Source: Candidatus Woesearchaeota archaeon (GTDB lineage Archaea; Nanobdellota; Nanobdellia; Woesearchaeales; JACPIF01). Taken from it: a DNA stretch of 56,438 nt. Below are positions 1-56,438 of this stretch, in pieces. Both the position numbers and the translations under genes were made by a program. Positions within the stretch are counted from its first letter, which is position 1, and every line of letters begins with the position of its first letter. The DNA is taken from NCBI GenBank assembly GCA_016188215.1, contig JACPIF010000008.1, positions 1 to 56,438 on the forward strand. The letters are read 5' to 3'. The notes below the pieces were generated by a model, which had not been told where the DNA came from, did no database searches, and saw only the letters and a list, made by a program, of their open reading frames with translations.

Positions 1-896
1 GTCCGTTCTCAATAAAGCCGAGCGAGCTGAGCGCGGCAGATTGGGCACTTACATTTGGCATTTCACTGACTGAGCCGCTCGGGGCATTACTGGAAAGGGC
101 AATTACAACATTGCAGGACGCAAAGAAACAGTATTCAATCCAGGATATAGTGCAGACAATTAATCTTGAGACAAGCTTTGAGCAGCCGGTGAAGGATGCG
201 GCAGTGAACAAGCTCATGAGCGCAAAAACGTGGGGTCTGTTCAGCGAGAAAGGAACTACAATAGACGAGCTTGCGGCTCCAGGGCAAGTCACTATCCTTG
301 ACGTGAGCTGCTATGTATTTACGCCCGGGACCGAGGGGATAAGGGCGCTTGTTATAGGCCTAGTGGCAAAAAAGCTGTTTGTTGAGCGCATGGTATCGCG
401 GAAAGCCGAGGAATACGAGGCAATCAAGCGGAAGACAAGCTATGTCGGCAACCAGGAACAGACGCTTGAGAAGCCGCTCGTATGGCTCATTGTGGATGAG
501 GCGCATGAATTCCTGCCTAACAAAGGCAAGACGTCTGCAACGGATGCGCTCATAACCATACTGCGGGAAGGCAGGCAGCCGGGCATCTCACTGGTACTGG
601 CAACACAGCAGCCAGGAAAGATACATACAGATGTATTGACGCAGGCAGATATCGTGATTGCGCACAGGGTTACGGCAAATATTGATGTTGTGGCATTGGG
701 CATGCTCATGCAGAGCTACATGAAGGAAGGACTGGACAAGCAATTGAACTATCTGCCGCGCGTTGATGGCGCCGCCATCATCTTTGATGACACCAATGAG
801 CGGCTATATCCTATGCGGACCAGGCCGAGGCTGAGCTGGCACGGCGGCGGAAGTCCGAGCGCATTTGTCCAGAAGCAGAAACTTTTTGAGTTCTGA
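1..896 (+). CDS. HerA/VirB4-type ATPase, C-terminal part (cut by window edge)
   Basis: The reading frame is open from base 3, so the gene begins before the window; a TTG at 111 is not its true start. The visible C-terminal half has a Walker B-like segment (WLIVDEAHEFL, bases about 480-515) and the following REGRQPGISLVLATQQP stretch typical of HerA-like hexameric DNA-translocating ATPases, including the conserved Gln-Gln pair. The Walker A part is off the edge. HerA proteins usually work with the NurA nuclease in archaeal end resection, but nurA is not visible, so the role could be another HerA-clade function. The gene ends with a TGA at 894-896, followed by an intergenic region with a hairpin element. 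Confidence 0.82.
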   Translation, partial: PFSIKPSELSAADWALTFGISLTEPLGALLERAITTLQDAKKQYSIQDIVQTINLETSFEQPVKDAAVNKLMSAKTWGLFSEKGTTIDELAAPGQVTILDVSCYVFTPGTEGIRALVIGLVAKKLFVERMVSRKAEEYEAIKRKTSYVGNQEQTLEKPLVWLIVDEAHEFLPNKGKTSATDALITILREGRQPGISLVLATQQPGKIHTDVLTQADIVIAHRVTANIDVVALGMLMQSYMKEGLDKQLNYLPRVDGAAIIFDDTNERLYPMRTRPRLSWHGGGSPSAFVQKQKLFEF

Positions 897-945
897 TTAT
901 AATTCTTATCTTGATTTAATGATTTATACTACAATGCGGATTTGC

Positions 946-1048
946 GTTGGGAAACCCACACTGTGCCAAGAGTCCGCGATTCCAGCTGTGGCCTTGCGGT
1001 TCGCGGACCATATATAGTCAGCTCAGCTTTGCTGAGCTGGTTCTGCTC
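946..1048 (+). repeat. Three-hairpin intergenic element, family 1 copy 1
   Basis: The 264-base gap between the HerA-like gene and prs holds this element. Hairpin 1 is weak (TGGG 948-951 with CCCA 955-958). Hairpin 2 spans 972-1008 (37 nt), with end arms GTCCGCGA and TCGCGGAC. Hairpin 3 is CAGCTCAGC (1019-1027), loop TTT, GCTGAGCTG (1031-1039), followed by CTGCTCATTT. Copy 2 near 30.95-31.05 kb carries the same order on the other strand, with paired changes in hairpin 3. Function is unknown; it could be a structured RNA, a small non-autonomous mobile element, or a transcription-termination and mRNA-end structure. Confidence 0.7.
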
Positions 1049-1128
1049 ATTTAGTTTAACAAGTTACCGAGTTATTTTTATGATTTTTTATGATTTATTT
1101 TTATTTTTGATGCTAAGCTGGACGAAAA

Positions 1129-1140
1129 CAATATATATAC
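1129..1140 (+). promoter_or_regulatory. TATA-like box of prs
   Basis: The A/T run AATATATATAC ends about 20 bases before the ATG at 1161. That spacing puts the predicted transcription start close to the ATG, as expected for a leaderless archaeal message. No Shine-Dalgarno sequence is visible before this start. Confidence 0.5.
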
Positions 1141-1160
1141 TTCCCTGATTTTCACAGTAT

Positions 1161-2177
1161 ATGGAGCATGAACTGTGCATATTCTCATGCAGGGCAAGCA
1201 GCCAGTTCGCCGAGCGGGCTGTGAAGGAGCTAGCCACTGTCTTTGAGAAGCATAAGAAGCTGGTCAAAAATTCTGCGATCAAGATGGGCAGCATAACCAC
1301 AAAGACATTCAGGGATGGCGAGCTCTACCAGCGGCTTGATGAAAATGTCAGGGGGGGGGATGTATTCGTGTTCCAGTCACTGCAATCGCCGGGAGAGCAG
1401 AGCGTGAACGAGAATCTAATGGAATTGCTGCTTCTGAACGGCGTAATCAGGCTTTCATCTGCATTCAGAATAACTAATGTAATCGCGTACCATGCCTACG
1501 CAAGGCAAGATCGCAAGACAAAAGGAAGGGAGGGAATCAGCGCGAAGCAGGTTGCGAAACTGCTGCAGGCAAGCGGCGCAGACAGAATATTGACCATGGA
1601 CCTGCATTCCGGCCAGATACAGGGATTTTACGATATTCCTGTTGATAACTTGACGGCGCTTCCAGTGCTTGGCCAGCATGCTGCTGCACATCATAAGCGT
1701 AATGGGCTAGTCGTTGTATCTCCGGATGCGGGCGGTGTGGAAAGGGCAAAGAGGTTTGCTGATATGCTGGGAGCAACCCTGGCTATCATCAACAAACACA
1801 GGCCGCAACAGGGAGAGGCAGAGATCATAGGGCTTGTCGGAGATGTGGCAGGAAAGGATGTCATCATACTTGACGATATTGTAGACAGCGGCGGCACCGT
1901 GCAGGAAGCAGTAGCTGCCCTCAGGAAAAGCGGGGCAAAGGAGATTTCAATATACTGCAGCCATCCCCTATTCAGCGAGCCTGCTCCTGAAAGGCTGACT
2001 AAGCTCGGAGTTGCGGTGATAGGGACTGATACAATACTGCATAATGACAAATTCCTGGGGCAGCACAAATGGTTTACCCAATTGTCAGTGGCACACATAT
2101 TTGCAGAGGCTATATTCAATATACACACCAACCGCTCAGTGAGCCAGCTCCTTGATGAGCTGCACCAGAAAAGCTAG
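1161..2177 (+). CDS. prs: Ribose-phosphate pyrophosphokinase (PRPP synthetase)
   Basis: This enzyme transfers pyrophosphate from ATP to ribose 5-phosphate, giving PRPP for nucleotide and amino-acid synthesis in the cytoplasm. The 338-residue product has the N-terminal FRDGE segment, the DLHSGQIQGFYDIPVDN stretch that binds metal and nucleotide (about residues 137-153), and the PRPP-binding loop VIILDDIVDSGGTV (about 234-247). Length is slightly above the usual 290-320 because of a longer C-terminal tail. A run of nine G at 1351-1359 encodes Gly-Gly in frame. The gene is monocistronic-looking, with its own TATA-like box, and AglB follows 64 bases later. Confidence 0.95.
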   Translation: MEHELCIFSCRASSQFAERAVKELATVFEKHKKLVKNSAIKMGSITTKTFRDGELYQRLDENVRGGDVFVFQSLQSPGEQSVNENLMELLLLNGVIRLSSAFRITNVIAYHAYARQDRKTKGREGISAKQVAKLLQASGADRILTMDLHSGQIQGFYDIPVDNLTALPVLGQHAAAHHKRNGLVVVSPDAGGVERAKRFADMLGATLAIINKHRPQQGEAEIIGLVGDVAGKDVIILDDIVDSGGTVQEAVAALRKSGAKEISIYCSHPLFSEPAPERLTKLGVAVIGTDTILHNDKFLGQHKWFTQLSVAHIFAEAIFNIHTNRSVSQLLDELHQKS

Positions 2178-2241
2178 CGTTCTCCAAAAGCTTTTAATAC
2201 AAGCTCGTTTTTGGCATTCAGAGTACTTTGGGGGTTAATGC

Positions 2242-5200
2242 ATGAGTGATAAACCTGATGACGATATAAGCATAGATTTCTCTGGAATCAAGAAATGGTT
2301 CAACAGGCAAAAGGGCAAAGAGAAAGGCAGCGGGCAGCATGAGGCTAGGGCGGATAAGCATGCAGAGAAACGCAGCAAAGAGAATGAAGAAGAGAAAGAA
2401 GATTCCATAGAGCTTGATCTTTCAGGCATCAAAAACATATTCAGGCGCAAAGATGACGAGAAGCAGGACAAGGACAAGCACGTCAAAGAGAAAGAAGATG
2501 AAGTAACACTTGATTTTTCCAGTATGGCAGGATTATTTGGGAAGCATAAGTCATGGATGCTGCTCCTGCTTTTAATCCTAATCCCATTAATCACAAGCGT
2601 TGTGGTGAGGATGCACGCGCAGGACCTTTCGCAGCTGGATGCGTCGGCACAAAACAATATCTATAGCCTGATCCAGAGGGATATTGAAAATGCAATAAGC
2701 CAGCAATACCCAAACCTTCCTGCCCAGAACAGGCAGGCTCTTGTCAGTGCAGAGATGAACAAGGCTTTCGGGCAGAAGACATATGTCTTCAAGACCGGGC
2801 AATATGCCGGGCAGGGAATGGACATACAGCAGCAAATAGAGCAGAATGCTGCATACATAAAATCCTTTTTCCAGGATGAGCAGGGCAGGAATTATATCCC
2901 GGACATAGACCCGTACTTCTGGATGCGGTATGCGCGCAACTACCTGACAAAAGGGCATGTCGGCGATGTTGTCCTTAACGGGCAGGAATGGGACAACCAC
3001 CAGCTAGCTCCAATAGGCAGGTTTGCAGACACATCGTTCCATAACTACTACCTGGCATGGCAGTTCAGGATCCTTGACCTGTTCATGGACATACGGCTTG
3101 AGGAAAGCAGCGCGCTGATGCCAGTGATCATCTCAGCCATTTCCATCATACCGGCATTTTTCATAGGCAAGAGGATTGCCGGGAATGTCGGCGGATTCTT
3201 TGCAGCATTCGCGCTTGCGGTGAATGCAGGATTCCTGGGAAGGACATTCTGGGGGCATGCGGATACAGACGGCTGGATCGTGTTCTTTGCTTTAATGGTG
3301 ACATGGCTGTTCATAGAAGCATTTGAAGCAAATTCTAGGGCAAGGCGGATCGTTTACGGAAGCCTTGCGGGTTTTTTTACCGGAATCTTTGCACGGACAT
3401 GGCTTGGCTGGTGGTATATCTTTGATTTCATCCTGGGAGCTTCAGGAATATTCATTGTATATTATTCGGCAATACACTTCAGGGATTTCAAAAAAGGGAT
3501 TATCGCTTTCTTCAGGGAAAACAAGGTCATGGCACACATGGTTTTCGTGCTTGTTGTGTACATCGCTGCAGCAGGCTTCTTTGTAACGCTATTTTCACAA
3601 GCTTCTTTTGGAGATAATCTAAAATCTTTTGTGATGGCCCCGCTATCACCGCTCAATATTGTAACGCTGAAAGATCCTGTAAGAAGTGATTTATGGCCCA
3701 ATGTCTTTACAACAGTGGCTGAGCTGAATGAAGGCAACCTTAACCAAATCATCAGCCAGATGGGCGGCAGGACACTTTTCTATATAAGCCTGCTCGGTAT
3801 TGCATTAACAATACTCAAGAAAGACAAAAACGGAAAGCCGGACATCAGATACGCTCTGCTGCTCGCCATTTGGTATCTTGCCAGCATATATGCGAGCTTT
3901 AAGGGCATAAGGTTTACCCTGCTGCTGGCGCCTGCATTCAGCGTTGCGTTTGGAGTCGCATTCGGAATGGCATACATATATCTGACTGCAATCTTATCAC
4001 GGGAGCTAAAGATTGCGCGGTGGATCGTTGCACTGGTCTTTATCACTGCATTCAGCCTGTTCCTGATAGGACCTACACAATACGCATACGCGGCCGCAGG
4101 CTCTGACCTGCCAATCATCAATGACGCATGGTGGAATTCGCTCAATGCCATAAAAAACAATTCAACTGAAAACGCAATCATAAGCTCGTGGTGGGATTTC
4201 GGGCACCATTTCAAGTATATTGCAGACAGGCCTGTCACATTTGACGGGACTACGCAAGAGCTGCAGCCCGCACACTGGATAGGCAAGACTTTGCTTACTG
4301 ATGATGAGGATATTTCAATTGGAATCCTAAGGATGCTTGATTGCGGCAGCTCACGCGCATTTGAGACATTATACAATTATTCCGACGGCGACCAGCAGGC
4401 TAGGACACATAAATCTGTCAAGGCCTTGTACAGCATCTTCAAGCTTGATAAAGATGAGGCAAAAATGGAGCTTACCAAAGAAGGGTACACGAGCGCTGAG
4501 GCTGAGCATGCGCTGCGCTATACACATTGCGAGCCGCCGCAGGCGTTCATGATCGCTTCAGAAGACATGATCGGAAAGTCGGGGGTATGGGGACATTTCG
4601 GCAGCTGGAACTTTGAGCGGGCAGACATATATTTCAATGTGAGGAATATGCCTAAGGAAGAGGCAATTGCCTATATGACGGAGAGGTTCAATTATAGCAG
4701 GAGCAGGGCAGAGCAGACATACTTTGAAGCTATTTCAGTCAATGACCCCAGGCAAGGTGATTTATGGGTGGCTCCGCGCCCTGGATATGTGTCAGGAGTT
4801 GGCAGCTGCTCAATTTCCAGGACAATGGCAACGTGTGCCAATAACATCCAGAACCAACCTGTGCAATTCGTGGTCAACCTCACTGATTATGATGCATACC
4901 TTATGAATGTGCCGGGAAAGCAGAAACCAAATAGCATTGCCTATGCTGATAAAAACGGATTCCACCACAAAATGCTAAACGGGACACTTGGCGTTTCTGT
5001 ATCTCTCATCAAAGACGGTAATTCATACGCGAATGTGTGGAGCACGCCAGAGCATGCGGCATCAATGTTCAACCGCATGTTTTACTTTGACGGCGAAGGG
5101 CTGAGGCATTACCGGCCGTTCTATAGCGCGTCAGGGCCGCTCAGCGGCAAGATTTCAGTGTGGCGCGTGGAATGGAATGGGGGAGAGGCTAACAGAGCCG

Positions 5201-5535
5201 AGCGGTTCAGGGAAAAAACTGCGGTGCAGCAGGGCGATACAGCAACAGTAAATTATATACTGACTGAGAACGGCACGGTGATTGATTCTTCAATTGCAAA
5301 TTGGAGAGGGGTTAATATCTCTTCCCAAACCAGCTTTGATGCGGTGCAGACACAGCCATTTTCTTTTGTAGCAGGAAACAAGGAGGTCATTCCCGGGTTT
5401 GATGAAGGGGTCATAGGCATGAAGATAGGGGAAGAGAAGATCATAACCGTGCCGCCAGAGAAAGGCTATACAGGCAATCATCCGCTTGCAGGAAAGACAT
5501 TAATCTTTAAGGTAAGGGTTGAGGCTATAAGATAA
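2242..5535 (+). CDS. aglB: AglB/STT3 oligosaccharyltransferase fused to a C-terminal FKBP domain
   Basis: AglB moves a lipid-linked glycan to Asn in Asn-X-Ser/Thr sequons on the outer face of the membrane. The 1097-residue product has a charged cytoplasmic N-terminal tail (1-103), about a dozen membrane segments from about 104, an acidic motif in GHADTDGW (about 336-343) and the STT3 signature WWDFG (about 650). From about 989 to the end it matches an FKBP-type prolyl isomerase: GDTATVNYIL, then FVAGNKEVIPGFDEGVIGMKIGE, VPPEKGY and the closing IFKVRVEAI strand. The tail carries three related motifs (DISIDFSGIKKWF, SIELDLSGIKNIF, EVTLDFSSMAGLF). A Shine-Dalgarno-like GGGGGTT precedes the start. 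AglB is clear; the FKBP fusion is unusual and is read directly from one uninterrupted frame. Confidence 0.93.
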   Translation: MSDKPDDDISIDFSGIKKWFNRQKGKEKGSGQHEARADKHAEKRSKENEEEKEDSIELDLSGIKNIFRRKDDEKQDKDKHVKEKEDEVTLDFSSMAGLFGKHKSWMLLLLLILIPLITSVVVRMHAQDLSQLDASAQNNIYSLIQRDIENAISQQYPNLPAQNRQALVSAEMNKAFGQKTYVFKTGQYAGQGMDIQQQIEQNAAYIKSFFQDEQGRNYIPDIDPYFWMRYARNYLTKGHVGDVVLNGQEWDNHQLAPIGRFADTSFHNYYLAWQFRILDLFMDIRLEESSALMPVIISAISIIPAFFIGKRIAGNVGGFFAAFALAVNAGFLGRTFWGHADTDGWIVFFALMVTWLFIEAFEANSRARRIVYGSLAGFFTGIFARTWLGWWYIFDFILGASGIFIVYYSAIHFRDFKKGIIAFFRENKVMAHMVFVLVVYIAAAGFFVTLFSQASFGDNLKSFVMAPLSPLNIVTLKDPVRSDLWPNVFTTVAELNEGNLNQIISQMGGRTLFYISLLGIALTILKKDKNGKPDIRYALLLAIWYLASIYASFKGIRFTLLLAPAFSVAFGVAFGMAYIYLTAILSRELKIARWIVALVFITAFSLFLIGPTQYAYAAAGSDLPIINDAWWNSLNAIKNNSTENAIISSWWDFGHHFKYIADRPVTFDGTTQELQPAHWIGKTLLTDDEDISIGILRMLDCGSSRAFETLYNYSDGDQQARTHKSVKALYSIFKLDKDEAKMELTKEGYTSAEAEHALRYTHCEPPQAFMIASEDMIGKSGVWGHFGSWNFERADIYFNVRNMPKEEAIAYMTERFNYSRSRAEQTYFEAISVNDPRQGDLWVAPRPGYVSGVGSCSISRTMATCANNIQNQPVQFVVNLTDYDAYLMNVPGKQKPNSIAYADKNGFHHKMLNGTLGVSVSLIKDGNSYANVWSTPEHAASMFNRMFYFDGEGLRHYRPFYSASGPLSGKISVWRVEWNGGEANRAERFREKTAVQQGDTATVNYILTENGTVIDSSIANWRGVNISSQTSFDAVQTQPFSFVAGNKEVIPGFDEGVIGMKIGEEKIITVPPEKGYTGNHPLAGKTLIFKVRVEAIR

Positions 5536-5572
5536 AGCTAAATAAGCTATATCAGATAAGTATTTTTTCAGC

Positions 5573-6262
5573 ATGAAAGCAGCACGTGATATATGGGTTG
5601 TAATACCAGCGTACAATGAAGCAAACCACCTTGCAAAAGTAATTGCAGGCGTAAAGAGGTATGCAACAAACATTGCGGTTGTTGACGACGGCAGCTCAGA
5701 CAGCACTTATGGTGTCGCGAAGAGGGCAGGGGTGCATGCGCTGCGGCATATCGTGAACCTGGGGAAAGGGGCTGCGCTCAAGACCGGATGCGATTTTGCT
5801 GTTCAGCAGGGAGCTTCCTGCATCATTGCAATTGATGCGGATGGGCAGCATGATCCAAAAGATATCCCGCGATTTCTGGATGAACTGAGGAATGCGGATA
5901 TAGTGTTCGGCTACAGGAGATTTAGTGCGGATATGCCGCTCATATTGAAATTTGGTAACATTTTTATAAGCGCAGCAGCTTCTGTCCTGTACGGACTAAA
6001 GTTAAGGGATACTCAATGCGGATACCGCGCATTTACTGCAGCTGCTTACAAGAAAATACGATGGAAATCCCTAGATTACGGCGTTGAGTCAGAGATGATT
6101 GCCAATGCCGGGAAGCACAATCTGAAGTATGCTGAAGTTGGCATCAAGACAATCTACTCGGACAAGTATAAAGGGACTACGGTGCTGGATGGCATCAAGA
6201 TCGTGTTCAACATGCTGCTGTGGAAATTAAGGGCTTCAGGCTCTAACGGGAATGGTGTATAA
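5573..6262 (+). CDS. GT2 glycosyltransferase, polyprenyl-phosphate sugar synthase-like
   Basis: A 229-residue family 2 glycosyltransferase of the dolichol-phosphate mannose/glucose synthase type, which loads a sugar from a nucleotide donor onto a polyprenyl phosphate. Visible motifs are the N-terminal VVIPAYNEA, the donor-binding VVDDGSSDST (about 37-46), GKGAALKTG and the metal-binding DADGQHDP (about 85-92). There is no C-terminal membrane segment, so it is probably a peripheral membrane enzyme. It sits between aglB and a DUF2304 gene (3-base gap), a common archaeal pairing, and likely feeds AglB or its lipid carrier. The sugar cannot be told from sequence. Confidence 0.88.
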   Translation: MKAARDIWVVIPAYNEANHLAKVIAGVKRYATNIAVVDDGSSDSTYGVAKRAGVHALRHIVNLGKGAALKTGCDFAVQQGASCIIAIDADGQHDPKDIPRFLDELRNADIVFGYRRFSADMPLILKFGNIFISAAASVLYGLKLRDTQCGYRAFTAAAYKKIRWKSLDYGVESEMIANAGKHNLKYAEVGIKTIYSDKYKGTTVLDGIKIVFNMLLWKLRASGSNGNGV

Positions 6263-6265
6263 CTG

Positions 6266-6604
6266 ATGGCACTGGCTGGAATACAAATCCTTGGGCTGCT
6301 GTTCGGCGTTTTCATGATCTACCTTACGTTCCTGAACTACAAGCGAAGGCAGTTTACCATAAAGGAGCAGATATTCTGGATAGTGTTCTGGCTGGCATTG
6401 ATGTTTGTAGCTCTGTTTCCCAATTCACTGGATGTGTTGGTGAAGGACATCCTGAACCTGAGCAGGCCGCTTGACTTCTTCATCATCTCTGGATTCCTGT
6501 TCTTGATAGGGGCTGTTTTTTATACCTACACAATAGTCAGGAGGCTGCAGAAAAAGATGGAGGATATAGTGAGGCAGGTAGCGCTTGATGGCAAGAAGAA
6601 ATAG
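6266..6604 (+). CDS. DUF2304-family small membrane protein
   Basis: A 112-residue protein with three hydrophobic segments (about 4-22, 34-50, 72-92) and a basic, coiled-coil-like C-terminus (VRRLQKKMEDIVRQ). It matches the DUF2304 pattern by size, layout and the QIFWIVFWLALMFVALFP stretch. Members usually lie next to GT2 polyprenyl-phosphate glycosyltransferases, as here (the upstream gene ends 3 bases before), and may anchor or assist them; that role is inferred from context only. Confidence 0.75.
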   Translation: MALAGIQILGLLFGVFMIYLTFLNYKRRQFTIKEQIFWIVFWLALMFVALFPNSLDVLVKDILNLSRPLDFFIISGFLFLIGAVFYTYTIVRRLQKKMEDIVRQVALDGKKK

Positions 6605-6643
6605 TCATAATATTTAAATAGAGTTCTCTCATTTTTGCACGGT

Positions 6644-7759
6644 ATGCAGGCTTCAACTGTTAAGTTGCTGGACAAGGCATTAGGCATACCTACGTGTGCT
6701 GCGCTTGCACTAGCCAGGCCTTTCAGGAGGAAACCTGAAAAGGTGGAGCGAATCCTTGCAATATGCTTCTGGGGCATTGGGAGTGTTGTCAATACGCTAC
6801 CGGTGCTCAAGGCACTCAAGAGAAAATACCCTAAAGCAAGGCTGGATGTGCTTACACCAACTAAAAATGCTGCGCTGTTCTACAAAAATAAGCATGTGAA
6901 CCAACTTATATTGATTGACATGAATGTATTTTCATTGCTGAAGGTAATGCGGCGCGTGCGGGGAAAGTATGACCTTGTTATTGATATGGAACACTGGCTT
7001 AACATATCTGCTATCATAGCCTTTTTAGCCTCAGGCAGGGTTGCAGGGTTCTCAAACAAATTCAGGTCAGTATTATACTCTGATAAGATCCCTTTCAATC
7101 CAGAACAGCATGCAGTGCTGAACAACATGGAGCTGGCGCGGCTGGCAGGGGCATACTATCCAATAGAGAAACTGGAAAAGATTGAGACAGCTGCTAATGA
7201 TAAGAAATTTGTGCAGCGGCTCCTTAAACAGCATGGCATCAACGAGCGAAAGCAGCTTGTCATCGGCATATGCCCTGGTTCAGGGGGCACAATAGTGGAA
7301 CGGAGATGGCCTAAGGAGAAATTTGCAGAGCTTGCTGATAGATTGGCCGGGAAACACAAGGCGCATGTGGTGTTTGTTGGCGCTCCCGATGAGCAGACAT
7401 TGATACAGGAAGTGCAGGGGCTAATGCAGCACGGTTCACTGAATGCCGCAGGCATAACATTATCGCAGTCAATTGCGCTTATTGACAGCTGCCATGTGTT
7501 CATATCAAATGATACCGGGCCGATGCACATTGCGGCAGCACAGGGCATCAAGACTATCGGACTGTTCGGGCCGGAGACGCCTGTGATTTTTGGCCCTTAC
7601 GGAAAATTTAATATAGCACTATACAAGGGCGAAGGGCCTACCATCAGGATATACGAGGGCGTGCATGAGAAGCCTAAAGAGAATGTGCTCGACAAGATTA
7701 CAGTAGATGAAGTGTTTCGTGCGGCTGAAAAGCAAATCAGAAGGCTGCGGGGCAGGTAA
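6644..7759 (+). CDS. GT9-family (ADP-heptosyltransferase-like) glycosyltransferase
   Basis: A 371-residue enzyme of the GT9 (WaaF/WaaC-like) fold. Bacterial members move heptose from ADP-heptose to lipopolysaccharide core. Diagnostic parts are the early ICFWGIGSVVNTLPVLKALKRKYP segment in the N-terminal Rossmann domain, a mid-protein GICPGSGGTIVERRWPKEKF donor-site loop, and the C-terminal SNDTGPMHIAAAQG and GLFGPETPVIFGP motifs. The ATG at 6644 is chosen over an in-frame TTG at 6635 because a TATA-like TATTTAAATAG lies about 25 bases before it. The stop codon abuts the archaease start. In this archaeon the acceptor is probably a surface glycan; donor identity is inferred from the heptose cassette 18 kb away. 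Confidence 0.85.
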   Translation: MQASTVKLLDKALGIPTCAALALARPFRRKPEKVERILAICFWGIGSVVNTLPVLKALKRKYPKARLDVLTPTKNAALFYKNKHVNQLILIDMNVFSLLKVMRRVRGKYDLVIDMEHWLNISAIIAFLASGRVAGFSNKFRSVLYSDKIPFNPEQHAVLNNMELARLAGAYYPIEKLEKIETAANDKKFVQRLLKQHGINERKQLVIGICPGSGGTIVERRWPKEKFAELADRLAGKHKAHVVFVGAPDEQTLIQEVQGLMQHGSLNAAGITLSQSIALIDSCHVFISNDTGPMHIAAAQGIKTIGLFGPETPVIFGPYGKFNIALYKGEGPTIRIYEGVHEKPKENVLDKITVDEVFRAAEKQIRRLRGR

Positions 7760-8185
7760 ATGGCATTCAGATTCCTCCCTGATGTTGCGATCGCTGATAT
7801 TGCGTTTGAGGTGACAGCTGCTACTTTAGAGGATTTGTTTGCAGAAGCTGGAATGGCATTGCTGGAAGCCTCTGCCAACCCAAATGATGTCAAGCTGAAG
7901 ATTAAAAAGGAGATAAAGCTGTCCAATACACACATCGACAGGCTGCTGTTTGACTGGCTTGCAGAGCTGATATACCTGAAAGATGCGGAAAGCCTGCTGT
8001 TCTCTAAGTTTGAGGTAAAGATTAAAAGAGATGGGGAATACCAGCTTGATGCAACTGCATGGGGGAGCACGATAGATTATAAGGACATGGAGCTGAGGAA
8101 TGATGTCAAAGCAGTTACAATGCACATGTTTGAGGTAAAGCAAACAGATAAAGGGTGGATGGCGACTGTCGTGATTGATATTTGA
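7760..8185 (+). CDS. Archaease, RtcB RNA-ligase cofactor
   Basis: Archaease activates RtcB by promoting its guanylylation and allows multiple turnover. The 141-residue product fits the family in size and shows the conserved opening FRFLPDVAIADIAFEV, the acidic loop in SNTHIDRLLFDWLAELIYLKD (about 55-75) and the end GWMATVVIDI. Its ATG follows the previous stop with no gap, so it may be co-transcribed with the GT9 gene. rtcB starts 307 bases downstream, past one small gene, so ligase and cofactor are neighbours here as in many archaea. Confidence 0.93.
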   Translation: MAFRFLPDVAIADIAFEVTAATLEDLFAEAGMALLEASANPNDVKLKIKKEIKLSNTHIDRLLFDWLAELIYLKDAESLLFSKFEVKIKRDGEYQLDATAWGSTIDYKDMELRNDVKAVTMHMFEVKQTDKGWMATVVIDI

Positions 8186-8187
8186 AG

Positions 8188-8433
8188 ATGGCTACAACAC
8201 TAGAACCTGAGAGACAAGGAATTAAAGATTCTTTAGAAATTAAATTAGCTGTAGCTAGTATTAGAAGGGAAATTGGTAAGGAGGCCGCTGATGCAATTCA
8301 AAAAACAATTTTTAGATATTATACCTGGACCATGCATGGTGATATTACTAGACTAAAAATATTAAGCGGAACTGAACTGAGGACTGCATATATTGAATTC
8401 TTGTGGAGATATTCTAATAATTTGGATTTATAG
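8188..8433 (+). CDS. Small unrecognised protein between archaease and rtcB
   Basis: An 81-residue frame; ATG at 8188 is preferred over an in-frame TTG at 8182. I do not recognise a family. The sequence is rich in charged and helical residues (SLEIKLAVASIRREIGKEA) with no membrane segment or cysteine. The stretch is much more A/T-rich than archaease and rtcB on either side, which suggests a different origin or weak selection. It starts 2 bases after the archaease stop, so translational coupling is possible. Position alone hints at RNA-ligation or rtcB expression, but nothing in the sequence proves that. Confidence 0.5.
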   Translation: MATTLEPERQGIKDSLEIKLAVASIRREIGKEAADAIQKTIFRYYTWTMHGDITRLKILSGTELRTAYIEFLWRYSNNLDL

Positions 8434-8443
8434 TTTGCGCTAC

Positions 8444-8482
8444 CTTTATAAAAGACTATGGATTCTTGCACAAAATGGAGGA
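8444..8482 (+). promoter_or_regulatory. TATA-like box and Shine-Dalgarno of rtcB
   Basis: CTTTATAAAAG at 8444-8454 resembles an archaeal TATA box. GGAGG at 8477-8481 lies 11 bases before the ATG at 8493 and is a good Shine-Dalgarno match, rarer here than leaderless starts. If transcription began about 25 bases past the TATA box, GGAGG would sit at the very 5' end, so the message may instead start upstream with archaease. Both readings remain possible. Confidence 0.45.
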
Positions 8483-8492
8483 AATAACTTAA

Positions 8493-10021
8493 ATGAAAGA
8501 AACAACATTAGGACCTCCTCCTGAGATCAAGCGCGTCAGCGAGGCTGTGTGGGAAATTCCTGTATCCTTTAAGAAGGGTATGAGAGTTCCAGCACGAATC
8601 ATTGCCACAGAGAAACTTTTGCAGGCAATGGACGCTGGTGTGTTTGAGCAAGTAACAAATGTTGCGTGCATGCCGGGAATCCAAAACTATGCCTTCTGTA
8701 TGCCAGACGGGCATTGGGGATTCTGAGTAAGAACACTCTTATTCAGCCCTTGATGGATTTCCAATAGGCGGCGTTGCTGCATTTGATATGGAGTCAGGTG
8801 TGATAAGTCCAGGTGGCATCGGATTCGATTTCGTGAATCTTAGCTGATTCATGACGAATGATCAATTGCGGGATGCGCCTGGTTACGACAAACCTGACAC
8901 TCAAGGAGGTAAAGCCGAGGATACGTGAGCTAGTTGACACTCTATTCCAGACAGTTCCAGCCGGTGTAGGCGGAAAAGGGTTTGTAAAGGTGAATAATTC
9001 TCAGTTTAATGACGTGATGCAGGAGGGTACGCAGTGGTGCATCAAGCAGGGCTACGGCTGGGAGGAAGATATTGAACGGACAGAAGAAGATGGCAGGATA
9101 AAACAGGCTGAGCATGAAAAAGTCTCTGAGCAAGCCAGAAAGCGAGGCATTAGCCAGCTTGGGACTCTTGGATCTGGCAACCATTACTTAGAGATTCAGT
9201 ATGCTGATGAGATACATGATGAAGCTATTGCAAAAGCAATGGGCATTACTGAGAAAGGGCAGATTGTGGTCATGGTGCATTGCGGGAGCAGGGGATTTGG
9301 GCATCAGATTGCTACTGATTATTTACGGGTTTTTGACGATGCCATGAAGAAGTATGGGATTGCTGTCAATGATAGAGAATTAGCTTGTGCTCCCTTTAAC
9401 AGCAAAGAAGGGCAGGATTACTACAAAGCAATGGCTTGCGCTGCAAACATGGCATTTGCGAATAGGCAAGTGATTTTGCACAGGATTAGAGAAGGATTTG
9501 AGAAAGTGTTCAAGACAAGTGCGGAGAAGCTTGACATGCACATGGTGTATGATGTTGCGCATAACATGGCCAAGGTTGAGGAGCATTCTATAGATGGCGA
9601 GCGCAAGAAACTAGTGGTGCACAGGAAAGGGAGCACAAGGAGCTTCGGCCCTAATCATCCTGAGCTTATTGACAAATATAAGAAAACAGGGCAGCCTGTC
9701 ATCCTTGGTGGAAGCATGGAGACTGGAAGCTATCTTCTAGTTGGGACTGAAGGTGCAATGAAGGAAACATTTGGAAGCACGGCGCATGGATCTGGAAGGA
9801 CTATGTCGCGAACACGGGCAAAAGGAGAGTTCAGGGGTGACAAGCTGCAGAGGGAGATGGAGGCTCGCGGAATTTACGTTAAGTCAATGAGCATGTCTGG
9901 GTTGGCTGAAGAGGCAGGTGCTGCCTACAAGGATATACATGAGGTTGTAAAATCTATTGAGAAGGCAGGGATTTCCAAGCCGGTGACTTCCCTACTCCCC
10001 CTCGGTAATGTCAAGGGCTAG
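8493..10021 (+). CDS. rtcB: tRNA-splicing ligase RtcB, three exons with two BHB introns
   Basis: RtcB joins RNA ends with 2',3'-cyclic phosphate and 5'-OH, and in archaea it ligates tRNA exons after endonuclease cleavage. Read straight through, the frame stops at 8724-8726 after 77 codons. Exons 8493-8721, 8753-8829 and 8861-10021 join in frame into 488 residues, close to the intein-free Pyrococcus protein. The joins recreate MPDGHWGYGFPIGG and GGIGFDINCGMRL, both conserved in RtcB. Metal ligands include Asp102 and Cys105 of DINC, which fall on either side of intron 2. The guanylylated His is in GSTAHGSGR (about bases 9775-9801). Archaease lies just upstream. Exon coding was checked by hand; splicing itself is inferred from BHB folding. 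Confidence 0.92.
8722..8752 (+). other. Predicted 31-nt BHB intron 1 in rtcB
   Basis: The insertion folds as an archaeal bulge-helix-bulge. The inner helix is 8723-8732 (CTGAGTAAGA) with 8737-8746 (TCTTATTCAG): ten pairs including one G-U, loop ACAC. The 5' bulge is AT|T (8720-8722). The central four-pair helix is GGGG 8716-8719 with CCCT 8747-8750 (one G-U). The 3' bulge is TG|A (8751-8753). Cutting between the second and third bulge bases, as known for the archaeal endonuclease, removes exactly 31 nt and gives a TAT codon for the conserved Tyr77. The outer helix is poor. It contains an in-frame TGA. Shifts of 1-2 bases also keep frame but give Asp or Phe. Confidence 0.88.
8830..8860 (+). 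other. Predicted 31-nt BHB intron 2 in rtcB
   Basis: Same size and plan as intron 1. The inner helix pairs 8831-8839 (TCGTGAATC) with 8846-8854 (GATTCATGA), nine pairs with one G-U, loop TTAGCT. The 5' bulge is AT|T (8828-8830) and the 3' bulge TG|A (8859-8861), the same trinucleotides as intron 1. The central helix TTCG 8824-8827 with CGAA 8855-8858 is fully paired, and two outer pairs follow (8823-8862, 8822-8863). Removal joins GAT to ATC and restores D-I-N-C. Unspliced, the frame meets TGA at 8845-8847. Confidence 0.9.
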
Positions 10022-10067
10022 CACCATCTGCAAACCTTTAAATAGATTATCTGCGCGTATTCTCATC

Positions 10068-10688
10068 ATGGCGAGGAAAAGAGGAGCAAAACAGCGTTCC
10101 AGGAATGCAAGTGAAAGGAAGCTGCTCTCTGAGGAGAAGAAGGTTGAGGCTGAATTAAAGGAAGTTGAGAAACAAGAAGCTGCATTGGGCAGGAAAGAAT
10201 CTGAGATAGAGCTTGAAGAGCGGAAGATAGAGAATCAAAACGAGAAGATTGAAAGGATAGAGGAGCAGATCAAGCATGAAGTTACAGAAAAGCCCTTGCG
10301 GAAATTCAGCTTCAAGGATGTTAATAAAGGGATTGTCGGCGCTTTCATCGGGGTTGTGGCTCATTTCGCATTCGTCTATAGCAAGGAGATTGCCAAGGAG
10401 ATATCAATTACGAAAGCCACAATAATCATTGTCTTCTCCTATCTTCTTATCGTAATTTTAATGTACGAGACAGGATACCGGGAGATACGCGAGAAAAGGA
10501 TGCTTGGGATTTTGCCAACCCGTGCAACCATCATGTTTGGAACCTCGCTCCTTGTTGTACTGCTGATATTCTTCCTGTTCAACCAGATTAACCTTAATGA
10601 TCCAGTTGGGTTGTATAAGCAGTTGGCAGTGACATCTGTTCTGGCTTCACTCGGGGCAGGGACTGCCGATCTAATAGGAAGGCATTAA
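10068..10688 (+). CDS. Coiled-coil plus multi-pass membrane protein, DUF2391-like
   Basis: A 206-residue protein. Residues 1-85 are highly charged and helical, with repeated EKK/EEL/ERKIE heptad-like spacing that suggests a coiled coil. The rest has four hydrophobic segments (KGIVGAFIGVVAHFAFVYS, ATIIIVFSYLLIVILM, IMFGTSLLVVLLIFFLF, LYKQLAVTSVLASLGAG). The membrane part resembles DUF2391 proteins, with moderate certainty. ATG 10068 is chosen over an in-frame start at 10008 because CCTTTAAATAG lies about 25 bases before it and the longer form would overlap the rtcB end. Function unknown. Confidence 0.65.
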   Translation: MARKRGAKQRSRNASERKLLSEEKKVEAELKEVEKQEAALGRKESEIELEERKIENQNEKIERIEEQIKHEVTEKPLRKFSFKDVNKGIVGAFIGVVAHFAFVYSKEIAKEISITKATIIIVFSYLLIVILMYETGYREIREKRMLGILPTRATIMFGTSLLVVLLIFFLFNQINLNDPVGLYKQLAVTSVLASLGAGTADLIGRH

Positions 10689-10720
10689 GACTGAGAGATA
10701 CTAGTAGAAGTTATGCTTGT

Positions 10721-10966
10721 CTATTCCTTAACCACATGGATGCAATTGACAGGGCATGACTCTTCTGCATCCTTGTTGCCCTGGAACTGGGAGTCATCAA
10801 CGGTCTTTGTTTCTATGTTAGTGGCGGTATCCTTGTTAGAATTCTCCAAATGGGCCTTGAACTCTCCGGTCTCTGTGTCCACCATGACCCAATGTTCAGG
10901 TGTAATAGCTGCGCATGCGCCGCAGCCTATGCAGATATTCTGCTCGTGAGTAATCTTGACAACCAT
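10721..10966 (-). CDS. Single-cluster ferredoxin
   Basis: An 81-residue small electron carrier. It has the cluster motif CIGCGAC (about residues 12-18) and a distant Cys in ESCPVNCIHVV near the end, the pattern of a monocluster [4Fe-4S] (or 3Fe-4S) archaeal ferredoxin. The middle is acidic, as usual. Electron partners cannot be told from context. A TATA-like CCTTTAAAAAG near 10990-11000 (minus strand) and a 14-bp palindrome between it and the ATG suggest repression by the regulator that may also control the suf operon. Confidence 0.88.
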   Translation of the reverse strand: MVVKITHEQNICIGCGACAAITPEHWVMVDTETGEFKAHLENSNKDTATNIETKTVDDSQFQGNKDAEESCPVNCIHVVKE

Positions 10967-10967
10967 G

Positions 10968-10981
10968 TTAACGATAGTTAA
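10968..10981. promoter_or_regulatory. Palindrome TTAACGATAGTTAA before ferredoxin
   Basis: The inverted repeat TTAAC-GATA-GTTAA lies directly before the ferredoxin ATG and downstream of its TATA-like box, a position where a bound protein would block transcription. The identical 14-mer occurs in the same place before the suf regulator gene (22471-22484), and a near-copy lies at 14564-14577. Three sites next to Fe-S or redox genes point to a shared operator. Confidence 0.6.
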
Positions 10982-11002
10982 TCCTGAAGCTTTTTAAAGG
11001 TT

Positions 11003-11055
11003 GTGAAAAACTAATTTTTCACAGCTCTAGGAACAGGGTTCCTTAGGTTGTGAAC
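11003..11055. repeat. Two-hairpin intergenic element, family 2 copy A
   Basis: GTGAAAAA (11003-11010), loop CTAA, TTTTTCAC (11015-11022), then CTAGGAAC (11027-11034), loop AGG, GTTCCTTAG (11038-11046), then GTTGTGAAC and a T-run. The same order and several identical blocks occur at 36887-36940. It lies between the ferredoxin start and the end of the Ogg gene, so it could act as a terminator for ogg or as leader DNA of ferredoxin. Confidence 0.5.
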
Positions 11056-11070
11056 GTGTCTTTTTGAGCT

Positions 11071-11772
11071 CTATTTCAGTATCTGCCCAGTTTTCCTGCT
11101 CCATAACAGTAAATCAAGCTCGTCTATGCCAATGCCAATTTCCTGGCTGAATTCAATCAGCTTCTGCTCTGCTTCAAGGTACCCTTTTGGGTTTGTAACC
11201 TTGAAGTCCTGAGCAATTACATTAAATTCTTTTAATGAGTTAAGAATATGCTTGTCAATGATGCCGTAGCCTTTGAAACCTACGTTTCTCAGGAAATGTG
11301 AGCTTTCCTTGTAGCCGAATCCTTTGATATTTGTGACTAAGAAACTGCGCAATGATTGGTTGTCAGAAAAGGATTCAAGCAATTCTCTCAGCTTGAAATT
11401 ATACTGCTTTTTTAGGAATTCCCGGTTCTGAACAATATATGATGCGCGGTTGTGGAACCTGCAGCAGCCGATAAGCTGCTTCTGGATTTCAGATGCTGAG
11501 CCATCCTGCAGGATATCCCTGATCCGCATGACAGCGTTCATGCCAGTCTCTGCAGTGCCATTAGCTGTAAGGATGCAGAATGAGAGCTCTTCAAACAGGC
11601 GCTCATCATCTGTCTTTGCGCTTGGAACAAGGCGCATTACTTTATTCCTGTATTCCCAGACTACCGGCTTACTGTAGAACGTCTGGAAATCCTTGAGGCG
11701 GCGCCTTATTTGGTGCTTTTTATGCTCGTATAGTTCAAGAAGCGGATTATGGCACTTTGCAATGAGTGGCAT
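11071..11772 (-). CDS. ogg: 8-oxoguanine DNA glycosylase/lyase, Ogg2 type
   Basis: A base-excision repair enzyme that removes oxidised guanine and cuts the abasic site. The 233-residue product has the helix-hairpin-helix GPD region NIKGFGYKESSHFLRNVGFKGYGIIDKHIL, written here in part only: catalytic Lys in GYKES and the following IIDKH with the activating Asp. Length is near the usual 205-240 for archaeal Ogg2. The frame is open further upstream, but ATG 11772 is preferred because a TATA-like TTTTTAAATAGG lies about 30 bases before it and the upstream part lacks family similarity. Confidence 0.86.
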   Translation of the reverse strand: MPLIAKCHNPLLELYEHKKHQIRRRLKDFQTFYSKPVVWEYRNKVMRLVPSAKTDDERLFEELSFCILTANGTAETGMNAVMRIRDILQDGSASEIQKQLIGCCRFHNRASYIVQNREFLKKQYNFKLRELLESFSDNQSLRSFLVTNIKGFGYKESSHFLRNVGFKGYGIIDKHILNSLKEFNVIAQDFKVTNPKGYLEAEQKLIEFSQEIGIGIDELDLLLWSRKTGQILK

Positions 11773-11845
11773 ATTACCTGCTAACTTTAACCTATTTAAA
11801 AAGGTTGGCAAAAGATTTATTAATTGATTAAGAAAAACACAGCTT

Positions 11846-12082
11846 ATGGAAGAAATTATCATTGGATGTCTTACTATCCCGGAACGTATCCGATACATGG
11901 GAGGGAGAGAAGCTTTTCTTTCGGAGTTAGGGTCAGACTTACCAAGAAGTTCATTGGCTAACATTGAACAGGATTACAAACCTAATGGACAAAGGGGGCT
12001 TTCTGGAAGTGATTTAACGGAACTTCTACATAAAACTGTTCGTCCAGAGGGATACAGCCAATTTGTTGGATCACTCAGTTAG
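11846..12082 (+). CDS. Small hypothetical protein
   Basis: A 78-residue frame with an A/T-rich TATTAATTGATTAAG stretch about 25 bases before the ATG and divergent from ogg. It overlaps the end of nth on the other strand by 4 bases. I recognise no family; it has a hydrophilic, mixed composition with motifs such as ERIRYMGGREAFLSELG and no membrane segment. The promoter-like sequence and clean fit between two genes are the reasons for listing it. Confidence 0.45.
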   Translation: MEEIIIGCLTIPERIRYMGGREAFLSELGSDLPRSSLANIEQDYKPNGQRGLSGSDLTELLHKTVRPEGYSQFVGSLS

Positions 12083-12780
12083 CGGCTACTTATTACATTT
12101 ATTTTATCACAAAATTCTGAAATCTTGCATCTGCTGCAGAAAGGCGAGATTGGCCTGCAGGTGTTCTGGCCGTGGCTTACCAGCAAATCGTTATAGATAA
12201 TCCAGTATTTTTCTGGTAGGATCTTCAGTAGGGCGAATTCAGTCTTGTGAGGGTTCTTCGTTTTTATCAAGCCCAATCTGTTTGATAATCGATGGACATG
12301 AGTGTCTACTGCAATACCATTCTTGTTATACGCTAAAGTTACAACGATATTTGCCGTCTTGCGCCCAACACCATGCAACTTTAGCAGCTCCTCAATAGTA
12401 TCCGGAACCTTATCTTTATACTTTTCATGAATAATGCGCGCTATATCCTTGATGCGCTTTGCCTTGGTTATGTAGAAACCCGCAGGATAGATGGCTTTCT
12501 CAATCTGCCTTGTGGAGAGCTTCATCATTGCTTTAGGGGTAACCGCAAGCGTAAACAGCCGCTGAGAAGCAGGATATGTGACCTCATCCTTAGTCCTTAG
12601 GCTGATTAGGCATGATATAAGAACTTTAAAGGGATCTTCAGTCCTGCTTACTTTGGTGACTGACGGTTCCTCATATCTCCTGTATTCCCTTGAAAGAATC
12701 CGTATGATTGCACTAATCCTTTTCGCCTGGACAGCATCTGTCTGTCTCTTTCCTTGGCGGAGTATCCTTTTCATATTCAT
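12079..12780 (-). CDS. nth: Endonuclease III, DNA glycosylase/AP lyase
   Basis: Removes oxidised pyrimidines and nicks abasic sites. The 233-residue product has the helix-hairpin-helix LLKLHGVGRKTANIVV with catalytic Lys (about residues 133-148), the activating Asp in VDTHVHRL, and a C-terminal [4Fe-4S] set C-x6-C-x2-C-x5-C (CRPISPFCSRCKISEFC). The first 20 residues are extra to the family core, so a later start is possible. It overlaps a small frame and follows the rubredoxin on the same strand, so the three may be co-transcribed. Ogg lies 300 bases away. Confidence 0.9.
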   Translation of the reverse strand: MNMKRILRQGKRQTDAVQAKRISAIIRILSREYRRYEEPSVTKVSRTEDPFKVLISCLISLRTKDEVTYPASQRLFTLAVTPKAMMKLSTRQIEKAIYPAGFYITKAKRIKDIARIIHEKYKDKVPDTIEELLKLHGVGRKTANIVVTLAYNKNGIAVDTHVHRLSNRLGLIKTKNPHKTEFALLKILPEKYWIIYNDLLVSHGQNTCRPISPFCSRCKISEFCDKINVISSR

Positions 12781-12871
12781 GGAGCTGGTCTAATACCTCA
12801 TCTAACGGGTTCTTGTCCTTGTATCGGGCTTCTATTTTCCTATCATTACTGTGCCTTGATTGTTTTTCCAT
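12713..12871 (-). CDS. Possible 52-residue charged protein overlapping nth
   Basis: ATG 12871 lies 3 bases past the rubredoxin stop, and the frame runs 52 codons to a TAG at 12713-12715, overlapping the start of nth in another frame. The product is very hydrophilic (EKQSRHSNDRKIEARYKDK), with a Cys-Cys near the end. It fills the gap between rubredoxin and nth and could couple their translation. It may also be a chance frame. Confidence 0.3.
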   Translation of the reverse strand: MEKQSRHSNDRKIEARYKDKNPLDEVLDQLHEYEKDTPPRKETDRCCPGEKD

Positions 12872-12874
12872 TTC

Positions 12875-13042
12875 CTAGCCGTCTATCACACATTCAAAGT
12901 TCTCTTTCTTGGCACCGCAGACGTCACAAGTGAAGTCTGCAGGAAGGTCCTCAAACCTTGTTTCCGGCTTAATATTCCGCTTTGGGAGGCCGTAATGCTC
13001 CTCATAGTTAAAGCCGCACTCCCTGCATGCCCACATTCTCAT
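12875..13042 (-). CDS. Rubredoxin
   Basis: A 55-residue electron carrier with one Fe held by four Cys. The knuckles CRECG (residues 6-10) and CDVCG (39-43) and the spacer FEDLPADFTC match rubredoxin, and the length is typical. It is too short for most gene callers. A TATA-like CTTTAAATAAT sits about 25 bases before the ATG on the minus strand, suggesting a leaderless message. The partner is unknown; rubredoxins often serve oxygen or peroxide reduction in anaerobes, which would suit the repair genes alongside. Confidence 0.85.
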   Translation of the reverse strand: MRMWACRECGFNYEEHYGLPKRNIKPETRFEDLPADFTCDVCGAKKENFECVIDG

Positions 13043-13077
13043 ATTGTCTGAGATAGAATGAGATTATTTAAAGGTTG

Positions 13078-13473
13078 TTATCTTTGGTACATGGCTTCAA
13101 TTGCATCTGGCAATTTGGGCAGATCAATAGGTTTCTCTAAGAAGATAGCATCTCCGGTGCTGACGAGAGCATCAATATTTGCCTTTTCGTTTTTGGGGTC
13201 GCCACTAAAGAAAATAATCTTTGCATTTGGATACTCTATTTTCAATTGCTGAAACATAGCAATTCTAGACATGCCAGGCATGATAACATCCGATACTATC
13301 AGGCCAAAATCTCCAGATTTATACGCTTCAAGAGCTTCTATGCCGCTGGCTGCTTCAATTACATGGTATCCAAAGGCCTGGATATAACCTCGTGTCACTC
13401 CTCTAACTTCAGGTTCATCGTCTACAACCAGGATAGTACCTTTTGCTCCTTTTGCCATATCCTCTAAATCCAT
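13078..13473 (-). CDS. Stand-alone response-regulator receiver protein
   Basis: A 131-residue protein that is only a CheY-like receiver domain. It shows the acidic pair in VVDDEPE, the phosphorylated Asp in LIVSDVIMPGMS, the Ser in FFSGD and the Lys in FLEKP. No output domain and no histidine kinase gene lie nearby. ATG 13473 is preferred over an upstream in-frame start because a TATA-like CTTAAAAAG sits about 30 bases before it. Its promoter region overlaps the end of the dehydrogenase gene on the same strand. Confidence 0.85.
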   Translation of the reverse strand: MDLEDMAKGAKGTILVVDDEPEVRGVTRGYIQAFGYHVIEAASGIEALEAYKSGDFGLIVSDVIMPGMSRIAMFQQLKIEYPNAKIIFFSGDPKNEKANIDALVSTGDAIFLEKPIDLPKLPDAIEAMYQR

Positions 13474-13519
13474 AACAAAATTAGATTTTTCTAGGCTTTT
13501 TAAGGCTTGTGCTAATTGA

Positions 13520-14524
13520 CTAATTTGCAACAATATTAATTGGCTTCTTTTTAGAAAAAGCAGCAATGTTGTCCAGGGTTGTCTCAAGGATGCGGAGAAG
13601 GGCCTCATTGCTGTTGAAGGCGTTATGAGGGGTTATCAATACATTATCGCGCTTCAGCAGGATATGGTTCTGCAGCAGGGTCTTTAAATCGCAGGTCTCA
13701 GGGAACTGCTTTGACAATAGCTGAGTCTCTTCCTTGATGAAGAATTCCTCTTCCAGGACATCAAGGCCTGCTCCCGCTAGGATGCCTTTGTCTAATGCAA
13801 TGACTAAAGCTTCTGTTTCCACCAGACCGCCTCTCGCCGTGTTTATCAGAATAGAGCCTTTCTTTATTTTATTGATATTATCCCTGTTTATCAGGTGGTG
13901 AGTTGCTTTAAGGTATGGGACATGAAGGGTGATTATGTCTGAGTTTGCAAGCAGGTTAGCCAGGGGAACATACTTGAAGCCCATCTGTCTTGCAAATTTT
14001 GCATCTTGCCTGACATCATAAGCCAGGGTATTCATCTCAAATCCATTTGCTATCCTGATGACGTGCCTGCCGATGTTGCCTGTGCCGATAACTCCTATTG
14101 TTTTTCCCTTTAAATCAAAGCCGCGCAACCCTTCCAAAGTGAAGTCTCCCCTTATAGTGCGCTCATAACTTTTGTGGATCTTTCTTGTCAAGGAAAGTAT
14201 TAAGGCGAAAGTGTGCTCGGCAACTGTATTCTCGCCATAAGTAGGCACATTTGCCACCTTTATGCCTTTTGCCTTGCATGTATCCATATCAATATGGTCA
14301 AAGCCTGTCGAGCGGGTAGCAATGAATCTCAGTTTTGGGAGCTGTGCAATGATGTCTTTATTTACTTTTGAATAGATGAAGACTGATAGAATGTCATAAT
14401 TCTTGATTTTTGCAGCATTGCTCTTTGTCAAAGGAGCTGAGAAAAATGAAACTGTATGGCCTTTCAAAGCCTTCTGGATAATAGGCTTTTCCCATTCTTC
14501 TACTTCAAAGAATGCTATGTTCAT
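13520..14524 (-). CDS. D-isomer 2-hydroxyacid dehydrogenase
   Basis: An NAD-dependent oxidoreductase of the D-lactate dehydrogenase group, 334 residues. Visible are the catalytic Arg in SILINTARGGLVET, the NAD-binding GTGNIGRHV (about 151-159), the acidic residue in GLDVLEEE and the catalytic His in LITPHNAFNSNEA. The early STGFDHID motif favours D-lactate dehydrogenase over phosphoglycerate dehydrogenase, but the substrate is not certain. A TATA-like CCTTAAATACAG precedes the ATG, with a TTAAC-N4-GTTAA-type site just upstream of it. Confidence 0.88.
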   Translation of the reverse strand: MNIAFFEVEEWEKPIIQKALKGHTVSFFSAPLTKSNAAKIKNYDILSVFIYSKVNKDIIAQLPKLRFIATRSTGFDHIDMDTCKAKGIKVANVPTYGENTVAEHTFALILSLTRKIHKSYERTIRGDFTLEGLRGFDLKGKTIGVIGTGNIGRHVIRIANGFEMNTLAYDVRQDAKFARQMGFKYVPLANLLANSDIITLHVPYLKATHHLINRDNINKIKKGSILINTARGGLVETEALVIALDKGILAGAGLDVLEEEFFIKEETQLLSKQFPETCDLKTLLQNHILLKRDNVLITPHNAFNSNEALLRILETTLDNIAAFSKKKPINIVAN

Positions 14525-14563
14525 ATGAGAATGAACTGCAATACTGTATTTAAGGGTTTTGGA

Positions 14564-14577
14564 TTAACTATTGTTAA
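14564..14577. promoter_or_regulatory. Palindrome TTAACTATTGTTAA between divergent genes
   Basis: A near-copy of the 14-bp palindrome before ferredoxin and the suf regulator (one centre base differs from the reverse complement). It lies between the dehydrogenase (minus) and the DUF218 gene (plus), upstream of the dehydrogenase TATA-like box rather than downstream. That placement would suit activation or control of the divergent gene. Confidence 0.45.
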
Positions 14578-14635
14578 AGAGAGTACACTGTAAAGGAGGA
14601 TAACCTTAATAACTTATTACTAAAACCTGTTTAAG

Positions 14636-15133
14636 ATGGAAGGAATAATAGTAATCTTAGGCTCGCCAAATGATGATGAAGGGAACCTTTCAGATATTTC
14701 AACAGGCAGAATTGCGAAGGCTATTCAGGAATATAGGTCTAATCCTGATTTTAGAATACTGTGCACTGGTGGATTCGGAGACCATTTTAATAGGACAGAT
14801 AAACCGCATGCCACATATGCTGTCAGATTTCTAATAAAACAAGGCATTCCTGAAGAATATATTTTAGAGATAGCAGAGAGTCATGATACTGTTGAGGATG
14901 CACTGAAAGCTAAACCAATAATTGACAAGTATAATGCAAGAAACCTAATAATAGTATCTTCTGATTTCCACATGGAAAGAGTAAAGTATATCTTTGAACG
15001 GATTTTCTCAGGATATAATCTTAGATTTGCTGAAGCACAAACAGATTTTTCTGAAGAAAGATATAACAAACTTTATGCACATGAGAATAAAGAATTAAGA
15101 AAATTGAAAGAAGAAGGTATTCCTGGTATTTGA
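14636..15133 (+). CDS. DUF218/YdcF-family protein
   Basis: A 165-residue soluble domain of the DUF218 (SanA/ElyC/YdcF) type. It has the family pattern VILGSP.. at the start, ILCTGGFGD (about 41-49), a conserved acidic/His cluster in EIAESHDTVEDALKAK and IIVSSDFHMERVKYIF. There is no membrane anchor, unlike ElyC. The family is linked to envelope or nucleotide metabolism, but the reaction is not established. It is convergent with the HesB-like gene downstream. Confidence 0.72.
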   Translation: MEGIIVILGSPNDDEGNLSDISTGRIAKAIQEYRSNPDFRILCTGGFGDHFNRTDKPHATYAVRFLIKQGIPEEYILEIAESHDTVEDALKAKPIIDKYNARNLIIVSSDFHMERVKYIFERIFSGYNLRFAEAQTDFSEERYNKLYAHENKELRKLKEEGIPGI

Positions 15134-15141
15134 GTGCAAAA

Positions 15142-15705
15142 CTAACTAAAACTCTGCCCACACCCACAACTGCCAGTAGTATTAGGATTGCTGACCTTGA
15201 AGCCTGCGCCCTGGATGCTTTCCACGAAGTCTATCTTGGCGCCTTTCATGAAGCTGAAGCTTTCTGTATCTAGATAAAGCTTGACTCCATGCTGCTCAAC
15301 AATCTCGTCAGGGCCGCGAGTCTGGTTTTCAAAAGCAAAGCCGTACTTGAAACCTGCGCAGCCGCCCGGGACAACCTTAATGCGGATGCCATAACCTGGC
15401 TTGCTCTGTTTTGATGCTAATTCCACAATCTTATCTGCTGCTTTCTTTGTAAGGAAAATGCCTTCAACTGTTTCTGGCCATTCAGCTACACTCTGGTTCA
15501 TCTTGTCAAGAGCTTCCTGGATATTTGCTTCAGAGAAATCCTGGGCTTTAAGGCTGCCTTCTATAGTTTCATCATACGGAATATGGCAGCCAATGGTAGG
15601 AACGCCGTAGCCCTGCAATACTTCCATGGTGGAAGGATACTTGCGGATAACCTCTCCGACTGTCATTTCTTTTGTAACTTTAAGTGTTGCTTGTTCCATA
15701 GCCAT
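15142..15705 (-). CDS. DUF1858 domain fused to a HesB/IscA-type Fe-S carrier
   Basis: A 187-residue A-type Fe-S carrier, likely SufA-like. The N-terminal part (KEMTVGEVIRKYPSTMEVLQGYG and the following residues to about 60) matches DUF1858. The C-terminal part has the HesB/IscA fold, with cluster Cys in PGGCAGFKYGF and the terminal GSCGCGQSF. ATG 15705 is preferred: a TATA-like TTTATATTAG lies about 25 bases before it, inside the end of the cysteine desulfurase gene, so it may be transcribed separately from the suf operon as well. Confidence 0.85.
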   Translation of the reverse strand: MAMEQATLKVTKEMTVGEVIRKYPSTMEVLQGYGVPTIGCHIPYDETIEGSLKAQDFSEANIQEALDKMNQSVAEWPETVEGIFLTKKAADKIVELASKQSKPGYGIRIKVVPGGCAGFKYGFAFENQTRGPDEIVEQHGVKLYLDTESFSFMKGAKIDFVESIQGAGFKVSNPNTTGSCGCGQSFS

Positions 15706-15712
15706 GAGTAGG

Positions 15713-16873
15713 TTATTTGCTAATATAAATCTTATTGACTGCATTTATTGAGCGCAGGCTGCTCACAATCTCCCTGATTAAGGCAATGGCATAGTCAATA
15801 TCATGCTTTGTAGTAAATTTTGAGAGTGAAAATCTGATTGAAGAGTTAGCTGCCTCGTCGCTCAGGCCAATAGCCTTCAATACATGGCTTGGCTCTAATT
15901 CTGATGCAGTGCAGGCGCTGCCTGATGATGCAAATATGCCGCGGCTGTTAAGATGATTGAGCATGGTCTCTGCGTCTATGCCGTGAAAAGCGGCATTGAT
16001 ATTGTTGCACAGCCTCCTAATTTTGCTGCCGTTAATTGTTACTTTGGGAAGCCTGAGCAGTTCCCTAGTAAAATAATCCCTCAGCATGGCCATTTTCCTT
16101 ATATCCTGCTGGCTTGAGGCATTGGCTGCAGCTGCAAACCCGACAATATTGGCAACATGCTCAGTGCCTGCCCTCATTGCAGATTCCTGCGAACCGCCAT
16201 GGATAATGGGATGTGTCTTCGTGCCTTGCTTTATGTATAAAGCACCGATTCCCTTCGGGCCATGTATCTTATGCGCTGATAAGGTCAGGGCATCTATGTT
16301 AATTGCCCTGACATCAATAGGAATTTTGGTGAAGCTTTGCGCAGCATCGGTATGGAAATATATGCCTGCGGACTTGCATAGCTTTCCTATTGCTGCAATA
16401 TCCTGGACAGTTCCAATCTCATTGTTTGCATGCATTATTGAGACCAGAATGGTATCTTTTCTGATAGCTTTCTTTACATCTTGGGGATTAACTAATCCTT
16501 CCCTGCTAACACCTAGATATGTTACGGAAAATCCTTCTGCTTCTAGTGCCTTGCATGATTCAAGAATAGCCTTGTGCTCAATCTTTGAGGTGATTATATG
16601 CCTGCCTTTGCTTTTGTTGGCATAGGCAATGCCTTTGACGGCAAGATTATCCGCCTCTGTCGCGCTTCCGGTAAAGATTATTTCTTCTGGTTTTGCGTTG
16701 ATCTTTGCAGCAATTATCTTCCGTGCATTTTCTATAGCATCCTGCGCCTCTTTCCCGAGCTCATGCGGGCTACTGGGGTTGCCATAGCTTATTGTCAGGT
16801 AAGGAAGCATAGCTTTGACTACCACAGGATCAGTCATGGTGGTTGCTGCATTGTCTAGGTATACTTGTTTCAT
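15713..16873 (-). CDS. Cysteine desulfurase, NifS/IscS class I
   Basis: A PLP enzyme that takes sulfur from cysteine for Fe-S assembly, 386 residues. It shows VYLDNAATT at the start, HTDAAQSFTKIPI, the PLP Lys in LSAHKIHGPKG and the persulfide Cys in ASSGSACTASELEPSH, a class I active-site loop. It is separated from sufC by a hairpin element and follows it on the same strand. A second, class II desulfurase (SufS) lies 1.3 kb away, so this genome carries both types together. Confidence 0.93.
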   Translation of the reverse strand: MKQVYLDNAATTMTDPVVVKAMLPYLTISYGNPSSPHELGKEAQDAIENARKIIAAKINAKPEEIIFTGSATEADNLAVKGIAYANKSKGRHIITSKIEHKAILESCKALEAEGFSVTYLGVSREGLVNPQDVKKAIRKDTILVSIMHANNEIGTVQDIAAIGKLCKSAGIYFHTDAAQSFTKIPIDVRAINIDALTLSAHKIHGPKGIGALYIKQGTKTHPIIHGGSQESAMRAGTEHVANIVGFAAAANASSQQDIRKMAMLRDYFTRELLRLPKVTINGSKIRRLCNNINAAFHGIDAETMLNHLNSRGIFASSGSACTASELEPSHVLKAIGLSDEAANSSIRFSLSKFTTKHDIDYAIALIREIVSSLRSINAVNKIYISK

Positions 16874-16906
16874 TCTATTTTCTCTGAACTATTTAATTTG
16901 CATACT

Positions 16907-16984
16907 GGCGCGAACTGGCGCGCCTAATATGTCCGCTTATCATAGCTGTATGTTTGCGATAGCGGACAGTTGCAGCATCGTGCT
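16907..16984 (+). repeat. Three-hairpin intergenic element, family 1 copy 3
   Basis: Between sufC and nifS. Hairpin 1 is GGCGCG (16907-16912), loop AACTGG, CGCGCC (16919-16924). Hairpin 2 spans 16931-16967 (37 nt) with arms GTCCGCT and AGCGGAC and an internal TAGCTGT that matches copy 1. The third hairpin is short (AGCA, loop TCG, TGCT) and runs into the sufC stop codon. The AATATGTCC lead-in is shared with the 51.4 kb copy. Confidence 0.6.
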
Positions 16985-17741
16985 ATACTCTTATCTGCTC
17001 CCTCACGAAATCATAGCCTTTGTTCTCAATCTGCTCAGCCAATTCATGACCGCCTGATATTACTATTTTTCCATCAATGAGTACGTGGACCCTGTCTGGT
17101 TTTATATACTTTAATATGCGTTGGTAGTGCGTAATTAGCATTACTCCCATTTCTGGACCTCTCAGGGTGTTGATGCCTTCCGCTACTGTCTTCAACGAGT
17201 CAATATCCAAGCCTGAATCTGTCTCGTCAAGGATGGCGATTTCAGGATGCAGGATGGCAAGCTGCAATATCTCCATACGTTTCTTCTCGCCGCCTGAAAA
17301 TCCCTCATTCAGGTAGCGCATTGAAAAATTCTGCTCAATTTTTAGCTGAGCCATCTTGTCCTTGAGCAGCTTGAGGAATTCAGGGACTGTAGCCTGCTTC
17401 AGGCCCCTGCTTTCGCGCTTTGCATTTAATGCAGTCCTCATGAAGTTGCTGACGCTCACTCCTGGAATCTCGCTAGGATACTGGAAACTTAGGAATAGCC
17501 CATTGCGGGCACGCTCATCCGGCTTCATCTTCAAAACATCCTGGCCATGCAGCCATATCTCGCCTTTTGTTACTATATACTTCGGATGGCCCATCAAGGT
17601 GTAAGCCAGCGTGCTCTTCCCTGAGCCGTTTGGGCCCATAATTGCATTCACCTCGCCCTTGTTGATGGACAGGCTTATGCCTTTAAGTATCTCAATCCCG
17701 TCTACCTCTACATGCAAATCCTTAATGATTAGATCGCTCAT
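16983..17741 (-). CDS. sufC: SufC ATPase of the SufBCD complex
   Basis: A 252-residue ABC-type ATPase that powers the SufBCD Fe-S scaffold. It has Walker A in IMGPNGSGKSTL (about residues 35-46), the Q-loop FLSFQYPSEIPGVSV, the signature NEGFSGGEKKR and Walker B/D-loop IAILDETDSGLDIDSL, then the His switch in LITHYQRI. Length is usual. It follows the SufU-like gene with 11 bases between them in the suf operon. Confidence 0.96.
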   Translation of the reverse strand: MSDLIIKDLHVEVDGIEILKGISLSINKGEVNAIMGPNGSGKSTLAYTLMGHPKYIVTKGEIWLHGQDVLKMKPDERARNGLFLSFQYPSEIPGVSVSNFMRTALNAKRESRGLKQATVPEFLKLLKDKMAQLKIEQNFSMRYLNEGFSGGEKKRMEILQLAILHPEIAILDETDSGLDIDSLKTVAEGINTLRGPEMGVMLITHYQRILKYIKPDRVHVLIDGKIVISGGHELAEQIENKGYDFVREQIRV

Positions 17742-17752
17742 GATATCCCTTG

Positions 17753-18208
17753 TTATGAATCTGTTATCCGCACCTTTTGCAGCTTCTGCTTATTCTCGTA
17801 TTCATAGATTCCTGCTTCAAGCACTTTTAAGGATAATATTGCGCATTTCATCCGTACCGGGCTGATAGGGATGGCAAGCATGCCAATGATATCCTGATTT
17901 GTTATTTTCTTGGCCTCTTCTAGTGTCTTGTCTTTAAGCTCTTCTGTGAGCATTGATGCGGCGCATTGCGAGATGGCACAGCCCCTTCCAGTAAACTTTA
18001 CATCACTGATATGCGTCTGTGCATCAAGCTTTACCTCTATCTTGATCTCATCGCCGCATAATGGATTGTTGTCATGGAATGAAATATCTGGATGCTCAAT
18101 ATTCCCATGGTTCCTTGGATTCTTGTAATGGTCAAGAATGTGCTCCCTGTAAATCATGTCCAAGCCAGCAACATCCTCCTCAACTGTCGGTTGTTTGAAT
18201 TCCGTCAT
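17753..18208 (-). CDS. sufU: IscU/SufU-type Fe-S scaffold or sulfur-transfer protein
   Basis: A 151-residue protein of the NifU N-terminal family. The three conserved Cys are in NNPLCGDEI, RGCAISQCAASM and MKCAILS. As in SufU, it lies next to SufS, overlapping it by 4 bases, and may take sulfur from SufS and pass it to SufBCD. The short spacer between the first two Cys and the absence of the HSCB-docking LPPVK motif favour SufU over IscU, although the characteristic SufU insert is not obvious. The symbol is a best guess. Confidence 0.87.
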   Translation of the reverse strand: MTEFKQPTVEEDVAGLDMIYREHILDHYKNPRNHGNIEHPDISFHDNNPLCGDEIKIEVKLDAQTHISDVKFTGRGCAISQCAASMLTEELKDKTLEEAKKITNQDIIGMLAIPISPVRMKCAILSLKVLEAGIYEYENKQKLQKVRITDS

Positions 18209-19449
18209 AGCTTGAACACCTTCCTCACAGTTGCCAAACTTGCAGCCAGCTTGTCTATCTCTTCCTTGGTATTGTATATTGCAAAACTTGCCCTGACTGA
18301 TGCTATAATGTTAAGGACGCTCATCAGCGGCATGGCGCAATGATGGCCTGCACGGACTGCGATGCCTTCCCTGTCAAGGATGGTTGCGACGTCATGCGCA
18401 TGAACATTGTCAAAATTAAACGCAACAACGCTGCTTCTTGATTCTGCATCAGGACCATATATGGTTACAAGAGGAACTTCCTCCAATACCTTCATTGCAT
18501 GTTTAGTGAGCTCGCGCTCGTGCTCCTCAATGTTTTCAATGCCAATAGAGTTAATGTAATCTATAGCAACCCCCAAGCCGATACCCTGCTCTATATTCGG
18601 TGTTCCTGCCTCAAATTTCCATGGCAGATCATTCCACCTGCTCTCATGGAATTTGACTTCTTTAATCATATCGCCTCCATAGAGGAACGGGCTCATGTCC
18701 TGGAGGATGTTTTTCTTTCCGTATAATACGCCAATGCCTGTGGGACCGTACATCTTGTGGCCTGAGAAGGCGAGGAAATCTGCATCCAGATCCTTTACAT
18801 CAACCCTCATGCGGGGAACGCTCTGCGCAGCATCTACTATGAATATTGCATTATTCTCATGCGCAACCTTTCCGATTTCTTTAATTGGATTAATTGTGCC
18901 AAGGACATTTGAAACATGCGTTAAGGATACTATCTTTGTCTTCTTGGTTATCTGGCTATTGATGCTGTTCCAGTCCAGCTTGCCATCTTCGGCTATCCCA
19001 ATAAATTTTAATGCAGCGCCCTTTTCTTTACACACCTGCTGCCATGGAACAATATTGGAATGGTGCTCCATCTCTGTTATGACAACCTCGTCACCTGGCT
19101 TTAATGCCTTTCCAAGAGAATATGCAACCAGGTTGAGACTTTCAGTTGTGCCTTTAGTAAAAATTATCTCTTCAAAGCTGCCGTTGATGAACTTTGCAAC
19201 CTTTTCATGCGCTTCCTCATAAGCGTGAGTTGCCTCCTCACTCAGCTTATGAATGCCGCGGTGGACATTTGCATTGTAATTAGTATAGTAATCAGTCATA
19301 GCATCTATTACCACTTGCGGCTTTTGTGCGGTTGCAGAGTTATCCAAGTAAACAAGCGGCTTGCCAAATATCCTGCGCTTCAAAATAGGGAAATCTTTCC
19401 TGATGGATTCAACGTCAAATGTTTTTAATGCAAGCTTTGTTTTGCTCAT
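18205..19449 (-). CDS. sufS: Cysteine desulfurase SufS, class II
   Basis: A 414-residue PLP enzyme that mobilises sulfur from cysteine. Diagnostic parts are VYLDNSATAQKP, FTKGTTESLN, HHSNIVPWQ, VDAAQSVPRM, the PLP Lys in FSGHKMYGPTG and the persulfide Cys in VRAGHHCAMPLMS, the class II loop. It overlaps both sufU and sufD by about 4 bases, showing translational coupling in the suf operon. Confidence 0.95.
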   Translation of the reverse strand: MSKTKLALKTFDVESIRKDFPILKRRIFGKPLVYLDNSATAQKPQVVIDAMTDYYTNYNANVHRGIHKLSEEATHAYEEAHEKVAKFINGSFEEIIFTKGTTESLNLVAYSLGKALKPGDEVVITEMEHHSNIVPWQQVCKEKGAALKFIGIAEDGKLDWNSINSQITKKTKIVSLTHVSNVLGTINPIKEIGKVAHENNAIFIVDAAQSVPRMRVDVKDLDADFLAFSGHKMYGPTGIGVLYGKKNILQDMSPFLYGGDMIKEVKFHESRWNDLPWKFEAGTPNIEQGIGLGVAIDYINSIGIENIEEHERELTKHAMKVLEEVPLVTIYGPDAESRSSVVAFNFDNVHAHDVATILDREGIAVRAGHHCAMPLMSVLNIIASVRASFAIYNTKEEIDKLAASLATVRKVFKL

Positions 19450-20636
19450 AATGACTCCATCCTATTCTCGAGCATGCGCATCAGCTCATTTCTTAGCTCA
19501 TCAGCAGGGATGCGCTTCAGCATTGGGTCAAAAAAGCCTTCTATTATCTTCTTTTTCGCCTCACGCTCAGGTATGCCGCGGCTCATCATATAAAACAGCT
19601 TATCCTCGTCAATCTGCCCGACTGCCGCCCCATGCGAGCATTTAACATCATTGGTATCAATCTCAAGTTTCGGGATTGAATCAACCTCTGCCTTGTCGCT
19701 CATGAGCAAGGTGTCCTCCTTCTGGTAGCCATTGCTTCTTGCCGCCTGCTGCTCAATCTTAATAGTGCCGCGATAAATGGATTTTGCATTATCGCCAAGC
19801 ACGCCTTTGGCAAGCATGTCGCTTGTGGTGTCAGGGGCCTCATGAACAGATTTCATGGAAAAGTCATAATGCTGCTTCTTGTCGCCATAAAATACAGCCC
19901 AGTTGTTGCTCCTTGCGCCATTTCCTTTCAGCATACTTGTGGCATCTGATATGGTTATGTGAGAGCCAAATGCACAGTCAAGCCAATCAACGCTTGCGTC
20001 ACGATCAACTGCTGCCCGCTTGATAGTGAAATTGAACACATTACCGGGATAATTCTGGATGCTCGCATACTGCACGTGTGAATATTCTTTTGCATATATC
20101 TCAGTCAAGCCTGAGCGGAACAGCAGCCTATCACTAGGCCCAGCAGATATTTCTTCAATGATATCGAGCCTGCTCATAGACTCTGAGATTACAAGGACAT
20201 GCTCAATAATGTCTCCTGCAGCTTTCAGCTTAATGTGGAGCGGCTTCTTTATTTCAAGATCAGGTGGAACATAAATAAGGATGCCGCGCTGCCAGAAGGA
20301 TGCGTGCAGTGCAGTAAACTTGTTCTCTTCCGGCTTTATGCAGCTGGTCATGAAATATTTCTGCAGGAGCTCGGGATGCTGTTTAAGGGCGGTGTGGAAA
20401 TCTTCCACGATGATACCTTGCTCTGCATTGACGAGTTCAAAGCTGTGCCTCTTGCCAAGGTCCAGCCTGCCAAGGTCAAGGTCCCCATATGTGCTGAAGA
20501 TATGCAAGCCATACCGTAGCTCAGGAAGCTCAAGCTGCTCAAATAGCTTGAAAGCCTCCAATCTTTTCCGCAGCATCCACTCAGGCTCGTTGTGAGCCTT
20601 TGAGAACGCATGGATATATTCTTCGTTTAGCTGCAT
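19446..20636 (-). CDS. sufD: SufD-like scaffold subunit
   Basis: A 396-residue member of the SufB/SufD beta-helix family that forms the SufBCD complex. It contains the C-terminal core with the conserved His and Cys (IDTNDVKCSHGAAVGQIDEDKLFYMMSRGI) and the N-terminal EPEWMLRKRLEAF segment shared with SufB. ATG 20636 is chosen over an in-frame GTG at 20654. The gene lies 26 bases after sufB and overlaps sufS. Confidence 0.92.
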   Translation of the reverse strand: MQLNEEYIHAFSKAHNEPEWMLRKRLEAFKLFEQLELPELRYGLHIFSTYGDLDLGRLDLGKRHSFELVNAEQGIIVEDFHTALKQHPELLQKYFMTSCIKPEENKFTALHASFWQRGILIYVPPDLEIKKPLHIKLKAAGDIIEHVLVISESMSRLDIIEEISAGPSDRLLFRSGLTEIYAKEYSHVQYASIQNYPGNVFNFTIKRAAVDRDASVDWLDCAFGSHITISDATSMLKGNGARSNNWAVFYGDKKQHYDFSMKSVHEAPDTTSDMLAKGVLGDNAKSIYRGTIKIEQQAARSNGYQKEDTLLMSDKAEVDSIPKLEIDTNDVKCSHGAAVGQIDEDKLFYMMSRGIPEREAKKKIIEGFFDPMLKRIPADELRNELMRMLENRMESL

Positions 20637-20662
20637 AATCTTTACTGCCCCCACACCAGAAC

Positions 20663-22069
20663 TTAACCGACGGAGCCTTCCATCTCAAGCTGGATCAATC
20701 TATTGAGTTCTACTGCATATTCAAGTGGAAGCTCCTTGATTATAGGCTCAATAAAGCCGCAGACTATCATCTGCATGGCCTGCTCCTGCTTGATGCCGCG
20801 ACTCATCAAATAAAAGATTTGCTCATCGCTGATCTTGCCGACAGTAGCCTCATGGCCTACTGACACCTTGTCTTCCTTGATGTCTATAAAGGGAACTGTG
20901 TCAGACTTTGATACTGCATCAAGGATCAATGCGTCGCATTGGACATTGGATTTTGAGTTTATGGCCCCTTTTCCAATCTTGAGCAGGCCCCTATATGTTG
21001 TAATGCCACCATCCTTGCTGATGCTCTTTGCCTTGACTACAGATGTCGTGTTTTTACCGAAATGATAGACTTTGCTTCCGGTATCCTGGTTCTGGCCGTG
21101 GCCTGCGTACGCAATTGATAAATGGTCTGCACGGCTCCTGTCACCCTTCAAGATAGTGCATGGGTAAAGCATCGTTACTCCTGATCCCATATTTCCGCCG
21201 ATCCATTCCATGGTGCTGTCAGCATCGACAACTGCTCTTTTCGTGTTGAGATTGTATGTATTCTTGCTCCAGTTTTCAACAGAAGAGTATCGCGCGCGCG
21301 CGCGCTTGCCGACAATGACTTCAACACAGCCTGCGTGCAATGAATTTGAATTGTATTGGGGGGCTGAGCAGCCTTCAATGTAATGCACCTCCGCATCATC
21401 GTCAACAATAATTAACGTATGCTCAAACTGTCCAGAACGCTCGGCATTCATCCTGAAATATGCCTGCAAAGGCAGGTTGACCTTTACACCTTTGGGAACA
21501 TAAATGAAAGTTCCACCGCTCCATACCGCGCCATGAAGCGCAATAAACTTATGATCCCCTATAGGAATGCATTTCGTCATAAAATTCTTCTGGACAAGCT
21601 CCGGGTATTTTTGCACGGCCTCATCCATGTCCAGGAAAATGACGCCCTGCTCTTCCCATTCTTTCTTTAGGCTGTGATACACTATCGCTGAATCATATTG
21701 CGCACCGACACCGCCTAAGGCTTTTCTCTCAGCCTCAGGTATGCCAAGCTTCTCAAAAGTCCTCTTAATATCTGCCGGAACTTCTTCCCAAGTCCTTGAA
21801 TTCTTATTGGCGTTCGGCTTTCCATAATAATAGATATTGCTTAAATCAAGCTTAGAAAGGTCAGGTCCCCAAGTTGGTATTGGCATCTTGTGGAACAATT
21901 CCAGGCTCTTCAAACGCTTCTGGAGCATCCACTCAGGCTCATTCTTGTCCTTGGATATCATGCGAACCACCTCTTCAGTGAGGCCCATCGGGGAGCGTAT
22001 CTCGAACGATTCCTGGTTGCGCTCATTCCAAGATTCCCTTATACCGATTGATTCTACTATTTGTGCCAT
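20663..22069 (-). CDS. sufB: SufB scaffold subunit
   Basis: A 468-residue Fe-S scaffold. It carries EPEWMLQKRLKSLELF near the N-terminus, VPKGVKVNLPLQAYFRMN, the strongly conserved EGCSAPQYNSNSLHAGCVE, YSSVENWSKNTYNLNTKR and the C-terminal VGHEATVGKISDEQIFYLMSRGI. It sits first after the regulator in the operon, with one base between the two genes. An Arg-Ala repeat (KRARARY) is coded by an alternating CG run at about 21292-21304. Confidence 0.96.
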   Translation of the reverse strand: MAQIVESIGIRESWNERNQESFEIRSPMGLTEEVVRMISKDKNEPEWMLQKRLKSLELFHKMPIPTWGPDLSKLDLSNIYYYGKPNANKNSRTWEEVPADIKRTFEKLGIPEAERKALGGVGAQYDSAIVYHSLKKEWEEQGVIFLDMDEAVQKYPELVQKNFMTKCIPIGDHKFIALHGAVWSGGTFIYVPKGVKVNLPLQAYFRMNAERSGQFEHTLIIVDDDAEVHYIEGCSAPQYNSNSLHAGCVEVIVGKRARARYSSVENWSKNTYNLNTKRAVVDADSTMEWIGGNMGSGVTMLYPCTILKGDRSRADHLSIAYAGHGQNQDTGSKVYHFGKNTTSVVKAKSISKDGGITTYRGLLKIGKGAINSKSNVQCDALILDAVSKSDTVPFIDIKEDKVSVGHEATVGKISDEQIFYLMSRGIKQEQAMQMIVCGFIEPIIKELPLEYAVELNRLIQLEMEGSVG

Positions 22070-22070
22070 G

Positions 22071-22466
22071 TCAATGGATATTCATTAATGCTGGTTTCAA
22101 GCAGACATCACAGTCATGCAGCTCAGGATTCATGCTCTTGTGCAGGGTGCATAAAAGGTTCTTTACAGATGCCAGGCTGCCAAGCCTTTGCATCTCTTCA
22201 ACCACTGCAGCAGTCTTGTTCTTTGCTGCGACAATTGCAGCTGCAGAATGCTGAATCTCTTTCTTGGTTGGCTCGTCAAATGCAACTTCCTTTGCGCGCT
22301 TTGATTTCAAGTATTGCGAAACCGCTGATTCTGTCAGGCCAAGAAGCTTTGAAACCTCGCGCTGGCTCAGCTTTTTATCATGTACGAGTGTTTTTGCAAG
22401 CTCCCGCCTTAAGGCTGGGAGTATATACCATACCTCTATCTCCTGAGGCATTTTTAGCTGATGCAT
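22071..22466 (-). CDS. HTH regulator with C-terminal cysteines, probable suf operon regulator
   Basis: A 131-residue DNA-binding protein. The HTH is LSQREVSKLLGLTESAVSQYLKS (about residues 33-54). The C-terminal third has Cys106, Cys119 and Cys122 (C-x12-C-x2-C), able to hold an Fe-S cluster or metal. It is the first gene of the suf operon; the sufB ATG follows its stop almost directly. The palindrome TTAACGATAGTTAA lies between its TATA-like box and its ATG. By analogy with IscR and SufR, it may sense cluster supply and repress its own operon and ferredoxin; that is inference. Confidence 0.75.
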   Translation of the reverse strand: MHQLKMPQEIEVWYILPALRRELAKTLVHDKKLSQREVSKLLGLTESAVSQYLKSKRAKEVAFDEPTKKEIQHSAAAIVAAKNKTAAVVEEMQRLGSLASVKNLLCTLHKSMNPELHDCDVCLKPALMNIH

Positions 22467-22470
22467 GGGC

Positions 22471-22500
22471 TTAACGATAGTTAAGAACTCTATTTAAAGC
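22471..22500. promoter_or_regulatory. suf operon promoter with TTAACGATAGTTAA operator
   Basis: On the minus strand the order is TATA-like CTTTAAATAG (22491-22500), palindrome TTAACTATCGTTAA (22471-22484, given on the plus strand as TTAACGATAGTTAA), then the ATG at 22464-22466. The operator therefore sits over the expected transcription start. The identical 14-mer occupies the same slot before ferredoxin. Confidence 0.62.
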
Positions 22501-22522
22501 TTGTGGATTAATGTATATAGCC

Positions 22523-23200
22523 CTAGAGCATTTTCAGGAGCTTATCAACGCCGGAAAGCTTGAGCTGGCCTTTTTTGGCTCTAATATTCATGCCTATTAC
22601 AATATGCGACCTGCTAAAGTCCTGCAGCTTGGTGAATTCTCGCGGGATTGCAACTATTAAGCCTATACCTGCTGCAGCGGCAGATTCTACGCCTGCCTGC
22701 GAATCCTCTATAACAATTGCCTCCTTTGGCTTTACCCCAAGCTTTTTGCAGATTGCGAGGTATATGTCAGGGGCTGGCTTCATGCGCTTGATTTCGTGGC
22801 CTGCAAGAATCCGGGTAAAGTACTTTTGAATATTAAGCCTCTTTAGAGATGGGACAAGGATGCTGCGCTCTTGCGAAGAGGCTAATCCAATCTTTAGATT
22901 TTCTATTTTATAGCACTTTTTAAGAAATTCTATATTTCTCTTAATTGGCCGTATATCCTTTAGCAAAATAATCTTAGAAACTTCTTTATTTTTAGCAACA
23001 ATCTCTTCAACACTCTGTTTTAGATTGATTTCTTTTCTATACGCCGCTGCTATAAACTCTGCAGACCTGCCGCAATATTTCTTTATGTATTCCTGTTTGC
23101 TGAGCGGCTTGCCAATAACTTTTTTCCAGATTGAGAATTTTATGCTTTCTGTATCGTTCAGCACGCCGTCAAAGTCAAAGATGATTGCTTTGTATTTCAT
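22523..23200 (-). CDS. HAD-superfamily hydrolase, phosphoglucomutase/phosphatase-like
   Basis: A 225-residue HAD enzyme. Motif I is FDFDGVLNDTES (nucleophile Asp), motif II the Ser-Ser of IGLASSQE, the motif III Lys is in IKRMKPAPDIYLA, and motif IV is VIEDSQAGVESAAAAG. The cap-domain layout is that of beta-phosphoglucomutase and small sugar phosphatases. The substrate is unknown. It is divergent from the transporter gene and separate from the suf operon. Confidence 0.87.
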   Translation of the reverse strand: MKYKAIIFDFDGVLNDTESIKFSIWKKVIGKPLSKQEYIKKYCGRSAEFIAAAYRKEINLKQSVEEIVAKNKEVSKIILLKDIRPIKRNIEFLKKCYKIENLKIGLASSQERSILVPSLKRLNIQKYFTRILAGHEIKRMKPAPDIYLAICKKLGVKPKEAIVIEDSQAGVESAAAAGIGLIVAIPREFTKLQDFSRSHIVIGMNIRAKKGQLKLSGVDKLLKML

Positions 23201-23253
23201 ATTGAGGCTTTGCAGGGATAGTAATATAAAGATTTACTTGTTTTTTTGATGCA

Positions 23254-24090
23254 ATGGACAAGCATTATGCTTATGTTGCCTTATCTGCAACAATCTTCGG
23301 CTCAATGGGGCTTGTTGTCAGGATGATAAGCATTCCGGGCATTGCCATGTACTTTTTTGCTGCATTAATATCAGCTCTTTTAATGGCAGGGATTCTATAC
23401 AAGGAAGGCAGCCTTCGCTTTGACAGGCGCTACTTATGGATTTTGATCCTCATGGCCCTGTTTAATATTCTAAATAATGCCACCTATTTCTTTGCATACA
23501 AAATGACTACAATTGCGAATGCAACTTTTGCGCATTATCTTGCTCCTGTGCTTATTGTTTTGTTTGCCCCTTTCATGTTGCATGACAAGACTGATAAAAA
23601 GATATGGATTGCAATAGTATTGGCATTGCTTGGATTGTTCGTATTAATCAGGCCCGGTACCCTTAACTCTGGCAGCAGCGATGCTTTAGGAATAGGGCTT
23701 GCGCTTATCTCTGCAATCGGTTATGCAGCTGTAATGCTGCTCTCAAGAAAAGCCTCAAAATACTATCAGCCTAAGCAGATATTATTTGGACAGATGGGAT
23801 TTGCTGCACTTTTTCTTGCTCCTGTAATGCTGTATTTGCAGCCTGACATAGCTGCAACTGATATAATTCCGCTTCTTATTCTTGGCCTGGTGCACCAGTG
23901 CTTTGCAGTGCTGCTGATAGTAAAAGCGATAAGAGCTTTGCCTGCACAGAATGTCTCTATTGTAACATACCTTGAGCCGGTGAGTGCTGTTATCCTGGCT
24001 TTTATATTTCTGAATGAGGTGCCAAGCATTGCAACCTTATTAGGGGGAGCCTTGATATTGGCATCGTGCTATTTGATTACCAAGAAATAA
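23254..24090 (+). CDS. EamA/DMT-family transporter
   Basis: A 278-residue membrane protein with ten hydrophobic segments and an internal duplication typical of drug/metabolite transporters (the second EamA half starts near SSDALGIGLALISAIGYAAVMLLSRKAS). The GPVLIVLFAP-like and LEPVSAVILAFIFLNEVPS elements fit the family. The substrate is unknown. It is convergent with the oxidoreductase gene, 1 base apart. Confidence 0.85.
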   Translation: MDKHYAYVALSATIFGSMGLVVRMISIPGIAMYFFAALISALLMAGILYKEGSLRFDRRYLWILILMALFNILNNATYFFAYKMTTIANATFAHYLAPVLIVLFAPFMLHDKTDKKIWIAIVLALLGLFVLIRPGTLNSGSSDALGIGLALISAIGYAAVMLLSRKASKYYQPKQILFGQMGFAALFLAPVMLYLQPDIAATDIIPLLILGLVHQCFAVLLIVKAIRALPAQNVSIVTYLEPVSAVILAFIFLNEVPSIATLLGGALILASCYLITKK

Positions 24091-24091
24091 A

Positions 24092-25255
24092 TTAACGCGG
24101 TAACCTTCTCAAAGGACTAAGGAAAGCCGAGAGAGTCGGGATATTGCCAGCCTCATGGACAATTGTCCTTTCAGGATCAATTTTGGCTTTAGCTGAAAGA
24201 ATTAATTCCAATGTTTCCTTACTATTATCAAACTGATAAGGCTGATGCAACGCAGGGTTTTGCAGGCGCCTAAACAAATCACTCATGATGATTATGTATT
24301 TTGGAACTGAAACTGCCTGAACCATTCCTGTGTAAGCAGGAGTGTTGACTGCCATAATCTGTGTTTCAAAGTCCATATAAATAAATCCGTTCCTGCCTTC
24401 AATGTTCAACACTCTCTCTGCAACTCCTGTATATTTTCCAAATGCAAACCTTATAGGGAATCCATGCTCGCTTTTCAATCTTACTTCTGCATAGGTCTCA
24501 GCAATATCCTTGCCGGTTCTTTCTTTGTATTCCTCCTGAAATTCTCTGCAGATTCCAGTTACACATTCGTCAATTGTCACCGAGCCAATCTTATTTTTAA
24601 AAAGAGGAAGATAAGTGAACAGGTGGGTGCTCATGTCAAGCAATTGGCCGCCTTGATCCTGGTCGCCTACCCAGAGCCTGTGGCTTATGCCAGATTTTTT
24701 TCCAGAGCCTTCAAGCCACGTGCCAGTAATTTCCCTGATATCTCCAATGCTATGAAGCGCTTTTAACAATCCAGCATCCAGCCCTGGAAAAATAAATTGT
24801 GCATACCAATTATCATTCACGAATTCTCCAGTTAAAGCTCTAAGTGGCAAACCTTTCTCGTCTCTGGAATATTCAGCAAAATATGCAAGCTTGCCTGGAT
24901 GCATTTTTAATGCAGCCTCAACTTGCGCTATTCCATCTTGATTAATAGTAAAAGGTTTCTCTGCATATACATGCTTTCCGGCTGCCAATGAAAGAGCTGT
25001 GTTCTGAGCTCTATATCTGCTTGGTGTAGCATCAATCACAACATCAACACTGTCAGAAGGAATATCAACAAGATACCTGCCTGTCTCGTGATAGGCAAAA
25101 GGATATTTAAAACCGGTTTCAGCTAGATATGCCCTTAGCCCAGCCTCGGGTTTTACATCAATTATCCAGGGAATTTGGAAATTTCCTATTTTTTGCAGTG
25201 CTGGGAGCATTTTGTCCCTGAAGCATTCACCTGCACCTATTATTCCAAGTTTCAT
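24092..25255 (-). CDS. Gfo/Idh/MocA-family oxidoreductase
   Basis: A 387-residue NAD(P)-dependent enzyme acting on sugars or related compounds. ATG 25255 gives the Rossmann start MKLGIIGAGECFRDKMLPAL; the frame is open further upstream but that part is not family-like. It shows the VVIDATPSRYRAQN and GKHVYAEKPFT motif that binds nicotinamide and the C-terminal substrate domain. The GDQDQGGQLLDMSTHLFTYL segment carries the conserved Gly-Gly and Asp/His. The divergent heptose operon starts 232 bases away, so both could be controlled from the shared region. Confidence 0.8.
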   Translation of the reverse strand: MKLGIIGAGECFRDKMLPALQKIGNFQIPWIIDVKPEAGLRAYLAETGFKYPFAYHETGRYLVDIPSDSVDVVIDATPSRYRAQNTALSLAAGKHVYAEKPFTINQDGIAQVEAALKMHPGKLAYFAEYSRDEKGLPLRALTGEFVNDNWYAQFIFPGLDAGLLKALHSIGDIREITGTWLEGSGKKSGISHRLWVGDQDQGGQLLDMSTHLFTYLPLFKNKIGSVTIDECVTGICREFQEEYKERTGKDIAETYAEVRLKSEHGFPIRFAFGKYTGVAERVLNIEGRNGFIYMDFETQIMAVNTPAYTGMVQAVSVPKYIIIMSDLFRRLQNPALHQPYQFDNSKETLELILSAKAKIDPERTIVHEAGNIPTLSAFLSPLRRLPR

Positions 25256-25351
25256 ATGAAAATCATCAGCAAGCGTTTCTATATAAAACTTTCTGTAGTT
25301 ACTATCCCATAGTGGTTCTAATAACATCAAAACATTTATATAGTACCTATG

Positions 25352-25378
25352 TTCATACTAGGTATGAAGTATTCATAC
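25352..25378. promoter_or_regulatory. Triple TTCATAC/GTATGAA inverted repeats
   Basis: TTCATAC-TAG-GTATGAA-GTA-TTCATAC: three 7-bp half-sites in alternating orientation, each pair spaced by 3 bases, in the divergent region before the oxidoreductase and the heptose operon. A TATA-like TTTATATAG (25336-25344) adjoins it. This looks like a cooperative operator for a sugar-responsive repressor. It could equally fold as overlapping hairpins in RNA. Confidence 0.5.
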
Positions 25379-25410
25379 TTTTAATATTCACTCAACCAAC
25401 ACACCTCCGG

Positions 25411-25464
25411 GGTTCCTGCCTGCAAGGGCAGGGATTAACCGGTTATCTTCATAAACTTTATATT
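25411..25464 (+). promoter_or_regulatory. Hairpin and TATA-like box before the heptose operon
   Basis: GGTT-CCTGCC-TGCAAG-GGCAGG-N4-AACC (25411-25440) forms a stable two-part stem and runs into the palindrome AACCGGTT (25437-25444). A TATA-like AAACTTTATATT at 25453-25464 ends 23 bases before the ATG at 25487, so transcription could be leaderless and the hairpin a DNA site. If transcription starts further upstream, the hairpin would be in the leader. Confidence 0.4.
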
Positions 25465-25486
25465 GCAACCGTAATGGGGGAACCAC

Positions 25487-27055
25487 ATGAATGAGCTCTA
25501 CGAACTCATAAACAAGATTTCTGATGCTATTGAGCAGGCGAAGTTCCTGGTCATAGGGGATGTCATGCTTGACCAATATGTTTCAGGTGCAGTCTCAAGG
25601 ATATCACCTGAGGCTCCTGTGCCAGTAGTGCATGTAGAAAGTGAGGCAAATGGCTTGGGAGGCGCAGCTAATGTTGCCAGTAACCTTGCGAGCTTCGGAT
25701 GCCCTGTACACATTATAGGAGTTGTTGGAAATGACGAGCAAAAAGACCTTCTTGCACAGGAATTTCAAAAAAAGCTTATATCATATTCCATGATTGTTGA
25801 CCCATCAAGGCCGACTACTGTAAAGCAGCGTATCGTGTCCAAAAATCACCAACTTCTGCGCATGGATCAAGAAAGAGCACATGATATCAATCCTGACGTT
25901 GAAGAGCAAATTCTAAAAGAAGTCAATGCAGCTCTGCCTAAGACTGACATAATTGTCTTGTCTGACTATCTCAAAGGAATCCTAAGCGAGAAGATTGCAA
26001 CAATAATCATTGCGCTGGCAAATCAGCGGCATATACCCGTGGTTGCTGACATCAAGCCAAAACAGGCAAAGGCTGCGAGATACAATAATGCTACACTTAT
26101 AACCCTAAACAAAGAAGAGGCTTATGAGCTGCACGGGGAAAAGGATGAGATTGAGCAGGTTGGAAAAGCCCTAGTGAGAAAATTCAACTCCAATGTCATC
26201 ATCACGCGCGGGCCTGAAGGGATTTCTGTGTTTGCACACAATTACACGCACCATGTTCAGACTGCAGTGAAAAGGGTTTTTGATATCAGCGGAGCGGGTG
26301 ATACAGTAACGGCAACCTTGGCACTTGCGTTAGTTCATGGAGCTGACCTGAGAGATGCAGCTGTCCTTGCGAACCATGCTGCTGGGATTGTGGTGAATAA
26401 GCCAGGCATAGCAACCCTCACATTAAATGAGCTGAAAGCTATCTTCAGGAGCGAGCTGGCTGAGCATATACGGGAAAATATTGAAGTCAAGCAGTTCGTG
26501 CTTGAGACTCAGATGGAAAAGATTGATGCTATTGCAAAGAAGCTTATTGAGGCGTGCAAGAATAACAAGAAAATATTGACATTCGGCAATGGCGGCAGCG
26601 CCTGTGATGCAGAGCACCTTGCAACTGAGCTAATTGCCAGATATAAGATGAGCAGGAATGCGTTTGCAGCCATATCGCTTAATTCAAGCGGAGTGGTTCT
26701 TACAAATATTGCAAATGACTGGGGCTATGATTTTGTGTTTCAGAGGCAGGTTGAAGCGCTGGCGCAGCCTGGGGATGTGGTCGTAGGCATAAGCACTAGC
26801 GGGAAGTCCGCGAGCGTAAACAATGGGCTTGAAGCTGCAAAGAAACGGGGGGCATACACGATTGCCTTAGGTGGCAAAAGCCATAAGGAAGACGGCGGCA
26901 AGATGGTTGAGATAGCAGACTTGTCTATTGTCGTGCCTTCAAATCATACTCCAAGAATACAGGAAACGCATATAACCATAATACACGCCATCTGCGAGAT
27001 ACTTGAGAATGAGCTGTTGAAACAGGGGGTAGTCAGCATACAAAATTATCATTGA
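25487..27055 (+). CDS. Heptose-phosphate kinase fused to GmhA isomerase
   Basis: A 522-residue bifunctional enzyme. Residues 1-325 are a ribokinase-family kinase like the HldE/HldA N-domain (SRISPEAPVPVVHVE, GLGGAANVASNLA, catalytic DISGAGDTVTATLALAL). Residues 330-522 are a SIS-fold sedoheptulose 7-phosphate isomerase like GmhA (FGNGGSACDAEHLATEL, GISTSGKSASV, and RIQETHITIIHAICE with the metal-binding Gln/His). It would turn sedoheptulose 7-phosphate into heptose 7-phosphate and then phosphorylate C1. The fusion joins steps 1 and 2. Heads the heptose operon. Confidence 0.9.
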   Translation: MNELYELINKISDAIEQAKFLVIGDVMLDQYVSGAVSRISPEAPVPVVHVESEANGLGGAANVASNLASFGCPVHIIGVVGNDEQKDLLAQEFQKKLISYSMIVDPSRPTTVKQRIVSKNHQLLRMDQERAHDINPDVEEQILKEVNAALPKTDIIVLSDYLKGILSEKIATIIIALANQRHIPVVADIKPKQAKAARYNNATLITLNKEEAYELHGEKDEIEQVGKALVRKFNSNVIITRGPEGISVFAHNYTHHVQTAVKRVFDISGAGDTVTATLALALVHGADLRDAAVLANHAAGIVVNKPGIATLTLNELKAIFRSELAEHIRENIEVKQFVLETQMEKIDAIAKKLIEACKNNKKILTFGNGGSACDAEHLATELIARYKMSRNAFAAISLNSSGVVLTNIANDWGYDFVFQRQVEALAQPGDVVVGISTSGKSASVNNGLEAAKKRGAYTIALGGKSHKEDGGKMVEIADLSIVVPSNHTPRIQETHITIIHAICEILENELLKQGVVSIQNYH

Positions 27056-27062
27056 TGCTGGC

Positions 27063-27995
27063 ATGACTATGGGAATCGATTTCAAAAAGATTAAGACGTA
27101 TCCATTAAGCCAGAGGAAGAATAAAGTCTCAATACATGATTTTTCCAGGCCGGATTTTCTTGCAAATGATCTTGAGAAAGCGCTGCCTGAGATATTAATG
27201 TCAAAGGATTTGAAGTCTGTTGTAAAAGACATAATTGCTGCACGCAAGAATAACAAGGAAGTTATAATGATGATAGGGGCGCATGTCATTAAAACAGGGT
27301 TAAGCCCTATATTGATAGAACTAATGAGGAAGAAAGTAATCACGCATCTGGCAATGAATGGGGCATGCTGCATACATGATTTTGAAATTGCCCTCATTGG
27401 AGAGACTTCTGAAGATGTTGCGGAAAACCTTGAAAATGGAAAGTTCGGGATGTGGGAAGAGACTGGAAGGCATATGAATGAGGCAATAATAGAAGGTGCG
27501 GCAAAAGGACTTGGCTACGCAGATGCAATAACTGCAAAGATAGAATCTATGAGCATGAAACATATGGAATACAGTGTCTTGCACAACGCAAAGAAATATG
27601 GCGCCAGGATAACTGCGCACCCAGCCATAGGCACTGAAATAATACACCAGCATCCTAAATGCGATGGAGCTGCCATCGGAAAGACAAGCTATCAGGATTT
27701 TAAGCAGCTTGCAGATTCAATAAGTAAGCTGGAAGGCGGTGTAATAATAAATATGGGCTCTTCTGTGATCATGCCTGAGATTTTCCTAAAAGCCTTGACC
27801 ATAGTGAGGAACCTTGGCTTTACAGTTGACAAGTTTACAGCTGCCAATTTTGATTTTATCAACCATTACAGGCCGAGGGAAAATGTTGTCATGAGGCCAA
27901 CCATGAAAGGCGGGAAAGGATACACTATTATAGGAGCGCATGAGATCATGCTGCCTTTGCTGGCTTCAATGGTATTTAGAGGGATGCAACAATGA
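27063..27995 (+). CDS. Deoxyhypusine-synthase-like protein in the heptose operon
   Basis: A 310-residue protein that appears distantly related to deoxyhypusine synthase, an NAD-dependent Rossmann-like enzyme; certainty of the family is moderate. Supporting segments are IMMIGAHVIKTGLSPILIELM, HLAMNGACCIHDFEIALIGETSEDV, GARITAHPAIGTEIIHQHP and GGVIINMGSSVIMPEIF. The active-site Lys region of true deoxyhypusine synthases (the SWGK motif) is not seen, so modification of aIF5A is unlikely. It overlaps the next kinase gene by 4 bases and follows the kinase-GmhA gene by 7, so it probably acts in heptose or sugar chemistry. The reaction is unknown. Confidence 0.65.
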   Translation: MTMGIDFKKIKTYPLSQRKNKVSIHDFSRPDFLANDLEKALPEILMSKDLKSVVKDIIAARKNNKEVIMMIGAHVIKTGLSPILIELMRKKVITHLAMNGACCIHDFEIALIGETSEDVAENLENGKFGMWEETGRHMNEAIIEGAAKGLGYADAITAKIESMSMKHMEYSVLHNAKKYGARITAHPAIGTEIIHQHPKCDGAAIGKTSYQDFKQLADSISKLEGGVIINMGSSVIMPEIFLKALTIVRNLGFTVDKFTAANFDFINHYRPRENVVMRPTMKGGKGYTIIGAHEIMLPLLASMVFRGMQQ

Positions 27996-28999
27996 GAACA
28001 GTGCACAAGCATGACGGAAAATTGCTTGGGATTGTGGACAGATTCAATGGAAAGAAAATATTGCTTGTAGGAGATGTTATACTTGACAAATACACATTTG
28101 GAGAAGTCTCCAGGATATCGCCGGAAGCGCCAGTGCCTATATTGAGTATAGAAAGGGGCAAGGACAAGTATGTGCCTGGGGGCGCTGCAAATGCTGCCAA
28201 TAATATAGCAGCACTTGGCGGAAAAGTTCTGCTGGCAAGCGTAACTGGCAATGACAGCAGGAGAAATGAGCTTATTTCTGCTCTAAGAAACCAGGGTGTA
28301 GAGCCTGATGGCCTGGTTGTAGATGAGAGCAGGCCGACAATAATGAAAACCAGGGTTGTTGCACAGAACCAGCAGCTGATACGGATTGACCATGAAAAGA
28401 CGCATTTTGTCTTAACAGAGATTGAGAACAAGATCTTAGATTATATATCTGATGCTATACAGGAAGCAGATGCTGTGATTATATCAGATTATGGCAAGGG
28501 AGTTATCACCAAAAGCCTTGTAAAGCAGGTTTTTGCACTGGCAAAAAAATATGGAAAAAAGGTTATTGTTGACCCTAAACAGAGCGATCCTGAATATTAT
28601 AGGGGCTCTTTCCTGGTTACCCCTAACCTAAAAGAGGCGAGCGAACTTTCACAGGTTGAGCCTTTGAATGAAGAAGATATTATCCAAATGGGAAAAAAGC
28701 TTGCGCTTGAGTTTGGGACCAACATCTTGATTACAAGAGGCAAGGATGGAATGTCACTGTTCCAAGCCAATGAAGTTGTGCATATCCCAACCAAAGCACG
28801 AGAAGTATATGATGTGAGCGGTGCAGGGGACACAGTAGTCGGGACACTTGCTCTGGCATTGGCAGCCGGCGCTGAGCTGGTGGATGCTGTAGTGTTGGCT
28901 AATTATGCTGCCGGCATTGTTGTAGGAAAGTTCGGCACAGCCACTACAAATGCCGAAGAGTTAAAGAAATATATACAAGAAGAAGCAAGAGGGCATTAA
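27992..28999 (+). CDS. HldE-type heptose 7-phosphate kinase (second kinase)
   Basis: A 335-residue ribokinase-family kinase much like the N-domain of the fusion two genes upstream (SRISPEAPVPILSIE, GGAANAANNIAALGG, VITKSLVKQVF, DVSGAGDTVVGTLALALAAG). It has no isomerase domain. Two kinases in one operon may act on different anomers or substrates, or one may be a recent duplicate. Its start overlaps the previous gene (ATGA). Confidence 0.88.
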   Translation: MRTVHKHDGKLLGIVDRFNGKKILLVGDVILDKYTFGEVSRISPEAPVPILSIERGKDKYVPGGAANAANNIAALGGKVLLASVTGNDSRRNELISALRNQGVEPDGLVVDESRPTIMKTRVVAQNQQLIRIDHEKTHFVLTEIENKILDYISDAIQEADAVIISDYGKGVITKSLVKQVFALAKKYGKKVIVDPKQSDPEYYRGSFLVTPNLKEASELSQVEPLNEEDIIQMGKKLALEFGTNILITRGKDGMSLFQANEVVHIPTKAREVYDVSGAGDTVVGTLALALAAGAELVDAVVLANYAAGIVVGKFGTATTNAEELKKYIQEEARGH

Positions 29000-29003
29000 G
29001 CTT

Positions 29004-30065
29004 ATGAGAGACATCAAAACAAAAATTTATCCAAGGGAGGAGCTTGTAAAAATCCTTGAGCCGCTGAAAGCTGCTGGCAAGAAGATAGGGCTTACTAATG
29101 GCGCGTTTGACATCCTGCATGCAGGGCATGTGAGGTATCTTGAGGATGCAAAGAAAAAGTGCGACATTCTCGTCGTTTCTGTAAATACAGATTCTTCTGT
29201 AAAGGAGTACAAGGATGACGGACGGCCGATCGTGCCTGAGCAGGAGCGGGCTGCAGTGGTTGCGGCGCTGGAAAGCGTTGATTACGTCACTTTCCATGCG
29301 GAAAGGAGGATGAGGGCTGCACTTGAGGCTCTCAAGCCGAAGTACTACATTAAAGGAGGTGACTACAAGACAACTGAGCTTACGAGCAGGGATGTGCTGG
29401 AGCAGTGGGGCGGGGAAGTCGTTCTGATTCCTCTTGTGGAAGGGAAATCAACAACCAATATCATACAGAAAGTTCTTGATGTGTATGGCAACAAGCCAAT
29501 TTCCATTGATGCTCAGGCACAGGTGACTGGCAAAGCTGTTATCCTTGATAGGGATGGAGTGATAAACGAGGAGGTTGAGTACCTGCATGAGCCGGATAAG
29601 TTCAGGTTTGTGCCGCGTGCGCTGGAAGGCATCAGGAAGATGCAGGATCTCGGATTCCAGATAGTTGTTGCAACACTACAGGCTGGCATCGGGCTCGGTT
29701 ATTTTACTAAAGAAGACTTTTATAAAGTTAACAAGGTGATGCTAAAGGGTTTCAAGGAGCACGGGATTATTGCTTCAAGGGTTTATTTCTGCCCGCATGC
29801 AGTGCAGGACAATTGCAGATGCAGGAAACCTAAGACTGGATTGTTTGACAGGGCAAAGGAAGATCTGAAGCTTGAGATGGGCAAAAGCTGGGCCATCGGC
29901 GATAAGACTGCTGATATTCTAGCTGGAAAGAATGCAGGGTGCAGGACAATACTTGTCAAGACCGGCCATGCTGGAAATGATAAAGAATTTGATATAAAGC
30001 CTGAATTTGTTGCAAAAGATTTGGTTGAGGCTGCTGAGATTATTGAAAGGCATAGTAAAGCTTAA
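29004..30065 (+). CDS. Heptose nucleotidyltransferase fused to GmhB phosphatase
   Basis: A 353-residue bifunctional enzyme. Residues 1-160 match the C-domain of HldE (cytidylyltransferase fold): TNGAFDILHAGHVRYLEDA with the HxGH motif, and YYIKGGDYKTTE. Residues 170-353 are a HAD phosphatase like GmhB: nucleophile in ILDRDGVINEE, zinc site CPHAVQDNCRCRKPKTG and IGDKTADILAGKNAG. It would remove the C7 phosphate and then add a nucleotide. HAD motif II reads ATLQAGIGLGYF where GmhB normally has TNQSGI.RGYF. Confidence 0.88.
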   Translation: MRDIKTKIYPREELVKILEPLKAAGKKIGLTNGAFDILHAGHVRYLEDAKKKCDILVVSVNTDSSVKEYKDDGRPIVPEQERAAVVAALESVDYVTFHAERRMRAALEALKPKYYIKGGDYKTTELTSRDVLEQWGGEVVLIPLVEGKSTTNIIQKVLDVYGNKPISIDAQAQVTGKAVILDRDGVINEEVEYLHEPDKFRFVPRALEGIRKMQDLGFQIVVATLQAGIGLGYFTKEDFYKVNKVMLKGFKEHGIIASRVYFCPHAVQDNCRCRKPKTGLFDRAKEDLKLEMGKSWAIGDKTADILAGKNAGCRTILVKTGHAGNDKEFDIKPEFVAKDLVEAAEIIERHSKA

Positions 30066-30092
30066 TATATTGGCATATGCTTCGGGATAAAC

Positions 30093-30926
30093 ATGGCAGA
30101 TTTGCATCTTGCGAAAGAGCTGCAAAGGAAGGCTAACCAGTTCCGTAAAGAGATTCTTGAAGTTATATATACTGCTAAAGCAGGGCATCCTGGCGGCAGC
30201 TTGTCAGAGATTGATGTCCTTACTGCGCTGTATTTCCATAAGCTGAAGGTGAGGGCTGCTGAGCCTGAGTGGGCTGACAGGGACAGGTTTGTATTAAGCA
30301 AGGGGCACGCATCCCCAGGATATTATGTTGTGCTGGCTGCCAAAGGATTTTTTGCGCACGAGGAATTGCTTAAATTCAGGAAGATAAACAGCATGCTGCA
30401 GGGGCATCCTGAGCTTTCCACTCCTGGGGTTGATTTTGCCGGCGGCTCTCTTGGGCAGGGGATGGCATTTTCAATCGGGCTTGCATTGGCCGGAAAGCTT
30501 GACAATAAAGAATATATTGTGTATGTAATGATAGGCGATGGCGAGAGCCAAGAAGGGGTTGTGTGGGAGGCTTCCATGGCAGCTGCCCATTTCAAGCTGG
30601 ATAATCTGGTTGCGATACTTGACAAGAACCAGGTGCAGCAGACAGGCAAGACAAAAGATGTCATGGATTTAGGTGATGCTGCATCCAAATGGAAAGCATT
30701 TGGATGGCATGTTATAGAGATTGATGGGCATGACATGCATCAGATATTGGACGCTTTAGACGCGAAACGAGTGCAGGGGAAGCCTACAATAATTATTGCG
30801 AATACTATAAAGGGGAAAGGAGTCTCGTTCATGGAGCTGAACCATAAATTCCACGGGAAAGCGCCGAATGAGGAAGAGTATAAGAAAGCTATAGCAGAGA
30901 TAGATTCATTGATAACAGAAAGTTAA
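30093..30926 (+). CDS. Transketolase, N-terminal (TPP-binding) subunit
   Basis: A 277-residue half transketolase, as usual in archaea where the enzyme is split. It shows GHPGGSLSEIDVLTALYFHKL, KGHASPGYY, QGHPELSTPGVDFAGGSLGQG and the TPP-binding GDGESQEGVVWEASMAAAHFKLDNLVAILDKN. With its partner it moves two-carbon units to make sedoheptulose 7-phosphate. It follows the heptose genes by 27 bases, and a hairpin element separates it from the C-terminal half. Confidence 0.93.
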   Translation: MADLHLAKELQRKANQFRKEILEVIYTAKAGHPGGSLSEIDVLTALYFHKLKVRAAEPEWADRDRFVLSKGHASPGYYVVLAAKGFFAHEELLKFRKINSMLQGHPELSTPGVDFAGGSLGQGMAFSIGLALAGKLDNKEYIVYVMIGDGESQEGVVWEASMAAAHFKLDNLVAILDKNQVQQTGKTKDVMDLGDAASKWKAFGWHVIEIDGHDMHQILDALDAKRVQGKPTIIIANTIKGKGVSFMELNHKFHGKAPNEEEYKKAIAEIDSLITES

Positions 30927-30949
30927 AAGATAAAACAAAAAATGAGCAG

Positions 30950-31053
30950 GACTCAGCCAAGCTAAAGCTTGGCTGCTGTGCGAGTGTCCGCGAACAACAA
31001 GGCTTACAGCTGGAATCGCGGACCGCCCCATGGTGGGCGCGCAGTTCGCGCTC
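30950..31053 (-). repeat. Three-hairpin intergenic element, family 1 copy 2 (reverse)
   Basis: Reads on the minus strand, between the two transketolase halves. Hairpin 1 is GCGCG (31047-31051 strand partner 31037-31041) around AACTG. Hairpin 2 spans 30986-31023 (38 nt), closely matching copy 1, with arms GTCCGCGA and TCGCGGAC. Hairpin 3 is CAGCCAAGC, loop TTTA, GCTTGGCTG (30954-30975). The stems of hairpin 3 differ from copy 1 at two positions on each side and still pair. Confidence 0.7.
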
Positions 31054-31092
31054 AGTATGCTATTAAAGAAAAGTTATATCAAATTCATCAAC

Positions 31093-32046
31093 ATGGCAGG
31101 GACTGTAGTTAAGCAAGAGGGGAAGGTTGCGACCAGAGAGGCATATGGTAAAGTACTGGTAGAAATCGGCAGGAAAAATCCTAATGTGGTTGCGCTTGAT
31201 GCAGACCTTTCTGATTCCACAAAAAGCGAGATGTTCCAGAAGGAGTTTCCTGAGCGGTTCTTCAACATGGGGATTGCCGAGCAGAATCTTATGGGGACTG
31301 CTGCCGGGCTTGCTGCTTCCGGGAAGATAGTTTTTGCAAGTACTTTCGCCATATTCTCTGAGAGGGCATTTGAGGTTGTGAGGAATGTTATATCACGAAA
31401 TAAATTGAACGTGAAGATAACAGGGACGCATGCAGGCATCATCACAGGCTCTGACGGGAAGAGCGCGCAGGCAATTGAAGATATTTCCATATACAGGACA
31501 CTGCCGAATTTCTATGTGGTGCAGCCTGCTGATGTAATTGAAGCGGAGCATGCAATGTGGCAGCTTTCCGAGCACAATGGGCCAAGTTATCTCAGACTGC
31601 TGCGGGAGCCTACTGCTATTTTACATGATGCTGGCTATAGGTTCCAGCTTGGGAAGGCAGATGTGCTGCGGGACGGCAAAGATGCGGTGATATTTGCAAC
31701 CGGCGCTTTGGTCGCGGAGAGCCTGAATGCTGCGGAGATGCTACAGGCTGAAGGGAGATCAGTTGCAGTAGTGAATATCCACACGATAAAGCCGATTGAT
31801 GTCAACAGTGTTGTTGAGTTTGCGCGCAAGACAAAGCATGTGGTTACTGCTGAAGACCATAACATAATTGGCGGCTTGGGAAGTGCAATAGCAGAAGTGC
31901 TTGGTGAGCATTATCCGTGCAAGATGAAGCGAGTGGGGATGCATGACAGGTATGCAGAATCAGGGAGCGGAGAAGAGCTTTACAAAAAGTATGGGCTGAG
32001 CGCGGAGCATGTGAAAGATGCGGTTAAAGAATTGTTGAAGAAATGA
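31093..32046 (+). CDS. Transketolase, C-terminal subunit
   Basis: A 317-residue partner of the N-terminal subunit. It has [35 protein letters not shown] (catalytic Glu), [28 protein letters not shown] and the C-terminal ligand domain. ATG 31093 is preferred over an in-frame start at 31030, which lies inside the hairpin element. A TATA-like AAGTTATATC about 25 bases before ATG suggests its own promoter. Confidence 0.93.
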
Positions 32047-32056
32047 ATGGAGGGAT

Positions 32057-32710
32057 ATGGTGAAGATTTTCCTAGACACGGCAAACGTTTCAGAAGTTAA
32101 ATACGCAGCAGATATTGGGCTCATTGAAGGTTGCACAACCAATCCCACTTTAATCATGAAAGAAGGCAGAGACTACAATGAAACTCTTGTTGAAATCTGC
32201 AACATAGTCAATGGCCCTGTGAGTGCGGAGACTGTTGCATTGGATGCAGAAGGAATGGTTAGAGAGGGTGAAGCTTTTGCCAAGCTGCACAAGAATATCA
32301 TTATCAAAGTGCCCATGACGCAGCAGGGGATGAAGGCGTGCAGGCTATTGACTGCTAAAGGTATCAGGGTTAATGTAACTCTTTGCTTTCAGGCTAACCA
32401 GGCTTTGCTTGCAGCAAAAGCAGGTGCTTTTATTATAAGCCCGTTTATTGGCAGGCTTGATGACATTTCGCAAGATGGGATGCAGCTCATCAGAGATATT
32501 CGGCAGATATATGATAATTACGGCTTCGGGACACAGATACTGGCTGCTTCTATCAGGCATCCAATTCATGTGCTAGAGAGCGCAAAAGCAGGCGCTAACA
32601 TAGCGACGCTGCCCTTTAAAGTCTGGGAGCAATTGTTCCAGCATCCGCTTACAGATAAAGGGATAAAGCAGTTCCTGGATGACTGGGAGAAAGTGCCTAA
32701 GAAGAAATAG
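32057..32710 (+). CDS. tal: Small transaldolase (TalC/MipB type)
   Basis: A 217-residue single-domain transaldolase or fructose 6-phosphate aldolase-like enzyme. It shows [29 protein letters not shown], catalytic Lys in [12 protein letters not shown] and the [15 protein letters not shown] segment. Together with transketolase it interconverts C3-C7 sugar phosphates and could supply sedoheptulose 7-phosphate to GmhA. It starts 10 bases after tktC. Confidence 0.92.
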
Positions 32711-32714
32711 GTTT

Positions 32715-33359
32715 TTAGATAATATTTCTGAGGTAGGCGGGTATTTCTCGCAGATCTGTAATTACTTTGTGGGCAAGGGAGAAGTCCTGATGTGCATTGT
32801 GCGCTGTTTTGTACCCTATTACATGCATTCCTGCAGCTCGTGCTGCATCGAACCCTTTTACACTATCTTCTACTGCAGCAACATTCCAAGGTATAACTCC
32901 TAGCTTCTGCGCACCCATCAAAAATCCATCCGGTCTTGGCTTACCATGCGAAACATGATCACCTGCAACAATCACTGTAAAATATGAAAGCATTTCTAGT
33001 CTCGTTAGAGCAAGCTCAACAAATCTCTGCTCACATCCAGTAACCAAACCCAGTTTATAGTTTCCGGATAGCTCACGCAGCACCTTCTGGGCGTGCGGCA
33101 TAGCTTGAAAACTCTGACCATAGTAAGTCTCTTGCTCTGCATCCTTTGCCTTGAGCATATCTGCTGCTGAGATGCTAGCCTTATACCTATCAATGGCTAT
33201 TGAAAACCATTCGTCATACTTAACTCCAAAAAATTCTCTAATCAGTTCAGGTGTAGCAGGGATTCCAAATCTCCTCAGGAATGCAATATCAATATCCACA
33301 CTAGGCCCCTCTGAATCCACCAAAGTTCCATCTTGGTCAAATAAAACAGCCTCAATCAT
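32715..33359 (-). CDS. HAD-superfamily hydrolase
   Basis: A 214-residue phosphatase-like protein. Motif I is LFDQDGTLVDSEG, motif II GLVTGCEQRFV, the motif III Lys is in HGKPRPDGFLMGAQKLG and motif IV VAAVEDSVKGFDAARAAG. The cap domain resembles beta-phosphoglucomutase/phosphoglycolate phosphatase. It is convergent with transaldolase, 4 bases apart. The substrate may be a sugar phosphate from the same pathway; this is a guess from position. Confidence 0.86.
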   Translation of the reverse strand: MIEAVLFDQDGTLVDSEGPSVDIDIAFLRRFGIPATPELIREFFGVKYDEWFSIAIDRYKASISAADMLKAKDAEQETYYGQSFQAMPHAQKVLRELSGNYKLGLVTGCEQRFVELALTRLEMLSYFTVIVAGDHVSHGKPRPDGFLMGAQKLGVIPWNVAAVEDSVKGFDAARAAGMHVIGYKTAHNAHQDFSLAHKVITDLREIPAYLRNII

Positions 33360-33413
33360 AAAGAGGCGCTTACTGCATATACTTTAAAATACTTATGCCA
33401 TTCACCTTTTACC

Positions 33414-33839
33414 ATGGATCAGCTCAGCAAGAAGCGCAGGATCGTGGAATTTCTCAAACAAAACAAAGTAGCAGTCCTTTCAACCATAACACCTGATGGA
33501 AAACCAGAATCTGCTACTGTCGAATATGTGTTAACAGACAAGCTGGAGATCATCTTCAATACCTTTGCAACCTATCGCAAATACAGGAACCTGAAGAATA
33601 ATGCGTCCGTAGCTATTGTTGTTGGTTTTAAAGATAAGACGGTGCAGTACGAAGGTTTGGCTGGTGAGGCTAAAGGAAAGGAACAAGAAGAGTGCAAAAA
33701 GCTTCATGCTTCCAGTATTAAGCACAAGACAAAGTTCCATGAGATGCCTGAAACCAGGTATTTCAAGGTGTCTCCAAAATGGATACGTTATGCGGATTAT
33801 TCTAAGAAACCGTGGGAATTGTTTGAGATATTATTTTAA
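33414..33839 (+). CDS. Pyridoxamine 5'-phosphate oxidase-related flavin protein
   Basis: A 141-residue split-barrel protein (PNPOx-like/DUF2470-free type). It has VAVLSTITPDGKPESATVEYVL, IIFNTFATYRKYRNLKNNASVAIVVG and a C-terminal KVSPKWIRYADY, as in small FMN- or F420-binding proteins. The reaction is unknown. It is divergent from the HAD gene and stands alone. Confidence 0.75.
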   Translation: MDQLSKKRRIVEFLKQNKVAVLSTITPDGKPESATVEYVLTDKLEIIFNTFATYRKYRNLKNNASVAIVVGFKDKTVQYEGLAGEAKGKEQEECKKLHASSIKHKTKFHEMPETRYFKVSPKWIRYADYSKKPWELFEILF

Positions 33840-33865
33840 ACCGGAAAGATTTGCATGACTATTCC

Positions 33866-33940
33866 AATATGTCCTCAATCCATGGAAATCAAAGATTTCC
33901 AGGGTGCCAAAAATGCATAGCATTTTTTAGCACGACGGAC
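33866..33940. repeat. Hairpin pair after the flavin protein gene
   Basis: The 148-base gap holds TGGAAATC (33883-33890), loop AAA, GATTTCCA (33894-33901), then GTGC-C-AAAAATGC (33904-33916), loop ATA, GCATTTTT-TA-GCAC (33920-33933). The lead-in CAATATGTCC is shared with the 51.4 kb element, and GGAC closes the block. The second stem with T-run may be a terminator. Confidence 0.4.
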
Positions 33941-33987
33941 TGCCTGTTTACGTAACGTTTTTATAGGCTATTCTAACTCTCTATAAT

Positions 33988-34935
33988 GTGGCAAAAGATA
34001 TAGAAATATCTGTGGTAATACCTGCATATAATGAGCAGGAGAATGTTGAGCTGCTGTACAGGAAGCTGAAGCCGGTTCTGGACAAGCTCAGGAAGAAGCA
34101 TGAGATCATCATTGTAGATGATGGCAGCACTGACAAGACTTTTGGAGTTCTGAAGCAGCTGCATGGTAAAGACAATTCTGTAAAAGTTATCAAGTTCCGC
34201 AGGAATTTCGGGCAGACTGCCGCATTTGATGCAGGCTTTAAGCAGGCTGCTGGCAATGTTATCATCACGATGGATGCTGACCTGCAGAATGATCCGGAGG
34301 ATATCCCCAAGCTGCTGGCAAAGCTTGATGAAGGATGGGATGTTGTTGCAGGATGGCGGGTCAACCGCAAGGATTCCTTTTCAAAGCGCATGTTCTCAAT
34401 ATTCGCGAACATGTTCAGGATGCTCCTGAATGACAAGCTCAGGATACATGATTCTGGGTGCTCGCTGAAAGCTTACAGGAAAGAGTGCCTTGATGACCTT
34501 GACCTGTATGGGGAGATGCACCGCTTTATCCCTTCATTGCTCGCATGGAAAGGGTTTAGGATAGCTGAGGTTGCGGTAAAGCATAACCCAAGGAAGTTCG
34601 GCAAGAGCAAGTATAACCTTACTAGATTATTGAAGGGTTTTCTGGATTTGCTTGTGGTCAATTTCTGGATGAAGTATTCTGCAAGGCCCATACATTTATT
34701 CGGCGGGTTTGGAGTTCTGTCATTAGTGGCTGGGTTCATCATTAATGTGTACATGGTATGGCTAAAATTCTGGCGAGGCGCAACATTATCAAACAGGCCG
34801 CTGCTATTACTCGGGGTCATGCTAGTGCTGCTCGGCGTCGTCCTTCTTGTGTTCGGCATACTGGCAGATATCATGGTGAAAGTATACTACAGAAGCCCGC
34901 GGACTGCATATAGCATAGAAAAGAAGCTGGAGTAG
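33988..34935 (+). CDS. GT2 glycosyltransferase with two C-terminal membrane helices
   Basis: A 315-residue family 2 enzyme of the polyprenyl-phosphate hexose synthase (DPMS/ArnC/GtrB) type. It shows VVIPAYNEQENVELLY, IIVDDGSTDKTF, metal motif MDADLQNDPEDI and HRFIPSLLAWKG, then two hydrophobic helices near residues 235-290. It starts at GTG 33988, about 25 bases after a TATA-like TTTTTATAGG; an ATG two bases earlier is out of frame. It is followed 3 bases later by an epimerase in the same operon. Confidence 0.9.
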   Translation: MAKDIEISVVIPAYNEQENVELLYRKLKPVLDKLRKKHEIIIVDDGSTDKTFGVLKQLHGKDNSVKVIKFRRNFGQTAAFDAGFKQAAGNVIITMDADLQNDPEDIPKLLAKLDEGWDVVAGWRVNRKDSFSKRMFSIFANMFRMLLNDKLRIHDSGCSLKAYRKECLDDLDLYGEMHRFIPSLLAWKGFRIAEVAVKHNPRKFGKSKYNLTRLLKGFLDLLVVNFWMKYSARPIHLFGGFGVLSLVAGFIINVYMVWLKFWRGATLSNRPLLLLGVMLVLLGVVLLVFGILADIMVKVYYRSPRTAYSIEKKLE

Positions 34936-34938
34936 AGC

Positions 34939-35877
34939 ATGAAAATCCTTGTAACAGGGGCTGCAGGGTTTATTGGCAGCCATGTTTCTGAAGCGCTGCT
35001 AAAAGAAGGGCATGATGTCATTGGCGTTGATAACCTTGACCCTTACTATGACATCAAGGCTAAAGAGGATAATCTTAAGCTTCTCAAGAGGCACAGGAAT
35101 TTTATATTCTATAAAGAGGATATACGCGATGCAGAAGCATTAAGGAAGATATTTTCCAAGGAAAAGCCTGATAAGGTTGCGCATCTGGCTGCAAAGGCAG
35201 GCGTAAGGCCTTCAATGGCTGAGCCTGAGACATACCGGCAGGTGAATGTGTCGGGGACAGAAAACCTGCTGAAGCTTGCCTGCGAGTTCAGGGCCAGGAA
35301 TTTTGTATTCGGTTCATCATCTTCTGTGTATGGGCTGCATGATGTGCCATTCAGGGAAGATGCTGAATTGGAGCCGATATCACCATATGCAGATACAAAG
35401 AAACAGGCAGAGGAATTATGCAGGCAATACCATGAGAAGTGCAACATGCCTGTAACAATCCTTCGCTTCTTTACAGTATACGGGCCGCGAGGCAGGCCGG
35501 ACATGGCTGTGTACAAATTCACTGCATTGATTAATGAAGGGAAGCAGGTTGAGGTGTACGGAGACGGGGAGACGAGCAGAGACTATACTTATGTGGATGA
35601 TATTGTCTCTGGTGTTGTGGCTGCTCTGGAAAAGAACTATCCATTTGAAATATTTAATCTGGGGAACAGTGCTACAGCCAAGCTTAGGGAGCTTATCAGC
35701 ACCATAGAGAAAGCACTGGGAAAAAAAGCTAAAATTAAGCAGATGCCGATGCAACCTGGAGACGTGCCTATCACCTATGCAGACATTTCAAAATCAAGAA
35801 AGATGCTGGGGTATAATCCTAAAACAAGGATAGAGGAAGGTGTCAGGAAGTTTGTTGAGTGGTACAAGCGGCATTAA
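34939..35877 (+). CDS. Nucleotide-sugar epimerase, UDP-glucuronate 4-epimerase-like
   Basis: A 312-residue extended SDR. It has the NAD-binding GAAGFIGSHVSEALL, GVDNLDPYYDIKAKEDNLKLL, catalytic SSSSVYG and Y-x3-K in SPYADTKKQAE, and GPRGRPDMAVYKFTALI. These features fit UDP-glucuronate/UDP-glucose 4-epimerases. It could make galacturonate or a related donor for the neighbouring transferases. It ends 4 bases into the convergent flippase gene. Confidence 0.87.
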   Translation: MKILVTGAAGFIGSHVSEALLKEGHDVIGVDNLDPYYDIKAKEDNLKLLKRHRNFIFYKEDIRDAEALRKIFSKEKPDKVAHLAAKAGVRPSMAEPETYRQVNVSGTENLLKLACEFRARNFVFGSSSSVYGLHDVPFREDAELEPISPYADTKKQAEELCRQYHEKCNMPVTILRFFTVYGPRGRPDMAVYKFTALINEGKQVEVYGDGETSRDYTYVDDIVSGVVAALEKNYPFEIFNLGNSATAKLRELISTIEKALGKKAKIKQMPMQPGDVPITYADISKSRKMLGYNPKTRIEEGVRKFVEWYKRH

Positions 35878-36851
35878 TGCTTTTTCTGGAATGATGTTGT
35901 TCTGAATCGGATGAATGAATAGATACCAAGTAATGCTGCGAACAGCAAGCTTACGGCATGAGTTGCAAAGCTTGAGGCAATAGCCAGTTCTTTTGAGACG
36001 CCCAGCAGGATGAAGGAAAGCGTCCAGTAGCCTTCATAAGTGCCAAGGCTGCCAATACCCTTTACAGGGATGGTTGCGGCTATGATATTAAGGGTGATGC
36101 CTACTACAACCGCAGCAACAGTGAGTTTGATGCCTACAGCTGCTATTAAGATATAATAGAAAATGAAATATGCAAACCAGATAGCATAGGAATATGCTAG
36201 CAAACCGCCTAAAATGTTCCTGGACTTGACTTTAGTGATAGCTTTAGAGATGGCCTGCAATTCCTTTACTAAGACCTGTATAAATCTGTATCTGGTTACA
36301 TTGGATCTCCTGAGCACATAAACAAGGATGCTGACAAAGCGATTCTCAAACGTAATGAATAATGCAAGGAATACTGCAACTAAGAAAATAATGGTGAATG
36401 CAGTCCATAGGATAGGCGCCAGGGTTTTTGAAGGCTCAATGAAGAATATGGCGATGAAAAAGAAGGTTATAATTGCAAAGAAATCAAAGATTCTAGCTAC
36501 TATGATGCTTGCTATGCCTTCTGCCACTGAAGTCTTTGAGCGCTTCATCAAATAGACATAGGCAATCTCGTTGCTCTTTCCAGGAAGAAGCCAATACAGC
36601 AGATTGGTCATATGCACAATATCAAGGAGGAACGAGATACAATATCGCCTTGACACCAACAGCTTGAACCTTAATGCGCGCAGGATGTTGCTGAACAGAT
36701 AGAAAAGTAAAGCAGATACAAGAGAAACCAGCGAAATGCTTGCAACAGCGTGCAAAATATCAGCTGGATTTGATTGCATAAGAAGAAGCCATACCAATGC
36801 TGCTGCAAGGAGGCTGCCGAGAGCTAGATTAACCATTAGCTTTCTGTCCAT
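35874..36851 (-). CDS. Flippase-like membrane protein (UPF0104/AglD-like region)
   Basis: A 325-residue protein with about eight membrane segments, matching the lysylphosphatidylglycerol synthase transmembrane (UPF0104) family. Supporting features are RALRFKLLVSRRY and LLYWLLPGKSNEIAYVYLMKRS. Archaeal relatives are linked to glycan-lipid movement across the membrane, a role inferred here from neighbours. It is divergent from the YfhO-like gene. Confidence 0.83.
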   Translation of the reverse strand: MDRKLMVNLALGSLLAAALVWLLLMQSNPADILHAVASISLVSLVSALLFYLFSNILRALRFKLLVSRRYCISFLLDIVHMTNLLYWLLPGKSNEIAYVYLMKRSKTSVAEGIASIIVARIFDFFAIITFFFIAIFFIEPSKTLAPILWTAFTIIFLVAVFLALFITFENRFVSILVYVLRRSNVTRYRFIQVLVKELQAISKAITKVKSRNILGGLLAYSYAIWFAYFIFYYILIAAVGIKLTVAAVVVGITLNIIAATIPVKGIGSLGTYEGYWTLSFILLGVSKELAIASSFATHAVSLLFAALLGIYSFIRFRTTSFQKKH

Positions 36852-36886
36852 TCGGAAATTGGGATAATGATGCTGATATAAATGTT

Positions 36887-36940
36887 GCGAAAACCTTCGG
36901 TTTTCGATACTAGGAACAAGTTCCTATGTTGTGGAACCAG
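36887..36940. repeat. Two-hairpin intergenic element, family 2 copy B
   Basis: CGAAAACC (36888-36895), loop TTC, GGTTTTCG (36899-36906), then TAGGAAC (36911-36917), loop AA, GTTCCTA (36920-36926), then TTGTGGAACC and a T-run. The order and several blocks match 11003-11055, and the first stem differs in a paired way. A TATA-like TCTTTTTAAACC follows directly, about 22 bases before the ATG at 36976. Confidence 0.5.
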
Positions 36941-36975
36941 CAATCTTTTTAAACCAAGTTCTACTTGTTCCTCAG

Positions 36976-39303
36976 ATGGGGGCTTTAATGCATATCAAAT
37001 CCTATACCGAGCGGATAAAGCCGCATCTGCCATACATGGCAATGTTTCTTGTCCTTACCATAATCATTGCATGGAGCTGGCTTTCACCATACCAGTTCCC
37101 CTGGGGGGAGCATGTCTCAAGCTACTACCCAAGAGCCCAGATCCTGAAGAATTCCATGATGCAGCATGGGGATTTCCTGCCGTTGTGGAGCCCTTACACC
37201 ATGTCAGGCACTCCTTATTTTGCCAAGGCAGATACTGTTACTGTTGGCAGCCTGCTTTATTTCTTTGTCATAATGATGCCTCCATTGCTTGCAGTGAAAT
37301 TGAATTACCTGCTGAACATATTCCTGGCAAGCCTGTTCATGTATATCCTGGTGCTGTACCTGGGATATGAGCGCAGGATTGCGTTTATTGCAGGCATGCT
37401 ATTCGTGCTCAATGGACTGTTTACCAAGGTCTTCATGTGGGGCTGGCAGACCACGATTGATGCGTATGTGCTCATGCCGCTTGCGTTGCTGTTTACCATT
37501 AAAGCAGTGATGGAAAAAGAATGGATACGCAACTCAATATTCCTTGCGATTATCTTTGCACTGCAGATTTACGGCGGGCCTGACCTGAAAGTATTTCTCT
37601 TTACTGCGCTGATGTTCGGATTCTACCTGCTGTTCTCGCTGATTGGGAAAGAATTCAGGAAGCGATTGGTGAAGATTGCATTAGTTGGAATACTGGTTGC
37701 ATTGCTGACCTTTGGCTTGACTGCATTCAAGATGCTGCCTGCAAAGGAGTACATAGATGCGAGCAGCAGGCCAAAAAGCAGCTTTGAGGAGGCGTCCAAA
37801 AGGACATTGTATTTCAAAGACTTCTTTACAAGATTGGTTGAGCCTGTCGGCAAGGGATTCGGAGAAATACGGAGGGATGGGGCAGGAGATCATATCGGCC
37901 TTGTAGCCGCAGGCTTAGCGCTGTTTGCGCTGTACCGCAGGCCAAAGCAGAAGCTTGTGTGGTTTTTGGCTTTCATTATCCTGTTTGCATTGCTCTTTGC
38001 AAACTCTTCCTTTGTGTTTTATTTCCTTTGGAAATACGTGCCGCCTTTTGACAGCTTCAGATATGCAGATAGGGCATTGGTGCTTTATGTGTTCGCTGCA
38101 TCTATACTTGCAGCTATCGGCGCAGCGGAAGTGCTGAGAGTCCTGCAAAAGAGGTATGACCCAAAAAAGATCAGGATATTTTATGCAATACTTGTTGGAT
38201 TGCTTTTTGTTAACCTTTACGTGTTCGGCTTCAATAATGTAGGTTTCGGGACAAGGTTCAGAGATTTCAGGCAGGTACTTGACAGCCATGAGATACTGAA
38301 GTATATTGCAGGGCAGCCCGGCATCTTCAGGATGCAGACTTTTGAGACTCGCGGCATTGACTGGGGGACTGAGGTATATACCATCCCCTATGATATCCAG
38401 CATATCTACGGGTATGAGGGGGCTTGGCTGGTTGAGTACATGAATGTCCACCTTGCATATGCCCTATCTGAGCCAGCAAAGTTCTGGGGAATGCTAAACG
38501 TGAAATACGTGACGAGCCAGCAGCCTTTGAACATAAGCGGATTTACGCTTGTGAAGCGGTTTGATGACTGCACTCTTTGCTACCCTGAACTGCAGCCTAT
38601 ACAGAAATCGTGGGGTCCTTATCTTTACGAAAACAAGGAATTCCTGCCAAGGGCAATTTTGGTAAGGGATGCAATACTAATCGCGGGCGAAGAGAATTCA
38701 GCAAAGCAATTAGTGTATGGCCTGATGCTGCAGCCGGGATTTAATCCTGAATCCACAGTCATCATCCTGGGGAAACAGCGCCTTAATGAGTATAGCGCCG
38801 ATGAGCTGCAGAGGTTTGCGGCAGTTGTACTGACGCAGGGATCCATTGACCAGAATTCAGGCTATCTGCTGCAGCAGTATAAGGATGCCGGGGGGATTAT
38901 CATGCCGGATGTGCTTGCAGGGAAAAACAGCATCAGCGGACAGGAGATTGCATCATTGCTCGCTAATCTCGGCAAAGAAACACTGCATGGGATTCCTGAC
39001 AATAATATTGAAGAAGCTGGCTTTGAAGAAAAAAGGGTGAGCATTACAAGAGATTTCCAGGGATTTTTGGTGATGTCTGAGCTCTACTCAATGTATCCTG
39101 GATGGCATGCTGCTGCAGATCGAAAAGATGCTTCAATTTATAGGGCAAATGGAGTTGCTTCTGCAGTTTATGTCCAGAATAATGAAAAGGTTGCGTTCAA
39201 TTATTTCCCGAATTCTTTGAAATTAGGATTAGCGATCACGCTGGCAACATTGCTCGCCATCATCTCCTTTTTTGTTTATAGCCGCTTTAAGCAGGTGGAA
39301 TAA
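36976..39303 (+). CDS. YfhO-like large membrane protein (paralogue 1)
   Basis: A 775-residue protein with about 12 membrane segments in the first 440 residues and a soluble C-terminal part ending in one more helix. The layout matches YfhO/GT-C-like bacterial membrane glycosyltransferases. The extracellular SYYPRAQILKNSMMQHGDFLPLW loop near the N-terminus and WGMLNVKYVTSQQPLNISG (about bases 38490-38540) are shared with the paralogue at 40090. ATG 36976 is preferred by TATA spacing; the frame is open further upstream through a hairpin element. Its role is probably sugar transfer to a surface glycan. Confidence 0.75.
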   Translation: MGALMHIKSYTERIKPHLPYMAMFLVLTIIIAWSWLSPYQFPWGEHVSSYYPRAQILKNSMMQHGDFLPLWSPYTMSGTPYFAKADTVTVGSLLYFFVIMMPPLLAVKLNYLLNIFLASLFMYILVLYLGYERRIAFIAGMLFVLNGLFTKVFMWGWQTTIDAYVLMPLALLFTIKAVMEKEWIRNSIFLAIIFALQIYGGPDLKVFLFTALMFGFYLLFSLIGKEFRKRLVKIALVGILVALLTFGLTAFKMLPAKEYIDASSRPKSSFEEASKRTLYFKDFFTRLVEPVGKGFGEIRRDGAGDHIGLVAAGLALFALYRRPKQKLVWFLAFIILFALLFANSSFVFYFLWKYVPPFDSFRYADRALVLYVFAASILAAIGAAEVLRVLQKRYDPKKIRIFYAILVGLLFVNLYVFGFNNVGFGTRFRDFRQVLDSHEILKYIAGQPGIFRMQTFETRGIDWGTEVYTIPYDIQHIYGYEGAWLVEYMNVHLAYALSEPAKFWGMLNVKYVTSQQPLNISGFTLVKRFDDCTLCYPELQPIQKSWGPYLYENKEFLPRAILVRDAILIAGEENSAKQLVYGLMLQPGFNPESTVIILGKQRLNEYSADELQRFAAVVLTQGSIDQNSGYLLQQYKDAGGIIMPDVLAGKNSISGQEIASLLANLGKETLHGIPDNNIEEAGFEEKRVSITRDFQGFLVMSELYSMYPGWHAAADRKDASIYRANGVASAVYVQNNEKVAFNYFPNSLKLGLAITLATLLAIISFFVYSRFKQVE

Positions 39304-40088
39304 TGGCGTGGGGATACATTCCTGGCCTGGAGCATGGATTTAGGGAACTTCTGCTGCGGCTTATAGGGCATCCGCACCCCAACGGCAGGACAAGAGCCAG
39401 GAAAGTGCTGCAACTGCTGGAGCGCAGGAAGACCCTTGACATAGGATGCGGAGAGGGCATTTTTTATTACGAGCTGAGCAGGCGCGGGATTGACATGAAG
39501 GGAATTGATTACTCGCTTGAGGCGCTCAGGAATATGAGGGAAAAGCTGAAAGCTGCACACGCAGAGCTGCAAGTGTGCAATGCCAATGCGCAGAAGCTGC
39601 CTTTCAAGGATGGAAGCTTTGAGCAGATCATCTGCCTGGATGTCCTGGAGCACCTGCCGGATGCGCAGGCTGCGCTTAAAGAAATGAGCAGGACGCTGCG
39701 GAAAAACGGAGCAGCCATTATAACAGTGCCCAATGAACTGTACCTCACAAAGCCCGTGCTGCCTATTAATTTCAAGGAGCACCTGAAAGCTATCGGGCAT
39801 GAGAGCGCAGGATTTGACTATAAGCAGCTCAAGGAGATGCTTGAAAAAGAAGGATTCAGGATAGTACGGCATGAGTACTATCTCAAGTTTTTCGGCAGAG
39901 TGATGACTGAACTTACATTCTGGCCCATAGGCGGCAAGAGGTTATGGAAAGCAAGGACAAAGATGTACAAGTACAGCTACCTTGCGTTTATAGCCTTTAT
40001 CCTTACCTATCCTGTAATGTTTCTTGATGATATTCTGCCAAACAGGAATGGAGGCATGATGGCAGTAAAGGCGGTGAAAGTGAAGTGA
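39303..40088 (+). CDS. Class I SAM-dependent methyltransferase
   Basis: A 261-residue enzyme. SAM-binding motif I is LDIGCGEGIFYYE (about residues 44-56), motif II is in GIDYSLEALRNM, and later motifs are CLDVLEHLPDAQ and LRKNGAAIITVPNE. A hydrophobic segment sits near residue 225. It overlaps the YfhO-like gene by one base (TAATG) and lies before the second one, so it likely methylates a sugar, lipid carrier or glycan end. The substrate is unknown. Confidence 0.87.
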   Translation: MAWGYIPGLEHGFRELLLRLIGHPHPNGRTRARKVLQLLERRKTLDIGCGEGIFYYELSRRGIDMKGIDYSLEALRNMREKLKAAHAELQVCNANAQKLPFKDGSFEQIICLDVLEHLPDAQAALKEMSRTLRKNGAAIITVPNELYLTKPVLPINFKEHLKAIGHESAGFDYKQLKEMLEKEGFRIVRHEYYLKFFGRVMTELTFWPIGGKRLWKARTKMYKYSYLAFIAFILTYPVMFLDDILPNRNGGMMAVKAVKVK

Positions 40089-40089
40089 T

Positions 40090-42462
40090 ATGGTGGTGAA
40101 AGCGTTTTTTGCAAGGAATAGAGAGCATGCGGTTTTTCTGAGCATGCTGATCATATCACTTCTTATTTTCTATAACCAGTTTATCTCAAGCGAGAGGACG
40201 CTGCTGGGAGAATTCAATATTGAAGGGATTGATTTATACCAGCAGATACGGACCGATGTGCTTACATACCACGAATTCCCTTACTGGATAAATGCGTGGC
40301 ACGGCGGTATGCCATTTTATCAGCATTCTGAGAAATCTGTTGTTTTCTATACAACGCTGATAGCGCTTATTTTTCCAAATCCCGTTGCTGGCATGAATTT
40401 CACCCTTTTCCTGCATGCGTTTTTGCTTGGCTTATTTGTGTATCTTGTGCTGGTGAAATTTGAGGTCAAGCCGCTATTTGCATTTGCTGCTGCATTCATG
40501 GTCATATACTCCAGATTCTTTAATTGGATAGCAGTATCATACGTCCATAGATATGGGCTGCTTGTGTGGCTGCCGCTACTGTTTTATTTTCTCTATAAAG
40601 CATGCTATGCTAATGAAAGAAAAAAATGGATACAATACTCATTATTCTCCGGGATTGTGCTGGCAGTGCAGTTTGCAACCGGCGGACTTGATTATTTCAT
40701 CTACCTTGTTGCGGTGTTCATTGCGGTCTTTGGCGTGTACCTTTTTGGCAAGAATTTTTTGCAGAGAGCAAAGAGGGTTGCATTGGTTTCTGCAATCCTG
40801 CTGATAGTATTCCTTGGGCTGTCTGCAATACGGCTGATGCCGCTGCTTGACTTTGAAAAGGTTTCCAGCAAGCAAGGTGATTTTACATATGAGCAGTTTA
40901 TCGGCAACAAGATCAACCTGAAAAGCCTGGGAGATTTCAGGGCGCAGGTGCTTGGCATAGGGCCGTCTCCGCAGGACCAGAATCTGGTGATTGGCATTAC
41001 CGGGCTGGCGTTGCTTATGTGCTCATCATTCTTGATACGGAAAAGAATTGTGATGACTCTTTGGGTGCTGGCGCTGCTCGGATTGCTGATGAGCACTGGA
41101 ACCTATATTTTATATCCAATGTGGAAGCTTATACCTGGCTTTTCAAAAGCACATCATGTGCACAGGGCCGCATTCCTATTTGTGTTTGCTACGCTTTTGC
41201 TGGCCGGAATTGGGTTGCAGTACATTGCTGATTGGCTGCAGAGGAAGTACAGGTTAAGCAGCATCAAGAGAAATGCATTAGTTGCAGGGATTATGGTATT
41301 GATATTGTTTGAGTTCTGGATTTTCCCTTGGCTGCATGATGAGATAAGCCCATGGAGGATTGACAAGAAGCTGCAGGATCCCGAGGCAAACTGGTATAAG
41401 CATTTGGAGCAGAATGCATTGTACCAATACCTTGCTGAGGAGAAGTTGGGCAATGAGGTATTCAGGATCAATAATTATGGCACTAATACTGTGAATGGGT
41501 TTGCAGGCATCTATGCAATGTTCCTCAACCAGGAGATACTGTACGGCAGCATCTCTATATGGATTCCTGAATACATGACAGAATATTTGACAATCTCTAA
41601 TCGGGAGCCGGCCAAGTTATGGGGGATGCTGAATACCAAGTATGTGTATTTCAACCAACCGCTAAATGTTTCCGGGCTGCGGCTTGTGAAGCGGTTTGAG
41701 GAATGCAGCTATTGCCTGCAGATGTATAATGTTGATTTTGGCGTTTCGGGACCGTACTTGTATGCTAATGAGATGTATTTGCCACGAGCGTATTATGCCA
41801 AGCATGCTGTCCTGCTTGTTGGAAATAAAAATGATGCGATAAATGCTATGTATAGCATCATGCTCTCTGATTTCTTTAATCCTGTCAATACTGTCCTGAT
41901 TTATGGCGGGGATAAGGCTGTTTCTGATTTTGACAGTGAATTTTTGAAGCACGTGGATGCCATTATTTTATTGAGCGGAACACTTGACCAAGAGGCTGTT
42001 GTCAAGTTGCAGGAATATTCGCAGCATGGCAAAATATTTCCTGATGTGCTTAAAGGAGAGAATTCAATCAATATGCAAGATTTGAGCAGCATGTTTGCAA
42101 GCTTTGGAGGAAGCTATGATGCTGTGGAGAAGGTTGAGATTACTAAATATACGGATAATTCAAGGATGCTTAAGACTGATACAAAGGGATGGCTTGTATT
42201 GTCAGAGAAGTTTTACCTATTCCCTGAATGGAAAGCAAGCTATGGAAACGAAATATTGGAGAATACAAGGGCAAATGGAGTGAATACCGTCTATTATATT
42301 GATGGGACTGCGCCACAGATGGAGATCAGGTATGTGCCTGATTCATTCAGGACAGGCATGATTATTAGTATTGCAACTGCTTTAGCAATCATCAGCTATT
42401 TTATCTGGCAAAGATTTAAATACAGAAGCGAAAGAAAAGCGAGGCATGGCGGGCAAAGTTAA
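40090..42462 (+). CDS. YfhO-like large membrane protein (paralogue 2)
   Basis: A 790-residue protein, same architecture as the gene at 36976. Shared blocks include AKLWGMLNTKYVYFNQPLNVSGLRLVKRFEE, here split for length, and the late SGTLDQEAVVKLQEYS region that parallels TQGSIDQNSGYLLQQYK. The closing part has a single membrane helix and basic tail. The two lie on either side of the methyltransferase, indicating duplication of a unit. It begins 2 bases after the methyltransferase stop. Confidence 0.75.
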   Translation: MVVKAFFARNREHAVFLSMLIISLLIFYNQFISSERTLLGEFNIEGIDLYQQIRTDVLTYHEFPYWINAWHGGMPFYQHSEKSVVFYTTLIALIFPNPVAGMNFTLFLHAFLLGLFVYLVLVKFEVKPLFAFAAAFMVIYSRFFNWIAVSYVHRYGLLVWLPLLFYFLYKACYANERKKWIQYSLFSGIVLAVQFATGGLDYFIYLVAVFIAVFGVYLFGKNFLQRAKRVALVSAILLIVFLGLSAIRLMPLLDFEKVSSKQGDFTYEQFIGNKINLKSLGDFRAQVLGIGPSPQDQNLVIGITGLALLMCSSFLIRKRIVMTLWVLALLGLLMSTGTYILYPMWKLIPGFSKAHHVHRAAFLFVFATLLLAGIGLQYIADWLQRKYRLSSIKRNALVAGIMVLILFEFWIFPWLHDEISPWRIDKKLQDPEANWYKHLEQNALYQYLAEEKLGNEVFRINNYGTNTVNGFAGIYAMFLNQEILYGSISIWIPEYMTEYLTISNREPAKLWGMLNTKYVYFNQPLNVSGLRLVKRFEECSYCLQMYNVDFGVSGPYLYANEMYLPRAYYAKHAVLLVGNKNDAINAMYSIMLSDFFNPVNTVLIYGGDKAVSDFDSEFLKHVDAIILLSGTLDQEAVVKLQEYSQHGKIFPDVLKGENSINMQDLSSMFASFGGSYDAVEKVEITKYTDNSRMLKTDTKGWLVLSEKFYLFPEWKASYGNEILENTRANGVNTVYYIDGTAPQMEIRYVPDSFRTGMIISIATALAIISYFIWQRFKYRSERKARHGGQS

Positions 42463-43171
42463 GTTATCAGTGATTGTTGCATGCTATAATGAAGAGAAGA
42501 ATATTGCAGAGACCATAAGAAGGGTGCATAAGACAGTCCCTGATGCAGAAATAGTCGTGGTTGACGATGGAAGCAAGGATGCCACTGCTAAGATTGCTAA
42601 AGAGGCGTGCAGGAAGCTTAAGGTCAAAAAATATCAAGTGATCAGGTATACACCGAATAAAGGCAAGGGGAATGCCATCAAGGTCGGCGTGGAAGCTGCT
42701 ACTGGCGAAATCCAGGCGCAGGTTGATGCTGACTCTCAATTTCCGCCTGAAGAATTGCCTAGGCTGATAAAGCCGATTCTTGACGGAAAGGCTGAGCTGA
42801 CTTTTGCCTCCAGGTTTGTGAAGGGAAGCACAGTGCAGAAAGGAAGCTTGACAAGGATGAGGCGCTTGGCAAATTATGTTGTTTCCGGGTTTACTTCTGT
42901 TTTGGCAGGAACAAGGCTGACTGATGTCAATGCCGGCTTTAAAGCCTGGAAAACTGATGCTATAAGGAAGATTGATTTTAACTGCGCGCATTTCGGGTAT
43001 GAGCCTGAGATTGCAATATTAGCAAAGGAGAAAGGCTATAGGATTGTGGAAGTGCCTGTCAACTATAAAGGAAGGCAGACCGGGATTTCTAATGTTAAAT
43101 TGTTACGTGATGGCGTCATTATACCATATCATCTGCTAAAGGTAAAGTTCGGGAGAAGGGGTAAGTACTAA
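42446..43171 (+). CDS. GT2 glycosyltransferase
   Basis: A 241-residue family 2 enzyme with VIVACYNEEKNIAETIRR, VVDDGSKDATA, NKGKGNAIKVGVEAATG and metal motif VDADSQFPPEELP. There is no membrane helix, similar to DPMS-like enzymes. It overlaps the end of the YfhO-like gene by 17 bases, so both are translated from one message. Donor and acceptor are unknown. Confidence 0.88.
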   Translation: MAGKVKLSVIVACYNEEKNIAETIRRVHKTVPDAEIVVVDDGSKDATAKIAKEACRKLKVKKYQVIRYTPNKGKGNAIKVGVEAATGEIQAQVDADSQFPPEELPRLIKPILDGKAELTFASRFVKGSTVQKGSLTRMRRLANYVVSGFTSVLAGTRLTDVNAGFKAWKTDAIRKIDFNCAHFGYEPEIAILAKEKGYRIVEVPVNYKGRQTGISNVKLLRDGVIIPYHLLKVKFGRRGKY

Positions 43172-43204
43172 AGTTTATAAACGATTTCTATTTACCCTGC
43201 CCCT

Positions 43205-44335
43205 ATGAAGAAAGTGTTAGTTACGGGAGGATTAGGCTTGATAGGAAGCGCGTGCGTCAAGCTGTTTTCCGATAAGAAGTGGGAAGTCATTGTTGTTGAT
43301 AATGACAAGAGGCAGGAGATATTCGGGAAAGAAGCCTCTACAAAAGCTAATAAAGAGGAAGAGGATGTATTTTCTAGGGATTCTGTTTCTGTAGTGTATG
43401 CTGATATCAGGGAAGAAGAGGTCATGAAGAAGATTATTGAAGAGGTGGATGCTGTTGTGCATTGTGCAGCGCAGCCTTCGCATCCAAGGAGCTTAGAGAT
43501 CCCGATGGAGGATTTCAGGATCAATGCGTATGGCACGTTGCTCTTGCTTGAGTTGGCACGGCAGCATAACAAGGATATTCCGTTTGCTTATATGTCAACT
43601 AATAAGGTGTATGGCGATTATCCTAATTACTTTAACTATAAGGTTATTGGAAAGAGGTTTGAGAATACTGCTGTTGAATCATTTGATGAAACTCTTTCCA
43701 TTGATAGGTGCGGGCATACGCCTTTTGGAGTTTCCAAGGCAGCTGCTGACCTTTATTGCCAAGAGTATGGAATCAATTATGGCATGAAGACTGCTACTTT
43801 CAGAGGTGGTTGCTTAACTGGGAAGAATTCAAGAGCTGTTGAGATGCATGGTTATCTGCCCTATATCATTCAATGTGCCCTTACTGGGAAGCATTACAAC
43901 ATCTATGGAGGAGGGTATAGGGTCAGGGATCAGATACATTCATCTGATGTTGCTACTGCTCTGTTTGCCTTTGTTACTAATCCCAAGAAGAATCAGAGTG
44001 GGTTTTACGGGAATCCTTATAACTTAGGTGGAGAGCGGGCTAATAGCATCAGCATATTTGAGACTATAGATGCGATTAAGGCCAAGACTGGCACGGACTT
44101 AAGCTGGGCAGAGGCTCCTGAGCGGGAATCAGATCATATCTGGTGGATATCTAACATGAGCAAGTTCAAGCGGGATTATCCAGAATGGAGCATTACCAAA
44201 GATTTAGATTTTATTTTTAATGAGATTATTGAGTATTACATCAAGACGCTTGGGCTGAAGGTTACTCTGAAAGATGAAGATTATTTTAAGGGAAATCAGC
44301 CTGATATTATTAAGGTTAAGAGGGTTGAATTCTAA
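43205..44335 (+). CDS. NAD-dependent nucleotide-sugar epimerase, CDP-paratose/tyvelose epimerase-like
   Basis: A 376-residue extended SDR. It has VTGGLGLIGSACVKLF, AAQPSHPRSLEIPMEDFRINAYG, MSTNKVYGDYPNY and the Tyr-Lys region TPFGVSKAAADLYCQEYG, in which Tyr is replaced by Phe before GVSK. GYRVRDQIHSSDVA and SDHIWWISNMSKFK are like CDP-tyvelose 2-epimerases. It is preceded by a TATA-like AGTTTATAAAC about 25 bases before the ATG. The Tyr-to-Phe reading lowers confidence in the exact activity. Confidence 0.8.
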   Translation: MKKVLVTGGLGLIGSACVKLFSDKKWEVIVVDNDKRQEIFGKEASTKANKEEEDVFSRDSVSVVYADIREEEVMKKIIEEVDAVVHCAAQPSHPRSLEIPMEDFRINAYGTLLLLELARQHNKDIPFAYMSTNKVYGDYPNYFNYKVIGKRFENTAVESFDETLSIDRCGHTPFGVSKAAADLYCQEYGINYGMKTATFRGGCLTGKNSRAVEMHGYLPYIIQCALTGKHYNIYGGGYRVRDQIHSSDVATALFAFVTNPKKNQSGFYGNPYNLGGERANSISIFETIDAIKAKTGTDLSWAEAPERESDHIWWISNMSKFKRDYPEWSITKDLDFIFNEIIEYYIKTLGLKVTLKDEDYFKGNQPDIIKVKRVEF

Positions 44336-44560
44336 ATGTATAAACATTACAAATTTATTATTTTAATATCAATTATTATAATAATCTTTATTATTTTAGT
44401 ATTTACACCTATTATTCCTTGTAAAAAAGTGATAAAAGTAACAGGAACATATGACTTGGAAAAAGTTTATCAAATTAAGACCTCAATAATAGAAATAATT
44501 TACTCTCAAGAAAAGAATTTTACTGCCTGTACGGAAAGAGCCACGCTAATTGTTGATTAG
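44336..44560 (+). CDS. Small A/T-rich membrane protein
   Basis: A 74-residue frame starting immediately after the upstream stop. Residues 7-30 form one isoleucine-rich membrane helix; the rest is an outer or soluble tail with three Cys (FTPIIPC, FTACTERA). It is much richer in A/T than its neighbours. I recognise no family. The tight junction suggests co-transcription with the epimerase. Confidence 0.5.
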   Translation: MYKHYKFIILISIIIIIFIILVFTPIIPCKKVIKVTGTYDLEKVYQIKTSIIEIIYSQEKNFTACTERATLIVD

Positions 44561-44612
44561 GAATTCAAACTCTCAGCAACCTTTATAAACATTCTGCGGT
44601 TTTCTGCTCGGT

Positions 44613-45728
44613 ATGAAAATCCTTGTGACTGGCGGGGCTGGGTTTATAGGCAGCCATACCGTTGATTTGCTGATTGAGAATGGGTATCAGGTCAGGGTTG
44701 TTGATAACTTGTTGCAGCAGGTGCATCAGGGCAGGAAGCCTGCTTATCTTAATAAGAAGGCTGAGTTTGTGCAGGGTGATGTTTCTGAGTTTTCTGGCTG
44801 GAAAAAGTGGCTGCAGGATGTTGATGTTGTGATTCATCTTGCTTCCATGGCTGGCTTGGCGCAGTCTATGTATGAGCCCAGAGCATACTGCAACTCTAAT
44901 GTTATGGGAACTGCTAATTTCTATGAGACCTTAGTGAAGGAGCCTGAGTTAAGAAAACAGGTTAAGAAAATCATTGTTGCATCTTCCAAGACTATCTACG
45001 GGGAAGGGGCATACAAATGCAGGGAGCATGGGATGCAGTATCCTGAGTTAAGGACTTTGCAGCAACTGCAAAAGAAGGACTGGGAGCTACATTGCCCTGT
45101 TTGTAATGGAACAATGGAAGCTGTTGCTATACCTGAGGAGAAGCCTGCACAAAACCTTTCAGTATACGCATTGACAAAATATACTACTGAAAAGCTTGCT
45201 TTAATGTTTGGCTCTACTTTGGATATTCCGACTATTGCGTTCCGCTACTTTTCTGTGTTCGGACCAAGACAATCATTAAGCAACCCTTATACAGGTGTTT
45301 GCTCAATCTTCCTGTCAAGAATCAAGAACAAGCAAGAGCCTGTGGTGTTTGAGGATGGAAACCAGTTTAGGGATTTTATATTTGTAGAGGATGTTGCTCA
45401 GGCAAACCTGCTTGCAGTTAAGAAGGGGAATAAGACATCTGCTTATAATGTAGGCTCTGGAATAGGAACTACTATCAATGAGGTTGCAAAGGTTGAGGCT
45501 GAGCTGTTGGGCATTACTGTAAAACCTCAAGTTACGCATGATTTCAGGTATGGGGATACAAGGAATGACCTGTCTGACAATGCAAAAGTGCACAAAGACC
45601 TAGGATTCAAGCCGCAGCATAGCTTCAAGCAAGGCATACAGAAGTTAATAGAATGGGGAGAGACGCAGGAGGCTGTGGATAACTTTGAGAAGGCTGAGTC
45701 AGAGAGAAAGAAGCTTTTGGGCAAGTAA
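44613..45728 (+). CDS. Nucleotide-sugar epimerase with Cys-rich insert, dTDP-rhamnose 4-epimerase-like
   Basis: A 371-residue extended SDR. It has VTGGAGFIGSHTVDLL, SSKTIYGEGAYKC and Y-x3-K in SVYALTKYTTE. Between them an insert holds CREHG and CPVCNG, likely a Zn ribbon, as in the dTDP-L-rhamnose 4-epimerase group. A TATA-like CCTTTATAAAC lies about 25 bases before the ATG. The exact sugar is not certain. Confidence 0.82.
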   Translation: MKILVTGGAGFIGSHTVDLLIENGYQVRVVDNLLQQVHQGRKPAYLNKKAEFVQGDVSEFSGWKKWLQDVDVVIHLASMAGLAQSMYEPRAYCNSNVMGTANFYETLVKEPELRKQVKKIIVASSKTIYGEGAYKCREHGMQYPELRTLQQLQKKDWELHCPVCNGTMEAVAIPEEKPAQNLSVYALTKYTTEKLALMFGSTLDIPTIAFRYFSVFGPRQSLSNPYTGVCSIFLSRIKNKQEPVVFEDGNQFRDFIFVEDVAQANLLAVKKGNKTSAYNVGSGIGTTINEVAKVEAELLGITVKPQVTHDFRYGDTRNDLSDNAKVHKDLGFKPQHSFKQGIQKLIEWGETQEAVDNFEKAESERKKLLGK

Positions 45729-45729
45729 A

Positions 45730-46053
45730 TCAATTTATTACAAATTTCCTTTCTTTTTTTCCATGAACCGCTGCTTTAGTGGTTTCCCAATAGAAATCCC
45801 TGAATTTCTTAACGACAGGGTTATCAAAGTTAAGCCTGTACATCTTCGCTTTTCCAACAATCCTTGTCTGCTTCACGATGCCTGTATCCTCAAGCCTGCT
45901 CCAGAACAGCTTAAGCGTGGAGTAGCCAACGCCGGATAAGCTTGCGATATCGGTCATGCTGTAGTCAAAGTCCTCATTAACTACCAGGAAATCAAGGACA
46001 CGCAGCACAGGGCTTTCCCCAAATATCTGCAGGAATGCAGTTTTAATTGCCAT
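45730..46053 (-). CDS. Winged-helix transcription regulator
   Basis: A 107-residue DNA-binding protein. The region YSMTDIASLSGVGYSTLKLFWSRLEDTGIV is a winged helix-turn-helix, followed by a wing KQTRIVGKAKMYRLN. No ligand domain is present. It lies convergent with the epimerase gene. Two direct repeats over its own TATA-like box suggest self-regulation. Confidence 0.78.
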   Translation of the reverse strand: MAIKTAFLQIFGESPVLRVLDFLVVNEDFDYSMTDIASLSGVGYSTLKLFWSRLEDTGIVKQTRIVGKAKMYRLNFDNPVVKKFRDFYWETTKAAVHGKKERKFVIN

Positions 46054-46068
46054 AGCTGGCGTAAAGGC

Positions 46069-46105
46069 TTTAGCCTATATAAATGTTCCTATTTTTAGCC
46101 TATAT
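46069..46105. promoter_or_regulatory. Direct repeat TTTAGCCTATAT before the winged-helix gene
   Basis: TTTAGCCTATAT occurs at 46069-46080 and 46094-46105, 25 bases apart. The first overlaps GGCT-TT-AGCC and the minus-strand TATA-like box CATTTATATAGG, about 25 bases before the regulator ATG at 46053. The most likely reader is the adjacent winged-helix protein. Confidence 0.5.
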
Positions 46106-46165
46106 GAGCCATAAATAGTAATCATAATACAAAGCCATATATAAACCTTAAGATTCTTCTTTTGC

Positions 46166-46438
46166 ATGGGCAAGAGGCTGTCGCAATCTGATTATCTGAG
46201 GATAAAGAGAAATATCCTTAAAAAACTCTATGCGCATAAGGCCTTCAGCAAAGGGCATCTTTTGTATGAGCGGCTGAATTCAGGGATTCCGCCTCATCTG
46301 GCAGGTTTTGTTTCAGAAGTGCTCCAGGATCTCGTAAGGGAAGAGCTTGTACTGCATTATGGCAGAACCAAGCATGGACATGCATACCAGCTAAATGTCA
46401 GAAAACTAAAGGAGATTGAGGAAATCATTTTTAAATAG
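46166..46438 (+). CDS. Small winged-helix-like hypothetical protein
   Basis: A 90-residue basic protein with predicted helices and a C-terminal strand pair (VREELVLHYGRTKHGHAYQLNV) that resembles a winged helix. It is not recognised as a specific family. A TATA-like TATATAAACC lies about 25 bases before the ATG, divergent from the winged-helix regulator. Confidence 0.6.
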   Translation: MGKRLSQSDYLRIKRNILKKLYAHKAFSKGHLLYERLNSGIPPHLAGFVSEVLQDLVREELVLHYGRTKHGHAYQLNVRKLKEIEEIIFK

Positions 46439-46459
46439 TTACTTATAGCAAAAACCAAT

Positions 46460-48106
46460 ATGGAACTTACCTTTAAGCCAGACACAGAAAAGTTATTCCT
46501 CCTTATAGTATTCTTCCTGCTGCTGTGGCTCGGTCTTGGCCCATTGTGGGATCATCGCATCAAGCATGATTTTCCTTATGGCTACATGGCTTCTGACACT
46601 TTCCAGCACCAGACTAGAGCTGAGTCAATAAAGGATGCGGGCAATTACCGGAATGAGGCGTTCTATATCGTTAAGGGCTTCAAGGATGTTGTCGGATACT
46701 ATCCTCCGCTGCTCTACCATATAGGAGTTATCTTCAGCAATCTTTCTGGATTGGAAGTGTATGACGGGGCTTATTTTGTGATATTCTTTTTAGTAATAGC
46801 GGCTGTACTGCTGCTGTACTTTGTGTTGAGGCATTTCCAGCCTATTGTTGCAATTCTCGCCATGCCATTGACCATGCTACTTTTTACGTTTCCCATCTAC
46901 ATAGCATTTACATGGGGGCATTGGCCTGCACTGGTTGCAGGGTTGTTTGTGGTTGCAGTAATATGGGCTGTGCAGAGGTTTGAGCTGCCTTATTTCTATA
47001 CACTGCTTGCTTTATTCTTTGCAGGCATCCTGCTCAGCCACACCTCTGAGGCTGTCTTTGCGTTCACCTTTCTGCTTGCGTACCTCGGGATACGGGCATT
47101 ATTTGGAAAGGTTTCAAAAGCTGACTTCAAGCAATACATTTTAGCAGGCATTATTGCAGGAATAATCTCGCTATACTTCCTTATTCTGTTCCAGGGGACA
47201 TGGAGCAAGGTGCAGCCTTTCAGGTTTCACCAGTTCCCGGTATGGGAAGGCACGCCAGGATTTTATTTTTCAAGCTTCGGCTGGGTTTTGAGCATCATTA
47301 TTGTAGCAGGCATGATAATCGGGCTGCTTGTATTGGCAAAGAAGAACTTCAATGCAGCGATTATTGCGGGCTTCATATTTTTCATATTGGGGTTTGCAAA
47401 TTACGTTGGATTTTCATTCAGGGCTTTCCAATTGAGATTTTTCTGGCCATTGTATCTAGCAGTGTTCTTTGGCCTCGTATTCTATAAGATTGGGCATGAG
47501 GCCGGGAAGTTGCTCAACAAAAAATGGGATACGATTAGTGCGGTCATTGTTTCATTATTGTTGCTTGCGGTTTTAGTGTATGCAAGATACGAGCCTGTAA
47601 AGAGCCCTGGGCTCATGGATCCATATCACTGGAAAGCTTTTGGATGGATTGAGCAGAACACGCCGCAGGATGCCAAGATATACTTCTTTTACGGAGATAT
47701 CTACGGCCAGGATGCGCTCATGCGGAACATCAAGAGGGAGCATTACCTGATCAATTACCAGGATTACATTGAATCCATCCGGAACCAAACCATCCGCAGG
47801 AATTACAAGATGAAGATTCCAGGGGATAGCGGAGCCGGTATACCTTATCGCAAGAGCCTATTCAGCTATGGGTTCCATGCATGGGAAACTCCGCAGGATT
47901 ATTTCTATGGCTATAGGGATATCTGCTCCTTTGATTATTATGTCTTTGACCATGCAGGAAGCCAGCAGTCACAGCCTATATTCCAGGTAAATAATTTTAT
48001 TAGGACCAAATTCCTGGAGCACAGCTGGATGCATGAAGTGTTCAGGAATGAGGTGCTTTCCATAGTGAAAAATGACAAGCCCGGAGAAGATTGCCTTGCA
48101 GCTTAA
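46460..48106 (+). CDS. GT-C-like multi-pass membrane protein
   Basis: A 548-residue protein with about 11 membrane segments and a soluble C-terminal part after residue 380. The first outer loop holds DHRIKHDFPYGYMASDTFQHQTR with acidic residues, as in GT-C membrane glycosyltransferases. The family is not certain. It overlaps the next gene by 35 bases and belongs to the glycan region. Confidence 0.65.
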   Translation: MELTFKPDTEKLFLLIVFFLLLWLGLGPLWDHRIKHDFPYGYMASDTFQHQTRAESIKDAGNYRNEAFYIVKGFKDVVGYYPPLLYHIGVIFSNLSGLEVYDGAYFVIFFLVIAAVLLLYFVLRHFQPIVAILAMPLTMLLFTFPIYIAFTWGHWPALVAGLFVVAVIWAVQRFELPYFYTLLALFFAGILLSHTSEAVFAFTFLLAYLGIRALFGKVSKADFKQYILAGIIAGIISLYFLILFQGTWSKVQPFRFHQFPVWEGTPGFYFSSFGWVLSIIIVAGMIIGLLVLAKKNFNAAIIAGFIFFILGFANYVGFSFRAFQLRFFWPLYLAVFFGLVFYKIGHEAGKLLNKKWDTISAVIVSLLLLAVLVYARYEPVKSPGLMDPYHWKAFGWIEQNTPQDAKIYFFYGDIYGQDALMRNIKREHYLINYQDYIESIRNQTIRRNYKMKIPGDSGAGIPYRKSLFSYGFHAWETPQDYFYGYRDICSFDYYVFDHAGSQQSQPIFQVNNFIRTKFLEHSWMHEVFRNEVLSIVKNDKPGEDCLAA

Positions 48107-48446
48107 AGCTATTAAACAGGAATTGGTATGGCTGATATTACTAGCGGCAGCCGGGCTTATTGGCTTTAAGATTGTATTCTATAATGAATCATTGCTTGTG
48201 CTTGCCAGGATTGTTGCTTCGTTAATCTGGCTGTTTGTGCTGCCTGGATTTGCAATACTGTATTACTGGCATGAAAAGCTTGAATTTGCAGAGCGGCTAA
48301 TAGCGGCAGTGCCATTAAGCACAGTATTAGTTGCGATACCTAGCTATTATCTCGGATTGCTGGGCCTGCATATTGCATATCATGGCGTGCTGCTGCCGCT
48401 TGCGGTTATTGCTGTGGGAATAGTTTTGCTGTACAGAAAGAAATAG
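48072..48446 (+). CDS. DUF1616-like small membrane protein
   Basis: A 124-residue protein with four membrane segments and little else. The LFVLPGFAILYYWHEKLEFAERLI part resembles DUF1616 membrane proteins seen beside archaeal glycosylation genes. The frame starts within the previous gene. Function unknown. Confidence 0.6.
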   Translation: MTSPEKIALQLKAIKQELVWLILLAAAGLIGFKIVFYNESLLVLARIVASLIWLFVLPGFAILYYWHEKLEFAERLIAAVPLSTVLVAIPSYYLGLLGLHIAYHGVLLPLAVIAVGIVLLYRKK

Positions 48447-48457
48447 TAGATATTAAT

Positions 48458-48952
48458 TTAGTATTTCTGGGAGCAGGCGAGCGCATCTAAATTCTTAATG
48501 CAGTCATAAAACTGCTGGACATAACCAGGAACAGGCATGCTCCTGATGACAAAGAGGTAGGCAAGAAGGTAAAGGATAATAATTAGGGCAATAATGGATG
48601 CAAGTATATACAGTTGTTTTCTTTGCATATGCTTGGCGTAAAAATGGAAGTATGCGGCAAGAGACGCTATTAATACGAGTGAAATAATCATCGCTGTCCA
48701 TACAGAGTTGAAAAGCAATGCGAGCCAGTAGGCATATGTTGCAAAGATGCCCATGGCAAATACTGCGCTCAAGATGATGCTTTCAACAGTGTCAAGCTGC
48801 AGAGCGCGAAGCAGCATGAAGAAGAGTGCGGCTATCAAGCTGAATGCAAGAATTATTTTCACTGCAGGCATGCCAAATAGAGTAAAGGCAAATATCAGTA
48901 TGGCGAGGATGCTTCCCATTCCTATTGCCTTCTGCTGAACTGTCTTATCCAA
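48458..48952 (-). CDS. Multi-pass membrane protein of unknown function
   Basis: A 164-residue protein with five membrane segments (for example GSILAILIFAFTLFGMPAVKIILAFSLI) and a C-terminal Cys-containing tail. It overlaps the start of its operon partner upstream, a GT-C-like gene, by 8 bases. No family recognised. Confidence 0.6.
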   Translation of the reverse strand: MDKTVQQKAIGMGSILAILIFAFTLFGMPAVKIILAFSLIAALFFMLLRALQLDTVESIILSAVFAMGIFATYAYWLALLFNSVWTAMIISLVLIASLAAYFHFYAKHMQRKQLYILASIIALIIILYLLAYLFVIRSMPVPGYVQQFYDCIKNLDALACSQKY

Positions 48953-50525
48953 GCTTATACACCTTCACGATGCCTTGATTATTATATACGATAGTTGAGT
49001 TTGCAAGGCTTTTCTGCTCCCAGTCCTGCAGTGCAACTCCCTGAGCCTGCATAGCCTGTTGGTATTGCGGATTCTGAGAGAGGAAATAAAGGTCTGAGTA
49101 ATCAAGCAGCACATAATCATGCATTTCAGCTATATCCTGCCTGACCCAATCAATATGCCTTTGGCTCATTGCCTGAATCCATTTTTTCTTTGTGTAGATT
49201 ACAGTTCCCTTGATGAGAATGTCAGACTGCTCAGGGGTATTCTTGTAGAGCCATTCTGAGACTTCATATTGCGGCGGCGTCAACCGGTTAATGCCTGGGT
49301 ATGCGCCATTGAGCCATGTGTATGCTGCCTTTGCATTCATGGTAATTGCCAGGATCAGGAAAAGCGCCATTAAGCCGTATTTTACATATCTCTTTAGGTC
49401 ATCGTTCAGCTTTACAACAGATGGGATGCCGAGCAGGCCTAGAGCTGCTATCGGATAGAGGAAATGAGCTTCTGTCTCAACAAAACGCTCTGCCCGGAAC
49501 AGGCCAAAGACAAAATCGTGGCTCAGGATGTAGAATGCGATAATCCAGGAGAGCATGAGAAGGTCAGCAGTATTCCTCCTCAGCAGCATGAATCCAATGC
49601 CAATCATGGATAATACCAGGATCCAGTAGCCAGCGTGCATTGCGCTGAAATAGTAATACTCAATATTGATGCCAACCGGCTTGATGTTGCCCTGCTCGTC
49701 CCGCAGGCCATACCAGTATTTCAGGGTGTGGAAATATTCAGGATGGATGCCTGCGCCTGAGCTGACAGCTCCTGTATAGCCAGATTGCGAGCTGAAAGGA
49801 AAACTGTAAACGGGGATTATCATGATGGCGGCTATTGCTATGAAAATTGCAAAGTCTTGTATTTTGAAGGGAATTTTTCTGGTCTTGGAAAAATAAAGCA
49901 GCGTGAAGATGCCCGCAATCAAGGCTGAAGCTAAGATTGATTGAGGATGCATATAGAACTGGATGCCTAACACGATGGCTGCAAGATAAATGTAGAGCTT
50001 TTTTGCATTATCAGTGATGTAACGATAATAGCAATATAATGTGACAGGGACTAATGCGAATGCCAGCACCTGGGGATATTGGCCTGCCACATACCATATG
50101 ATATCCCTGATAGAGAAAATTAACAGGAAGCTGCTTAGAAATGCTGCGCTCATGCCATATAGATGCCTGATTAAAAGGTAGCTGGTGAAGACTATGGCAA
50201 AATTGGCAATAGCGTGGAACAGAAGGATGCCAAATGTCCTGTGTGATGCAAGAATCTGAGACATGGCAGCTGTCAGATGGAACTGCGGTGGATACCAGAG
50301 CCTGCCGGCGCCTTCATCTATATAGCCGCCTGCTGCTATGTAATACGGCAGGTAATAGAGCGCGGCATCATGCTGGCCCATGTAGTCAGCCAGCGCAAAA
50401 TGAGTGCTGGAATCAACGTCGCCGTATGGTATGGGGTTGCTTTGGAACGGAAGAGTCCAGAAATAGAATGCAACTATGAATAAGAAGGTGAGAAGAATGA
50501 GCTCTATGTGTTTCCTGCCCATCAT
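48945..50525 (-). CDS. GT-C-like multi-pass membrane protein
   Basis: A 526-residue protein with about 11 membrane segments and a short soluble C-terminal part. The first outer loop holds PYGDVDSSTHFALADYM with acidic residues, as seen in oligosaccharyl- and polyprenyl-sugar-dependent transferases. The middle part YFHTLKYWYGLRDEQG lies outside. It overlaps the nucleotidyltransferase gene upstream by 4 bases (ATGA), implying coupling. Confidence 0.65.
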   Translation of the reverse strand: MMGRKHIELILLTFLFIVAFYFWTLPFQSNPIPYGDVDSSTHFALADYMGQHDAALYYLPYYIAAGGYIDEGAGRLWYPPQFHLTAAMSQILASHRTFGILLFHAIANFAIVFTSYLLIRHLYGMSAAFLSSFLLIFSIRDIIWYVAGQYPQVLAFALVPVTLYCYYRYITDNAKKLYIYLAAIVLGIQFYMHPQSILASALIAGIFTLLYFSKTRKIPFKIQDFAIFIAIAAIMIIPVYSFPFSSQSGYTGAVSSGAGIHPEYFHTLKYWYGLRDEQGNIKPVGINIEYYYFSAMHAGYWILVLSMIGIGFMLLRRNTADLLMLSWIIAFYILSHDFVFGLFRAERFVETEAHFLYPIAALGLLGIPSVVKLNDDLKRYVKYGLMALFLILAITMNAKAAYTWLNGAYPGINRLTPPQYEVSEWLYKNTPEQSDILIKGTVIYTKKKWIQAMSQRHIDWVRQDIAEMHDYVLLDYSDLYFLSQNPQYQQAMQAQGVALQDWEQKSLANSTIVYNNQGIVKVYKLG

Positions 50526-51277
50526 TCCCCCAGGTGGAGGTATTCCCCATGCGTGAAAAAGCCTATCAGTTGCTTTATCCTGGCTATTTTAGGAAAGACA
50601 TCCCGCTCCAAAGATGTGCTATCCTCAATGAACTCAAAGATTTCCGGCTTGAAGATATAAATGCCTGCATTAACGACATGTGTATCTTTCTTGTCTGATT
50701 TCTCGCGGAAATCTATGACGAGATCCCCGTCCAATATTGCAGTGCCGTATTCAGAAGGCTTATCGCGCGTCATAAGACCCATGGTCATCAATTTCCCGGA
50801 TTCCATATGCTTCCGCACCATGCTCTTGAGATTGAAATCATTGTAGATATCACCGGACATTGCCAGGAACTGCCTTCCTTTCAATTTATCAGCAGCAGAC
50901 TTTAATGCCTGAGCATTGCCTTTTGACTCTTTTTCTATTATCCTGAAGTTTACAGGCTCTTTTGAAGCCTCTGCCTCAAGCTTTTCAAGCATGGGAGAAT
51001 GCTGTGTCACCAGGTAAATAGAATTGATGCCGCTGCCTGCAAGGAATGCAATTTGATTCCTTAGCAGGCTTTTGCCTTTTACATCCTTCAATGCTATGGC
51101 ATGGTGGCGCCTGCTGAGCAGCAGGACTGCCGTGTCAACCGCAAATTCGCCAATGCCTTTCTCAAGGAAATATTCAATTGCCTGGGAGCGAGAGCGCAAT
51201 GTGGCGCCATCAACCTTGCTATCTATCAATTCAAGAAGCTCTTTATCCAGAGATATGGCAATCTTGACCTTTTTCAT
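50522..51277 (-). CDS. Ribbon-helix-helix domain fused to a sugar nucleotidyltransferase-like domain
   Basis: A 251-residue protein. Residues 1-45 are a CopG-like ribbon-helix-helix (KIAISLDKELLELIDSKV, SRSQAIEYFLEKGI). Residues 48-251 follow the sugar-phosphate nucleotidyltransferase fold: MSGDIYNDFNLKSMV, YGTAILDGDLVIDFREKS and VVNAGIYIFKPEI. The normal GGxGTRL signature is replaced by LLLSRRHHAIALKDVKGKSLL, so catalysis is doubtful. This may be a DNA-binding sensor of a sugar or nucleotide sugar. It is the first gene of a three-gene operon with a TATA-like TTTATATATC upstream. Confidence 0.8.
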   Translation of the reverse strand: MKKVKIAISLDKELLELIDSKVDGATLRSRSQAIEYFLEKGIGEFAVDTAVLLLSRRHHAIALKDVKGKSLLRNQIAFLAGSGINSIYLVTQHSPMLEKLEAEASKEPVNFRIIEKESKGNAQALKSAADKLKGRQFLAMSGDIYNDFNLKSMVRKHMESGKLMTMGLMTRDKPSEYGTAILDGDLVIDFREKSDKKDTHVVNAGIYIFKPEIFEFIEDSTSLERDVFPKIARIKQLIGFFTHGEYLHLGE

Positions 51278-51362
51278 ACTTTGGAATACCCCCTATACAG
51301 AATAGTCTGAGTTGATATATAAAGGTTGCTTGAAGAGTACGAATAACAACTAACAACTCGCA

Positions 51363-51460
51363 CCGCTTCGCGGAAACTGTTTTCAATATGTCCCCCGATT
51401 TAATGTAACATGCCATTCGGGGGACTCACTCGCGCCGTGAGACGAGGTTTACCTCGTCTC
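51363..51460 (+). repeat. Three-hairpin intergenic element, family 1 copy 4
   Basis: Lies in the 283-base divergent gap. Hairpin 1 is CCGC (51363-51366), loop TTC, GCGG (51370-51373). Hairpin 2 spans 51390-51425 (36 nt), with arms GTCCCCCGA and TCGGGGGAC. Hairpin 3 is GAGACGAGG (51439-51447), loop TTTA, CCTCGTCTC (51452-51460). Sequences differ from copies 1-2, but order, hairpin-2 length and the TTTA loop are kept. Confidence 0.55.
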
Positions 51461-51560
51461 TTCTCCGCAGGATGTCCTTTTTATCACTCCTTTTACAAAT
51501 CCTAAGTTCCTTTACTATATCCATAACGTTTAAATACGGTGCTGAGCCTCTTTTCCTATA

Positions 51561-52778
51561 ATGGATATTGATACCATGAGGAGGGTAGATTACTGGATAG
51601 GAATACCCATAACATTCTTGCTTTCCATATTACATGCAATAGGGAAGCTGTTTGGCCGCAGGCAGGCTCTGCAGCCGCGGAAGTTCATGTTCATTGAGAT
51701 TTCCGAGATGGGCTCAACTATTCTGGCGTATTCTTCCATGTCGTACATCAAGAAAAAGTATCCAGGGGCGCAGCTGTATTTCCTGATATTCAAGAAAAAC
51801 AGGGAGAGCATTGACATGCTGAAGATAGTGCCGCCTGAGAACGTGATAACGATCAGCGACAAATCATTTTTTGCATTTACAGCAGACACGCTCAAGGCTG
51901 TCTGGAGGATGAGGCGTGAGAGATTAGACGTGTCATTTGACCTTGAATTATTCTCAAGGTTCTCTACAATTATGAATTACCTGAGCGGTGCAAAGACAAG
52001 GGTCGGGTTCCATAACTTCACAGCAGAAGGGTTGTACAGGGGAAGCCTGCAGACGCATGATGTCATGTATAATGCATATTACCACATGAGCCAGAATTTC
52101 ATGGCGCTTGTCAAGGCTTTGGAAGGGCCACATGAAATACCCATGCTTAAGATGGCAATAGACAAGAAGGATATAAAGGTACCTAAGATCATCAGCGAGC
52201 AGAGAGAGAAGGATGCAATCATGAAGAGGCTGCAGAGCCTGAACCCTGCAATTTCAAAAGAGAAGAGGATAATCCTGCTGAATCCGGGAGCCAGCAAGCT
52301 ATTGCCGCTGCGGGAATGGCCGCTGCACTACTACAAGGAGGTTGCGCAGAAATTAGTTGCGGACAAGAACACATTTGTAGTGGTAACAGGGTTGAAGGGC
52401 GACAAGGAATATGCGCAGGCAATCTGCAGCTATGCGAAAAACGAGAGATGCATTGATTTTACAGGAATGACGTATTCGCTTCGGGAGCTCGTTGACCTCT
52501 ATAACATATCTGACATGCTTATCACCAATGATTCAGGGCCTGCGCATTTCTCTGCATTGACAAATATAAGGACTATTGTATTTTACGGGCCAGAAACTCC
52601 AGCATTGTACGGGCCGCTGGGAAATAATTATACTGCGTTATATTCAAACTTTGCATGCTCTCCCTGCGTGTCTGCCTATAATCACAGGAAAAGCCCATGC
52701 ACAAATAACAGATGTTTGCAGGTCATTACACCCGAGACTGTCCTTACACTTGTAAAGGCTCATTTTGCGCGAGGCTAA
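51561..52778 (+). CDS. GT9-family heptosyltransferase-like glycosyltransferase
   Basis: A 405-residue GT9 enzyme. The N-terminal Rossmann part has FIEISEMGSTILAYSSMSYIKKKYP; the donor site is LLNPGASKLLPLREWPLHYY, then ITNDSGPAHFSALTNIRTIVFYGPETPALYGP. A C-terminal Cys cluster (ACSPCVSAYNHRKSPC, then NRCLQ) is common to this group. A TATA-like GTTTAAATACGG (51529-51540) lies 21 bases before the ATG. It heads a run of three GT9 genes. Confidence 0.87.
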   Translation: MDIDTMRRVDYWIGIPITFLLSILHAIGKLFGRRQALQPRKFMFIEISEMGSTILAYSSMSYIKKKYPGAQLYFLIFKKNRESIDMLKIVPPENVITISDKSFFAFTADTLKAVWRMRRERLDVSFDLELFSRFSTIMNYLSGAKTRVGFHNFTAEGLYRGSLQTHDVMYNAYYHMSQNFMALVKALEGPHEIPMLKMAIDKKDIKVPKIISEQREKDAIMKRLQSLNPAISKEKRIILLNPGASKLLPLREWPLHYYKEVAQKLVADKNTFVVVTGLKGDKEYAQAICSYAKNERCIDFTGMTYSLRELVDLYNISDMLITNDSGPAHFSALTNIRTIVFYGPETPALYGPLGNNYTALYSNFACSPCVSAYNHRKSPCTNNRCLQVITPETVLTLVKAHFARG

Positions 52779-52779
52779 G

Positions 52780-53874
52780 ATGAGAAGGTTTGCTACATTT
52801 CTTGGAAAAGTTCTCATAAAGCCTGGAAAGGGGAAGATGCCTGCGCATCCTAAGAAAATCCTGATAATAAGATCCGGCGGCCTGGGGGATGTGCTCATGA
52901 CTACTCCGCTTGTCAGGGCAACCAGGAAGAGGTATCCTAAGGCTAAGATTACGTATCTTGTCGGGAGATGGGCGGCTGCTGCGCTTAGGCATAATCCTAA
53001 TGTGGACAGGGTCTGGGAATTTGATGATGCGATAGCTTTCAAGAAGAATGTTTTTGCTGTTAGAAAGCTGATCAAGGAGCTGCGGAAAGAGAATTTTGAG
53101 CTTTGCTTTATCCTGGACAAGTCATACCATTGGAACATGGTCGCGTATCTTGCAAAGATACCTTTCAGGATAGGATTTGACAGGCACGGGGAAGGGTTTC
53201 CAAATAACCTTAATGTGCCGTTTGACGGCAGCAAGTATGAGCTGGAATATTACATTGATGTTGTGCGGCTGGCTAATGCAAAAGCAGGCAGGGGGATAGA
53301 ATTGTACAGCACTGCAAAAGACAGGAAGGTTGCTGAGAGCTTTGTCAAGCCGATGAAAGGAAAGATACTTATCGGGGTTGCTGCAGGCGGCGCTCAGAAT
53401 CCAGGGCAGGCGTTCCATGAAAAAAGGTGGCCCGTTGAGAAGTATATAGGCTTGATTAATGTTTTGGCAGAGAATGATAAAGTTGTCTTTATTCTTTTTG
53501 GCGGGAAGAGCGATGATAGCCTGAACAGGCATATCATAGAGAAGAGCTTGCGGAAGAAACAGGTAATTAATGCGGCTCACTTGAGCCTGCATGAGGCTTT
53601 TGAGGCCATGAAAAGGTGCAGGCTGATAGTGACACATGATTCCGGGGCATTGCACATGGCAGGGGCTGCCCGCGTTAAACTCATTGCACTGTTCGGGCCG
53701 ACGCCTGCCGAGCGGTTTGCGCCCAGGAATGCTCTTGTGATTAAGAGCCCTGCAGCCGGATGCCCATGCTATGATGAGTATGGCAGGTATGACAAGAGGT
53801 TTGCACCATCCTGCATGGAGACAATAAGCGTTGATACAGTGTATCAGGCTGTGAAGAATATGGTGAAGCTCTGA
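52780..53874 (+). CDS. GT9-family heptosyltransferase-like glycosyltransferase
   Basis: A 364-residue enzyme. It has IIRSGGLGDVLMTTPLVRATRKRYPKAK at the N-terminus (the canonical GT9 opening), the donor loop VAAGGAQNPGQAFHEKRWP and VTHDSGALHMAGAARVKLIALFGPTPAERFAP. ATG 52780 follows the upstream stop by 1 base and is preferred to an in-frame TTG at 52765. The next GT9 gene overlaps its stop codon. Confidence 0.88.
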   Translation: MRRFATFLGKVLIKPGKGKMPAHPKKILIIRSGGLGDVLMTTPLVRATRKRYPKAKITYLVGRWAAAALRHNPNVDRVWEFDDAIAFKKNVFAVRKLIKELRKENFELCFILDKSYHWNMVAYLAKIPFRIGFDRHGEGFPNNLNVPFDGSKYELEYYIDVVRLANAKAGRGIELYSTAKDRKVAESFVKPMKGKILIGVAAGGAQNPGQAFHEKRWPVEKYIGLINVLAENDKVVFILFGGKSDDSLNRHIIEKSLRKKQVINAAHLSLHEAFEAMKRCRLIVTHDSGALHMAGAARVKLIALFGPTPAERFAPRNALVIKSPAAGCPCYDEYGRYDKRFAPSCMETISVDTVYQAVKNMVKL

Positions 53875-54965
53875 TGTACATGGTCAACTGGAAGTTCAAG
53901 ATTTTACTTTACCCTATTGATTTTATAGGCAATATCGTATTCTTTCCTTATCACCTTTTAAAGAAAAAGATGCGGGAGCAAGAGATTAAGAAAATCCTTG
54001 TGATAAGGATTGATGAGATTGGGGATGTGCTGCTAACCACGCCGGTATTCCTGGCCCTGCGGAAAAGGTTTCCCGAAGCTGAGATACATGCCCTTGTCAA
54101 GGAATCAACTAAGATATTGCTGAAGAACAATCCGAATGTGAACAAGATACTTATCTGCAGGAAGCCGTGGCTGAAGCAAAGGCTGGATGTCTCCTACTAT
54201 AATGGATTGATTAAAGAGCTGAAAAAAGAGGATTATGATGTTTGCCTGGAGCTGCATCCGGATGCGCGCAATATATTCCTGGGATTCAAGGTTGCGCACT
54301 ACGTTGCGGGGCATGGGTTCAGGGGGCTGGGATTCCTGCTTGACAGGAGAACACAAAGCAATCCGAAACAGGAGCATATCGTACAGCTCAACCTGGATGT
54401 TGCCAGGCTGCTGGGAGCTGATAGTCCAGGCAAGCTTGAGATTTTCTACAGCAAAAAAAAAGAGCAGAAAGCTGCTACATTGCTGAAAGGCATCAGGGAA
54501 AAGATTATTTGCATCAATCCGGGGGCAGGAAGAGCTACTAAATTATGGAGCAATGAGCGGTGGGCTAAGGTTGCGGATGATTTGGTTGAGAAATATAAGG
54601 CTTTTGTAATATTTACAGGCAGCAGGGAAGAGCAAGGTTTAATAAAGAATATACAATCTGCCATGAAGCATGCTGCAAAGAGCAGGAATCTTGCAGGAAA
54701 GACAAGCCTGCCGGAACTTGCTGCGCTGCTCAGGAGATGCGCCATAGTGCTGGGCACGGACAGCGGGACATTGCACATCGCGCGGGCTGTCGGCAGCAGA
54801 ATTATAGGACTGTATGGCGCAGTTGATCCAAAGCTGTGGGGTTACCATGACAAGGATGCGCGCAGCATATCAAAGGTGAACAGGTTTGCTGAAGAGCATG
54901 GAAAAACAGCCATGTGGCTGATTACAGTTGAGGATGTATTGAAAGAGGTCAGTTTGCTTGGTTGA
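53874..54965 (+). CDS. GT9-family heptosyltransferase-like glycosyltransferase
   Basis: A 363-residue GT9 enzyme with VIRIDEIGDVLLTTPVFLALRKRFPEAE, the donor loop INPGAGRATKLWSNERW, then LGTDSGTLHIARAVGSRIIGLYG. The N-terminal 30 residues carry an amphipathic or weakly hydrophobic stretch, perhaps a membrane foot. Start overlaps the upstream stop (TGATG). Its 3' end overlaps a truncated GT2 frame by 8 bases. Confidence 0.88.
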   Translation: MYMVNWKFKILLYPIDFIGNIVFFPYHLLKKKMREQEIKKILVIRIDEIGDVLLTTPVFLALRKRFPEAEIHALVKESTKILLKNNPNVNKILICRKPWLKQRLDVSYYNGLIKELKKEDYDVCLELHPDARNIFLGFKVAHYVAGHGFRGLGFLLDRRTQSNPKQEHIVQLNLDVARLLGADSPGKLEIFYSKKKEQKAATLLKGIREKIICINPGAGRATKLWSNERWAKVADDLVEKYKAFVIFTGSREEQGLIKNIQSAMKHAAKSRNLAGKTSLPELAALLRRCAIVLGTDSGTLHIARAVGSRIIGLYGAVDPKLWGYHDKDARSISKVNRFAEEHGKTAMWLITVEDVLKEVSLLG

Positions 54966-55560
54966 TGATTATTCTACAGATGGGACAAGAATTCTTTTGC
55001 AGAAGCTTACCAAGCAGAAAAAGTACAAGATATATTTCCATCCTGAGAATAAGGGAAAAGGGGCTGCAGTGAGAACCGGCATGAGACACGTGGCCGGAGA
55101 CATAATACTGGTGCAGGATGCTGACCTTGAGTATAATCCAGAAGATTATAGCTCCTTGCTGGAGCCTATAGTGAAAGGGAAGGCGGATGTGGTGTATGGC
55201 TCAAGGTTCATCACAATGAGGCTGATACTGTTCGGCAAGAACAGGACTATCATGCCACTGCACTATATCGGCAATAAGATGCTTACTCTTCTGACATCCC
55301 TGATATACATGAGGAAGATAACTGACATGGAAACAGGGTATAAAGTCATGAAGCTGGATGTGGTCAGGAAGCTTAAGCTGCGTGGCCAGCGGTTTGATTT
55401 TGAGCCGGAGATAACTGCAAAGATAATCAAGAAAGGCTATAAGATACATGAAGTGCCGATATCATTCAACCCAAGAAGCTTTAAAGAAGGGAAGAAGATA
55501 ACTATAATGGACGGAATAAAAGCGTTCTACTACCTGCTGAAGTACAGGTTTATGGATTAG
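54958..55560 (+). CDS. GT2 glycosyltransferase lacking its N-terminus
   Basis: A 200-residue GT2 frame that opens directly at VDDYSTDGTRILL, which in complete enzymes is about residue 35-40. The usual first strand (VVIPAYNE-type) is missing, and an in-frame TGA at 54940-54942 prevents extension. The rest is intact: NKGKGAAVRTGMRHVAG, metal motif VQDADLEYNPEDY, TDMETGYKVMK and FEPEITAKI. The TTG at 54958 is a weak start. Most likely a deletion fused the gene to the end of the GT9 gene, leaving a pseudogene or a shortened protein. Confidence 0.6.
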   Translation: MVDDYSTDGTRILLQKLTKQKKYKIYFHPENKGKGAAVRTGMRHVAGDIILVQDADLEYNPEDYSSLLEPIVKGKADVVYGSRFITMRLILFGKNRTIMPLHYIGNKMLTLLTSLIYMRKITDMETGYKVMKLDVVRKLKLRGQRFDFEPEITAKIIKKGYKIHEVPISFNPRSFKEGKKITIMDGIKAFYYLLKYRFMD

Positions 55561-56414
55561 CATACCGATTGTATGCCTTTTTTAAAGCCTATAAATTTTA
55601 TTTTGAATTCCTTTTTTGTCATGATTGTATCCATGCCCCTTAACTTTGAAAGATTGTTGAGCTGTTCCAAGAGTTGCTTTTTACCAATTAAAGCAAGTGC
55701 CCAAGCATATCCGTAAAGGATAAACCTAGGAATTCTTATTTTGATAATCTTTCTATTGCACTGGTTTGCTATTATATCCACAACCTGTTCCAGTGACATT
55801 ATTTCATCTCCAGCCACATTGTAGACCCCTTTGCCTTTATTTAATGACATCAGTATTATCTTCACTACATCATTAACATGGACAGGTTGAATGCTCAAAT
55901 CAACAATTGGGACGAATTTGTATCCCTTAACCATGGAGATGATTATTGAGACATTCCTGCGATCATGAGCCCCATATACTGTGGATATCCTCAAAATGGT
56001 ATGGTTTATGCCTGAGGCTTTTATGAAATCCTCTGCTTTTCTTTTGTATTCCCCATACAGGGATTTGTAATAAGTGTCTGTAAGATAAGAGCTCGCGAAG
56101 ATCAGCTTGCCTTTTTTCTGTTTGCATATTTCCACAAGGTTTTTTGCAGCCTTTAGATCTTGCTCTGCCTGCCTCCTCGTTGGATTTATGGCAGCTGCCA
56201 GGTGAATAATCACCGTAGCATTTAAAGAGCTGATGGCATCCTTAACTTGACGCATATCCCCCAGATTTACAGCTTTATGTGAAATGCCCTCCTCCTTAAA
56301 GAATTTTTTATCCGAAGTTTCACGTACAAGGCAACAGAAGTCTTTTTTTTCTTTTTTGAGCTGTTCAACAAGGTTCCTGCCTATGAATCCTAAGGCGCCT
56401 GTTATGAGTATCAT
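55557..56414 (-). CDS. NAD-dependent epimerase/dehydratase
   Basis: A 285-residue extended SDR with LITGALGFIGRNLVEQL, IIHLAAAINPTRRQAEQDLKA, FASSYLTDTYYKSLYGEYKRKAEDF (Y-x3-K as YGEYKRK) and ILRISTVYGAHDRRN. The group is not one I can name; some relatives act on nucleotide sugars. It is convergent with the truncated GT2, overlapping by 4 bases. The last 24 bases of the window hold nothing else identifiable. Confidence 0.8.
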   Translation of the reverse strand: MILITGALGFIGRNLVEQLKKEKKDFCCLVRETSDKKFFKEEGISHKAVNLGDMRQVKDAISSLNATVIIHLAAAINPTRRQAEQDLKAAKNLVEICKQKKGKLIFASSYLTDTYYKSLYGEYKRKAEDFIKASGINHTILRISTVYGAHDRRNVSIIISMVKGYKFVPIVDLSIQPVHVNDVVKIILMSLNKGKGVYNVAGDEIMSLEQVVDIIANQCNRKIIKIRIPRFILYGYAWALALIGKKQLLEQLNNLSKLRGMDTIMTKKEFKIKFIGFKKGIQSVC

Positions 56415-56438
56415 TTGACCATGTAATAGAGTGTCTTA

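Follow-up and report, generated by a model that had tools for sequence, protein, structure and literature searches.

Modular, nested hairpin elements dispersed through the intergenic spacers of a Woesearchaeota genome

The archaeal genome studied here (1.11 Mb in 13 contigs, 91% complete) carries a family of hairpin elements that are dispersed, nested and in part inverted. Its modules, its nesting and its strong orientation with respect to genes take the family beyond the dispersed three-hairpin family with covarying stems that had been described, from a sequence-only reading, at four places in the window (the whole 56,438-nucleotide stretch analyzed, C11:1-56438). On balance, these elements are probably lineage-specific, non-autonomous, nested hairpin repeats of ~120-250 bp that are built almost wholly of palindromes. 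The genome contains archaeal markers, namely an archaeal SRP RNA, topoisomerase VI, ribosomal protein S28e and a XerA-type recombinase.

All four elements of the sequence-only reading were found at the places and on the strands given there, each with the order h1-h2-h3 (Table 1), whereas several details had to be reassigned. The nearly identical h2 sequences, attributed to copies 1 and 2, belong to the elements listed as starting at 946 and 30950, the labels having been swapped, and the paired change from TC/GA to CA/TG in h3 is correct for this same pair. The weak third hairpin, assigned to copy 3, is that of the element at 16907, and the 9-pair third hairpin claimed for the elements is present in copies 1, 3 and 4, copy 2 having only 4 pairs. 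The first hairpin of copy 1 has decayed to a stem of ~4 pairs; in copy 2, whose two neighbors, sufC and a gene for cysteine desulfurase, are minus-strand genes, the h2 arms are the variant GTCCGCTT/ATAGCGGAC. Copy 4, in a spacer that separates divergent genes, has the usual layout despite its low score, and its GTCCCCCG arm was found in eight other copies. A fifth, interrupted copy is missing from the earlier list, its h2 loop being filled by a double hairpin. The solitary double hairpin lies in a spacer of divergent genes and resembles units nested elsewhere, its membership being judged by inspection only. As to neighboring genes, the PRPP synthetase gene at 1161-2177 of the window had only bacterial homologues among the 80 genome-contig loci listed, the best listed match showing 49% identity to a Clostridiales MAG, and this gene was possibly acquired from bacteria. 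An archaeal gene at 51561-52778 resembles LPS heptosyltransferases (TIGR02195, 96 bits, below the cut-off) and adjoins a sugar nucleotidyltransferase-like gene.

Table 1. Hairpin elements in the window. Copies are oriented by their outer modules; bits are scores of the h2 covariance model (R1).
Feature	Coordinates	Strand	Parts	Basis
Copy 1	935..1052	+	left end TGCGGA 935-940; h1 ~946-959; h2 972-1008; h3 1019-1039 (perfect 9-pair stem); right end TGCTCATT to ~1050	read from sequence; 50 bits
Copy 2	16897..16990	+	end motif TTTGCA; h1 GGCGCG/CGCGCC 16907-16924; h2 16931-16967; third hairpin 16974-16984	sequence; 39.3 bits
Copy 3	30942..31063	-	h1 31037-31051; h2 30986-31023; h3 30954-30975 (perfect 9-pair stem); right end TGCTCAT ~30942	sequence; 48.1 bits
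Copy 4	51355..51472	+	h1 CCGC/GCGG 51363-51373; h2 51390-51425 (GTCCCCCGA arms); h3 51439-51460 (perfect 9-pair stem)	sequence; 15.0 bits only
Fifth copy	~33850..33950	+	TTTGCATGACTATTCCAATAT, then GTCC 33871-33874 ... GGAC 33937-33940; double hairpin 33883-33901 + 33909-33927	
Solitary double hairpin	36887..36927	.	CGAAAACC-TTC-GGTTTTCG, then TAGGAAC-AA-GTTCCTA	

The covariance-model search that had been suggested for the genome and its relatives yielded many more copies in the genome itself: the central hairpin h2 (GTCC…GGAC, 35-40 nt) was detected at no fewer than 59 places (at least 59, on 10 of the 13 contigs), most of them at E < 0.01, with matches on two strands counted once, one partial match excluded and a few weakly scoring places in the tail retained on their layout. 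A joint alignment of the four reported copies missed modules that were captured when h2 and the right hairpin were aligned separately. The exact-arm pattern GTCCSCGAN{12,32}TCGSGGAC occurred at 36 places genome-wide and its reversed control at none, which together with the family covariance model rules out chance hairpins as the explanation, and BLAST with copy 3 as the query returned 19 places at E<=10, some of which are not separate copies. The length of h2 was 35-40 nt in all copies except one with a hairpin insert (C3:19914-19983), in which h2 measures 70 nt and further hairpins lie within the loop. Since single perfect hairpins in the window were not in excess of shuffled sequence (9 as compared to 1-9), the evidence resides in the family and not in any one hairpin. 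The copies are located in intergenic spacers, are shorter than a few hundred bp and have no coding capacity, and by copy number, size and lack of coding capacity the family fits the small non-autonomous interspersed repeats (MITE/BOX-like class).

Outside this genome, the h2 covariance model found no credible copy in 98 relatives (one chance-level match), the exact-arm pattern gave one match in 192 genomes of the same order, read as chance (G045), and a stricter pattern gave none in a set of 233 genomes from the order and class, these sets overlapping with those of the other searches of relatives. Pattern searches of GTDB contigs and IMG/VR and searches of plasmids and phages did not find the element either; the GTDB, IMG/VR and 233-genome patterns require the commonest loop and would overlook relatives whose loop is very different. 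The genomes searched represent the same order and class, none of them being from the archaeon's own family. Because the element was absent from the relatives searched, the family is either recent or rapidly diverging. A known RNA family was ruled out by searches with Rfam 15, which gave no match in the window at the gathering score and none to the copies within a further 78 kb from other loci, where only the SRP RNA and a tRNA were matched.

Each copy follows the same layout, namely end motif, left hairpin or hairpins, h2, right hairpin and end motif. The end motif AA(T/C)(TTG/GAG)CA faces inward at both sides and is short, with no long repeat; by eye, the two ends do not covary, and an outer covarying GCA...TGC stem was dropped, as the ends do not agree in their choice of G or C (again by eye). 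The left module consists of one GCGCG/CGCGC hairpin or of the pair CCGCGC...GCGG and GCGCTCG...CGCGC, typical h2 sequences read GTCC(G/C)CGA...TCG(G/C)GGAC around a loop of ~20 nt, and the right hairpin usually has a TTTA or TTCA loop; the left spacer is often ACTGTGNNCA or CAATAT, the right one often TGTTCACAGT or CGTNACCNCGGAG. Some stems, e.g., GAGACGAGATTTATCTCGTCTC and TGCGTTGGG...CCCAACGCA, lie on opposite sides of h2 in different copies. Of the 59 copies, 8 have h2 itself inverted relative to the outer modules, and the margins in score are 7.6-36 bits.

Extra double hairpins lie inside the loops and spacers of several copies, and both filled and empty forms are present. An identical double hairpin is nested in the right hairpin at C7:81840 and C2:131254, which read GAGA-TTT-[insert]-TTT-ATCTC and GACA-TTT-[insert]-TTT-ATGTC, respectively (empty form, e.g., GAGATTTATCTC); this composite is common to both places and therefore points to copying. 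At C2:245018 the arrangement is GCGCG-AAC-[insert]-AAC-TGCGCGC, with GCGCGAACTGCGCGC as its empty counterpart. A 3-nt duplication was observed at two nested insertions. For the core AAATGC-N3-GCATTT 12 occurrences were counted, and none for the control: five belong to modelled three-hairpin copies, and the remaining ones to interrupted copies (L092, L093), to hairpin-rich stretches elsewhere or possibly to chance. Two loci, L085 and L089, have a hairpin-rich stretch at ~1390-1620 that includes this core, with no recognisable three-hairpin element.

The stems covary far beyond shuffled and slid controls. The h2 arms are 98.9% complementary while the loops are 40-46% identical between copies, and in 49 h2 sequences 99.7% of cells were paired and 30 cells had changed on both sides, with a covariation of 0.231 as compared to 0.046 in shuffled alignments (0 of 500 as high); sliding one arm reduced pairing to < 58%. 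The 36 right hairpins showed two-sided changes at each of their seven pairs (covariation 0.773 as compared to 0.198, 0 of 500). Right hairpins were chosen partly for pairing and h2 partly via its arms, which inflates the percentages of paired cells, the diversity of pair types being less affected by this choice. G-U pairs are nearly absent: 65 stems with a score >=7, from a search that favours clean stems, contained five mismatches, among them one G-T on the strand read and one C-A, i.e., a G-U on the other strand. The strands did not differ in mean folding z (-3.71 and -3.75, p 0.77). Because G-U is nearly absent and both strands fold equally well, the paired changes fit hairpins at the DNA level at least as well as selection on RNA. 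Moreover, template switching during replication can generate perfect stems, invert loops and introduce compensatory changes of several bases without any selection (PMC8794818), and therefore the covariation, though real, is by itself no proof of RNA selection. The earlier suggestion that paired change reflects selection on the fold is therefore not compelling: the scarcity of G-U, the equality of the strands and the h2 copies whose loop is turned round while the arms stay intact are footprints of template switching as well.

With regard to gene context, where the flanking genes are co-directional, the outer modules run antiparallel to them 35 times and parallel 6 times, according to uncurated, codon-usage-based gene calls, and with stricter genes (both >=100 aa, within 400 bp) the ratio was 27 to 2 (p 1.6e-6). 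Eleven copies lie in divergent spacers and three in convergent ones, and copies favour spacers upstream of genes. A TATA-like box was present in the gap between element and downstream gene in 8 of 31 co-directional cases as compared to 7 of 9 divergent ones; because such boxes are few in co-directional gaps, many copies probably lie inside transcripts. Flank T-skew, considered as a candidate cause of the orientation, appeared high in co-directional spacers only, as far as the end finder, which missed many copies, could tell. The main alternative is a cis-acting RNA, formed by the strand complementary to that on which h1-h2-h3 is read, as an intercistronic element or 5' leader acting on mRNA processing, stability or translation, with the fold under selection. 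The strong sense bias in co-directional spacers, the few TATA-like boxes there, the stem covariation and the folding z of ~-3.7 argue for it, whereas G-U enrichment and a strand difference are lacking, h2 is invertible, the loop sequences are barely conserved, there is no Rfam match and the element was found in one genome only. The adjacent genes do not share a function either, those checked downstream being mixed and largely housekeeping, and a regulon-type leader was dropped on this ground. As the principal explanation this alternative is rather improbable; the mobile-DNA and the intercistronic RNA readings are not mutually exclusive.

That old duplicated hairpins are kept by replication template switching alone, with neither current mobility nor function, is unlikely: perfect stems, loop inversions and missing G-U intermediates are its signature (PMC8794818), yet it would leave unexplained why the elements reached 59 unrelated spacers, share their end motifs, hold to a constant layout and h2 length and show a sense bias.

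Among candidate enzymes, the Y1 (HUH) transposase (PF01797) had no match in this 91% complete assembly, while 5 of 14 control genomes were positive, which rules out for this assembly mobilisation of the IS200/IS605 or RAYT type by a resident Y1 enzyme. Three tyrosine recombinase genes (PF00589) are present at C2:256455, C13:55270 and C2:5429, one of them a second XerA-like paralogue; XerA is the best fit of the recombinases, and nothing ties the three to the elements. This small genome thus has two XerA-like recombinases, at 1453-2343 of L080 and 1465-2256 of L081, of which one exceeds the XerA family cut-off and the other falls slightly short of it. A reading as sites at which a tyrosine recombinase acts on folded single strands, akin to integron attC, would agree with hairpins that keep their structure while varying in sequence between co-directional genes, with the inversion of h2 and with these recombinase genes, but is very improbable, and integron attC sites proper are ruled out, since a complementary pair of R boxes (RYYYAAC ... 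GTTRRRY) was found in 0 elements, all three recombinases fall below the cut-off of the integron-integrase model TIGR02249 (216.5 and 189.4 vs 265), and single copies lie amid housekeeping genes with no cassette arrays.

Mobile repeats are the reading we prefer, and dispersal, the pattern control, the absence from the relatives searched, covariation, the complementary h2 arms around variable loops, h2 inversion, nesting, the end motif, the scarcity of G-U, the equality of the strands and the sense bias all count for it. Of these, dispersal, nesting and inversion can be seen in the sequence itself. Against it count the lack of a Y1 transposase in the assembly, the fact that empty sites were seen for nested double hairpins and not for the three-hairpin element as a whole, and the position of the copies: passengers would be expected at 3' ends, yet upstream spacers are preferred and only three copies are convergent. 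We propose that the elements would spread as DNA via an enzyme acting in trans that recognises a folded single strand or a cruciform. The hairpins might owe their perfect pairing in part to template switches that copy one arm from the other and/or to recognition of the fold, and the sense bias might arise if one orientation alone were tolerated in transcribed spacers or if insertion targeted DNA opened by transcription. More tentatively, and with the odds against it, the family might represent a new archaeal class of mobile DNA recognised as folded single strands, in which an enzyme swaps hairpins, inverts them and inserts them into loops, and which now shapes host mRNAs from dozens of transcribed spacers in one sense.

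Mitochondria are already known to harbor nested, well-kept hairpin elements, and a few bacteria to have modular repeats; an archaeal counterpart was not found in the literature, which was incompletely covered. The 59 copies with eight inverted h2 and several filled and empty nested sites constitute a compact data set in one genome, which could help to tell whether compensatory changes stem from fold selection or from template-switch repair, the latter being a confound whenever covariation is taken as proof of functional RNA. In addition, the sense bias bears on how genomes tolerate structured insertions within operons.

Like REP/REPIN with RAYT and palindromes derived from IS200/IS605, the archaeal elements are short extragenic palindromes, presumed to be mobilised in trans as single strands (PMC3116915); unlike those, they occur in a genome without a Y1 domain, and by inspection they do not have the REP-type layout of tetranucleotide plus hairpin. 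BOX of Streptococcus pneumoniae is likewise modular, structured, smaller than a few hundred bp, present in dozens of copies in a narrow lineage and mobilised in trans if at all (PMC3049150). However, BOX modules conserve sequence, whereas the archaeal family conserves structure and leaves sequence free, and BOX has pairing terminal inverted repeats and known target duplications (PMC3049150), while in the archaeal family the ends share a short motif and a 3-nt duplication was seen at nested double hairpins. Double-hairpin elements and GC clusters of fungal mitochondria and repetitive hairpin-forming elements of sponge mitochondria (PMC4478555, PMC2800124) are also short, mainly intergenic palindromic elements with double or triple hairpins, whose stems are kept better than their loops and whose palindromes merge and shuffle. 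Short direct repeats have been reported at GC-cluster insertions (PMC4478555, PMC2800124), and the insertion of two adjacent hairpins as a unit in the archaeal elements may be likened to the mitochondrial double-hairpin elements as an analogy of layout. Unlike the mitochondrial elements, the family described here resides on an archaeal chromosome and combines a fixed left-h2-right layout and inward-facing end motifs with a central hairpin that is inverted in some copies and with a strong preference for one sense with respect to genes.

Follow-up and report, generated by a model that had tools for sequence, protein, structure and literature searches.

The rtcB locus and its predicted spliced reading frame

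The window analysed here is a stretch of 56,438 nucleotides, part of a 170-kb contig from a draft genome (1.11 Mb, 91% completeness) of a Woesearchaeota archaeon. It carries a gene for the RNA ligase RtcB on the forward strand (8493–10021), the only copy in the draft genome by a search with PF01139, and upstream of it, on the same strand, the gene for the RtcB activator archease (Table 1). The space between the two is occupied by an 83-codon ORF without a Pfam match (8182–8433, forward strand).

On the raw DNA, PF01139 matches three separate pieces of RtcB in different frames. When nucleotides 8722–8752 and 8830–8860 are removed, a single open frame of 488 residues extends from the ATG at 8493 to 10021, and its product matches the Pfam RtcB family in one piece over its entire length (1–426 of 426, 584 bits). 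This single match bears out the initial annotation, which had described the frame as broken twice and restored to 488 residues by taking out 31 nt at each place. Both inserts shift the frame and contain an in-frame stop, and the unspliced message runs into a TGA that limits the peptide to 77 residues. A further ORF (8858–10021, 387 residues) has its ATG within intron 2, in the frame of exon 3; the first 102 residues of RtcB are absent from it, among them the Asp of GFDINCGM. In such archaea, RtcB is truncated by gene callers, since the ORF that they would report is without these 102 residues; annotation as a 387-residue protein, its N-terminal part gone, is probably what automatic pipelines would yield, and this may be the cause of such introns being overlooked.

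Two other classes of intervening elements were considered and rejected. An intein requires an open, in-frame insert with splicing motifs, whereas the inserts of the window are 31 nt long, frame-shifted and interrupted by stops. For a group I intron they are far too short, and no Rfam match was found in the window.

Table 1. Features of the rtcB locus in the window, and intron sites in the rtcB genes of the order
Feature	Position	Strand	Description	Evidence
Archease gene	7760..8185	+	RtcB activator; upstream of rtcB, same strand	Pfam PF01951, 128.6 bits
rtcB exon 1	8493..8721	+	Codons 1–76 and first base of Tyr77	Spliced frame, Pfam RtcB
BHB element, intron 1	8716..8753	+	Central helix 8716–8719/8747–8750; bulges 8720–8722 (AUU) and 8751–8753 (UGA); inner stem 8723–8732/8737–8746	
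rtcB intron 1	8722..8752	+	31 nt, BHB type, phase 1 in the Tyr77 codon (T/AT) of HWGYGFPIGG	
rtcB exon 2	8753..8829	+	Remainder of Tyr77 to Asp102	Spliced frame, protein-to-DNA alignment
BHB element, intron 2	8824..8861	+	Central helix 8824–8827/8855–8858; bulges 8828–8830 (AUU) and 8859–8861 (UGA); inner stem 8831–8839/8846–8854; outer helix 2 bp	
rtcB intron 2	8830..8860	+	31 nt, BHB type, phase 0, Asp102/Ile103 of GFDINCGM	
rtcB exon 3	8861..10021	+	Ile103 to stop	Spliced frame, alignment, Pfam
Site A			Between His74 and Trp75	Alignment of the order's rtcB
Site B			Inside Tyr77, = window intron 1; many relatives	Alignment of the order's rtcB
Site C			Inside Ile99; 12 nt	Alignment of the order's rtcB
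Site E			Inside residue 101	Alignment of the order's rtcB
Site D			Between Asp102 and Ile103, = window intron 2; a phase variant exists	Alignment of the order's rtcB

Bulge-helix-bulge structure at the insert borders

The borders of the two inserts were determined with a splice-aware protein-to-DNA aligner whose score consists of BLOSUM62 and a fixed insert cost alone, and which is thus blind to RNA structure. It placed them exactly at the positions listed in Table 1, in phases 1 and 0, with a single placement each and no possibility of sliding. At both introns, these protein-derived borders coincide with the cut sites of a bulge-helix-bulge (BHB) element, between the second and third bulge residues, so that the cut points which the initial annotation had derived from BHB rules are indeed those that the protein needs. 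The geometry, too, was found as it had described: a 4-pair central helix lies between 3-nt bulges on opposite strands (AU/U and UG/A, the slash marking the cut), next to an inner stem of 10 pairs in intron 1 and 9 pairs in intron 2. The central helix is formed by GGGG and CCCU in the former (three Watson-Crick pairs and one G-U) and by UUCG and CGAA in the latter.

In shuffled sequences with the junctions fixed by the protein, the same structure arose 20 times (intron 1) and 41 times (intron 2) per 4,000,000, i.e. with a chance of 5e-6 and 1e-5, each about one in 100,000. Archaeal BHB introns with relaxed motifs are known. Here, the outer helix comprises two pairs at intron 2 and none at intron 1, where a U-U mismatch lies beside the bulge, and the minimum-energy fold predicted for intron 1 in a longer context has a shifted register of the central helix; this missing helix and the alternative fold are the points at intron 1 that speak against BHB splicing.

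Introns in rtcB of related archaea

Short BHB introns of 12–33 nt are present in the rtcB genes of 44 genomes from several orders of the class, this genome included, at no fewer than eight positions, all of which lie within codons 74–104 around the active-site motifs. Our survey of the order comprised 353 genomes, 311 of them with a detectable N-terminal part of rtcB that is mostly uninterrupted; from these, loci with split matches or stops were chosen for alignment. Inserts of 12–33 nt at five main sites (A–E, Table 1) were found in 35 genomes of the order, again counting that of the window, and nine more genomes from other orders of the class show known sites as well as new phases in codons 75, 102 and 104. 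The position of window intron 2, site D, is also interrupted in L205, L207, L257 and L260. The comparison with related genomes proposed in the initial annotation thus revealed same-site introns in many relatives, alongside close sisters of the carriers whose rtcB is uninterrupted at the same codon.

Joining of the split codon at site B gives the conserved Tyr. At site E, the BHB rule yields GYDVN, as encoded by intron-free relatives, where the alignment by protein alone had picked GFDVN. A relative that translates the inserted bases would speak against introns; within the order, all 44 distinct inserts shift the frame or hold an in-frame stop, in a set that was itself picked by split matches or stops. 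Likewise, the 17 introns with a length divisible by three all carry a stop, which is no evidence of selection, as stop-free in-frame inserts fall outside the sampled set.

The 12-nt intron UUUAAACCUUAG is identical in L050/L211, L210 and L263, the last of which belongs to another order. Inserts of 12 nt that contain an in-frame stop, either UUUAAACCUUAG or AUUAAACCUUAG, are found at codon 99 in L050, L211, L210, L020 and L263; they sit between a 4-pair helix (GAGG/CCUU) and an outer one (ACCCG/CGGGU). Their length is close to the lower size limit of 11 nt for archaeal tRNA introns (PMC2738675). Some loci show further irregularities. L199 (genome G190) has introns at site B and apparently at the variant of site D, and about 50 nt of exon are absent between its GFPIGG and GFD motifs; the missing stretch is flanked by two short similar stretches and reflects a deletion or an assembly collapse. 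Outside the intron cluster, frame breaks occur at codons 342–360 in L133 (genome G001) and at codon 438 in L119, the latter resembling a single-base frameshift.

The structure is kept in relatives by compensatory change. For 21 site-B introns, aligned on sequence alone and scored at 13 pairs, the pairs are formed in 96.3% of the cells, compared with 29–60% in slid registers, and 43 cells are changed on both sides, versus 13.1 ± 3.1 in shuffles (matched in 0 of 500). Among the 44 distinct introns of the order, the central helix has all four pairs in 32 and three of four in 12. For introns longer than 12 nt, 41 of 42 combine at least three of four central pairs with at least four inner pairs, a combination found in 0.4% of random placements. 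The covariance search, likewise proposed at the outset, recovered both window introns in the sampled part of the genome (E = 1.5e-7 and 4e-4) with nothing else below 0.4; since the model was trained on both, these values indicate only a lack of competitors.

These comparisons bear on two readings without splicing. One holds that rtcB is a decaying pseudogene or that the inserts are assembly errors, as a raw frame that is broken twice in a draft genome of this completeness might suggest. We consider this extremely improbable, given that the 488 residues are encoded by intact exons, the third of which runs undamaged for 386 residues, that this is the only rtcB of the genome and that inserts occur at the same base in many independently assembled genomes. 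According to the other, the RNA stays unspliced and ribosomes bypass the hairpins during translation, similar to byps elements or T4 gene 60. While short hairpins with a stop near the 5' border do resemble bypass elements, the matching take-off and landing codons of such an element are found at neither site A nor site B: at site A they are CAT and AAG, and at site B the landing frame is immediately preceded by GAT or GAC. The resumed frame at site B contains no genomic Tyr codon, yet Tyr77 is conserved, and 3-nt bulges with a 4-pair helix precisely at the border are not a prediction of bypassing. We give this reading next to no credence.

In a tree of the exon-3 protein, carriers and non-carriers are close sisters, and at least 10, 6 and 4 changes are required for sites B, A and D, respectively; the tree is a quick, unrooted one in which gains and losses look alike. 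Because carriers and non-carriers are such close sisters, the introns have often been gained, lost or exchanged. Their recurrence at many positions within the same 30 codons suggests that the arrangement was repeatedly gained or retained. Their scattered presence and absence argues against an essential regulatory role. This patchiness favours weak selection, and fits nearly neutral introns that come and go equally well as selected regulation.

The same region is a target of inteins. RtcB inteins are common in the class (e.g. L034, L111, L125, L130, L139–L144, L184–L189 and L261–L269), with insertions between N104 and C105 in about 25 loci and, more rarely, between F79 and P80 (L130). Every rtcB intron site lies 2–17 nt upstream of one of these two intein sites. 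Such proximity would be expected if the introns arose as by-products of intein homing, or as counter-measures that disrupt the target of the homing endonuclease, an account of their origin that does not conflict with splicing by EndA and RtcB. We nevertheless judge it unlikely: L263 and L275 have introns at sites C and E together with an intein between N104 and C105, and both types of elements may simply persist in conserved codons. A strict rule by which an intron protects from homing is not supported, as intron and intein occur together in these two loci.

A ligase message as a probable substrate of its own product

The genome encodes the splicing endonuclease EndA as an intact ORF of 200 residues (PF01974, 105.9 bits), and introns whose borders resemble a BHB in part or in full occur in several of its tRNA genes. 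As EndA, archease and BHB-type tRNA introns occur in the same genome, they support the view that the inserts are BHB introns of the tRNA-splicing pathway in the rtcB pre-mRNA, cut by EndA and joined by RtcB with archease, which we hold with high confidence. EndA would cut each bulge between the second and third nucleotides, and RtcB, a 3'-phosphate RNA ligase assisted by archease, would join the exons and thereby restore the RtcB frame. EndA products carry 2',3'-cyclic phosphate and 5'-OH ends, which are RtcB substrates. This established chemistry stands against a variant in which the introns are real and cut by EndA, but another ligase joins the exons and no self-dependence results. An ATP-dependent RNA ligase that circularises RNAs is reported from some archaea (PMC9014305) and could provide such an activity; still, we regard this variant as very unlikely.

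Since rtcB is a single-copy gene, the cell would need RtcB to make RtcB. An EndA-cleaved rtcB message would be fully translatable only when the ligase is available, and RtcB is probably required for its own expression, the unspliced message giving the short peptide or, at most, an N-terminally truncated protein. The ligase would then be made from a message that it seals itself: EndA cleavage without ligation would destroy the message, ligation would restore it, and ligase activity would feed back on its own synthesis. We consider such a self-dependent circuit somewhat more probable than its absence; that the loop was selected as a means of regulation is speculative.

The BHB and broken-frame scans for other mRNA introns covered 655 kb (59% of this genome). 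In this part, no other gene stood out as broken by a comparable short BHB insert, although relaxed motifs would escape such scans. A loose first BHB scan gave 307 chance matches. The top candidates that finally remained were inspected by hand and proved to be normal coding sequence or the borders between genes, such as those of a nucleotidyltransferase/HEPN pair. The covariance model, which is biased to the rtcB flanks, pointed to no second host gene in the sampled part; run on the whole genome it missed even intron 2 and is therefore not exhaustive. In this genome there is no interruption in cbf5, the gene whose mRNA is known to host such an intron in Crenarchaeota. That rtcB is the only mRNA host in this genome is thus a lead.

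The closest known parallel is the crenarchaeal cbf5 intron (Watanabe 2002; Yokobori 2009, PMC2738675), likewise a short (16–44 bp) BHB intron in the mRNA of an RNA-processing enzyme. It shares with the rtcB introns a phase-1 position in a catalytic codon, a cut after the second of the three bulge residues and lineage-specific losses (PMC2738675). In rtcB, however, the host gene encodes the ligase of the splicing pathway itself, the positions number at least eight instead of one, a single gene may hold up to two introns in one genome, intron lengths go down to 12 nt, the lineage is a class including Woesearchaeota rather than Crenarchaeota, and splicing is deduced from sequence. The BHB introns of archaeal tRNAs and rRNAs share the structural element and, presumably, the EndA/RtcB machinery, whereas those of rtcB lie in a protein-coding gene and break its frame. 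HVO_1309 of Haloferax is also an mRNA substrate of the splicing endonuclease, but its BHB is located in the 5' UTR leader, outside the coding sequence (PMC7714728). Putative 12-bp introns in an archaeal virus (PMC2738675) equal UUUAAACCUUAG and AUUAAACCUUAG in length; in rtcB, each 12-nt insert has an in-frame stop and fits a helix-bulge-helix context. RtcB inteins, finally, are likewise found in rtcB, at the two conserved motifs where the introns lie, but are removed at the protein level, span hundreds of residues and are in frame.

In 2009, pre-mRNA splicing outside cbf5 was a matter of predictions, with no confirmed case (Yokobori 2009, PMC2738675), and a study on Haloferax from 2020 still names 'only one example' of a BHB intron in a coding sequence (PMC7714728). 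Both agree with the initial annotation, which had called BHB introns rare in mRNA with cbf5 as the known case. It knew of no description of such introns in rtcB, nor did we find one in the full-text literature searched (subscription papers and preprints aside). BHB introns in mRNA are a known kind of element, from cbf5; what appears to be new in this literature is their host gene, their number of sites and the proposed self-dependence.

In the sources found, BHB introns in coding sequences are confirmed only for cbf5, and the rtcB genes add candidates in dozens of genomes, a rich data set on the gain and loss of introns in archaea. If the circuit is real, the RtcB protein must be inherited for rtcB to be expressible, and these archaea would offer a splicing enzyme that depends on its own splicing, in a natural and testable setting.
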